IMG/VR virus record: IMGVR_UViG_3300025070_000098
Location: 1-37,540 of that record
From: a virus
DNA length: 37,540 bases
Reading direction: 5' to 3' (one strand)
Under the pieces are notes generated by a model. It was not told the DNA's origin, ran no database searches, and saw only the letters and a list, made by a program, of their open reading frames with translations. The position numbers and the translations under genes are program-made. Shown one piece after another: positions 1-37,540 of the stretch (the stretch's first letter is position 1; each line of letters starts with the position of its first letter).

Positions 1-90
1 CCAATTAGGAACTTCTTGACCACGTTCTATAACATAATATTCATAGAGAGCATCATCGATAGTCTGTGCGATCTGTAAATTCTTCTTCAT
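1..90 (-). CDS. Partial hypothetical protein, cut by the window edge
   Basis: The minus strand reads ATG AAG AAG AAT from position 90 and stays open for 30 codons to the end of the window (begins MKKNLQIAQT, continues with IDDALYEYYV and then IERGQEVPNW). The start lies inside the end of the small membrane protein gene at 53-262, overlapping it by 38 bases, which fits the dense overlaps of the neighbouring genes. No family is recognised from 30 residues. The shine-dalgarno is weak, so the gene is inferred mainly from the open frame and a sensible acidic/aromatic composition. Confidence 0.5.
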   Translation of the reverse strand, partial: MKKNLQIAQTIDDALYEYYVIERGQEVPNW

Positions 91-262
91 CTTCGTCAAC
101 ATCTGCATATGCATTATCCACGAAGGGTCCTCGTTTTCGTAAATGTTCTTTTCCGACATAAGAGTTTTCTGAATTTACTGCAGATACCCACACCGCAAGT
201 TTCATTACAATAAAAATTAAAACCAGTGGTGTGAAGCAACCGATTAAAATTACTGGATTCAT
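53..262 (-). CDS. Small membrane protein, unknown function
   Basis: A 69-residue protein with one clear hydrophobic segment near residues 4-28 (PVILIGCFTPLVLIFIVMKL is its core), followed by a charged tail very rich in Asp and Glu. This suggests a single-pass inner-membrane protein with an acidic cytoplasmic tail. Its ATG overlaps the stop of the upstream glutaredoxin-like gene (ATGA at 259-262), so the two are probably translationally coupled. No named family is recognised. Confidence 0.7.
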   Translation of the reverse strand: MNPVILIGCFTPLVLIFIVMKLAVWVSAVNSENSYVGKEHLRKRGPFVDNAYADVDEDEEEFTDRTDYR

Positions 263-495
263 AATAGTTTATTCTCTTGAAAGTAATGCAATGTATCTTT
301 AAGGCCACCAATATGTTTATATCCAATAGCAACTTGAGGATATTCGGCACCTTCACCGAACTCAGAAACAAATGCTCTCTGGGTAAAATGATTATTTAAT
401 TTATATTCTTGTATCTGACTATCAAGTTTTTCCAAAAGCATTCTAGCGCGTTCGCATTCTTGACTTCCGTTTGTATATATTACTATTGAATTCAT
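259..495 (-). CDS. Glutaredoxin-like protein with SxxC instead of CxxC
   Basis: A 78-residue protein with the size and order of motifs of a glutaredoxin: a first beta strand (SIVIYTNG), an active-site loop, a helix, the cis-proline strand (EYPQVAIG, residues about 50-57) and the following GG turn (HIGGLKDTL). Glutaredoxins reduce disulfides with glutathione and can supply ribonucleotide reductase, which T4-like phages use to make dNTPs. Here the active-site loop reads S11-Q-E-C14, so only the second cysteine of the usual CxxC is present. That rules out the normal dithiol mechanism and suggests either a monothiol activity with an unusual Cys or a binding role. It lies in an operon of small overlapping genes. 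Confidence 0.7.
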   Translation of the reverse strand: MNSIVIYTNGSQECERARMLLEKLDSQIQEYKLNNHFTQRAFVSEFGEGAEYPQVAIGYKHIGGLKDTLHYFQENKLL

Positions 496-512
496 TAGTT
501 TTCCTATGTTAG

Positions 513-812
513 TTACAGTGTTCTTTCTAATCTATTAGTCGCTTGATCTGGAAAGTCTCTAGGACGACTATCAGTGGCATTATCAGTCCTAGGTGAACCT
601 TCATTTGCTTTCATTGTATGTTGATAATTTGCTCTTGGATATCTGATACAAAATGGATCAGGCATCCAATAAGTTACCTGCCATTCTTGTTCTGGATTTA
701 ACTCAAGGTGCTTCTCTACTGTATGAGAAAAACTACCAAGTTGTATATATCCATCATGACTAATACATCTACCATTACCAATATCAACTAGGAATAGCAT
801 TTTACTACTCAT
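513..812 (-). CDS. Hypothetical protein
   Basis: A 99-residue soluble protein that is not recognised. It contains a central aromatic stretch (EWQVTYWMPDPFCIRYPR) and an Asn/Asp/Arg-rich C-terminus. Its ATG overlaps the stop codon of the upstream 43-residue gene (ATGA at 809-812), so it belongs to the same coupled operon. Confidence 0.65.
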   Translation of the reverse strand: MSSKMLFLVDIGNGRCISHDGYIQLGSFSHTVEKHLELNPEQEWQVTYWMPDPFCIRYPRANYQHTMKANEGSPRTDNATDSRPRDFPDQATNRLERTL

Positions 813-940
813 AGTATTTGTTGCTCTGGGTTAAGATTTTTCGCAAATTGGATAGGATCCTTTTCTGACTTATGTACCCAATGATAGCGCATCATCTCGA
901 AAATAGGATCCCACATGGTGATACAAACAAAATCAGTCAC
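809..940 (-). CDS. Small hypothetical protein with GTG start
   Basis: A 43-residue protein (first residues after the initiator TDFVCITMWDPIFEMMRYHW). The GTG at 938-940 is chosen because GGAGG lies four bases upstream of it and because it overlaps the stop of the preceding gene by eight bases, as its neighbours do. The longer reading from 997 would run far into the upstream gene and has no ribosome binding site. An ATG at 916 is also possible. Function unknown. Confidence 0.5.
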   Translation of the reverse strand: MTDFVCITMWDPIFEMMRYHWVHKSEKDPIQFAKNLNPEQQIL

Positions 941-1247
941 GTTGCCTCCAATCATCAGGTTTATCTTGCTGAAACCAATTCTTAATATCATCAGCATCAG
1001 TGAATCCCGTTTTATGATTGGATGGATCGGGATCTCCTAAACCCATCCTATTCAGAAAATCATCTGTACTGCCCTCTTCAATCTGTTGAGAAGATTGCCT
1101 TCTTGCTTGTTGTAACCAATCACGAGCAGTAGTATGACTTTTTGCAAGTTTTTCTGCCCAGATCATGTCATCTAGTTTTACCTCTTCACCATTGGCAATA
1201 CATTTGCATATGAATTCCAGTCGTAGCCGATATTGAGTGGATAACAT
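933..1247 (-). CDS. Conserved cyanophage hypothetical protein
   Basis: A 104-residue protein with a helical, basic N-terminal half (MLSTQYRLRLEFICKCIANG, then WAEKLAKSHTTARDWLQQARR) and an acidic, low-complexity C-terminal half ending in tryptophan-containing DIKNWFQQDKPDDWRQRD. The N-terminal part resembles a short helical protein that I recall as recurring in T4-like cyanophages, with no known function. It starts five bases after the stop of the upstream small membrane protein. Confidence 0.7.
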   Translation of the reverse strand: MLSTQYRLRLEFICKCIANGEEVKLDDMIWAEKLAKSHTTARDWLQQARRQSSQQIEEGSTDDFLNRMGLGDPDPSNHKTGFTDADDIKNWFQQDKPDDWRQRD

Positions 1248-1251
1248 AACG

Positions 1252-1497
1252 TTATGCTTCGTTACTTTTATTTATTTTTTCAATCAATCGTTCTGAAAGT
1301 TTTAAAGAACGACGATATATTAGATATTTTACCACAGGATTCCTAGGATTGTTAGTCAACCACCAAATCTGGCGTCTAAAATATACTTTTGCTAACTTTA
1401 CGGTATAATAAAAAAAAGCAGCAGCACTTTCATCTGTTAAGATGAAGTATGCTACCACTGCAAATATTCCAAAGAATAACATGTATGATGAATTCAT
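1252..1497 (-). CDS. Small membrane protein, unknown function
   Basis: An 81-residue protein with an N-terminal hydrophobic segment at about residues 5-20 (YMLFFGIFAVVAYFI) and a second hydrophobic/aromatic stretch near 26-37, followed by a basic tail (RRQIWW, then YRRSLKLSERLIEKINK). The charge distribution predicts the C-terminus in the cytoplasm. The ATG overlaps the stop of the upstream 59-residue gene (ATGA). No family recognised. Confidence 0.7.
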   Translation of the reverse strand: MNSSYMLFFGIFAVVAYFILTDESAAAFFYYTVKLAKVYFRRQIWWLTNNPRNPVVKYLIYRRSLKLSERLIEKINKSNEA

Positions 1498-1673
1498 TTA
1501 AAATTATTATCTCTGCGTTCATCCAAATATTTTACAACTTCTTTTCGCCATTCCATCAACTCATTATAGCACTCTTGATTATGAGCACATGCTCTGAGTT
1601 TGCTGTCAGGTTTTAATACACTTTCATAAAAAATGTAGAATGCATCTTTTCTTTTTAATTGTTTGTTTGTCAT
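1494..1673 (-). CDS. Small hypothetical protein, 59 aa
   Basis: An open frame of 59 residues beginning MTNKQLKRKDAFYIFYESVL and ending in a charged helical segment with YLDERRDNNFK. Its ATG (1671-1673) overlaps the stop of the upstream gene and its TGA (1494-1496) overlaps the ATG of the downstream gene; this two-sided ATGA coupling is strong support that it is real. It contains two cysteines in RACAHNQECYNE. Function unknown. Confidence 0.7.
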   Translation of the reverse strand: MTNKQLKRKDAFYIFYESVLKPDSKLRACAHNQECYNELMEWRKEVVKYLDERRDNNFK

Positions 1674-1912
1674 TTTAGTTTTTTCTTAGATGACTTTTGT
1701 TTAGCAGTTTTTATTTGATTGTTAATAAAATCTACAGATTGTTTGTATGTATTCATCACCTTTATTTGGTTACCATTATGTATAACCATGAACTTCTTAC
1801 CAAAAGGAACCGCAGCCCACATGCCATCTTTAGTGCAATACCCCAAAGGATTGCCAGGATTTGGTTTAAGAATTCCTGGTCTAGGAATAAATGGTTTTAA
1901 AAACTTATCCAT
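1670..1912 (-). CDS. Small basic hypothetical protein
   Basis: An 80-residue protein beginning MDKFLKPFIPRPGILKPNPG, proline-rich at the N-terminus and strongly lysine-rich at the C-terminus (IKTAKQKSSKKKLK). The ATG at 1912 is preferred over a TTG one codon earlier because AGGAG lies at a proper distance within the end of the upstream gene, which it overlaps by eight bases. The basic tail could bind nucleic acid, but that is inference only. Confidence 0.65.
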   Translation of the reverse strand: MDKFLKPFIPRPGILKPNPGNPLGYCTKDGMWAAVPFGKKFMVIHNGNQIKVMNTYKQSVDFINNQIKTAKQKSSKKKLK

Positions 1913-2318
1913 CAAGTGCTCCTAGAATTAGAATTAATATAAAGAATCCAAGTATACCACCAACAAGAAGTTGTGGTGAGAGGAATGGAATAAAAGAAAA
2001 TATAGAAACAATCCACTGCCAAAAACTAACAAAGAATGTAGAAACAATCTTCCATACTTCGATAGCAAGAATAACACCACCACCTAAAACTGCAAGTGCA
2101 AAAATTCCGCCAGAACTTCCAGATCTTGATGCAGAATATCTTTCAGATTCATCAGAAGAAGAACATGAAACAGGATTACAATTGTTTACACTTTTTGCAC
2201 CGTACATTGATTTAACTTGTGCAATCGCAGCATCGCGAGTGATACTAGGAGTATCAAATTCAACGTATTCAAGTCTATTATCAACGGTGGTGATATAAGC
2301 ACCCCAACGATGAGACAT
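1905..2318 (-). CDS. Hypothetical membrane protein
   Basis: A 137-residue protein with a soluble N-terminal 65 residues, ending in a Ser-rich linker with two cysteines (NNCNPVSCSSSDESERYSAS), then three hydrophobic segments: about 71-86 (GIFALAVLGGGVILAI), 91-110 (VSTFFVSFWQWIVSIFSFIP) and 114-133 (PQLLVGGILGFFILILILGA). It probably spans the host membrane two or three times. It is the first gene of the small-gene operon, downstream of the promoter-like sequence at 2343-2355, with GGGGAA before the ATG. Confidence 0.65.
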   Translation of the reverse strand: MSHRWGAYITTVDNRLEYVEFDTPSITRDAAIAQVKSMYGAKSVNNCNPVSCSSSDESERYSASRSGSSGGIFALAVLGGGVILAIEVWKIVSTFFVSFWQWIVSIFSFIPFLSPQLLVGGILGFFILILILGALDG

Positions 2319-2342
2319 GATGGTGTTCCCCTGATTACTTTA

Positions 2343-2355
2343 ATATTATAGCAGA
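2343..2355 (-). promoter_or_regulatory. Extended -10 promoter for the small-gene operon
   Basis: The minus strand reads TCTGCTATAATAT, with a perfect TATAAT and TG one base before it (an extended -10). It lies 26 bases upstream of the ATG at 2318. No good -35 is seen at 16-18 bases, which extended -10 promoters can tolerate. The identical 13-mer occurs in front of the helicase gene (3589-3601). Confidence 0.6.
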
Positions 2356-2358
2356 GTG

Positions 2359-2375
2359 GAGCAGGGTTTCTGCTC
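2359..2375. other. Perfect hairpin between helicase and small-gene operon
   Basis: GAGCAG-GGTTT-CTGCTC on the plus strand is a perfect six-base-pair stem with a five-base loop. It sits 15 bases after the helicase stop codon and just upstream of the -10 at 2345-2350. It lacks a U-run in either direction, so it may be a weak terminator, an mRNA 3' end or an operator overlapping the -35 position. Confidence 0.45.
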
Positions 2376-2389
2376 ATAATGTGACAGTT

Positions 2390-3565
2390 CTACTTCCGCA
2401 CTACGGAAATCGCTGGCTCTCCTTGCTGAAACACTGTATCAACCACTGCCTGAACGCTCCTAGCAGTGCTGATACCCACCTTATCAAACACTGGAACACA
2501 TACCAATCCAAACGTCTTCTCAGCGCCTCCTAGGCGGATCACACGCCCAATGCTCTGGGAAATACCGATATAATCCATATTCCGCATGAATAGAACTGCC
2601 TCCAGTCCCTTGACGTTGATGCCTTCAGATAGAATAGAGTGGTGCATCACAACAAAACGAGTGCTATCTGAACCCCACTGATTAAGAGTCTTAAAGAATA
2701 CCTCACGGGACACTTTCTTGCCATTGATGATAGCACCAGTTTTGCTGGTAATATACATCCAGTTGTAACCACGCTCATACAACTGCTGACAAAAATCAGA
2801 TTGAGTCACAAGACGCACAATCTGCTTGGTAGAACGTGCTGCAATTAGAATCTTATTGAGTGAGTTGGCATCAATAGTATCAAGCAGGTTCTTCTCATCA
2901 GATTGCTTGAAATCACCCTGAGGAAGTTGCTGAACCACAACCTTAGGAGGAAGAATGTAACCTTCCTCAACCAGTTTAGGTGCAGGAATATTACAGATAA
3001 CCTGTCCATAAACCTCAGGATCATTCATTCCTGGTTTGAAAACAGTCAGAGAATGCTTAGGAGTTGCTGTGAAGAAATAGCAACGATCAGCATCATTACT
3101 GAAGAACTCAGTCGCAGGAAAGAAGTTACGTTGAACTGAGTTATGTGCCTCATCAAAGTAAATGCAATTTACCTCAATGTCTGCCTCTTGAATGCGATGT
3201 AGGGAGTGATATGTGGTGAAGATGATGACATTCTCACCAGCAGTTCTTGCAGTGTTGTTAAACAGTGCAATCTGCTCTGGTTTGGTGCTACTGAAATACT
3301 CAATCTCACCACTATGAACATGCATTACGTGAGTGTGAGTATTATCAATCACCTCAAGAAACTCTTTGCAGAGTTGTTCTGCTAGAAGAATGCGGGGAGC
3401 AACAACAACAATAGTAGAACCGTTATCAATATACTTTTGATTCTCAATAATATCATGTATCATGCACATGGTCTTACCACCACCAGTGGGGATGATAACC
3501 TGACCTTTGTCATATGCCAGCATCGCATTCAGTGCTTTCTTCTGGTGTGGGCGAAGGGTGACCAA
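2390..3565 (-). CDS. DEAH-box superfamily 2 helicase
   Basis: A 391-residue ATP-dependent helicase or translocase. Visible SF2 motifs in order: motif Q/I region RPHQKKAL then Walker A PTGGGKT (residues 26-32), motif Ia VVVAPRILL (53-61), DEAH box YFDEAH (136-141), motif III TATP (166-169) and motif VI QSIGRVIR (337-344). The fold is that of the restriction-enzyme ResIII/RAD3-like group; no nuclease domain is present. The start is TTG at 3565, with AGGAG five bases upstream, directly before LRPHQKKAL, so no N-terminal domain is missing. It follows two methyltransferase-like genes, which makes a joint DNA-modification or anti-restriction role plausible; UvsW-like recombination is the alternative. 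Its GC content is visibly higher than that of the structural genes. Confidence 0.85.
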   Translation of the reverse strand: MVTLRPHQKKALNAMLAYDKGQVIIPTGGGKTMCMIHDIIENQKYIDNGSTIVVVAPRILLAEQLCKEFLEVIDNTHTHVMHVHSGEIEYFSSTKPEQIALFNNTARTAGENVIIFTTYHSLHRIQEADIEVNCIYFDEAHNSVQRNFFPATEFFSNDADRCYFFTATPKHSLTVFKPGMNDPEVYGQVICNIPAPKLVEEGYILPPKVVVQQLPQGDFKQSDEKNLLDTIDANSLNKILIAARSTKQIVRLVTQSDFCQQLYERGYNWMYITSKTGAIINGKKVSREVFFKTLNQWGSDSTRFVVMHHSILSEGINVKGLEAVLFMRNMDYIGISQSIGRVIRLGGAEKTFGLVCVPVFDKVGISTARSVQAVVDTVFQQGEPAISVVRK

Positions 3566-3588
3566 GTGCTCTCCTGTCCTGTATGAAC

Positions 3589-3601
3589 ATATTATAGCAG
3601 A
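3589..3601 (-). promoter_or_regulatory. Extended -10 promoter for the helicase gene
   Basis: The minus strand reads TCTGCTATAATAT, identical to the element at 2343-2355, with TATAAT preceded by TGC. It lies 25 bases before the TTG start of the helicase. A poor -35 (TTCCTT) is at 17 bases. A palindrome GGGATCCC lies just upstream in the spacer region. Confidence 0.6.
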
Positions 3602-3631
3602 AAAGGGATCCCAAAGGAACCCCCTGTGCCA

Positions 3632-4039
3632 CTAGAAGAACTGTTCTACACCAACCGGTTCCCCAAAACCATAATCATATGTAAGAGCATCATGACACAC
3701 ATAATGTGGGTGATCAATAGGAACACCAACTCTCTCACACATTTCTTTATGATTATCTTCCATCAATTCTACAGCATACAACATATTATCGAGAATGTGT
3801 TGTTCGGAATGATACTTAAGGAGTTCATTCTTGAGTGCAATAATAAAGTTACCCGAACCAGCAGAGTTATCCAAAAACTTTGATTCTGGATTCATTCTCT
3901 TCTCAATATCAATTATCTGAACCATTGCTTCACACATTTCCATTGGTGTGAATACTTCTTGAGTTTCAGCAATCCTTTCATCTGAACGCTCAATATTAGA
4001 TCCAGTATCTTTATTATGTTGATTCTTATCAGTGCCCAT
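3632..4039 (-). CDS. Truncated N6-DNA methyltransferase, SAM-binding part only
   Basis: A 135-residue protein with the opening of a type I-like N6-adenine methyltransferase: QEVFTP (residues 27-32), typical of the region before motif I, then the SAM-binding motif I FLDNSAGSGNF (55-65), an acidic motif II region (YAVELMEDN) and the motif III-like DALTYDYGF. The protein ends (GVEQFF) just where the catalytic NPPY motif would follow, so it cannot be a complete enzyme alone. The ATG at 4039 overlaps the end of the upstream methyltransferase gene by 11 bases and is preferred over a start at 4117 that would overlap by 89. It may complement the upstream protein in trans, or be a natural relic. Confidence 0.7.
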   Translation of the reverse strand: MGTDKNQHNKDTGSNIERSDERIAETQEVFTPMEMCEAMVQIIDIEKRMNPESKFLDNSAGSGNFIIALKNELLKYHSEQHILDNMLYAVELMEDNHKEMCERVGVPIDHPHYVCHDALTYDYGFGEPVGVEQFF

Positions 4040-5387
4040 TTCCGTATCTTTCAGTGTATGCTTTAATGAATTTACCTTTGCCAAAATGAGGAATACCATT
4101 GGTAGTTCCTGTAGCAATCTTCCTCAAACTACCATCACCATTCTGCCCCATAGCAACAATACGTTGAAGGATTTCTTCTTTAGTAATATCGTCATCTGAG
4201 CGAACACGAATGTAATTATGAGAAGAAGATTTCTCATAATCTAACCACGGTTTTCCATCAGCATTCTTTTCACCGGGCAAGAATACTTTACCAGATGCTC
4301 CACCACCATCTCCACCGACAAAAATATCAGCATCATATCGGTTCTCATACTTAAGAAACTCGATATGTGGGTGATGCTTGTATTCAGGATCTAATTCACG
4401 TTGCTTCTCACCAATCTTCCACTCTTGAATACAAGCATCGATACTAGCAGCAAAATCATTATCAGCACAATCTTTAGTACTTACAATCTCAAGATCTCGA
4501 TCGATTTTATTAAAGTTATCAGAACCTTGCTTCACAGATTTAGGAAGCACGAGAATAATTTGTCCCTTCTTAGCACGAATACGATCAGCAGAATTATTCA
4601 AAAACTTAAGTGCCAATCTACCACCTTTACCATAAGGAGGATTACCAATAACAGCATCAAAATCCATATCGTTGTATTCTTCTTCGGTAATTTTAGTAAT
4701 ATTATCAGGAACATTTGCCATTCCTGAAGGATTCATATCATAATCTTTGTCAGTGTAGATATTTGTATATCCCTTTTTAGACAACGTGATAGAAAAATGT
4801 CCAAAGGCATCTTGTGGAATATAAATCATAGCATCTTTTGCCAGATTTTTCAACTTATCAATAATTTCTACTACGAGATGCAATTTAGGAGCACGAATTG
4901 CTTCAGGATTCTTCTCCTTAATCAGTTTTTTATGAGATTCTGGGGTGAATCCGAAAACTTTTTCTTGCTCATAAAATCTTTCATTGAGTTCGATTAGTTC
5001 TTTTTTAAGAAAAGAAATAAACTCGGAATAAGATGTAATCCACAAAGGTGCTTCTACAACTTCTGATGAACCTCCAAGAGTTGATTTCCTACAACCAGCA
5101 GCAAATAGTGCTGAACGAACATAATGATCTGTTAGGTCGACATGACAATCAAGATAATCATCAGCAACAACTTCCTCTGGAAGATGTGAATAATCTCTAT
5201 CATCAAACCTTTTGAATCCTCGCTCTGCTTTTGTCATACCAACAAATGCACATATAGGATATTCACCCAGTTCAATCAATCTCTTGATTGATTTCTGCAT
5301 ATGAAAGTAAATCCTAGTATGCTTCGTATCTACTGGATTTCTATAGAAAGGATCTTCGACGTGAATAGCATCCATTAGACCATTCAT
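4029..5387 (-). CDS. N6-adenine DNA methyltransferase-like protein with NPPY
   Basis: A 452-residue protein whose central part carries the catalytic motif IV of amino-methyltransferases, FDAVIGNPPYGKGG (243-256), followed by a strand and LVLPKSVKQ (279-287), the usual arrangement in Eco57I/TaqI-like enzymes. The expected SAM-binding motif I position (about 188-199) reads IYIPQDAFGHFS, lacking the normal GxG, although the following ITLSKKGYTNIYTDKDYD still looks like the strand and acidic residue of motif II. The N-terminal 180 residues are not recognised. It is the first gene of a cassette with the SAM-binding fragment and the DEAH helicase, under a host-type promoter. It could protect phage DNA, alter expression or act in an R-M-like complex. 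Confidence 0.75.
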   Translation of the reverse strand: MNGLMDAIHVEDPFYRNPVDTKHTRIYFHMQKSIKRLIELGEYPICAFVGMTKAERGFKRFDDRDYSHLPEEVVADDYLDCHVDLTDHYVRSALFAAGCRKSTLGGSSEVVEAPLWITSYSEFISFLKKELIELNERFYEQEKVFGFTPESHKKLIKEKNPEAIRAPKLHLVVEIIDKLKNLAKDAMIYIPQDAFGHFSITLSKKGYTNIYTDKDYDMNPSGMANVPDNITKITEEEYNDMDFDAVIGNPPYGKGGRLALKFLNNSADRIRAKKGQIILVLPKSVKQGSDNFNKIDRDLEIVSTKDCADNDFAASIDACIQEWKIGEKQRELDPEYKHHPHIEFLKYENRYDADIFVGGDGGGASGKVFLPGEKNADGKPWLDYEKSSSHNYIRVRSDDDITKEEILQRIVAMGQNGDGSLRKIATGTTNGIPHFGKGKFIKAYTERYGNGH

Positions 5388-5425
5388 AATGTAGTTAGAG
5401 CTAACTCTTCAACCTTAACAAAGGC

Positions 5426-5454
5426 ACTCTAGCAAGAACAGAGCACCTTGTCAA
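5426..5454 (-). promoter_or_regulatory. Host-type promoter of the methyltransferase cassette
   Basis: The minus strand holds TTGACA (5454-5449), a 17-base spacer and TAGAGT (5431-5426), with TGC directly before the -10. The -35 is perfect and the spacing optimal for the vegetative sigma factor. The leader to the ATG at 5387 is about 30 bases. The promoter begins immediately downstream of the end of the fibre gene. Confidence 0.75.
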
Positions 5455-5462
5455 GCCCCCTA

Positions 5463-8400
5463 TTAGTGCAGATCTACAAATGATCCACTTGCCTTCACTT
5501 GCAATTTATTTGTAGTTATGTTATAAATGACTGAACCATCTGGAATACCACCAGCAGTATTCATTGTATTTCTGTTAGTAGTTGTCATTTGTGGGAAAGC
5601 AATTGCTTCAAAATCAGAACTGTTTGCTGCTACAGTAACAATACCAACATAACTATCTTCACTGTTTGCTGTAGCAAGTCCAACTTTTAATCTGTTTTCT
5701 GGTTTAGAGAAGAACAATCCACCAATAACTTGTGTTCCACTACCAGATGGTAATGTTGGATCAGACATAGTTGCATTACTAGTGGTATTGATCATAGTTG
5801 TAATCGTTTGCTGTGATAATGAAGGAACAATCATAGGACTGTTACATGCTCCAAGATCAAATGCACTACGTGGAACGTATGTGTTGATTCCAACCTTATA
5901 TTCATGTTGCCATGAATATTCTGCTTCTGGTCTCCCTTTCTTAAGAGTTGGAACTGAAGGATCATTAATACTATGCACAAAAATGCATGATCCACCATCA
6001 TCTCCAACAACTGACATATTACCCGTATGAGATAATTCGCCATATGATACTGGGCTGAGATTGCCTATGGTAGCCAGATTTCTTTCATCAGAAGGTAAGA
6101 CGTTTGTACCAATACCTAATACTCCAGCATTACCATCATGAGCAACTATTACAGTATTACTTATACTTGCGGAACCCAATATAGTTAAGGTATCGCCTGC
6201 TGCATCTGTAAGAGTATCTTGTGCATCTGTGCCGATTGTTCCGCCAACTAATAAGGTTGCAATACCGACAGTAATCTTTAAATCATCAGAATTAATAATT
6301 GATGAATTTAAAGTTGCAAATGTACTGACTCCAGTTGAATTAATATTGCCATCAATATTTGAATTAAATGGGACATTTGAACTTCCCAAAGTAACTTGAT
6401 TTGCACCAGAACCAATAGTCAATATTCCAGTAATCACAGCATCATTAGAAACCAAAAGATCTCCAACAACATCCAATTCTTTTGTTGGTGCTGGGTTATT
6501 AATACCAACTAATTCATCATGAGTTATGTGTAATATTTCATTGCCACTAATTAAAACTTTAAAATTACTTGAAGTATTAATTCCACTTCCAGTTGCGAGA
6601 TCAATTGAAATATCTCCACCAGAATCCTTATTTGATATGTTAAAATTAGTTCCATCATAATTGATAGTTGAACTATCATCAGTATTTCCAATGTCACTTG
6701 CGAAAACAATTTTACTATTTCCAGTTTCTGAAATTAATTCTAGATCAGCATCATTATACTTTACAACCTGAATAGCAGATGATGGTGCTGATGTTCCAAT
6801 ACCAATACTTTGATCAGATGAAATGATGGTAAATGAAGTGCTTCCTGATCCAACAAATACGTTGTTAGTGATATCAACTGTGGATAAAGATAATCCAGCG
6901 CCAATAATAACTCTATCTTCTGCAGAATTTAAAACTAGTTCACCAGATCTAGTATCAATTGTATTTGCAACTGATCCAATTCTTATTTCATCAATAAATG
7001 CCTGAGAAAATGCATTATTACTATCTCCAATAGGATGAGTTTTATCAGTATTTGGTAAGACCGAGTCACTGAATGTTACAACACCAACTGGAAAAAAGTT
7101 TGTAATTATAACACTACCATATGGTGCTGTTAATTCTAAATTCCCAGATTCTGCTCTAATTTCTTGGTCTGATCCAACACCAACTCTAATATTATCAACA
7201 TAAAGTTCAGAATATCTAAGAGATGAAGAACCAAGAGGCACTGTTTGATCTACAGTTGGTGATAATGAAGTAATTGCATTTATATTGGTAACATTTAATG
7301 ATGTTAGTGTAGTAACACCCGTAACATTTAAATCATCCTGAACAATAACTGTTCCTTGAGTAGAATCAATTAATAAAGAACCTTCTCTAGTTGATATTTT
7401 ATTAGAAGCAGCAGCACCCACTGTTACTTCATTTAAGAATGCTTCTGCAAATGCAGTTCCAACTGAACCGATACCACTAGATTTATCTGAACTTGGAGTA
7501 AATTCTGTATTAGTAGTAATAGTATCAATATTTAATGCTGTTAGTGTTGTAACACCTGTAACATTTAGATCATCTTGTATGATAACTGTTCCTTGAGTAG
7601 AATCTAAGATTAGAGATTCACTTCTAGTAGAAACTGTATTTGATGAAGCAGAACCAACTGTTATTTCTCCAATAAATCCCTGTGAGAAAGCATTATTATT
7701 TGCTCCAAGAGCAGCATTTTTATCAGCATCAGGTGCTATAGATGTATCAACAACTATAGAAGAAGATGTTACGTCGCCTGTAACTGTAACATTACTACCA
7801 ATATTTGCTGTTCCAGATACTATCAAGTTATCATCAATGGTGGTTGTTCCACCAGCAGAATCAATGATTAAATTGCCGGAAGTAGTATCAATTTCATTAT
7901 TATCGGTAATTCCAATTTGAATATTATCAATAGTTGCACCAGCACTTGCATCAATTGCTCCTGCAAAAGTTGATACTCCACTAGTTGTTAATTTCTGTAC
8001 TACAATTTCAGTTGCAGTGATGTCTGTAATTGTAGAGATACCAATTGTTGCATCTGATGCAGATACACTAGTTAGTGTCGATACACCAAGAATAGATGAA
8101 TGTCGAGAAACTTGAAAATCACCAACTACTGTTGCACCAACTCCAGTAGTTTCAAATCTCTTAGTATTATCGTAATATAGTGCAGCAGATCCATCAATGT
8201 TAAAATCTGCCATAGATTCCGAAGAACCATTTTTAATAAACACTCCACCATCAGATGATGAAATATTTAAATTGCCAGTTCCAGTATCGCTAATATATGA
8301 ATTGCTTCCATCATGATATATTTGTAAATCTTCATCGGTTCCGATATATATCTTCTTATCATCAATTAAATATACACTTCCGGCAAGTCCAACATTACCA

Positions 8401-9155
8401 ATAAAAGTAGAGACTCCAAGTGTAGTCACACCAATAACATTTAAGTTATTAGATACTGTTGTATCGGTTGCCGATAATGTGGTAATAGTTCCTGTGGTGG
8501 AATTAATGGTGGCAATAGTGCCAACACCACTAATAACGAGATTTGTTGCCCCAATCTCATCTAATCCAGAAAAAGATGATGGAAGTCTTTCACTATCTAA
8601 ATTTCCTGATGTAATATTATCTGCTGTAATTCCAGTAATACCTAAACCAGAACCAATAAATGATGATGCAGTTATAATACCAGTCGTTCTAATATTTCCT
8701 CGTGTGGAATCAATTCCAACACCAAAATGAAGAGGATTATCTGGATTTCCACCAACTTGGAAAGTTTGTATTGGATTTGTGGTCCCCACACCAACCGGAC
8801 CAACATTGTAGATACTGGTATATCCAAGACCAGGATCCACATCAACCCATTGTGATGTTGGAAGATTTTCTAGGAATGTAGCATCTCCTATAAAAGTAGT
8901 TGCACTTATAATACCATTTTGTGCGGATATTGTAATCCCAGTTCCAATATGAATTTCATCTGCAAAAGTTGATATACCAGAAACAAATAAATTGCTGGTA
9001 GTTACAATTCCAGTAACATCAATCTTTCCACGAACATCTAGATCTGCTCGTGGAATTGTTGTGCCAATACCAACCAGATTGCCCCTGACGATCAGATCAT
9101 CAACATCAACCTGAACACCATTCCTAAAGTTAAATGACTTATTATAATTGGGCAT
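5463..9155 (-). CDS. Long fibre-like virion structural protein, 1230 aa
   Basis: A 1230-residue repetitive protein beginning MPNYNKSFNFRNGVQVDVDD. It consists of many short beta-rich repeats of the kind LxVxGxTTLxxxxI, NEIDTTSGNLIIDSAGG, VQDDLNVTGVTTLTSLN, and one LQIYHDGSNSYISDTGTGN unit, the style of cyanophage tail fibre or baseplate-attached structural proteins; such repeats usually form trimeric beta-structures. Unlike the adjacent gene it has no S74 chaperone at its end; the last part (about 1080-1230) is a unique domain ending in NRNTMNTAGG and LQVKASGSFVDLH. It begins 25 bases after the stop of the 2339-residue gene and shares near-identical repeat stretches with it. It likely contributes to host recognition. 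Confidence 0.8.
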   Translation of the reverse strand: MPNYNKSFNFRNGVQVDVDDLIVRGNLVGIGTTIPRADLDVRGKIDVTGIVTTSNLFVSGISTFADEIHIGTGITISAQNGIISATTFIGDATFLENLPTSQWVDVDPGLGYTSIYNVGPVGVGTTNPIQTFQVGGNPDNPLHFGVGIDSTRGNIRTTGIITASSFIGSGLGITGITADNITSGNLDSERLPSSFSGLDEIGATNLVISGVGTIATINSTTGTITTLSATDTTVSNNLNVIGVTTLGVSTFIGNVGLAGSVYLIDDKKIYIGTDEDLQIYHDGSNSYISDTGTGNLNISSSDGGVFIKNGSSESMADFNIDGSAALYYDNTKRFETTGVGATVVGDFQVSRHSSILGVSTLTSVSASDATIGISTITDITATEIVVQKLTTSGVSTFAGAIDASAGATIDNIQIGITDNNEIDTTSGNLIIDSAGGTTTIDDNLIVSGTANIGSNVTVTGDVTSSSIVVDTSIAPDADKNAALGANNNAFSQGFIGEITVGSASSNTVSTRSESLILDSTQGTVIIQDDLNVTGVTTLTALNIDTITTNTEFTPSSDKSSGIGSVGTAFAEAFLNEVTVGAAASNKISTREGSLLIDSTQGTVIVQDDLNVTGVTTLTSLNVTNINAITSLSPTVDQTVPLGSSSLRYSELYVDNIRVGVGSDQEIRAESGNLELTAPYGSVIITNFFPVGVVTFSDSVLPNTDKTHPIGDSNNAFSQAFIDEIRIGSVANTIDTRSGELVLNSAEDRVIIGAGLSLSTVDITNNVFVGSGSTSFTIISSDQSIGIGTSAPSSAIQVVKYNDADLELISETGNSKIVFASDIGNTDDSSTINYDGTNFNISNKDSGGDISIDLATGSGINTSSNFKVLISGNEILHITHDELVGINNPAPTKELDVVGDLLVSNDAVITGILTIGSGANQVTLGSSNVPFNSNIDGNINSTGVSTFATLNSSIINSDDLKITVGIATLLVGGTIGTDAQDTLTDAAGDTLTILGSASISNTVIVAHDGNAGVLGIGTNVLPSDERNLATIGNLSPVSYGELSHTGNMSVVGDDGGSCIFVHSINDPSVPTLKKGRPEAEYSWQHEYKVGINTYVPRSAFDLGACNSPMIVPSLSQQTITTMINTTSNATMSDPTLPSGSGTQVIGGLFFSKPENRLKVGLATANSEDSYVGIVTVAANSSDFEAIAFPQMTTTNRNTMNTAGGIPDGSVIYNITTNKLQVKASGSFVDLH
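7843..7874. repeat. 32-bp segment shared with the larger fibre gene
   Basis: Positions 7843-7874 and 10594-10625 are identical over 32 bases (plus-strand sequence beginning gttgttccaccagcagaatc), inside a longer similar region encoding the repeat NLIIDSAGGTTTIDDNLIV in both fibre genes. This suggests duplication or recombination between the two genes. Confidence 0.85.
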
Positions 9156-9171
9156 TTCCCTTCTTTTTAGT

Positions 9172-9179
9172 TATTTATC
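9172..9179 (-). promoter_or_regulatory. Late-type promoter motif before the 1230-aa fibre gene
   Basis: The minus strand reads GATAAATA, a match to the T4-type late promoter core (TATAAATA). It lies 16 bases before the ATG at 9155, just at the end of the upstream gene; GAAGGGAA serves as ribosome binding site. Confidence 0.55.
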
Positions 9180-12100
9180 TCATAATTTATTTTCTAGATC
9201 TTTAACTTTCAGATTCAGTTCCTTAATTGCTTCAATGAGAAGTGGAATAAGTCTTTCATAACGAACTGCTTTATATCCATCATCCCTAGTAGTAACAATA
9301 CCAGGTAATCCAAGTGCCTCAACTTCTTGTGCAATAACACCAGTATCAGCGCCATCATGTGAAGATGCTTCATTCCAATCATAGGTGTTTCCACTGATAC
9401 CCATAATCTTATTGAGAGGATTATCAATAACTTTAATGTTATTCTTTAATCTTTCATCAGATGAATGGAATGCAATGATATCACCACTAACTCTCAATTC
9501 GCCAGTAATGTAAGCACCCGCACTAATCGTTTGGATTCTTATACTATTGTTGTGGAATAGTTCTACTCCACCATCTTTGAAGCAGTTGATATATTTTTCA
9601 TTGCCAGTGAAAGAACTAAGTGTAAGGAAATTTTGTGCCCTTAAGAACAATCCACCAGTTCCCGAATCATCAATATATGAATTGGAACCATCATGGAAGA
9701 GGCGTAAATCATTACTATTACCAAACGTTGCTTGTTCGTTATCATTTAAATGTAATCCATTTGCAGTGATAGTGTCATTAACATTTAAAGCATTTTGAAT
9801 AGTAACAGCATCTAATGTTGTATTACCGTCAACATCAAAATTGCCATCAACGGTCATATTACCATTAACACCAACACCACCATCAACTTGTAGAGCACCA
9901 GTATTTGGATTTCCAATAGTGTTGCTAGTTGTATCAGTTATGCGTGTAACACCACCAATAGTAGTATTGCCGTTATCGGTATCAACAATAAACTGAGTTA
10001 CATTACTGCCATTTCTAATTGTAAAGTTCTCATTAGAACCTTGAACAAACAAACTGTCATTGATAATAGTTTGACCACCAACGGTAAAAGTACCCGCAAC
10101 TGTTCCACTTCCATCAACAGTCAGAGTATCAATCTTAGCAGTTCCATCAATGTAAAGATTTCTCCATTCTAAAGTAGATGCACCTAAATCTCTTGCACTA
10201 TCAGTAGAAGGAACTAGGTGACTATCAAACCTACCTGTAGCAGTAATAGTATCACCAGTTGCATTGCCAAGATTTACACTACCATTCAGATTAGTAGTGC
10301 CAGCAACAGTTAATGTTCCTGAAATATCAACATTATCATTGATGTCTATTGTTCCACCAGCAGAATTAAGAATCAGATTTCCAGTTGCAGTATCAATTCT
10401 ATTATCATTATTTCCATTAGCAATTCTAATTTCACCGATGTGTGCTTCGGAGAATGGTCGTGCTGCTGTTCCAACATAGGCACCCTCATCAGCATCTGGG
10501 ATGATGCCAACATTAACAGTGATAACATCACCGAATGAAGTAGTTCCATTTACATTGAATGTGCCAGTAACTATAAGATTGTCATCAATTGTAGTTGTTC
10601 CACCAGCAGAATCAATGATTAAATTACCGGTGCGAGTATCAATTTCACTGTCACCAGTATCGGCAATTCTAATATTACCAATATGTGCTTCAGAGAATCT
10701 TAGAGATGATGTTCCGAGATATGCACCCAGATTAACATCAGGAATGAATCCTGAAGTCGAATTTGTTTCACCAGTAATAGTGACACCTGTAGCAGATGTT
10801 TCTAATTTCTTATTATTATCATGATAAAGTTCTACTGATCCATCATCATTTACGACGATACTATCTTCACCATTTCTGGCTTGGATATAGATATTTGAAT
10901 TATCATTAGTGCCATCGTTTCTAAGGTATAAATCTCCAGTTTCATTATCAATGAAACCATTGGAACCATTATGATAAATTTCTAAATCACCATCAGCTCC
11001 AGCAGGGGGTGTTGATCCGAATAGTGCTTTTACACTATCCTCATGTCTTGTGTTTGACTTGAATGTAGTTAAACCAATAACGTTTAGATTGTTATCTAAA
11101 GTAGTATCAAGGTTTACACGGAAGTTATCTTCAATCCTAACTTCAGTTCCATATCCAACAGCACCAGCATCAGTATCATTCTCGTTTCTTACACCAAGAA
11201 TTAAATCACCAGTAATACCACGGATGGTTCTATCCGCTTCTTCAGTGCCACCTGCAACACCTTCAGTTCCGATACCAATACCTGCTGCCCAAACACCCGA
11301 CCATTCATGACCAAGTTTTCCTAAGAAGGCACCTTCTTTTACATCAGCAAATAATCCACTATTGAATTGAACACCACCAGTAAATCTGGCAGTTCCACCA
11401 ACACCAAGATCTCCACAAATATTGACATTCTTTTGAACACCAATTCCACCTTGAGTTACAATTGCACCAGTTGTGCAAGAAGTTGATTGTGTATCATTCT
11501 TAGATATAAGTCGTCCTGTAAGAATTAAATTATCAGTTAGTTTTAATTCATCATTAATAATAACGTTCTCGTTAAAGGTAACAGGACCATCAAACTGAGA
11601 TAAGATTTGGTTAGAACTTCCACCTTCAACAAGAATTCTTTCTTTAACAATAACCTCGTCAAATACAACTGATAATCTGGAAGGATCCTGACCAGTGATA
11701 GTTGGGATGGGAATATCAAATGTTTGTTGCTTACCCGAGGAAGCAGAATACTTAGTATTACCAATGAAGAAATCACCATCACTGTTCATACCAGTATAAA
11801 CAACCTGACCAGCAGATTTTTCTTGTGACTGAGCAAGGAAATCTTCTCTTTCACTAAGTGTTCTTACTTGAACTTGTGGAAGTGATGTTGAATAGTTACC
11901 AGGACCATATCCAAGATACTCAAAGGTATGTCCAGAAGCACGAAGAATTGAAGGTCTGCGAAGTTCTGTTGCTAATGGTTTGATCTTTTTGACCATTGAG
12001 TTTTGAGAATGTTCTGCTTTCTGTGTGCCAAGATATGCACGAATCGCAGAAATCTCGTTAGTTCCAGAACCAGTAAGAGTGCTACTTGCAACTCTCATAA

Positions 12101-15100
12101 TTTCATTGTTAACCTGAATGAAACTACCAAGTGGGAATCTAGCAGTAGTTCCAACGCCAACAGTTCCTTGCTCAGAATATGTGGAGATTGCAAATGTAGA
12201 TACACCAGCAACGGAATCTGCTGTTACATTATTGACAAGAACACCAGATTGGTTATCATAGAATGTAATACTTCTAGATCCAAGATTCTCACCATCAGGA
12301 CCCGAAGAGAAATCATTAGCATTAAATCCATGCTTTAGAATACGACTTGCAGTAGAACCAACTTCATTTAAAACTGTGAAGGTTGTGATTGCAGCAGAAT
12401 CTTTAACGATAAAGTCGCCAAGATTATTATCAGAATTATCTAATACTCTAAAACGATTACCAGAAACTAAACCATGAGCAGTATTAGTTGTGATAGTTGT
12501 GATACCAGCAATGGTGTCATATACGCGAGTATTTACAGATGCTGAAGGTCCAACGTTAAATACAACTTGATTCTCAAAGATCTCTGGATCTCCAGTTGTT
12601 CTTGCAATAGCAATTTCATTTCTAGAAGGAATAGAAGAAATTCTATAAAGACCATCAGTTACAGTTCCAAGTCCAGTAACTTGAAGTGCATTATTAACCG
12701 GAGATGAAATATTTGAAGTATCAACAGTAATTGATGCACCAGAATATCCTAAGAAGAATAATGAATCCCCATTAGAATATCCAGAACCAGAAGATTCTAT
12801 TTCAACAGAGGAAATTGATCCACTCGATACTACAATATTTGCTGTTGCACCATTCCACGTTAGAAATGTATTTTCATTATAAAGTCTTATGTTGAAGTAT
12901 GAACCATCAACGAATCCACTACCAGCATTTAATGTATTATATCCAACAATACCATTGAATCCATGATCTAATTTAGTCGTAATTGTTGCAACACCAACGG
13001 AAGATGATGTTGTTGATTGAACTTCTGGAGTAATACCAAACTTTTTAACTAAGAGATCTGATGTCTCTCTAGTAATACTCTTTTTAAGATCATTAGTCTC
13101 AACTTCGCCAAGTGGGAATCTCTTAGCAAAAGATTTAGCAGAATTGGGATTATCTTCATGATTATCACGATCTAACTGTGGATATAAATCTACAACGTTT
13201 TGCTCATATTCATGGTCCGTAAATTCCTCAGAAATTTGATTGGATGCATTCAGAACATAGAGATGAAAAATACCATCCGAAACATTCTCTTGATAAGATT
13301 GAATGGTATCTTTTCTATAAACATAGAAGTTTGTCTCTAAGTCATTTCTTTCAAATCTAGGAAGATTTGTATCTCTTGCTGTTGGACCAGAGAAAATACC
13401 AACATTATGAGTAACACCATCTCTATCCAATATTGGATATGTGAAGGTCATTCTATCGAGAATATCTTCAACAACAAAATCACCATTATAACCAGTAACA
13501 CCTAAACCTGCTAGGTTAGTTGATGATTTGATATTTTTAATTAAGACCCTATCACCAGAATTTAAATTATGTGGTTGTTCAGTAATAACAGTCACTGCGC
13601 CAGCAGATGATGTGCAAGTGCTAATAAAATGATTATTTCTCTTATACTTACTATCTTGACTTGTAATTGAAGATAATGTGAACTCTGAATCTGTCAGTGC
13701 TCCTGTTGTACTAGAGTCTTGGAAAATAAATCCTTCTTGTGGATCTTTTGCACCAATGGATTCTTTTGGAATTACATAGCGAACTTTATAAATCTTTTCA
13801 TCAATACTTCTATTATCAGCAATTCTCTTGAAGAACGTAACATCAGTTCTTGGTTCACCGAAACCAACTGTTCCTAAAGTATCAATTTGATTGTAAATTT
13901 CATTATTCTGATTTACATATAAGAACCAGTTATTGTTATTTGAGTCATATTGAATTGGAGATCCAATCTCACCAGAATCTCTTTCAGAAACTCTAGAAAG
14001 AATTCTTAGATTTGAGCCACCATACAACTTCAATGGTAAAGAATTAGAAGCATTTGTTAACGATGATGCTATCTGAATTTGAGTAGCAGTTTGAGTTGTG
14101 ATGACATAATAAGTTCTATTTGGTTCTAATCCTTCTGGAAGATCAGCATCATCACTAATAATAATTACTTTCTCACCAGTTCTTAAATTATGATTTGTAT
14201 TTAAAGTTAATGTATCGTAACTAGGAGACTGTGTGATTACACTTACAGTAAATTCTTTAGATGAAGAATTTGATCCAGTTGGTGAAAGTTGTGTGGATGA
14301 TACATCACTATCAGTCATCAAGATATCTGCTTCTACAATATCCTGTGATGCTCCAGCTGGCAAATCTAGATACAATTTATCATCTTTTCTTGCACCTACT
14401 CTATAACCAGAGATTAGATTTGGTGGAATATTATCCTTAGTATCAAATCCAAAGAGGTATAAATGACTAGTAATACCAACAGATGTTGTTAAACCAACAT
14501 CAATCGAAATCCAATCAACATTTGTTTCTGTTGTTGGAATAGATCTTGGTGTAATTATTGATGTAATATATCCAGTATCATCTTTTACAAATGCTTCCTT
14601 CTTAAATCCATCAGCTACGAGAGATATTTGACCAAAGTTTGAGTTGGAGTTTGTGATCGATGCATCAGCACCAGATTCTGCAACAAAATGTCTATTGAAA
14701 CCAATAGCAAACACGGAAACAATTTGTAGAATTGAATCATTCTTAATTGTAACGTGACCACTTAACCATCCGTTTCTATAAACTGCCTGCTGATCTAAAT
14801 GATAAACAGTATCTGAATTAGTTGATGCAGAACCACTAGATAATTCAGATCCTGTTACCTTCTTAATACTAATACCATTATAAGTACGTGTGATTGGATT
14901 ATACTTAACAAACGCACGATCATCCTTCTGAAGTGAGACTGCTGTGAATTGAGCCACAACCATTGAACGGAAACCATCGGCTTTTCTGCCGTCGGCCAAC
15001 ATTCCATTCATACCCCATACAGAACGTAAAGAGCAGTTAAAGATATATGGTGATGCACCCTTAACAGTATCGGTCTCAATGGTTATTGTACCTGATCCAG

Positions 15101-16199
15101 TAGGATCTGCAGGTAGGTCATTTCTTACAAATGGCAATAGATATGTAAATCTCTTTGGACCTGTTACAGAGGCGACAGTCGTTGAGATATTGTAATCGTC
15201 AATATTAACACCACGAATCTTAATCGGTGTTCCAACATTTAACTCATGATCTTCTACAGTTGTAACTGTAATTGTTGGTGCAGGAGTTGCACCATCTCCA
15301 GAGACAATATCCGAAATGGTAATCGGGTCAGCAGCAAATGCTCCAACAATTTCCCATTCTGGTCTTTCTTTTGCGAAAGCATCTGGAGCAAGTGGGAATT
15401 TCTGTGCAGAAGGAATCTGCCTACCCGAACCTTCATTGAAGGCATTGGATAATTTTCCATAATACATGTCCAAGTCAGTTAAATCATAACCACCTGGAAC
15501 ATTTACACCATCGGCATACTCAAAACAAGTGAGTTTATGGTGGGAGAATGTTGGTCTTGATAAGTTACCTGATCCACTAGTAAATACTCTATCATTTGTA
15601 TATACCAATCCAGTTTCATCAGCATCAAAGAAACTGAATTGCCAAAAATAACATAGACCTGTTACACGAAAAATTGCAGAGTATGGAACTGCATCATCTG
15701 TTGGGTTAGGTACATATTTTGGTCTAACTCTAGTCTTTCTTAAATCTAAACCAACAATAGAAGTACCACGAGGGATGATAACACCACCCTCAACACTATT
15801 AAACTTATAAAGAATATTATCTTCTTGTGTTAAATCAAAATTCGATTCTAAATTTAAACTAAAAACGTCAGAAGCAGGAGATGTTGTATTACCGTTTGGT
15901 GCTACTGCTTCTGCCAATGCTGTTCCTGTTTGGCGAATACCAAAACCAGGTCTATTATCGATTACATGTTCGCCGGGAAATACAAGAACTGTAGTTCTTG
16001 CATTATTATCGTTATTATTACCAACTAAAAACGAAAATCTAGAAGCTTCAATTAATGCTCTTTGAATTGTTTTGAAGGGTTTTGTCAAGGAGTTGCCTTG
16101 ATTAGTAATGCTATCAGTAGCATCAAGGTCATTCGAGTTTACATATAGAATTCTACCTTCATAGTTTTTGATAAAATTCTCTAGCTTATTGAGAGGCAT
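9180..16199 (-). CDS. Giant fibre-like structural protein with S74 chaperone, 2339 aa
   Basis: A 2339-residue virion protein and the largest gene here. The N-terminus (MPLNKLENFIKNYEGRILYV, then LTKPFKTIQRALIEAS) resembles the pectin-lyase-like beta-helix opening used by cyanophage structural proteins. The middle is mixed beta-domains with recurring VxTxxxHGLxxGxxVxI segments. From about residue 1500 on there are repeats such as FSEAHIGNIRIADTGDSEID, GNLIIDSAGGT and DLRLFHDGSNSYIDDSGTGG. The last ~110 residues are a peptidase S74 intramolecular chaperone, with the self-cleavage site SSDERLKNNI and GVIAQEVEALG, ending in a coiled coil (LIEAIKELNLKVKDLENKL). The chaperone trimerises the fibre and is then cut off. 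A likely host-adhesion protein. Confidence 0.85.
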   Translation of the reverse strand: MPLNKLENFIKNYEGRILYVNSNDLDATDSITNQGNSLTKPFKTIQRALIEASRFSFLVGNNNDNNARTTVLVFPGEHVIDNRPGFGIRQTGTALAEAVAPNGNTTSPASDVFSLNLESNFDLTQEDNILYKFNSVEGGVIIPRGTSIVGLDLRKTRVRPKYVPNPTDDAVPYSAIFRVTGLCYFWQFSFFDADETGLVYTNDRVFTSGSGNLSRPTFSHHKLTCFEYADGVNVPGGYDLTDLDMYYGKLSNAFNEGSGRQIPSAQKFPLAPDAFAKERPEWEIVGAFAADPITISDIVSGDGATPAPTITVTTVEDHELNVGTPIKIRGVNIDDYNISTTVASVTGPKRFTYLLPFVRNDLPADPTGSGTITIETDTVKGASPYIFNCSLRSVWGMNGMLADGRKADGFRSMVVAQFTAVSLQKDDRAFVKYNPITRTYNGISIKKVTGSELSSGSASTNSDTVYHLDQQAVYRNGWLSGHVTIKNDSILQIVSVFAIGFNRHFVAESGADASITNSNSNFGQISLVADGFKKEAFVKDDTGYITSIITPRSIPTTETNVDWISIDVGLTTSVGITSHLYLFGFDTKDNIPPNLISGYRVGARKDDKLYLDLPAGASQDIVEADILMTDSDVSSTQLSPTGSNSSSKEFTVSVITQSPSYDTLTLNTNHNLRTGEKVIIISDDADLPEGLEPNRTYYVITTQTATQIQIASSLTNASNSLPLKLYGGSNLRILSRVSERDSGEIGSPIQYDSNNNNWFLYVNQNNEIYNQIDTLGTVGFGEPRTDVTFFKRIADNRSIDEKIYKVRYVIPKESIGAKDPQEGFIFQDSSTTGALTDSEFTLSSITSQDSKYKRNNHFISTCTSSAGAVTVITEQPHNLNSGDRVLIKNIKSSTNLAGLGVTGYNGDFVVEDILDRMTFTYPILDRDGVTHNVGIFSGPTARDTNLPRFERNDLETNFYVYRKDTIQSYQENVSDGIFHLYVLNASNQISEEFTDHEYEQNVVDLYPQLDRDNHEDNPNSAKSFAKRFPLGEVETNDLKKSITRETSDLLVKKFGITPEVQSTTSSSVGVATITTKLDHGFNGIVGYNTLNAGSGFVDGSYFNIRLYNENTFLTWNGATANIVVSSGSISSVEIESSGSGYSNGDSLFFLGYSGASITVDTSNISSPVNNALQVTGLGTVTDGLYRISSIPSRNEIAIARTTGDPEIFENQVVFNVGPSASVNTRVYDTIAGITTITTNTAHGLVSGNRFRVLDNSDNNLGDFIVKDSAAITTFTVLNEVGSTASRILKHGFNANDFSSGPDGENLGSRSITFYDNQSGVLVNNVTADSVAGVSTFAISTYSEQGTVGVGTTARFPLGSFIQVNNEIMRVASSTLTGSGTNEISAIRAYLGTQKAEHSQNSMVKKIKPLATELRRPSILRASGHTFEYLGYGPGNYSTSLPQVQVRTLSEREDFLAQSQEKSAGQVVYTGMNSDGDFFIGNTKYSASSGKQQTFDIPIPTITGQDPSRLSVVFDEVIVKERILVEGGSSNQILSQFDGPVTFNENVIINDELKLTDNLILTGRLISKNDTQSTSCTTGAIVTQGGIGVQKNVNICGDLGVGGTARFTGGVQFNSGLFADVKEGAFLGKLGHEWSGVWAAGIGIGTEGVAGGTEEADRTIRGITGDLILGVRNENDTDAGAVGYGTEVRIEDNFRVNLDTTLDNNLNVIGLTTFKSNTRHEDSVKALFGSTPPAGADGDLEIYHNGSNGFIDNETGDLYLRNDGTNDNSNIYIQARNGEDSIVVNDDGSVELYHDNNKKLETSATGVTITGETNSTSGFIPDVNLGAYLGTSSLRFSEAHIGNIRIADTGDSEIDTRTGNLIIDSAGGTTTIDDNLIVTGTFNVNGTTSFGDVITVNVGIIPDADEGAYVGTAARPFSEAHIGEIRIANGNNDNRIDTATGNLILNSAGGTIDINDNVDISGTLTVAGTTNLNGSVNLGNATGDTITATGRFDSHLVPSTDSARDLGASTLEWRNLYIDGTAKIDTLTVDGSGTVAGTFTVGGQTIINDSLFVQGSNENFTIRNGSNVTQFIVDTDNGNTTIGGVTRITDTTSNTIGNPNTGALQVDGGVGVNGNMTVDGNFDVDGNTTLDAVTIQNALNVNDTITANGLHLNDNEQATFGNSNDLRLFHDGSNSYIDDSGTGGLFLRAQNFLTLSSFTGNEKYINCFKDGGVELFHNNSIRIQTISAGAYITGELRVSGDIIAFHSSDERLKNNIKVIDNPLNKIMGISGNTYDWNEASSHDGADTGVIAQEVEALGLPGIVTTRDDGYKAVRYERLIPLLIEAIKELNLKVKDLENKL
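10594..10625. repeat. 32-bp segment shared with the 1230-aa fibre gene
   Basis: The second copy of the 32-base identity described at 7843-7874; similar but diverged copies of the same coding repeat lie at about 10340-10420 within this gene. Confidence 0.85.
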
Positions 16200-16232
16200 C
16201 GTATTATATTGACCAGAATATTTTCTATGATT

Positions 16233-16240
16233 TATTTATC
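16233..16240 (-). promoter_or_regulatory. Late-type promoter motif before the 2339-aa gene
   Basis: The minus strand reads GATAAATA followed by AATC, 33 bases before the ATG at 16199. The distance and sequence match the other structural genes of the window. Confidence 0.65.
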
Positions 16241-16248
16241 CTAGAAAA

Positions 16249-16560
16249 TTATCCCATCAAATCTTCATCGTCAAAATATTGGATTAGATCATCTGGTAGT
16301 TCATCTCGATTTCTTACTACTATGGTATCAAAACATGGATGGCATTCTTCCATGATCAGATAATTTGATCCATAGTATACATCATCAATGTCAAATTCCC
16401 TATTTTTATTTGCTTCATCTATAAGATCTCTATCATATAAATGACCAACAGGCAATTCATCAAATGTAAATGGAATTCCATTTAAACAATACATTTTGAC
16501 AATTTTACTACCGTCATTAAACCAATTAAATGATTGCTGTACCGTATATGAGCCAGTCAT
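16249..16560 (-). CDS. Hypothetical protein, 103 aa
   Basis: A soluble acidic protein beginning MTGSYTVQQSFNWFNDGSKI. It has several aromatic residues, two cysteines (one in EECHPCFDTI, part of a CxxC-like HPC context) and an acidic C-terminus (DLIQYFDDEDLMG). The ATG at 16560 is preferred over a TTG at 16572. A late-type motif (AATAAATA at 16580-16587) lies 19 bases upstream, so it is probably expressed late, between the tRNA genes and the giant fibre gene. No family recognised. Confidence 0.6.
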   Translation of the reverse strand: MTGSYTVQQSFNWFNDGSKIVKMYCLNGIPFTFDELPVGHLYDRDLIDEANKNREFDIDDVYYGSNYLIMEECHPCFDTIVVRNRDELPDDLIQYFDDEDLMG

Positions 16561-16579
16561 AATACTCTGCAAGTGGTTT

Positions 16580-16587
16580 TATTTATT
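16580..16587 (-). promoter_or_regulatory. Late-type promoter motif after the tRNA genes
   Basis: The minus strand reads AATAAATA between the 3' end of tRNA-Leu (16592) and the ATG at 16560. It would restart late transcription beyond the early tRNA operon. Confidence 0.5.
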
Positions 16588-16591
16588 TTAA

Positions 16592-16676
16592 TGCGAGTAG
16601 GGAGACTTGAACTCCCACGAGATTAATTCTCAACAGATTTTAAGTCTGGTGCGTCTACCGATTCCGCCATACTCGC
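16592..16676 (-). tRNA. tRNA-Leu (anticodon UAA)
   Basis: An 85-nt class II tRNA. The acceptor stem pairs GCGAGTA with TACTCGC, the discriminator is A, the anticodon arm reads CAGA-CTTAAAA-TCTG giving anticodon TAA, a long variable arm follows (TTGAGAATTAATCTCG region) and the T arm is GGGAG-TTCAAGT-CTCCC. It reads UUA, a codon common in this AT-rich genome. CCA is not encoded. Confidence 0.95.
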
Positions 16677-16680
16677 TTAG

Positions 16681-16753
16681 TGCTTCCTGAGAGGATCGAA
16701 CTCTCCTTAGGCAAATTATGAGTTTGCTGCATTCACCAGATTGCTAAGGAAGC
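16681..16753 (-). tRNA. tRNA with CAU anticodon (Met, or Ile2)
   Basis: A 73-nt tRNA: acceptor GCTTCCT/AGGAAGC, T8-A9, D stem GCA/TGC, anticodon stem-loop GCAAA-CTCATAA-TTTGC (anticodon CAT), T arm GAGAG-TTCGATC-CTCTC, discriminator A. With a C2-type first pair (G-C) and no initiator features such as three G-C pairs in the anticodon stem, it is not an initiator. Whether it is elongator Met or an Ile tRNA needing lysidine cannot be told from sequence alone. Confidence 0.9.
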
Positions 16754-16756
16754 AGA

Positions 16757-16844
16757 TACCCGTGGATGGATTTGAACCATCTCAAAGCCTCTAATCTGGA
16801 GGAAAAGGTTTATAAAACCTCTCTGACTACCAAGTCTCACGGGC
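16757..16844 (-). tRNA. 88-nt tRNA-like gene, anticodon uncertain
   Basis: A clear acceptor stem (GCCCGTG with CACGGGT, first pair G-U), discriminator A and a standard T arm (GATGG-TTCAAAT-CCATC) show a tRNA. The interior is unusual: a short D arm (GAC-TTGGTA-GTC), then GAGGT-TTTATAA-ACCTT, which as an anticodon arm gives UAU (Ile, AUA codons), then a 23-nt variable region with CCTC-CAGATTA-GAGG. Long variable arms belong to Leu, Ser and Tyr tRNAs, none of which has UAU. It may be an odd Ile tRNA, a degenerate class II tRNA or a tRNA with an insertion. Confidence 0.6.
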
Positions 16845-16854
16845 TGATAATGAA

Positions 16855-17028
16855 CTACTGAGCGTCGTTATTACTCTCAGTGTGTATTCGTATCAGTTCA
16901 TCATCAGCAGGCATCATTACTGCTGCTTTACCATCTTCTCTTATAATACCTATGGTTTCACCTTTTTCAACTCTTTCTAAGAGTTTGTCAAAATTATCTT
17001 CCCATTCTTTTAGAGTAAAAACTTCCAT
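16855..17028 (-). CDS. Phd/YefM-like antitoxin homologue, 57 aa
   Basis: A 57-residue protein beginning MEVFTLKEWEDNFDKLLERV. It fits the N-terminal DNA-binding fold of the Phd/YefM antitoxin family: a short strand, a helix with NFDKLLERVEKGE (the family's typical NxxxLLxxVxxGE), then the strands IGIIREDGKAAVMMP. The usual C-terminal toxin-binding extension is short (ADDELIRIHT, then ESNNDAQ) and no toxin gene is next to it. The ATG follows the stop of the upstream gene without a gap, with GGAGGTG just upstream. The gene lies ten bases before the tRNA cluster, so it is likely co-transcribed with it. It may repress transcription or bind a host toxin. Confidence 0.7.
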   Translation of the reverse strand: MEVFTLKEWEDNFDKLLERVEKGETIGIIREDGKAAVMMPADDELIRIHTESNNDAQ

Positions 17029-17217
17029 TTACACCTCCAGTGGTTCTGCATAAACCAAAGCATCTTCTGGACAAGTATTGCGAATGACTTCAAGAACACT
17101 CATAAACTGATCTACAGTATCACAAATAATCTCTTTGGTGTCTCCTTCACTAGAATAGATGTAGAATGTGCGTTTGGTAGGGTCTACAACACAACGTGTG
17201 AGAAACTCGTCTTGCAT
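17029..17217 (-). CDS. Small conserved hypothetical protein, 62 aa
   Basis: A 62-residue protein (starts MQDEFLTRCVVDPTKRTFYI) with predicted alternating strands and one helix, followed by ALVYAEPLEV. It resembles short proteins of T4-like cyanophages of unknown function. It is the first gene of the operon that continues with the Phd-like gene and three tRNAs, under the consensus promoter at 17242-17270. Its end contains the strong ribosome binding site of the next gene. Confidence 0.65.
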   Translation of the reverse strand: MQDEFLTRCVVDPTKRTFYIYSSEGDTKEIICDTVDQFMSVLEVIRNTCPEDALVYAEPLEV

Positions 17218-17241
17218 GATGCCTTGGTTGCTTACTCATAT

Positions 17242-17270
17242 ATTATAGAGCATTCAGGCACGGGTGTCAA
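17242..17270 (-). promoter_or_regulatory. Consensus vegetative promoter of the antitoxin-tRNA operon
   Basis: The minus strand has TTGACA (17270-17265), exactly 17 bases, then TATAAT (17247-17242): a perfect sigma-70-type promoter 25 bases before the ATG at 17217. An imperfect hairpin (GGCAC/GTGCC) spans the -35 region and could end transcription from the upstream structural genes. Confidence 0.85.
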
Positions 17271-17278
17271 CTGTGCCA

Positions 17279-19006
17279 CTAAGAGAAGCGGTTCCTAACG
17301 CCATTATATAAAGATTGAACTTCATTTGATGTTAGTGCTCTGTTATATACACGAAACAGGGATAATTCCATTGGAATTCGATAAAGATTATTACTTTTCC
17401 ATCCAGCAATTCTTCCGTTACCAGAATTAAAGTTTCTATCTGATGAATCTTCGTTTGTGGGTAAAATTTTCGTTAATGATTGAAGATTGCCATTAATATA
17501 AATTTTGTTATTTGTATACGAAACATCAGATCTCATTTCAAATACATAATGAATAAAATTATCAATCAGACCTAAATTATTAACATTCGTAGAATTAATA
17601 CCATAAAGATCGCTATTACTAGTGTTAAATCCTAATGCAATTGGTGTTCCATTACCTGAAATGGGACCAGACCATACACTATACTTATTCCAACCAAATA
17701 GTATATGTCCTTCTAGATCAGTGGTATCAATATCCGATTCTAATCTTGCAAGTAATTCTACTGTAACTGTAGGTGTATTAGATGTGACATTAGCAACTGT
17801 AAAATCTATAAAATCATCAGTGCCATCAAAATCAAAGCGATTTCGTTCTTCCGATATAGGATCTCGTATGAAATTTGCTGGTGGACTACCACCAAGATTC
17901 GAATCATTATTATCAGTCAAATCATACCAAATAGTTCCTGATCCATAATATGAAGAATTGTTTGATGCATCCAAATGAAGGAAAAGACCTTGAGGAATAG
18001 GTAATCCTCCTGGAGTATCTAAATTTTGAATTGCACTAATTGCAGAAGCATTTTTTGTTTTTCTTATGTTAACTTCATTTTTAGTATTTTGTATCCCCCA
18101 ATGAGATAATTCTTTTTCCGATTTATTATCTTTTAAAGTATTAAGTGTATCACGAAGTGAATCTCGTTCTATTCTTTTTTCTATAATTTGGTCGTAAAGA
18201 GAATTAATTTCAGTTCTAATTTCAACACACCTATTTTGTGCTGCTACACCTGTAAGAGACGTGTTTGTTGCTAGAAGACCACCTGCTCCAGGATAAGACC
18301 AACCAATAGCTGGAGTTCCTAGTCCATGTGTTGCTGCTGGAGTTGTAAGATCAAATCTTCCATCACCAATGTTCGCACCACTGCCATCAGTTCCCAGACC
18401 AGTTACAGCACCAGAAGTATTTCTAAATTCTTTATTATCTCTTACATTTCTATATCCATATCCAGAATATGATGAATCTAATATTACAGTACTATCTGGA
18501 TCAAAAGGATTTTCTGCTCCAGCATCATAACCAGGTCCTGCCATTTTTTCATATATTTTTACAAATTCAACATCATTATTAATAGTAGTAATTGATGAGA
18601 ATGATGATACAACACCTACATTTCCAACACTGTGTGCAATTCCAGGATTACAATTGCGACCTGTTGCTTCAGTTGATAAAGTTACTATTTGTTGTTTTAA
18701 TAAATTAATATCATTATTGAAAGTAATGATTTTATTGTCAACCGATGCACATAGTTTTCGTAAAACCTCTGCGTTATTTTTTATTTCTCGTTCTTTATCA
18801 GAAATTACATTTTCATCATAAAAAGTTTCCTTTGGTGTATATTGTGTTTTTGACCAAGTCCCATCTTCAGATTGTTCAATCTTATCAAATATAAGACCTT
18901 CTGGTGCTGTTTCGTCCGATTGCTTATCAAAAGCACCATCTAAAGAGTTTTGCTCATTTTCAAGAATTTTTATCCCTTGTCTTCTTATTGAGTCATCAAT
19001 ATCCAT
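17279..19006 (-). CDS. Virion structural protein with LamG-like lectin domain
   Basis: A 575-residue protein. Residues 1-340 are a structural region with two helical/coiled segments (about 75-110, and 263-325 with EIRTEINSLYDQIIEKRIER) around a Gly/Ser-rich part. The last ~230 residues form a concanavalin A/LamG-like jelly roll: LFLHLDASNNSSYYGSGTIW (about 342-361), RFDFDGTDDFIDF, TVELLARL, the central HYVFEMRS and NKIYINGNLQ strands, and the end ELSLFRVYNRALTSNEVQSL, a hallmark of this fold. Such domains bind carbohydrates, so host surface binding is likely. It starts directly after the stop of the short S74 fibre, with GGAGAA before the ATG, in the same late operon. Confidence 0.8.
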   Translation of the reverse strand: MDIDDSIRRQGIKILENEQNSLDGAFDKQSDETAPEGLIFDKIEQSEDGTWSKTQYTPKETFYDENVISDKEREIKNNAEVLRKLCASVDNKIITFNNDINLLKQQIVTLSTEATGRNCNPGIAHSVGNVGVVSSFSSITTINNDVEFVKIYEKMAGPGYDAGAENPFDPDSTVILDSSYSGYGYRNVRDNKEFRNTSGAVTGLGTDGSGANIGDGRFDLTTPAATHGLGTPAIGWSYPGAGGLLATNTSLTGVAAQNRCVEIRTEINSLYDQIIEKRIERDSLRDTLNTLKDNKSEKELSHWGIQNTKNEVNIRKTKNASAISAIQNLDTPGGLPIPQGLFLHLDASNNSSYYGSGTIWYDLTDNNDSNLGGSPPANFIRDPISEERNRFDFDGTDDFIDFTVANVTSNTPTVTVELLARLESDIDTTDLEGHILFGWNKYSVWSGPISGNGTPIALGFNTSNSDLYGINSTNVNNLGLIDNFIHYVFEMRSDVSYTNNKIYINGNLQSLTKILPTNEDSSDRNFNSGNGRIAGWKSNNLYRIPMELSLFRVYNRALTSNEVQSLYNGVRNRFS

Positions 19007-19807
19007 TTAATTCTCCAACGCAATAATTCTTGTTTTTAATAATTCTATTTCTTTTTGTTGTTCTTGAACTGCACCAACTAGTAATGCTGTAAGTTTATCA
19101 TATTTTATTGATTTATATGATTTATCGTAAAATACTTTAGTTCCAGTCACTTCCGGAACATATTTATCCATTTCCTGTGCAATGAACCCTATTTCTCTTT
19201 TTAACACATCATTTTCATCACGATGATCTTTTAAAAAGATAGAAGGTATTTTTTCCTCTCTCCAATCAAATGAAACGGGATTTAGTTGCATGATTTTATT
19301 TAAACATTCTAAATCATCAAGTCTTTTAATATTTTTTTTCAGTCTAATATCAGAATGCCCGTGAGCTATTGTTTCAACTGGACTACCATTTAAAAACCAA
19401 AAACCGTTCAATAAACCTTTAGCTGCACAATTATTTGATGATGGAGTTACTTCTTTAGTCCCTGGAACAATTTTTGAATACAATCCTGTAATTTTCTGGC
19501 AAACAGCATTATATGATGCTTCTAAAGCACCCAAAGATAAGTTTGAACCAATCTTAATGTGTGATCCTGTATTATTATAAATTCCAACATGATTATTCAA
19601 TCCAATTGAATTGAAAGATAATGGCGATGTAATAGAGGGTCCACAAACTAATGAAGCAGTGAATGGCAATGCAGTAGCACCTGCACCAAAGTGTCCCTTA
19701 TGGCATGATAATGATCCTGGTTCCCAAAGACCAAGAGGTAATTGTAAAGCGCCACCACCAAGTGGAGTTATTATATCGATACTACCTACTGTCAGACTAT
19801 CAATCAT
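19007..19807 (-). CDS. Short fibre-like protein with S74 chaperone domain
   Basis: A 266-residue protein beginning MIDSLTVGSIDIITPLGGGA. The N-terminal part is a glycine-rich beta structure. The C-terminal ~115 residues are a peptidase S74 intramolecular chaperone: cleavage site HSDIRLKKNIKRL, then NPVSFDWRE, REIGFIAQEMDKYVPE, and a final coiled coil QEQQKEIELLKTRIIALEN. The domain helps trimerise fibres and is removed autocatalytically before the serine. The ATG at 19807 is preferred over one at 19846 because GAGGG precedes it and because it lies after the stop of the upstream gene. Confidence 0.85.
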   Translation of the reverse strand: MIDSLTVGSIDIITPLGGGALQLPLGLWEPGSLSCHKGHFGAGATALPFTASLVCGPSITSPLSFNSIGLNNHVGIYNNTGSHIKIGSNLSLGALEASYNAVCQKITGLYSKIVPGTKEVTPSSNNCAAKGLLNGFWFLNGSPVETIAHGHSDIRLKKNIKRLDDLECLNKIMQLNPVSFDWREEKIPSIFLKDHRDENDVLKREIGFIAQEMDKYVPEVTGTKVFYDKSYKSIKYDKLTALLVGAVQEQQKEIELLKTRIIALEN

Positions 19808-19820
19808 TTTGTTTCCCTCG

Positions 19821-20396
19821 TTATTTGCAAGATTGTAAGATAGCATTCGTAATAGATGCCCAGTTTCCTGAAAGAATGGCTTTCAAAAATCCTGCGCTAG
19901 CAACAGAACTTCCTTTAGAGAAACCACCACTAATCATAACTGAACCTACAAAATTTATATTGCCTTCACTTATGATACACATTCTACTTGCAGAAACTCT
20001 GAACTCACCACCAGTAGATAATTGTAAATATCCATTACATTCTGCCATTATATTACCTTTACCTGCCTCACCATCACTGGCAGTAAAGTAAATATTTCTA
20101 CCTTTCAGAAAAATATCTCCTGCTTCTGCGTTTAAAACAATATCTCCAGACTTAGCAACAATTGCTTTACTAGTTAAACCTTGCTTAGATGGATCTCCGT
20201 TAACACCAACTACTTCTCCACTAAATCCTTGAATAACTTCTTTATAATTGCCGTTTTTTGCATGTGTAAGAGTATTTCCACCAGAAGTTATAGTTGTCAA
20301 ATCGCGTTTATGATCAACACTATCCACTTCAAGTGGTCCACAATGAATAAGTGCATGTGGATTTCTTGCTAATGTATAATCGGGTGCATTTGCCAT
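19821..20396 (-). CDS. Baseplate spike-like beta-helix protein
   Basis: A 191-residue protein. The central part (about 85-150) has short beta repeats, GDIVLNAEAGDIFLKGRNIY, then GNIMAECNGYLQLSTGGEF and ISEGNINFVGSVMISGG, which resemble the C-terminal triple-stranded beta-helix of T4 gp5 and of VgrG spikes. The neighbouring gp5-like protein (23309-23851) has only the OB fold, so this gene could supply the needle as a separate subunit. It is preceded by a late-type promoter motif and followed by the short S74 fibre gene. Confidence 0.65.
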   Translation of the reverse strand: MANAPDYTLARNPHALIHCGPLEVDSVDHKRDLTTITSGGNTLTHAKNGNYKEVIQGFSGEVVGVNGDPSKQGLTSKAIVAKSGDIVLNAEAGDIFLKGRNIYFTASDGEAGKGNIMAECNGYLQLSTGGEFRVSASRMCIISEGNINFVGSVMISGGFSKGSSVASAGFLKAILSGNWASITNAILQSCK

Positions 20397-20415
20397 ATTA
20401 TATTATTATTTTAAG

Positions 20416-20425
20416 TATTTATTAG
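20416..20425 (-). promoter_or_regulatory. Late-type promoter motif before the spike gene
   Basis: The minus strand reads CTAATAAATA, 20 bases before the ATG at 20396, overlapping the stop codon of the upstream structural gene (20422-20424). Confidence 0.6.
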
Positions 20426-23268
20426 TAACCAGAATATCCGGAGGAGGACGATACATCACTAGATGATGATGAATTAGTGCTACTAGATGGCGATGAATTA
20501 GTGCTACTAGATGTGTTTGAATCAGTAGATGGTGATGAATTAGTGCTACTAGATGTGTTTGAATCAGTAGATGATGGAGAACTAGTGCTACTAGATGTGT
20601 TTGAATTAGTATATGATGCTGAAGTAGATCCAACAACTCTTTGCATATTCTCTAAACTTTCTAATACAGTATCATAAATTATTTGATGAGGTTGAATAGT
20701 ATGGACCGCACCAACCATTTTTCTTTTGGTATCAGGGTGATAATGGAATGGACCTGAATATGCATCTCCATTTACATAACCAATATTTGGTCTAGTTTTT
20801 CCAACACAATCAATAACTTGAACTAATTTATTAGAGTCGACAAGTTTATCATTCTCATTTTCCAAGAAAATATTTAGTGGAATAAACTTCAATCTTGCCC
20901 TAAATTCTGCACCTGCTCCACTTTTACTAATTATAGAAATATTAGGTATAGTTGTATATCCGTATCCAGTTTCAAGAATATTAAAAGCAACAATTTGCCC
21001 CAATGGATTAATATCAACATAAAATTCTCCACCATCACCATCACTTATAACAACCGTATCACCACCAGTATATCCAATACCAGTTGAAATGATATCAACA
21101 TCGCTAATAATTGCAACAGTATCTCCAGTGCCTGGTTGAGTAGTGTCAGAACTACCAGGATCTGTAGGATTAGTAGGATCTTCAATTATAACTGATGGAG
21201 GATCTACTATTGGATTATTGGGATCTGTGGGATCTGTTATTGGATTATTGGGATCTGTGGGATCTGTTATTGGATTATTAGGATCTATTGTTGGATCATT
21301 GGGATCTGTGGGATCTGTTATTGGATTATTAGGATCTATTGTTGGATCATTAGGATCTATGGGATACGTTATTGGATTATTAGGATCAAGTTGTTTAGAT
21401 ACAACTATATTGAGTGTTCTAACATCAGTTTGAATAATCGATCCTTCATTCTGACTTTTAATACCATTATCATTTTCTGCTACTAATCTATAAGTTAAAG
21501 TAACTCCATTTCCATTTGATGGAATCACTATATCTTGTGGAATAACTACTGTTAAAGATCCATTTGCAGGGATTTTGGTTATAGTGTTATCAAAAGTAGT
21601 ATTTTGTAAAGTAGTTTTTTCAGAATTTGTCGTTTTCCAATCAAGTGTTACAAGATCACCAGGAGTAGCTTTATATGATGTTGCTTTAAACAATGTAATT
21701 TTTGGCGGAAGTATATTAATTGGTTCATCTACTTGTCCATTTCTTAAAACAGTTATAATAATTGTTTTTTCTGTGACTTGAGTTGAAGAATTTTTATTAT
21801 TATTGCTAGCAACTAAAGTTATCTTCTTTGTTGTTAAATTTTCTTCGGGACCGAAAGAGACCTCTGATTCTAAAATTGGGAAACTTACAGTACCAACATT
21901 AGGTAAATCATCATATAATTCCATACCTTTTATATAAATTTTATCAGCATTTATCACACTCCAATTTAAACTTATAGTTCCATCAACTTGTAATGGATTT
22001 GGTGATCCAAAAAATGTTTCAATAACGGGTGATCCACCATTATAACTATTATTATAATCCGATCCTGGATTGTCTATTACAATCTCTGATATACTTCCAG
22101 TTTGATATCCATCTGCATCTAATTCCATAATAACAAATCCAGATGCATTAGATCCACAACCTGCTGGATCAACAATTTGCACAAAAGGTGGTGTCGTATA
22201 ATCACTTCCACCACTTATAAGATTTGTCCCTATAACTTGCCCGATTGTATTAACAACAGCATCTGCAACTGCACCAGATCCACCACCACCAAAAATTTTA
22301 ACCTGGGGTAATCCACATTCAAATGTTCCTGTATAACATTCACCTGGACTTTGTGATGAATTACCATCTTCACCAAAGAAATCGTCTAATAAACCATCCG
22401 CACCTGCAGTGATTTCTCCTGCAAATGATGGGGAAATACCAAAATTGAAATTTGAAAAATTATCTTTTTCTGTTTTAGATGGTCCACCCCAAGGCGATAG
22501 TGAAAATTCTTTAATTTCTGGACACTCTGGACCACCACATAAGAAACCTTGGAATCCAAGAATAAAATCAATAGCAGAAGAAACAGAACCAAAGATTTTA
22601 CCAACACCACCCAAAATATCATTAATGTTATCAAAAATAGGTTCCAATATTTTATCAATATCACCAACTAACCTATTAATGAGTGCATTAGTCCATTGTT
22701 CCATAGCACAAAATGGTGCCTGCACAATTTGTCCGATAAGTGAGTATAAGAAATCACCAACTAATCCAAATAATCCTTTAATTATTTTTTCAAAAGAACA
22801 GAAAATTTGATCTACGATTGCAGCAACAATAGATTCCTTAATTGTTTTCAAGAAATTTGTCATAATCATTTCAAGAGCTGCACTAATAAGTGATTTAATC
22901 TTATTAAGAATCCAATTTCTTAATCTTTGAACTAATGATTTTAAGACTCCAGCAATAGCACCAGTAATAGCATAAATTGTACTCTTTAAATTTGAAACAG
23001 CATTTGTTGCCGCATTAATATAGAAGTTACCATACTTTTGAATACCACGTAAGACAACAAAAATTTTCTGTATATTAGTATTAATTTCTCCCAATTTTCC
23101 TTGAGATGAACATGGATCACCCTTTTGGTAAATTTCATCATCTAGTATTTTGGATTTATTATCTATTGCACTACGCCAATACTGCTGCCCAAATAAATTC
23201 TGTGCTTCCTCAGAAGTTGCATTACCACCATAAGGTGTGTGACTAGTTGTTACATTTGATTTTGCCAT
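20422..23268 (-). CDS. Large virion structural protein with repeats
   Basis: A 948-residue protein. Residues about 80-260 are long amphipathic/hydrophobic helices (ITGAIAGVLKSLVQRLRNWI, then further such segments), unusual for a virion protein and possibly membrane-active or packed in the hub. Next come beta-rich Ig-like domains (420-620), a linker of repeated NPITDPTDPN units (about 630-695), a beta domain, then GYVNGDAYSGPFHYHPDTKR followed by KMVGAVHTIQPHQIIYDT, a signature I recall from cyanophage structural proteins, and a Ser/Thr/Asn-rich tail of 14-residue repeats ending SGYSGY. It lies between the gp5 OB and spike genes, so it is probably part of the hub or attached fibre. AGGAGG precedes the ATG. 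Confidence 0.75.
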   Translation of the reverse strand: MAKSNVTTSHTPYGGNATSEEAQNLFGQQYWRSAIDNKSKILDDEIYQKGDPCSSQGKLGEINTNIQKIFVVLRGIQKYGNFYINAATNAVSNLKSTIYAITGAIAGVLKSLVQRLRNWILNKIKSLISAALEMIMTNFLKTIKESIVAAIVDQIFCSFEKIIKGLFGLVGDFLYSLIGQIVQAPFCAMEQWTNALINRLVGDIDKILEPIFDNINDILGGVGKIFGSVSSAIDFILGFQGFLCGGPECPEIKEFSLSPWGGPSKTEKDNFSNFNFGISPSFAGEITAGADGLLDDFFGEDGNSSQSPGECYTGTFECGLPQVKIFGGGGSGAVADAVVNTIGQVIGTNLISGGSDYTTPPFVQIVDPAGCGSNASGFVIMELDADGYQTGSISEIVIDNPGSDYNNSYNGGSPVIETFFGSPNPLQVDGTISLNWSVINADKIYIKGMELYDDLPNVGTVSFPILESEVSFGPEENLTTKKITLVASNNNKNSSTQVTEKTIIITVLRNGQVDEPINILPPKITLFKATSYKATPGDLVTLDWKTTNSEKTTLQNTTFDNTITKIPANGSLTVVIPQDIVIPSNGNGVTLTYRLVAENDNGIKSQNEGSIIQTDVRTLNIVVSKQLDPNNPITYPIDPNDPTIDPNNPITDPTDPNDPTIDPNNPITDPTDPNNPITDPTDPNNPIVDPPSVIIEDPTNPTDPGSSDTTQPGTGDTVAIISDVDIISTGIGYTGGDTVVISDGDGGEFYVDINPLGQIVAFNILETGYGYTTIPNISIISKSGAGAEFRARLKFIPLNIFLENENDKLVDSNKLVQVIDCVGKTRPNIGYVNGDAYSGPFHYHPDTKRKMVGAVHTIQPHQIIYDTVLESLENMQRVVGSTSASYTNSNTSSSTSSPSSTDSNTSSSTNSSPSTDSNTSSSTNSSPSSSTNSSSSSDVSSSSGYSGY
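20468..20617. repeat. 42-bp tandem coding repeats (Ser/Thr/Asn-rich tail)
   Basis: A unit beginning gatgaattagtgctactaga on the plus strand recurs at 20492, 20534 and 20576 at 42-base spacing (with a shortened copy at 20468). It encodes 14-residue Ser/Thr/Asn repeats on the minus strand. Unit number may vary by slippage or recombination. Confidence 0.85.
21209..21388. repeat. Nested 30-bp and 51-bp tandem coding repeats
   Basis: The unit beginning tattggattattgggatct occurs at 21209 and 21239 (30-base period), then expands to two 51-base units with an inserted 21-base segment, and ends with a partial copy near 21371. All periods are multiples of three, keeping the Pro/Asp/Asn-rich linker in frame. 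Confidence 0.85.
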
Positions 23269-23293
23269 CTATAATTTTACCTCCTTATGCTCG

Positions 23294-23301
23294 TATTTAT
23301 C
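23294..23301 (-). promoter_or_regulatory. Late-type promoter motif before the 948-aa gene
   Basis: The minus strand reads GATAAATA, 25 bases before the ATG at 23268 and inside the short gap after the gp5-like gene. AGGAGG lies between it and the start codon. Confidence 0.65.
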
Positions 23302-23308
23302 AATCATA

Positions 23309-23851
23309 TTATATTCCACTAGGTATTGATGCTCGTGTTGGTTTCTTCGTATAAAAATCAGTCTCTGGAAGTTGAGCTGGAGATTGAGAATCATTCCCCT
23401 TTCCACCTGCAGTCACAAATGGAGCAGGTTTTATATCATCCCAATAAGGATATAATTCTTGAAATTCAGTGCTTTTCTTCTCTCCAGCTTCATCGGCAGT
23501 TAAAAGGTCATCTTTAGCAAATGTTGTAGGCAAAACTCCCATAATAACGGGATCTTTCAAAGTAGTTCCATCCACACGGAGAAATATACCAATAACCATC
23601 TCACCACCTATAAGTGCAGTTGACATCATATTCAAATTTCCATGACTATTTGGATGCAACACATGTGCATAATCTAGTGTGGAGTCGGGATTTATATTTC
23701 CATCAGGAGAATGTATCCCCATGATTCTAACTCGCACTCTAGATCCTAATCTGGTTAGATCTCTTTTATTTTTTTCTTGTTTTGGTGCAACTTGTCCAAT
23801 AAAAAATATTGGAGTAGATCTAAGAAGACCGTTATTTCTTTCCATTGACAT
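23309..23851 (-). CDS. 5: Baseplate hub OB-fold protein, gp5-like
   Basis: A 180-residue protein matching the N-terminal OB fold of T4 gp5: FFIGQV, the strand GSRVRVRIMGIHSPD, the DYAHVLHPNSHG segment, MVIGIFLRVDG and the closing DPVIMGVLP. In T4 this domain sits on the gp27 trimer. T4 gp5 continues with a lysozyme domain and a beta-helix needle; both are missing here. The protein instead ends in a Pro/Thr-rich tail. The start at 23851 is chosen over 23893, which would overlap gp27 by 38 bases; GGAGG lies 12 bases upstream. Confidence 0.8.
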   Translation of the reverse strand: MSMERNNGLLRSTPIFFIGQVAPKQEKNKRDLTRLGSRVRVRIMGIHSPDGNINPDSTLDYAHVLHPNSHGNLNMMSTALIGGEMVIGIFLRVDGTTLKDPVIMGVLPTTFAKDDLLTADEAGEKKSTEFQELYPYWDDIKPAPFVTAGGKGNDSQSPAQLPETDFYTKKPTRASIPSGI

Positions 23852-23855
23852 TGGA

Positions 23856-25199
23856 TTAATTATCCTCCGAACTATATATTCCATCAGTATCACGAACGAT
23901 GGTCATATGAGTTAATGATCCAGTTTGTCCAGTTCCATTAAACTTATGTGACAAATGCATAATTAAATATCTTCCACTAAGTTTTTCATCACTTGCACCT
24001 TGTTCTGGTTGCGCGGTTTTTTTCATCCAAGCACAATCAATAACTTGTCCAACACGTAACTCAAGATTGCAAGGAACAACGATATCGATAATTTTATTTA
24101 AAAGAGAATTATATCTCGTTAATGCTTGAACTCTCCAAATTTCTGGATTATTGTTTATTTCTGAAGAAATACCAACGTTACCGCTATCATATGCAAAGAA
24201 ATCAACATATGTTGAAGGATTCACCATTTTTTCTACAATCTCAGTTTGAAGAGAGTTTCCACCAAGATTAAATCCACCATCTTCTACTACTTTTAATGTT
24301 TCGTTCCAGTTAAGAGTTACTGGATTAAATGTTGCATGATTCATTTCCTCACCATAATTAAGTGATTTGAATAAATCTCTCATACTAGATTTGACTTGGT
24401 ATTCCAATATTCTAAAATTAGATCCTTCACAAAATGTTGCTGTTCCACCACTAACATAAGCAAATGCTGATGGTTGATTAATTAAATTGTCAATACCTTT
24501 AAAATTGAACCCATCTTGTGTTTCAAAGAAAAAACATCCAGGTTTTGCATTTGCAGGAATTGCAGGAATTGCCTGCCGTGCTAAAGAAATAATTACATCA
24601 AAAGGTTTTCTACCTTGCCCACTTTCAGTGCATTTATTTACAGTGTCATCATATCTTTCCATACCTCCGGGATCTATACCAAGTCCACCATTTTCTGGTG
24701 AACCTGCTATGAGATCAATTATGTTATCACGAATTTTATTCACATATGTTTTATATGCTTTAGTTTTTTCATTATTAATTGCATATTGTGGTCTCAATTT
24801 AAATGTTAAGATTTCCACCTTATCAGAATCAAGCACAAGAGGTATATCTAAAATCTTCCATGGATTATCTACACTAAACTCTAAACCATCACCTTCAATA
24901 TTAGATTGTTTTGATGGATGAGATATTTTAACTGTTAAAGTTTTTCCCTTCAATGTCTCCGCAGATGACCGTATTGTTCCCAATCTTTCTTGGAGATCTT
25001 CTTGAGCACCTGCCAAGACAGCATAACCGGTATCAATAAAAAGTAAATTTGCAGTAGTATATGGTGATAATAATGATTCAAAATATTCAAATTGCAAAAA
25101 TCCGCCAAGAAGTTCTATTTCTTCATTCTGACCTGTGGTTAGATTTAAATCATCTATACTTAATTGTGTTATTGTTGCGGGACTTGACCAGTTTGACAT
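23856..25199 (-). CDS. 27: Baseplate hub protein gp27-like
   Basis: A 447-residue protein placed directly before the gp5 OB gene, as expected for the trimeric ring of the tail hub. It has the tube-like beta domains of gp27/VgrG proteins: an N-terminal IELLGGFLQFEYFESLLSPY, FFFETQDGFNFKGIDNLI in the middle (about 225-242), and a final domain with CNLELRVGQVIDCAW and RYLIMHLSHKFNGTGQTGSL. T4 gp27 is 391 residues, so this one is somewhat longer. AAGGAGA precedes the ATG by a proper distance. Confidence 0.8.
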   Translation of the reverse strand: MSNWSSPATITQLSIDDLNLTTGQNEEIELLGGFLQFEYFESLLSPYTTANLLFIDTGYAVLAGAQEDLQERLGTIRSSAETLKGKTLTVKISHPSKQSNIEGDGLEFSVDNPWKILDIPLVLDSDKVEILTFKLRPQYAINNEKTKAYKTYVNKIRDNIIDLIAGSPENGGLGIDPGGMERYDDTVNKCTESGQGRKPFDVIISLARQAIPAIPANAKPGCFFFETQDGFNFKGIDNLINQPSAFAYVSGGTATFCEGSNFRILEYQVKSSMRDLFKSLNYGEEMNHATFNPVTLNWNETLKVVEDGGFNLGGNSLQTEIVEKMVNPSTYVDFFAYDSGNVGISSEINNNPEIWRVQALTRYNSLLNKIIDIVVPCNLELRVGQVIDCAWMKKTAQPEQGASDEKLSGRYLIMHLSHKFNGTGQTGSLTHMTIVRDTDGIYSSEDN

Positions 25200-25205
25200 T
25201 GCTTA

Positions 25206-27089
25206 TTATCTCCTTATATATCTAGTCGGACCAGGAATAATGATCGGTTGTGTATTATTAATAATGATTACATCAGTCATACCTTCACCATCAAATGTTT
25301 GTGTTAGTTGCTCAGATCTTCTTAATCCATCACCTTTTCCGCTAGAGAATTGAAATGATGACATATTTCTGTTTCCACCATTACCAGCACCAGTTATTAC
25401 AGGTCCCTGATGTGTATTAGTTGAACCTGCAGATGATGAAGTAGATTTAGCTGTGCCGGTTGCTAATCCATTAGCAAACCACTTCAATGTGGCATTACCT
25501 GCCATAAAACCAATACCATTTACATGCAATGAAATGTGTGGATAAACACCATTAGTATTAGATACCGATCTTCCAGATGCACCCTGATATCCTAATAATG
25601 TTCCTTTTGGAATTTTCTCGCCATCTGCGGTTCCTTTATATGGAAGATCCCTAAAGTGTCCCATCACGACTTCATGCTGCTTACCATCTTTTTCAAAAAA
25701 GTAAGCACCATAGTATCCAAATCCGCTACCTGCAGGACCCAACACATTAGAAGTTCCTTGCAATCCAACAGCAGGATTTCCATCAGTTCCAGTTGTTTTA
25801 TAAACCATATCTACTGGAGCATAAATTGGTGTTCCAATTCCACCAGGAAGGTTCATGTTTAGACCAGTTTGTTCTCCATCTGGATCGCCAGCAGGTCCAA
25901 TATACGTTCCAGATGCATAACTACCATTTTGAGTAGTAGATTGTGTAGTGGTAGGTGGTGTAGTGGTGGTAGATGGTGTAGTAGTGGTAGGATTATCTTT
26001 TTTATCTTTATCGTTTTTATTCAACTCTGTGAAATTTTTAACTAACTCTTTAAAAGATTCATTATTTTTTTGTTGAGTTTCAATTATCATACTCTGATTG
26101 TTTGCATTATTTTTGGCATCAGAAAATGATTTAACTCCTATTTTTGCTTTTTTTGCTGTTGGACTTTCGGGTGAAGAAGAAGCAGTTCCACCTTTAGAGT
26201 ATCCTTCAACACCTGCATCTCTTAATTTTTCTACTACAGATGCAAAATTACTACCAGAGATAGACTCATACCTATTAATAAACTCTTCGGTAGGTATTTC
26301 AGTTCCACTAGTATCCGTTGTTTTTACCGCCAAAGTTGATCCAATTCCAAAGAGACCACCAGTTTTTACTTTTTGATATGATCCGATACCAGGAATAACA
26401 ACTCTTTGAGTTGGTTCTTTGGACATTTTTGCTTGAATTAATGATTTTCCTGCCTCTACAAAATCAATTCTACTTATTTCTTGCTTTTTGATAGCATATG
26501 CAACATCATTCCTAACCTCCTCAGATGATTTTGGTTGAAATTTTAGTGCTTTATCAAGATCCGATTCCACACTTTTCAAATCTTTCTCAATATTTTTATT
26601 GAGACCCAAAAGTTTATCAATAGAATCAGTGAGTTCACTTCTATTTTTTTCCATCTCTGCTCTTTTTGATGGGTTAAAAAAGTTTACAATATTTTTAAAT
26701 GTAGGAACAATAAATTCTATTGACTTGAAGAATACTTCAAAAATTTTAGATATCCATTGATTATCTTCTATAAATTTTTCAATACCTTTAATTAATCGTG
26801 GTGCATTATTTACTGCAAAACCTAATAAAACTAAACTAAGAAATTCTTTTATTTTATCAAAAAATCCCATTACTGGTGCTGCAATTGCCTTAGCAGCATT
26901 ACCAATTTTACTTGATTGAGATTTTTTACCCTCTACAAAGTTTTCTTTTTGTATTTTTTGTTGTTCTTTCTTTTGTTTTAGTAAAAGAGTTTTTTCCTGT
27001 ATACGAATTTTTTTTAGATTCTTATTTCCTCTAATAAGGGTACTTTTGATATTATTGACGTTAAGTTTTAATTGCTTTGTTTCTATCAT
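25206..27089 (-). CDS. Tape-measure-like protein with degenerate M23 peptidase fold
   Basis: A 627-residue protein. Residues 1-50 are a basic coiled coil. A hydrophobic segment (FFDKIKEFLSLVLLGFAVNN, 76-95) and GYSKGG (296-301) are shared with the adjacent 713-residue protein. After a Thr/Pro linker (367-385), residues about 398-545 resemble an M23/LytM domain: GIGTPIYAPVDMVY, MGHFRDL, GEKIPKGTLLGYQGASGRS and PHISLHV. The metal ligands are mostly lost: the HxxxD motif reads Q407-T-G-L-N411 and the HxH reads H518-I-S520. The C-terminus has INNTQP like its neighbour. It probably belongs to the tail hub or tape measure (gp29 role) rather than acting as an active hydrolase. Confidence 0.7.
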   Translation of the reverse strand: MIETKQLKLNVNNIKSTLIRGNKNLKKIRIQEKTLLLKQKKEQQKIQKENFVEGKKSQSSKIGNAAKAIAAPVMGFFDKIKEFLSLVLLGFAVNNAPRLIKGIEKFIEDNQWISKIFEVFFKSIEFIVPTFKNIVNFFNPSKRAEMEKNRSELTDSIDKLLGLNKNIEKDLKSVESDLDKALKFQPKSSEEVRNDVAYAIKKQEISRIDFVEAGKSLIQAKMSKEPTQRVVIPGIGSYQKVKTGGLFGIGSTLAVKTTDTSGTEIPTEEFINRYESISGSNFASVVEKLRDAGVEGYSKGGTASSSPESPTAKKAKIGVKSFSDAKNNANNQSMIIETQQKNNESFKELVKNFTELNKNDKDKKDNPTTTTPSTTTTPPTTTQSTTQNGSYASGTYIGPAGDPDGEQTGLNMNLPGGIGTPIYAPVDMVYKTTGTDGNPAVGLQGTSNVLGPAGSGFGYYGAYFFEKDGKQHEVVMGHFRDLPYKGTADGEKIPKGTLLGYQGASGRSVSNTNGVYPHISLHVNGIGFMAGNATLKWFANGLATGTAKSTSSSAGSTNTHQGPVITGAGNGGNRNMSSFQFSSGKGDGLRRSEQLTQTFDGEGMTDVIIINNTQPIIIPGPTRYIRR

Positions 27090-27100
27090 TTTTTTAATAC

Positions 27101-29242
27101 CTATACATCAATACCATAATTCACATACGAATTCATAATATATGGATTACTAGAATCTGTTGATGAAATATTGATACTTGTCTGCGATCTTTCTGTTGAT
27201 TCAGTCTCAATTGGTTCTGGAGATTGATTAGCTAAAGTTATTCCTGGTTGAGTATTATTAATGACACTTACCTGTGAAGTTCCTCCACCATTTCTTGAAG
27301 CACCCCTATAACCTCCAATATCGGGAGAAGGTTTAGGCACAACTACTATAGGTGGCACAGATGTTATTGGTGATTCTCCAGGTGGGTTATTTGAATCAAA
27401 TTCAATTACCGGGAATTGAATTGGTCTACTTGGTCCAGATTTACGTTCTCCTCCATTACCATTACCACCTGGAGTATTCTGTGCCGCTTCTCGTGTTCTC
27501 TTTTCAAGTTCTTTTAACTTGTCTTTTTTTCTTTCGTTAAGTATTTTTATTATTTCATCATTAAATAATTTAATTGTACCTTCAAATTTTTCATTCACTT
27601 CTTCCTGAAGAATATTATTTTCATTCTGTTTTCTAATTGCAGTTGTAAAAGAATTCCACATTCTACCTGCATTATCATTAATATCTTTCAAAAGTGGTCG
27701 GAAAAGATTTGATGATGATGTACGAATAACTTCTTCACCTGGTGCAAGAAGTGCTTTTACCGTATCTTTATTTCCAGATCCAGTTCCACTTACGGTTCCT
27801 TTAACACGTTTAAAAACTGAACCGCCTTTAGAATAACCTCGGACTTCTTTAGCATAATCTGGTAGATCAATTCCATCTGCCAGATTACTATATCCAAGTA
27901 CCTTAAGGCGCTGTAAATTCTTTGTAACTTTGAATTCAGATAATGTCCTACCACCACCCTTTAAAATTTTATCTGTTAAATGTAAAGGTGATTGTTGAAA
28001 ATCTAATTCTTTTTTGATTTCTGCAATTAATCTCCCAGATTTTTCTTCTTTTTTTTCTTGTGAAGCATTTGCCCAATATTCTGCAAATCCTTTGTCTTGG
28101 GATTCTTCAATTCTATCAAACGTATAGTCTATTGCAAACTGTCCAGAAAGATCAGCAACAACTCCAATACCCATCCCTGCCAAACCGACAGCAAGACTTT
28201 TTAAGTTTGCAGGATTTAAAAGATTTTTCATTATTCCAGGATTGATTCCAGGATTGGGATTAACCTTAGGTGTGATACCTTGTCCTGGTTTTGGTATAGA
28301 TGGTCCCCTACCAGAAGTAGTCCCTGCTAATTGAGATTGAAAAGGTTTCCCAGTAGTAGGATTAATAATTGATCCATCACTTCCCGGTAATACCGGTTTT
28401 ATAGGACGAGGAATAGATTTTGGTGGTTTTGGTTTTGGTACTGATGCTGGTGGTGCTGGTGCTGGTGGTGCTGGTGCTGGTGGTTTTGGTCCTTTACCAA
28501 GTATCCTTGCAGCAACTGCAACAAGTTTTGCTCCTATAGCATATAATAATGTTCCAAATCCAATAAAACCAACGATGGATTGTATTAACTTAATACCAAC
28601 AAGAGTTACTAGTATTTCTTTCCAATAAGTTTTTAAAAACGCAAATATCTCTACAATTTTTTCTCTATTTTTTTCATCTTTTAAAAATTCCCACAAATTA
28701 TTGACGACAAAACCAACTCCAACTAGTGTGAGAAAATCTAAAATTTTATCAAAAATACCTTTAATAGGTTGCAGTGCTTTTTTACCAAACTCTGCTATTG
28801 GTTTTAATAAACCTTTTCCCTTTTCTACAAATTTTTCCTTTTCACCTAATTTTTTTGTTCTTATCTTTTTCTTTTCTGTAGCAAGTTTATCTTTTCTTTC
28901 TTCTATTCTTGCAGCAAAATCTAATGCAAGTTGTTTTTGAATTTCTACAAGAATTGAATTAGTTTCTGCAAGTTCAGATCCTTTCGATTTTTCTGGTTTT
29001 AAAACTATTTTATCAACAATTTTTAAAGTATTCGTTGATATAACTGGTTTTTCAACAGTCTTTAAAGATTCTGCTGTGATAATTGAAATTCCAAGTCCTT
29101 TAACAAAGGACATTTTGGATGTTTTTAATTTTGGTCCTTTAACAACAGAATCAATTTTTTGACTAGAGGAATTCAATGGGGAAGAATTTTTCCCCATTTT
29201 TGGAAGTGATGGTGCTTTATAAATTTGAGATTGTATTGCCAC
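27101..29242 (-). CDS. Tape-measure-like hub protein, gp29-like position
   Basis: A 713-residue protein with a GTG start. It has a long charged coiled coil (about 85-145), hydrophobic segments (IFDKILDFLTLVGVGFVVNN at 163-182, and 206-246), a Pro/Lys/Ala linker (251-290) and the segment GYSKGGSVF ... GNKDTVKALLAPGEEVI (469-506), the hallmark found near the end of many tape-measure proteins. The last part is Pro/Ser-rich and ends with SVINNTQPG. Tape measures set tail length and are ejected with the DNA. It and the 627-residue gene share an order of motifs and are probably diverged duplicates. It starts directly after the stop of the upstream small gene. Confidence 0.7.
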   Translation of the reverse strand: MAIQSQIYKAPSLPKMGKNSSPLNSSSQKIDSVVKGPKLKTSKMSFVKGLGISIITAESLKTVEKPVISTNTLKIVDKIVLKPEKSKGSELAETNSILVEIQKQLALDFAARIEERKDKLATEKKKIRTKKLGEKEKFVEKGKGLLKPIAEFGKKALQPIKGIFDKILDFLTLVGVGFVVNNLWEFLKDEKNREKIVEIFAFLKTYWKEILVTLVGIKLIQSIVGFIGFGTLLYAIGAKLVAVAARILGKGPKPPAPAPPAPAPPASVPKPKPPKSIPRPIKPVLPGSDGSIINPTTGKPFQSQLAGTTSGRGPSIPKPGQGITPKVNPNPGINPGIMKNLLNPANLKSLAVGLAGMGIGVVADLSGQFAIDYTFDRIEESQDKGFAEYWANASQEKKEEKSGRLIAEIKKELDFQQSPLHLTDKILKGGGRTLSEFKVTKNLQRLKVLGYSNLADGIDLPDYAKEVRGYSKGGSVFKRVKGTVSGTGSGNKDTVKALLAPGEEVIRTSSSNLFRPLLKDINDNAGRMWNSFTTAIRKQNENNILQEEVNEKFEGTIKLFNDEIIKILNERKKDKLKELEKRTREAAQNTPGGNGNGGERKSGPSRPIQFPVIEFDSNNPPGESPITSVPPIVVVPKPSPDIGGYRGASRNGGGTSQVSVINNTQPGITLANQSPEPIETESTERSQTSINISSTDSSNPYIMNSYVNYGIDV

Positions 29243-29416
29243 TTACTTATTCTGCTGTGCTTTTAGGTTTTCTTCTTCAATATGCTGTTGAAGTAATGTC
29301 ACATATACTTCCCGCTCCCACGGAATCATATTTTCAAGTTCTGTTAATGAGTATTTATGATATTGAAGTAAGGCAAAATTTGTCTTGTAATATACTTCAA
29401 GACTAGTATGCGACAT
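29243..29416 (-). CDS. Small hub-region protein, 57 aa
   Basis: A 57-residue helical protein beginning MSHTSLEVYYKTNFALLQYH, with IPWEREVYVTLLQQHIEEEN in the middle and a polar end. It lies between gp26 and the tape-measure-like gene, starting two bases after the gp26 stop and ending right before the next GTG. In phage tails this position often holds a hub-assembly protein or a tape-measure chaperone; in T4 gene 51 follows 26. A gp51-like role is a guess based on position only. Confidence 0.65.
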   Translation of the reverse strand: MSHTSLEVYYKTNFALLQYHKYSLTELENMIPWEREVYVTLLQQHIEEENLKAQQNK

Positions 29417-29418
29417 GC

Positions 29419-30141
29419 TTAACTGAAAAAAGATGCTAATCCCTCAAGTGTTATCTCATTAGTCTTCTTAGTATTTGGATTTTTAACTTTAACAACATGA
29501 GAAAGTTTAGGCATTGATGTAAAGAAATTCTCAATTTCTTTAAACTGCTTTGTGCTCATTTGATCTACAAAATCATGCATTTCCTGTTTAGTGCAGTCAG
29601 AAGAAGACCAACATTCATCTTGATTGTAAACCATTTCAATACAAGAACTAATCATATCGAGAGATTGGTCCACACCATTTAGATTATTTTCAACTTCAAA
29701 ATTATTTTCAATAAACTGATCTATAGATGGATACTTCATCTTCATAGAGAGTGAATCATCCAGTTTAATAATATTATTATGGTCTTTATTTTTTAAAACT
29801 TTAATCAAATCAATGTCAATTTCCGTCTGAACTTGTGTTTCTTCATCATCTGGACATGTCACATTAACTTCAATTGTTTCACCGACAGACTTTCCACGGA
29901 TATTTAAGAATAAGTATTCAATATCAAATGTGGCGAGATCAGCAACTTTTACACCTTTAGAGAGAATACATTCAGATAAAATATCAATGATAGCGTTTGT
30001 AATTTGCTTCATATCTTCTGATTCTAGTGCCATTACTAGGATCTTTTCTTCCTTTACTAGAAAAGGTCGATATCTAATTTTTTTCCCAGTTGAAGGAATC
30101 TCCAATTCATATGTTGGAGTACTAATTTTTGGTAAAGGCAT
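29419..30141 (-). CDS. 26: Baseplate hub subunit gp26-like
   Basis: A 240-residue protein beginning MPLPKISTPTYELEIPSTGK. It has the features of the T4 gp26 family: an opening beta strand pair (YELEIPSTGKKIRYRPF), the helix VKEEKILVMALES, then FDIEYLFLNIRGKSVGE, an acidic middle and a C-terminal helical part with FKEIENFFTSMPKL. The family is a tail hub component (about 208 residues in T4). The ATG at 30141 is chosen over a TTG at 30150. A late-type motif lies 27 bases upstream. Confidence 0.75.
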   Translation of the reverse strand: MPLPKISTPTYELEIPSTGKKIRYRPFLVKEEKILVMALESEDMKQITNAIIDILSECILSKGVKVADLATFDIEYLFLNIRGKSVGETIEVNVTCPDDEETQVQTEIDIDLIKVLKNKDHNNIIKLDDSLSMKMKYPSIDQFIENNFEVENNLNGVDQSLDMISSCIEMVYNQDECWSSSDCTKQEMHDFVDQMSTKQFKEIENFFTSMPKLSHVVKVKNPNTKKTNEITLEGLASFFS

Positions 30142-30167
30142 AATCTGCAATACAATTCAGTTATTTT

Positions 30168-30176
30168 TATTTATTA
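30168..30176 (-). promoter_or_regulatory. Late-type promoter motif before gp26
   Basis: The minus strand reads TAATAAATA, 27 bases before the chosen ATG of the gp26-like gene, in the short gap after the upstream gene. Confidence 0.6.
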
Positions 30177-30179
30177 TGG

Positions 30180-31031
30180 TTATCCAGATACACCAGTTGG
30201 TTTACCATCAGGACCATAAATGAATGAACCAATACCATTATAATTAGGATTATTTTGTGCTTGAACTATAGCATCCTGTGCAAGACCAAGTTGTAAATCT
30301 GCTTGTTGTTGTTCTGTATATACTACAGGAGTAATATTCTGTCTCCAAACTCTATACCTATCATAATACATGGTAACAGTTATTTTACTTACTTCAGAAT
30401 CTCCATATTGAAGTGGTATTGAAGATACTGATTTAGGGAACGCATCAATTAATTGATATGTAATTTGAGTTGACCCTGCTACATTATAATTTTTTTCAAA
30501 TTTTGTTATATACACTCCACTGGCATTTTTATAAAATTTTGGATACTGAAATCTACGGTAATAATTACTAGTAATTTGTTCATTATATAAACTTGGTTCT
30601 CTCAATTCAGCACTATTACCACCAGAAACGAAATTCATCCATGCTTCAAAAAACATTAGGACTTTATAATCTCTATCAACATAAAATGAAAAATCTATAT
30701 CAGTATTAATTCTAGTATGAGCAAACTCTTGAACAATACCTTGAAAATTATCTTTTACTTCCCCAGTAGCATATGTTGATGATGGCAAAGTTGCATTTGC
30801 ACAAGAAAATGATAAAAGTTTTTTAAAATCATTATCCCAATTAAAACCATAAATTGGTGATAATGATGGAATCTTAAGGTGCTCTACAAAAGGTTGTTTT
30901 CCAGATGTATCAGTTCCCCATCCATTTTCAATATAAACTTGATATAAATTACTCCGCGCAAATCCACCCTGCCCTAATGTTGATTGAACATTTTGAGAAG
31001 TGAGGGTTTGTATATTTGGTATATTAGGCAT
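30180..31031 (-). CDS. Tail tube fold protein, likely tube initiator gp54-like
   Basis: A 283-residue protein with the segments of the myovirus tail-tube fold: SPIYGFNWDNDFKKLLSFSC, ATLPSSTYATGEVK, FAHTRINTDIDFSFYVDRDY, a helix KVLMFFEAWMNFV, then YQLIDAFPKSVSSIPLQYGD and SKITVTMYYDRYRVW. This fits the gp19/gp54 group. The start next to the baseplate genes and a length greater than the T4 tube protein (163 residues) favour gp54, the baseplate-tail tube initiator. It is the first minus-strand gene of the divergent pair with gp4. A plain tube paralogue cannot be excluded. Confidence 0.65.
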   Translation of the reverse strand: MPNIPNIQTLTSQNVQSTLGQGGFARSNLYQVYIENGWGTDTSGKQPFVEHLKIPSLSPIYGFNWDNDFKKLLSFSCANATLPSSTYATGEVKDNFQGIVQEFAHTRINTDIDFSFYVDRDYKVLMFFEAWMNFVSGGNSAELREPSLYNEQITSNYYRRFQYPKFYKNASGVYITKFEKNYNVAGSTQITYQLIDAFPKSVSSIPLQYGDSEVSKITVTMYYDRYRVWRQNITPVVYTEQQQADLQLGLAQDAIVQAQNNPNYNGIGSFIYGPDGKPTGVSG

Positions 31032-31033
31032 TT

Positions 31034-31040
31034 CTAAATA
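31034..31040 (+). promoter_or_regulatory. Late-type promoter motif of the gp4-gp53 block (plus)
   Basis: CTAAATA on the plus strand lies 30 bases before the ATG of gp4. It faces a minus-strand copy of the same seven bases at 31064-31070. Confidence 0.6.
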
Positions 31041-31063
31041 TTAATACAGCCTTTGTTATTAGT

Positions 31064-31070
31064 TATTTAG
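31064..31070 (-). promoter_or_regulatory. Late-type promoter motif of the minus-strand tail block
   Basis: The minus strand reads CTAAATA (then AC), 32 bases before the ATG at 31031. With the plus-strand copy it forms a near-symmetrical divergent promoter. Confidence 0.6.
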
Positions 31071-31508
31071 ATGTCATATAAGGGAAAATTCCAACCATCA
31101 TATCCTCAAAAATATAAGGGAAATATTTCAACTATCATCTATCGTTCCCTTTGGGAAAGAAAGTTTATGGTATATTGTGATTTGAATGAAAATATTATTG
31201 AATGGGGATCTGAAGAAATTGCTCTTCCATATCGATCTCCACTAGATAATAGAGTGCATCGATACTTTCCAGATTTTTATATTAAAGTTAAAGAAAACAC
31301 TGGTGTAATAAAGAAGTATCTAATTGAAATAAAACCAAAAAAACAAACTGTAGAACCAAAAATTCAAAAAAGAAAAACAAAGTCATACATCTATGAAGTT
31401 ACAGAGTATGCAAAGAATATGGCAAAATGGAGAGCAGCAGAAGAGTTTTGTAAAGATAGAATGTGGGAATTTAAAGTTTTAACCGAAGATGAACTAGGTA
31501 TCCGCTAA
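31071..31508 (+). CDS. 4: Head completion protein gp4 (TnsA-like nuclease fold)
   Basis: A 145-residue protein close to the T4 gp4 length of about 150. It shows a TnsA-like PD-(D/E)XK core: E29 in SLWERKF, D68 in YFPDFYI and E86-x-K88 in YLIEIKPKK, followed by a basic region and a helix (YAKNMAKWRAAEEFCKDRMW). T4 gp4 finishes filled heads before tail joining and may trim DNA ends. It starts the plus-strand block, one base after the divergent promoter pair, so the mRNA leader must be short; the ATG follows immediately on the minus-strand motif. Confidence 0.85.
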   Translation: MSYKGKFQPSYPQKYKGNISTIIYRSLWERKFMVYCDLNENIIEWGSEEIALPYRSPLDNRVHRYFPDFYIKVKENTGVIKKYLIEIKPKKQTVEPKIQKRKTKSYIYEVTEYAKNMAKWRAAEEFCKDRMWEFKVLTEDELGIR

Positions 31509-31879
31509 TGGCAAATCCAACAGACGATAAATCAAATCGTATTCGTTCTGTAATAGATAACGTTATTGGGATGGAAGATCCTGATGATTTAATGATTGAA
31601 TTGATGTCAGTATTAGAAGAAGGGGGCAAGATACCAGAGTCTGGAAAATACTATGTTTTTGTGTATAAACCCAAAACTCCTAACATCAGATATGATCAGA
31701 ATCCTTTAGTAGCAGTTACTGATATATTCTCGTGGGGATTTAGAGGCATTAACTATCATTGGGGTAAAGTGCGCCAATATACTTGGAATGAAATTATTGG
31801 ACAGATTTATGAAATATCATCAAACGAACTTGCAGATGCACGAGAGATACCTTTTGGGAAATTCCGTCTAAATAGTTGA
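31508..31879 (+). CDS. Conserved hypothetical protein after gp4
   Basis: A 123-residue protein with an acidic helical N-terminus (residues 1-45) and an aromatic C-terminal part: YYVFVYKPKTPNIRYDQNPL, VAVTDIFSWGFRGINYHWGK and VRQYTWNEIIGQIYEI. Similar short proteins follow gp4 in related phages as far as I recall, but no function is known. The ATG overlaps the stop of gp4 by one base (TAATG). A virion or head-completion role is inferred from context. Confidence 0.7.
   Translation: MANPTDDKSNRIRSVIDNVIGMEDPDDLMIELMSVLEEGGKIPESGKYYVFVYKPKTPNIRYDQNPLVAVTDIFSWGFRGINYHWGKVRQYTWNEIIGQIYEISSNELADAREIPFGKFRLNS
31868..31874 (+). promoter_or_regulatory. Late-type promoter motif before gp48
   Basis: CTAAATA on the plus strand, overlapping the end of the preceding gene and ending 29 bases before the ATG of gp48. 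Sequence and spacing are the same as for the gp4 promoter. Confidence 0.55.
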
Positions 31880-31903
31880 TAATAGACTAATTGGATATAT
31901 TAG

Positions 31904-32971
31904 ATGTCAGAAGCACATAGGATTCCTACCGCTATATTAAGATATCCATATGAGGCAATAACAGAAACAACTGATTTTTTACAGTTGTCTATTTTTAGAT
32001 ATGATACTAATGCAAATGGTGGTTCTAATACACTAGTTGCAACCGATACAACTAATAAAAATCCATTTTCTACTTTAAATATTGCTAAATCAAATATATC
32101 TAAATCTAAGGTGCTGACTGAAGGCGGTGTAATTGCTTTACCGATGCCATCCAATATTCAAGATTCTAATGCAGTTTCTTATGAATCTGGTGAGATGAAT
32201 AATATTACCGCAGCAGGACTTAAAGCTTTCAATGACGCGACTGCAGTAATTCCTTCGGCAGGAGAGGGTGGAGTAGCGGCAGCAATGCAGAAAGGGGGTG
32301 AACAAATATTGAAAGGAGGTGCAGATTTTCTCAGATCACCTGCGGTTGCAGATAGTCGGGAATTGATTATGAAAGCATTATCTGCACAAGCAGTTAATAT
32401 TTTTGGTGCTAATGTGAGTGTAAATCAGTTACTTGCAAGAAGTGGAGGTAAAATCCTCAATCCAAATATGGAGTTACTGTTTAACAATGTAACTTTGAGA
32501 ACTTTTAGATTTTCTTTTAAAATGACTCCACGAGATGAAAATGAGGCCACATCTATCAAGTCTATTATTAGAACTCTAAAAAGAAATATGGCAGCAAAAA
32601 ATAAAGAGTTATTTCTAGAAACACCAAATATTTTTGAACTTCAATATAAAAAAGGAAATAGACCTCATCCATTCTTAAACTTATTTCAACCATGTGCCCT
32701 TAGTGACATGAGTGTAAATTATACTGGTGAAAATGTTTATGCAACATATGCAGATGGAACACCAATTTCTATGATTATGACTCTAACATTCAAAGAATTA
32801 TTTCCAATCTATCAAGGAGATTATGGAGAATATGATGCGGATACTATGACGTGGAAGGGTGGAAAAGCATCTTTTAATGGTAAAACAGGTGGAAACTTCC
32901 AAGATACCGATCTAATTTATGGTGTTACTGGTGACACCCAAAACGACAATGTTCAAGGAGTAGGATTATAA
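31904..32971 (+). CDS. 48: Baseplate tail tube cap gp48-like
   Basis: A 355-residue protein, close to the T4 gp48 length of 364. The N-terminus ILRYPYEAITETTDFLQLSI is typical of the cyanophage gp48 proteins that I recall; residues about 185-230 (NPNMELLFNNVTLRTFRFSF, then KMTPRDENEATSIKSIIRTL) and the end (MIMTLTFKELFPIYQGDY) match a tail-tube fold. In T4 gp48 caps the baseplate and starts tube assembly together with gp54. It precedes gp53 with a one-base gap. Confidence 0.8.
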   Translation: MSEAHRIPTAILRYPYEAITETTDFLQLSIFRYDTNANGGSNTLVATDTTNKNPFSTLNIAKSNISKSKVLTEGGVIALPMPSNIQDSNAVSYESGEMNNITAAGLKAFNDATAVIPSAGEGGVAAAMQKGGEQILKGGADFLRSPAVADSRELIMKALSAQAVNIFGANVSVNQLLARSGGKILNPNMELLFNNVTLRTFRFSFKMTPRDENEATSIKSIIRTLKRNMAAKNKELFLETPNIFELQYKKGNRPHPFLNLFQPCALSDMSVNYTGENVYATYADGTPISMIMTLTFKELFPIYQGDYGEYDADTMTWKGGKASFNGKTGGNFQDTDLIYGVTGDTQNDNVQGVGL

Positions 32972-32972
32972 A

Positions 32973-33677
32973 ATGGGATATTTCAGAGAACTACCGAATT
33001 TTGAATATCTTTCACCTCTTTCTGACCGCAACTCAGCATCAGAATATATTGAGGCAAAAAATTTATTTAAAAGAGTAAAACTTAGAGAAGATTTTTATAA
33101 TTCAATAACTAATTTTGAAAAATATTATATCAAAGGTAATGCAAGACCAGATCAAGTTGCAAACGATTTATATGGATCATCAGATCTTGATTGGGTTGTT
33201 TTGATTAGTGCAAATATTGTTAATGTAAGAAATCAATGGCCATTGAGCACAAATGATTTATATGAGTATGCAAAAGATACTTACGGTGATACTCTCACGC
33301 ATACTAGATATTATGAAACTATAGAAGTAAAAGATAGTAAAGGAAGAACAATTCTTCCCAAGGGACAAATTGTTGATTATAACTTTAAATCACCAAAACC
33401 AAAAATTGATACCGCAGTAACATCATCTTATGTGCAATATTGGGATAGTGGATTAGATTCTGCGGTTACTAAAACAAATATAACAAAATCGATTACAAAT
33501 TTTGATTATGAAACAGATTTGAACAATGAGAAAAGAGGAATTTTTGTACTACGTCCAAGTTATCTACAATCATTCTTAATAGATCATAGAAGAATTATGG
33601 GGTATAAAAAATCTTCTAGTCAGTATATTAATTCCAAGACTAAGAGATCAGAAAATATTAGAGTTAAATCACCATAA
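32973..33677 (+). CDS. 53: Baseplate wedge subunit gp53
   Basis: A 234-residue protein with the marks of T4 gp53: GYFRELPNFEYLSPL at the start, then IKGNARPDQVANDLYGSSDL, DWVVLISANIVNVRNQWPLS and NDLYEYAKDTYG, the LysM-like segment common to this family. T4 gp53 is 196 residues; it locks the wedges around the hub. It is the last plus-strand gene. GGAG lies 15 bases before the ATG, at the end of gp48. Confidence 0.85.
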   Translation: MGYFRELPNFEYLSPLSDRNSASEYIEAKNLFKRVKLREDFYNSITNFEKYYIKGNARPDQVANDLYGSSDLDWVVLISANIVNVRNQWPLSTNDLYEYAKDTYGDTLTHTRYYETIEVKDSKGRTILPKGQIVDYNFKSPKPKIDTAVTSSYVQYWDSGLDSAVTKTNITKSITNFDYETDLNNEKRGIFVLRPSYLQSFLIDHRRIMGYKKSSSQYINSKTKRSENIRVKSP

Positions 33678-33681
33678 GACA

Positions 33682-33710
33682 TAAAAAAACCGCAGAAGTA
33701 AATCTGCGGT
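33682..33710 (-). terminator. Rho-independent terminator of gp32 (minus strand)
   Basis: An eight-base-pair stem (ACCGCAGA with TCTGCGGT) and a six-base loop; on the minus strand it is followed by seven T. It lies 38 bases after the gp32 stop and ends that transcript before it runs into gp53. Confidence 0.9.
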
Positions 33711-33714
33711 ATAG

Positions 33715-33750
33715 AATTTGATTACACTGTTATTCTACAATCAAATTTTA
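33715..33750 (+). terminator. Possible terminator of gp53 (plus strand)
   Basis: AATTTGATT and AATCAAATT form a nine-base-pair stem with a 15-base loop, followed on the plus strand by TTTA. It is AT-rich, so weaker than its neighbour. It overlaps the gp32 stop codon. Together the two hairpins separate converging operons. Confidence 0.5.
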
Positions 33751-34683
33751 CTCTTCAGCAAGTTTCTGGAAATATGAGAGTGCATCATCATCTTCATCGA
33801 GAGAAGATGAGGAACTAGAACTCAAAATATCTTCAGCATTGAAGTCACCAGGTGTAGAAGTTACCTGAGGTGCAGGACCACGGTTAGAAGCACGGAAATC
33901 TTCCTCTGCCTCAACAGTTTCCTGATCTTGGAAACGAGGAGTGCCTTTGTTACCAAGAACATAATCGAGACGCTTCTTCAGTTCATCATAGGTCTTGAAC
34001 TGATCAGCAGCAACAAACTCTTCCAGAGAATACTGCTTCTTCCAGATTGCTTCCATGGCATCATCATCATCCAACAAGGCACTCTGTGCAGCAAATTCGG
34101 ATGAATCATAGTTGCGGTAACCAGCAACGTTCTTTGCCTTCAGTTTGAAGTTAGCACCCTGCCAGAAGTCAAATGGATCAATTGCTTCCTCGTCCTCAAA
34201 CTCGGGTTGCATTGCTGCAGTGATCTTATCAAAGATCTTCTTACCGAACTTGTAAAGCATTGCTCTACCTTCATTAGAAGGATTAGCAGGATCTTTTACA
34301 ACATAGATGTTTGCAACGTAGGTCAGTTTACGCTTTTGCTTACGTGCAGCATCTTTGCCAGCATCAGTGCCGTTGTTCCACAACAAAGAATTATATTCAG
34401 AAACAGGATCTTTCTGACCGAGAGTGGTGAGTGAGTTCTCGATAAACCAACCACCAGGACCTTGGAAGGCATGGGAGTATAGTTTCACGAATGGAAGATC
34501 TTCGCCGTTGGGAGCAGGTAGGAAACGAATAACGGCATAACCATTGCCGCCTTTATCACATTCAAGTTTCCAGAGACGGTCATCTCCTGAACCGCCAGTA
34601 TTATTCATTTTTTCAACTTCTTTAACCAGTTTAGCGGTCAAAGAACCAAGTTTGGATTGCTTTTTAAGGTCTGCGAAAGACAT
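33748..34683 (-). CDS. 32: Single-stranded DNA binding protein gp32
   Basis: A 311-residue gp32, the T4-type SSB that coats single-stranded DNA during replication, recombination and repair. Residues 1-20 (MSFADLKKQSKLGSLTAKLV) form the basic self-association region; the OB core contains GYAVIRFLPAP, LPFVKLYSHAFQGPGGWFIE and RKLTYVANIYVVKDP. The C-terminus is Ser/Asp-rich and acidic (SSSSLDEDDDALSYFQKLAE), the part that binds partner proteins. The zinc-binding cysteines of T4 gp32 are absent: the matching segment reads NSLTTLGQKDPVSEYN, and the only cysteine is near residue 42. It has its own consensus promoter, a repeat in the leader and a strong terminator. Confidence 0.93.
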   Translation of the reverse strand: MSFADLKKQSKLGSLTAKLVKEVEKMNNTGGSGDDRLWKLECDKGGNGYAVIRFLPAPNGEDLPFVKLYSHAFQGPGGWFIENSLTTLGQKDPVSEYNSLLWNNGTDAGKDAARKQKRKLTYVANIYVVKDPANPSNEGRAMLYKFGKKIFDKITAAMQPEFEDEEAIDPFDFWQGANFKLKAKNVAGYRNYDSSEFAAQSALLDDDDAMEAIWKKQYSLEEFVAADQFKTYDELKKRLDYVLGNKGTPRFQDQETVEAEEDFRASNRGPAPQVTSTPGDFNAEDILSSSSSSSLDEDDDALSYFQKLAEE

Positions 34684-34693
34684 TAGATACCTC

Positions 34694-34717
34694 GGATGGG
34701 TTGGATGGGTTGGATTT
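34694..34717 (-). repeat. 9-nt tandem repeat in the gp32 leader
   Basis: In the mRNA sense AACCCATCC occurs twice in a row, preceded by AAATCC, and ends directly before the ribosome binding site GAGG. T4 gp32 represses its own translation by binding its leader; a C-rich unstructured repeat here could be a binding site in this phage. Confidence 0.6.
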
Positions 34718-34725
34718 ACTTAGGT

Positions 34726-34754
34726 AGTATAGCAAAAATGCGCTCAACTGTCAA
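34726..34754 (-). promoter_or_regulatory. Consensus vegetative promoter of gp32
   Basis: The minus strand has TTGACA (34754-34749), 17 bases and TATACT (34731-34726), with TGC before the -10. It overlaps the end of the DUF1825-like gene, and the leader to the ATG at 34683 is about 36 bases. gp32 can thus be made apart from the upstream operon. Confidence 0.85.
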
Positions 34755-35076
34755 TCTGATTTTTGAGCGAATCAATGGTTTCTTTCATGCTATTGAAAAG
34801 CATGTTCAAATCGGTTCCAGGGGGAAACCCCATAGTAATGACCGATTTACGCAAATTCTCTTTCATCTCAACCGCTTGAGGGTCATCTGAAAGAGATAAT
34901 CTAGTATACATCACTTTTTGCTTTTCTAATAGTCGTGATAACTTTTCAACGTTTTCCAATTGTTCTTTAGGATCCATCATAGAAAAAGTTAAAAAAGTTC
35001 CATAGATCTCCTCTTGAAGATCATTAATCTCTTTTAACTCTTCTTGAATTATATTTGAATCAAAAAATTCACTCAT
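34744..35076 (-). CDS. DUF1825-like protein
   Basis: A 110-residue, mainly helical protein beginning MSEFFDSNIIQEELKEINDL. FFDSxIxQEE at the start, the middle LSRLLEKQKVMYTRLSLSDD and the end GFPPGTDLNMLFNSMKETID match the pattern of the DUF1825 family, known from cyanobacteria and cyanophages and without an assigned function. This supports a cyanobacterial host. The gene starts overlapping the gp59 stop (ATGAGTGA) and lies before gp32, so it may be linked to replication or to host takeover. Confidence 0.7.
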   Translation of the reverse strand: MSEFFDSNIIQEELKEINDLQEEIYGTFLTFSMMDPKEQLENVEKLSRLLEKQKVMYTRLSLSDDPQAVEMKENLRKSVITMGFPPGTDLNMLFNSMKETIDSLKNQIDS

Positions 35077-35671
35077 GAACTATGGACCTTAATATTTTTT
35101 TATATTGGAATACATTAATATTTATGAAAGGATCATATTTTTTTATTTTTAATCCGATAGTTTCCCATACAGGATCATTTAACTGTTTATCGAATTTTTT
35201 TGAAAAATGAAAAATTCTTTCGTATATTACGAATGTTTCTAGAGATAATTTCCCGCTTAGAAGTTTTTTTAGTATAATCGGATGTCCTTTGGAACATTTG
35301 AATAGTTCTTCCAATTCGATCTCCGATAGTAATTCGGTGCTTTGTTCTTTGAACAAGTAGCTCAAACTCTGTTGTCGTCTCATCCATTCGGCGTAAGTCC
35401 TTTCGCCAGAATTGATAATTTCTCCAATCCATAGATTTTGTGGGTTATCGGTGGAAACAAAATTAGATACAAGAAAGTTGACAACTTCTTTATCGGAATA
35501 TTTACGGGAGGTTTTTTCAAACCAATACTTATCCTTTCTCTTATTAAAAGATGATACAGTTGCACGGGTTTTAGCACCATACTTAAAAAAATCATACTTT
35601 GGATTAGTAAAGTGATTTTTCAGAGACAAGTAATGTTGATAAGCATCAAATGGAGTCACTTTCAGTTTCAT
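35069..35671 (-). CDS. 59: Helicase loader gp59
   Basis: A 200-residue protein, near the 217 residues of T4 gp59, which loads the gp41 helicase on gp32-coated forks. The N-terminus MKLKVTPFDAYQHYLSLKNH, followed by FTNPKYDFFKYGAKTRATVS and SFNKRKDKYWFEKTSRKYSD, is highly characteristic. The ATG at 35671 is chosen over a TTG at 35692 because it gives the family's usual start. It overlaps the preceding small gene by 26 bases and lies next to its partner gp32, as in T4. Confidence 0.9.
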   Translation of the reverse strand: MKLKVTPFDAYQHYLSLKNHFTNPKYDFFKYGAKTRATVSSFNKRKDKYWFEKTSRKYSDKEVVNFLVSNFVSTDNPQNLWIGEIINSGERTYAEWMRRQQSLSYLFKEQSTELLSEIELEELFKCSKGHPIILKKLLSGKLSLETFVIYERIFHFSKKFDKQLNDPVWETIGLKIKKYDPFININVFQYKKILRSIVHE

Positions 35672-35843
35672 CAATTCTTTCAAATTCTTCAATCATATTA
35701 ACAGGAACACTATGCGTATCAGAAATACGATACCAATGAGTTCCCTCACTAGGACCAATATACTTGATCTCAGTTTCGGGAATATTGTGTTCTCTTATAG
35801 CAGCTTGCATTTTAAGATGCAAGAGTTCATCACGAGAAATCAT
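35646..35843 (-). CDS. Small hypothetical protein between gp33 and gp59
   Basis: A 65-residue protein (starts MISRDELLHLKMQAAIREHN) with a helical N-terminus, a central IKYIGPSEGTHWYRISDTHS and an acidic end. Its ATG overlaps the gp33 stop (ATGA) and its end overlaps gp59, so it is part of the coupled replication operon. No family recognised. Confidence 0.65.
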   Translation of the reverse strand: MISRDELLHLKMQAAIREHNIPETEIKYIGPSEGTHWYRISDTHSVPVNMIEEFERIDETESDSI

Positions 35844-36100
35844 ATAGGAAGTTTAGCACGAGATGTTTTTTTCATGAAATTAAGACGAATAGCGTCCCAC
35901 TTCAAACGTTCCTTTAAGGATTTTGAAACTAGTTTCGTTACAGAATCTACTTCAAGTTCATTGATTTCACAATAATGACAGATAGCATCAATATAATTGA
36001 ATTTCTCTTCTGCCACAATTTTTTCAATTTCCAAAGCAAATTTTGATGGAGTTAGAAATTTACTCGCAATTGCCTTTTCCAGTTCTTTATTCGGTTCCAT
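35840..36100 (-). CDS. 33: Late transcription co-activator gp33
   Basis: An 86-residue protein beginning MEPNKELEKAIASKFLTPSK. The region EKIVAEEKFNYIDAICHYCE, then INELEVDSVTKLVSKSLKER follows the pattern of T4 gp33 (MVEEFGMSYLEATTAFLEEN). gp33 links the sliding clamp to host RNA polymerase so that late promoters can be used, which fits the many late motifs in this window. The ATG at 36100 is preferred over one at 36205: it overlaps the nuclease gene by 14 bases only and has GGAAC upstream. The end KLPI is as I recall it in cyanophage homologues. Confidence 0.8.
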   Translation of the reverse strand: MEPNKELEKAIASKFLTPSKFALEIEKIVAEEKFNYIDAICHYCEINELEVDSVTKLVSKSLKERLKWDAIRLNFMKKTSRAKLPI

Positions 36101-36767
36101 AGAGTTCCAATTTATCTGTAACAAACTTTCTAATGTATTCGGTGAGAAGTTTGATGTACTTCGATTTGTCTCTTTCTTCATAGACGACGCATTCTCCATT
36201 TTCACAAGCCATAATGATTACAAATTTTTTAACTGGGATACCAGTCATTTCGTATAGCATACATGCATATGCTGCACATTGGACAAAATAATTTTCGATC
36301 CAATTTCTTGGTTTCGGTTTTTTAGAAGTCTTAAAGTCAATTATTGCTAATTCACCCTCGTATTCCGCAATACAATCGACGGTTCCAGCAATACCTAACT
36401 GCTTACTATATAGGGAAGTTTCCAGAGCATGAATATTATCAATATTATTTAAAGTTCCTTTAGAAATCTTAAATAAAAAATCGGAAATAGGACGAACTTT
36501 TGGAAGTTTTTCATTCTTGAGATGATACTCTACAAGTGTATGCATATCAGTGCCACGACCAGTTGCAGCCTTTGTGACACGATTTGCTTCTTCCTCACCT
36601 ACTTTTTTACGCCATTTAACAAAGATTTCTTTATTATAATGACTAGTTACTGAAGTAATAGAAACTAATTTTAAAAGTTTTTCTTCGTTAGGAACAGAAT
36701 AATATCGGACTCCATCAATAGTCTCCCTCTCAAGTTGAGGAAGATTCAAATCAACATGATTAAACAT
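36087..36767 (-). CDS. PD-(D/E)XK exonuclease, Mgme1/RecB-like
   Basis: A 226-residue nuclease. Motifs: H76 in GRGTDMHTLVEYHL, E116 in ALETSLYSKQLGIAGTVD, D131, D144-x-K146 in AIIDFKTSKK and Q163-x3-Y167 in FVQCAAYACM; this order is that of the RecB/Cas4/Mgme1 branch. These enzymes degrade or process single-stranded DNA ends. In cyanophages this gene is found in the replication block near gp33/gp59; it probably serves host DNA breakdown or recombination. The ATG overlaps the PhoH stop by one base. Confidence 0.85.
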   Translation of the reverse strand: MFNHVDLNLPQLERETIDGVRYYSVPNEEKLLKLVSITSVTSHYNKEIFVKWRKKVGEEEANRVTKAATGRGTDMHTLVEYHLKNEKLPKVRPISDFLFKISKGTLNNIDNIHALETSLYSKQLGIAGTVDCIAEYEGELAIIDFKTSKKPKPRNWIENYFVQCAAYACMLYEMTGIPVKKFVIIMACENGECVVYEERDKSKYIKLLTEYIRKFVTDKLELYGTE

Positions 36768-37522
36768 TAAAAACCTGCATCAATTTTTGCAACGATGTAT
36801 TCTTTGACCAAACCAGAACGAACAATATCATCAAGACCAAACTCAATAATATCAAAAGAAGGCATTGCTCTCAAAATTCTCATAAAGTCAACAATACCAT
36901 TTCTTTCATTAGTTTTTTGCAAATCAGATTGAGTTGCATCACCACAGAAACAAATGCGGGTATTTTCGCCAACTCTTGTAATTATACTATCAAGTTCATG
37001 AAAATTCAAGTTTTGAAACTCATCAACAATAACAATGGCATTATCTAACGTTGTTCCACGAAGGAATGATGTGCTCCAGAATTTAATTGATTCCTGTGCT
37101 TTTAAATTGCCATAGAGCATTTCAAAGTCTGCATCACTAGACATCTGGAACATATACTTCACCATATTCTTATATGGTATTTGATAGATGTCTGCCTTAT
37201 CTTCATGAGAACCAGGAAGAAAACCAATCTCTCTGGTTGCTACAAGAGATCTTACAAGATAAATTCTTTCATATGGAGTAGTATCACTTAAAACATCTTG
37301 AAGAGCATTATAAAGTGTAATAAATGTCTTACCCGTTCCAGCACAACCATAAGCAATTAAATGTTTTCCTTCTTTATATGAAGAAAATAATTTTTTTTGA
37401 TTCTCAGTAAGAGGATCAATATTAACGAGAAGATCAGTATTAATTGGTTTTTTTCTTCTCATTTGCTTGGCAGTCATGCCAATTCCGATTGGAGAATCAT
37501 TCTTTCTTTTTCTAGTTGCCAT
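36767..37522 (-). CDS. phoH: PhoH-like ATPase
   Basis: A 251-residue P-loop ATPase of the PhoH family: Walker A AYGCAGTGKT (57-66) after the family's LTENQKKLF, then RSLVATREIGFLPGSHEDK (91-109) and Walker B AIVIVDEFQN (162-171), then GDATQSDL. The cell role of PhoH is not settled; RNA-related ATPase functions are proposed. It is common in marine phages. The ATG at 37522 is 18 bases from the window edge, so its promoter lies outside the window. Confidence 0.92.
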   Translation of the reverse strand: MATRKRKNDSPIGIGMTAKQMRRKKPINTDLLVNIDPLTENQKKLFSSYKEGKHLIAYGCAGTGKTFITLYNALQDVLSDTTPYERIYLVRSLVATREIGFLPGSHEDKADIYQIPYKNMVKYMFQMSSDADFEMLYGNLKAQESIKFWSTSFLRGTTLDNAIVIVDEFQNLNFHELDSIITRVGENTRICFCGDATQSDLQKTNERNGIVDFMRILRAMPSFDIIEFGLDDIVRSGLVKEYIVAKIDAGF

Positions 37523-37540
37523 AAGTTGTTTAGATCTTTT

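Follow-up and report, generated by a model that had tools for sequence, protein, structure and literature searches.

The analysed stretch of DNA (the window) is a 37.5 kb piece of a T4-like marine cyanophage genome, which carries tail, baseplate, single-strand-binding-protein and PhoH genes. The features considered here are the following.

4029..5387, minus strand: P1, 452 aa; phrog_5172; Pfam Eco57I above cut-off
P1 residues ~1-145: N-terminal domain, function not assigned
P1 residues ~150-330: methylase fold with NPPY (AlphaFold2; M.TaqI as top PDB match)
P1 residues ~330-452: C-terminal part, target recognition likely
4794..4817, minus strand: PQDAFGHF, motif-I-like site without GxG, P1 residues 191-198 (alignment)
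4632..4643, minus strand: NPPY, motif IV, P1 residues 249-252 (sequence; Pfam Eco57I)
4029..4039, minus strand: overlap of 11 bases, end of P1 and start of P2
3632..4039, minus strand: P2, 135 aa from ATG, SAM-binding half with motifs X and I-III only; phrog_4376
3944..3958, minus strand: motif X EVFTP, P2 residues 28-32 (sequence; alignment)
3845..3877, minus strand: motif I FLDNSAGSGNF, P2 residues 55-65 (sequence; alignment)
3635..3652, minus strand: tail GVEQFF at the P2 C-terminus, similar to the gp45-clamp-binding tail of gp43
2390..3565, minus strand: SF2 helicase with TTG start; phrog_16; ResIII/DEAD in Pfam

The marks of an amino-methyltransferase are split between the two overlapping genes. 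Motifs X and I are located in P2, motif IV is located in P1 and is absent from P2. An earlier note on this DNA had described the locus from its letters, and the description was confirmed: P1 has 452 aa with NPPY at 249-252 and a motif-I-like stretch IYIPQDAFGHF without GxG, P2 has a canonical motif I and ends after motif III, before motif IV, with no NPPY beyond, and the overlap measures 11 bases (4029-4039). The reversed motif order, with the NPPY gene first and the SAM-binding gene second, and the lack of a nuclease domain (Pfam) in the adjoining SF2 helicase were also found as described. Translational coupling is likely at the overlap. When the stop codon of P1 and the next base (TGAT) are read as one step, P1 and P2 are joined in frame in the window and in several relatives; judged from the sequence, a +1 frameshift product is conceivable. 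A longer P2 of 161 aa from an upstream TTG was ruled out, because the relatives match from the ATG.

P2 matches phrog_4376 over 134 positions (E 1.5e-69), and N6_Mtase (Pfam) was above cut-off. In IMG/VR 106 relatives were found, of which 80 were kept, and a near-full-length match was present in 43 cyanophage or marine records of the phage collection. Every relative examined is short, and none of those in cyanophages is fused. The relatives (~100) have open frames and conserved motifs, with a mean P2 identity of ~70% in the aligned sample. P2 is a real and stable short family and not debris. On checking, it was neither missing nor broken in most relatives, the case that the earlier note had named as speaking against a joint enzyme. 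A scan of the GTDB species genomes with a single close-relative query gave one hit, on a metagenome-assembled contig with a similar helicase adjoining. Thus, the P2 family looks phage-borne. Distant relatives of P2 were found in the same layout in Klebsiella phage PKO111 and Shigella phage PSD9; the NPPF protein of PKO111 opens with a LEM-3-type GIY-YIG domain.

A methylase half with N-x-P-[YF] was detected upstream of P2 in all 70 IMG/VR loci with 900 nt or more of sequence on that side, directly adjacent in 60 and one gene further in 10. Five of the 60 adjacent partners were read by eye, as the pattern missed NPPF, NSPY and NSPF. This arrangement is far beyond chance. Among the 43 cyanophage or marine P2 records, 42 have the partner half, and the one record without it is a contig that breaks off at P2. 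As the metagenomic loci were collected via P2, a loss of P2 is invisible there. This point is covered by reverse searches, in which P2 was present in 11/11 records with a P1-like half and in 35/35 records with a half similar to C25_187 of ACG-2014f.

The partners differ in build. P1-like proteins of ~450 aa, proteins of 240-260 aa and proteins of 186-216 aa starting at or near NPPY were found, furthermore proteins of ~1000-1180 aa with a helicase (in locus L045 also with a T5orf172 domain above cut-off) and proteins of ~375-420 aa followed by a protein of ~188 aa, which is called PD-(D/E)XK-like for its conserved D...QxK and a single weak match to Mrr_cat. The motif-I region varies widely between these types, whereas motif I of P2 stays alike. 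Two partners in tandem were observed in L038. P2 occurs in 26/26 ACG-2014f records, and its neighbour genes were compared in the five isolates C16, C90, US2, C25 and US44. It lies beside a helicase-like protein (691 aa) and an NPPY protein (337 aa) in C16, and beside nuclease-like, methylase and helicase genes in C90 and US2. In C25 and US44 the local cassette is gone and P2 is kept. A further, unlinked NPPY half is located near 137 kb in 5/5 of these isolates and begins at NPPY in C25 and US44.

Two other neighbours are mentioned as side observations. In cassettes of the Bellamy type and the ACG-2014f C90 type, proteins of 187-200 aa with the pattern G(I/V)DGxG...QxK, which is PD-(D/E)XK-like, are located between NPPY half and P2 or next to them (L006:4436-4999, L107:6482-7084). 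A 179-aa protein (L047:1899-2438), 2-oxoglutarate-oxygenase-like by eye, lies between NPPY half and P2.

Several partners have no SAM half. These are PSSM2_036 of P-SSM2 and the partners in L036, L037 and L053 (NPPY at 9-10), as well as C25_187 (NPPY at 9) and US44_188 of ACG-2014f. On the P2 tree, which has 69 rows, few columns and many forks not resolved, the presence of the partner N-half changes state 5 times, and at least 4 changes are needed for the half-only label by starred branches. At the half-only loci L057, L062 and L077, which stand near the full-length S-SKS1 type, tblastn gave no trace of the N-part of that type. In Aeromonas phages the pair is present in one chain with the same reversed order (Aeh1 p090, Ah1 gp077 and phiAS5 ORF215). 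NPPY lies at residue 9-11 of this chain, and motifs X and I follow towards the C-terminal end, near residues 290-330. Hence, the reversed order of the window pair can be derived from a permuted order IV...X-I cut in two. The AlphaFold2 model of the Aeh1 fusion, from a four-sequence alignment, had a pLDDT of 46. Both halves tile the PADLOC profile mad2: residues 26-122 of P2 fit positions 270-352 and residues 2-99 of C25_187 fit 357-447, almost gapless. The same order of P2 and NPPY half as on mad2 was obtained with phrog_9133.

The C-terminus of P2 was compared with clamp-binding tails. P2 tails are GVEQFF, GLEAFF, LESFF and similar, in some cases preceded by a linker rich in proline (L094, SLDQFF), and gp43 of related phages ends with LESFFT, LEDFFS, LESFFG, LELFFS or LDSFFS. 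For the Shigella phage the P2 tail is SLLDIFDF and the gp43 tail TLFDMFDF. In T4, gp43, gp55 and gp33 each bind gp45 via a hydrophobic-acidic C-terminus, and these C-termini are exchangeable (PMC2988020). The tail motif, drawn up as a pattern after sight of the sequences, fits 38/49 distinct P2 tails compared to 8/513 other ORFs (shuffled maximum 4). Among 227 ORFs of Bellamy it was found in P2 and gp43 only, and in S-CAM7 in 5/241 ORFs, including both P2 copies and gp43. It is absent from the P2 of P-SSM2 and from some other P2s. The gp45 sliding clamp is probably the docking site of the P2 tail, and the likeness to gp43 suggests a replication-linked methylation.

We favour, with somewhat better than even confidence, the explanation that P2 is a SAM-binding subunit acting in trans with exchangeable catalytic and target subunits, that the NPPY-then-SAM order is that of a split permuted methylase and that the tail sits on the clamp. 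P2 would bind SAM as a separate half (motifs X, I, II and III) of an amino-methyltransferase, most likely for adenine N6. The NPPY/F motif IV and the target-recognition region would be supplied by the partner protein, here P1, and both products would form one enzyme methylating phage DNA. With the hydrophobic-acidic tail of P2 on the gp45 sliding clamp, methylation would follow replication. The observations in support are the pairing, the fusion, the tiling, the motif content and the similarity of the tails. From these we infer a physical complex with its activity, the clamp binding and the purpose. The function predicted as most likely is that the phage methylates its own DNA. This may protect the phage DNA, ordinarily from host restriction. 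Where nuclease-like and helicase parts are present, relatives may use methylation in the restriction of competitors.

One enzyme in trans had already been suggested in the earlier note. Pairing, fusions, partners starting at NPPY, tiling and repeated losses of the N-half speak strongly for it in the family, less so for the P1 of the window, which was modelled as a whole methylase domain. For the prediction with AlphaFold2, P1 and P2 were linked into one chain through a +1 step at their overlap (TACG read as one step), and a 39-row alignment was used. In the resulting fusion model (pLDDT 82.7, pTM 0.57) the beta1-beta3 fold of P1 and its own NPPY form the whole domain. The P2 core is confident, the placement of P2 is without confidence. 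The best PDB match of this model is M.TaqI. Thus, P1 of the window may complete its fold without P2, and P2 would need to displace the N-half of P1, because P1 folds its own N-half in the model. The complete predicted domain weighs most against the trans-enzyme reading for the window pair and makes this reading less certain for the window's P1.

The motif-I-like site of P1 falls in the confidently predicted Rossmann half (AlphaFold2), and P191, D193, G196 and F198 are invariant in the 17 rows compared. Hence, the missing GxG alone is no proof of a dead SAM site. M.TaqI carries a comparable ACAHGPF. The mean identity among P1 relatives is 59% for the N-half versus 66% for IV-VIII, and the N-half is not decaying. 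A self-sufficient, M.TaqI-like P1 whose motif I has an unusual form (PxDAxGxF), with P2 as accessory regulator or clamp tether, would agree with the complete predicted domain and its best PDB match, with the invariant residues and with the lack of a catalytic motif in P2. However, canonical motifs X and I are needless for a mere tether, and related partners without any SAM half still keep P2. Moreover, the motif-I region differs widely between the partner types, whereas that of P2 is alike. We therefore regard a self-sufficient P1 as rather unlikely, although it is the most serious alternative to a split enzyme.

Further assignments for P1 were tried. By profile comparison no sequence homology between P2 and the N-half of P1 was detectable; an N-half arisen as a duplicated P2 copy (permutation by duplication) has no sequence-level support from it and is an idea only. 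In a Type IIG restriction-modification enzyme a nuclease domain is part of the methylase chain. The N-terminal domain of P1 appears GIY-YIG-like by eye, but a GIY-YIG nuclease is not supported by the profiles, and Pfam nuclease profiles gave no match to P1 or its relatives. With the N-terminal domain of the large partners a weak profile match was obtained (E 0.004, probability 8%).

The helicase was regarded in the earlier note as coupled to the methylase pair, as in the M and R parts of a dedicated modification-restriction or exclusion system. The genes are adjacent in the window, and a similar helicase lies within 300 nt in 34/68 P2 loci with enough sequence. Restriction-like cassettes do exist in the family, where NPPY halves of other P2 systems are fused to or located beside helicases and nuclease-like domains. 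In the window no such cassette was detected: its helicase is without nuclease, and no nuclease profile was found on P1. Furthermore, the helicase family (phrog_16) was detected in 420 phage records, nearly all of cyanophages, and P2 in only 43 of them, and in S-SKS1 the helicase is more than 7 kb away from the pair. The helicase as a dedicated partner of P1 and P2 was dismissed in view of this distribution. The proposed coupling was not upheld, as the helicase is a general cyanophage gene occurring mostly without P1/P2. A Type III Res would comprise a dedicated helicase with nuclease; the window helicase lacks a nuclease domain, and its family is mostly found without the pair. A common insertion site, and not a functional link, may be behind its nearness to P2. 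A dedicated system is thus very improbable. The name UvsW for the helicase is based on the annotation of one relative and on the PHROG family; among solved structures none matched it by sequence.

Functionless remnants of a decayed methylase, for which the split reading frame, the atypical motif I of P1 and the loss of local cassettes in ACG-2014f isolates could be cited, are hardly credible in view of the open frames and conserved motifs in ~100 P2 relatives, their ~70% mean identity and the pairing in 70/70 loci.

The split methylase was compared with known systems. M.AquI, a C5-cytosine methylase cited in PMC5944983, occurs naturally in the form of an alpha and a beta subunit. Two genes encode this one methylase and the products must combine, as proposed here; the split is between motif VIII and the target domain. 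In contrast, the window pair is of the amino-methylase type (NPPY), split between motifs III and IV, and the gene order is reversed. M.TaqI, a gamma-class N6-adenine methylase with a target-recognition domain, is similar in NPPY and in a methylase domain followed by a C-terminal region, but is a single chain with the order X-I-IV-target domain and no second subunit. The order IV-VIII, target domain, X, I-III of circularly permuted (class beta order) amino-methylases is that of Aeh1 p090 and of the concatenated window pair. However, the permuted enzymes are single chains, and the motif details here resemble gamma-type and Eco57I-type enzymes. MTA1-MTA9 and METTL3-METTL14 are likewise heteromeric adenine methylases with unequal subunits. 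In these, SAM site and catalytic motif are both on one subunit, whereas in P2 systems they are on different chains, at least with half-only partners. On mad2 of MADS, P2 and NPPY halves together cover a single continuous region, and some P2 partners fuse a nuclease-like domain, a helicase and the NPPY half as in Type IIG/ISP-like enzymes. Unlike in both, the SAM half is encoded here by its own, shared gene, and there is no nuclease profile in the window.

The literature searched on split adenine methylases, cyanophage methylation and a phage methylase-clamp link, mostly without subscription journals, contained no earlier description of such a system. As far as this literature goes, cofactor site and catalytic motif on separate exchangeable genes would be undescribed for adenine enzymes. 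Complete partner with P2, half-only partner with P2 and permuted fusion may be living intermediates in the origin of permuted methylases. The split-methylase reading also gives a function to proteins labelled 'hypothetical' in most of these phage genomes, and the clamp-like tail would tie phage DNA modification to replication. More tentatively, and short of an even chance, P2 could be a universal clamp-tethered cofactor subunit, which serves several interchangeable, even unlinked, catalytic and target-recognition proteins of one phage and takes them along with the replication fork. If true, this would be a DNA-methylation system of 'one engine, many heads'.

Clamp-like endings were also seen apart from P2. 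The Dam-type adenine methylase encoded by gene 188 of ACG-2014f C25 (L173:4617-5498) has the tail TTLDSFFN, and gp43 of another ACG-2014f isolate ends similarly with MSLESFFT. A 127-aa lysine-rich protein of S-CAM7 (gene 069, L003:2835-3218) ends with NLDTFFSK and is a possible clamp ligand. Other cyanophage adenine methylases (L004:8362-9330, L002:8233-9156, L057:7038-7826, L062:5188-5982) share a different ending, ~[SN]PL(L/E), e.g. QNPLLEALY and QNPLESALYAL. In L126 and L127 (ACG-2014f C16 and Synechococcus phage MA01) gp43 is split into two ORFs of ~492 + 396 and 516 + 403 aa.
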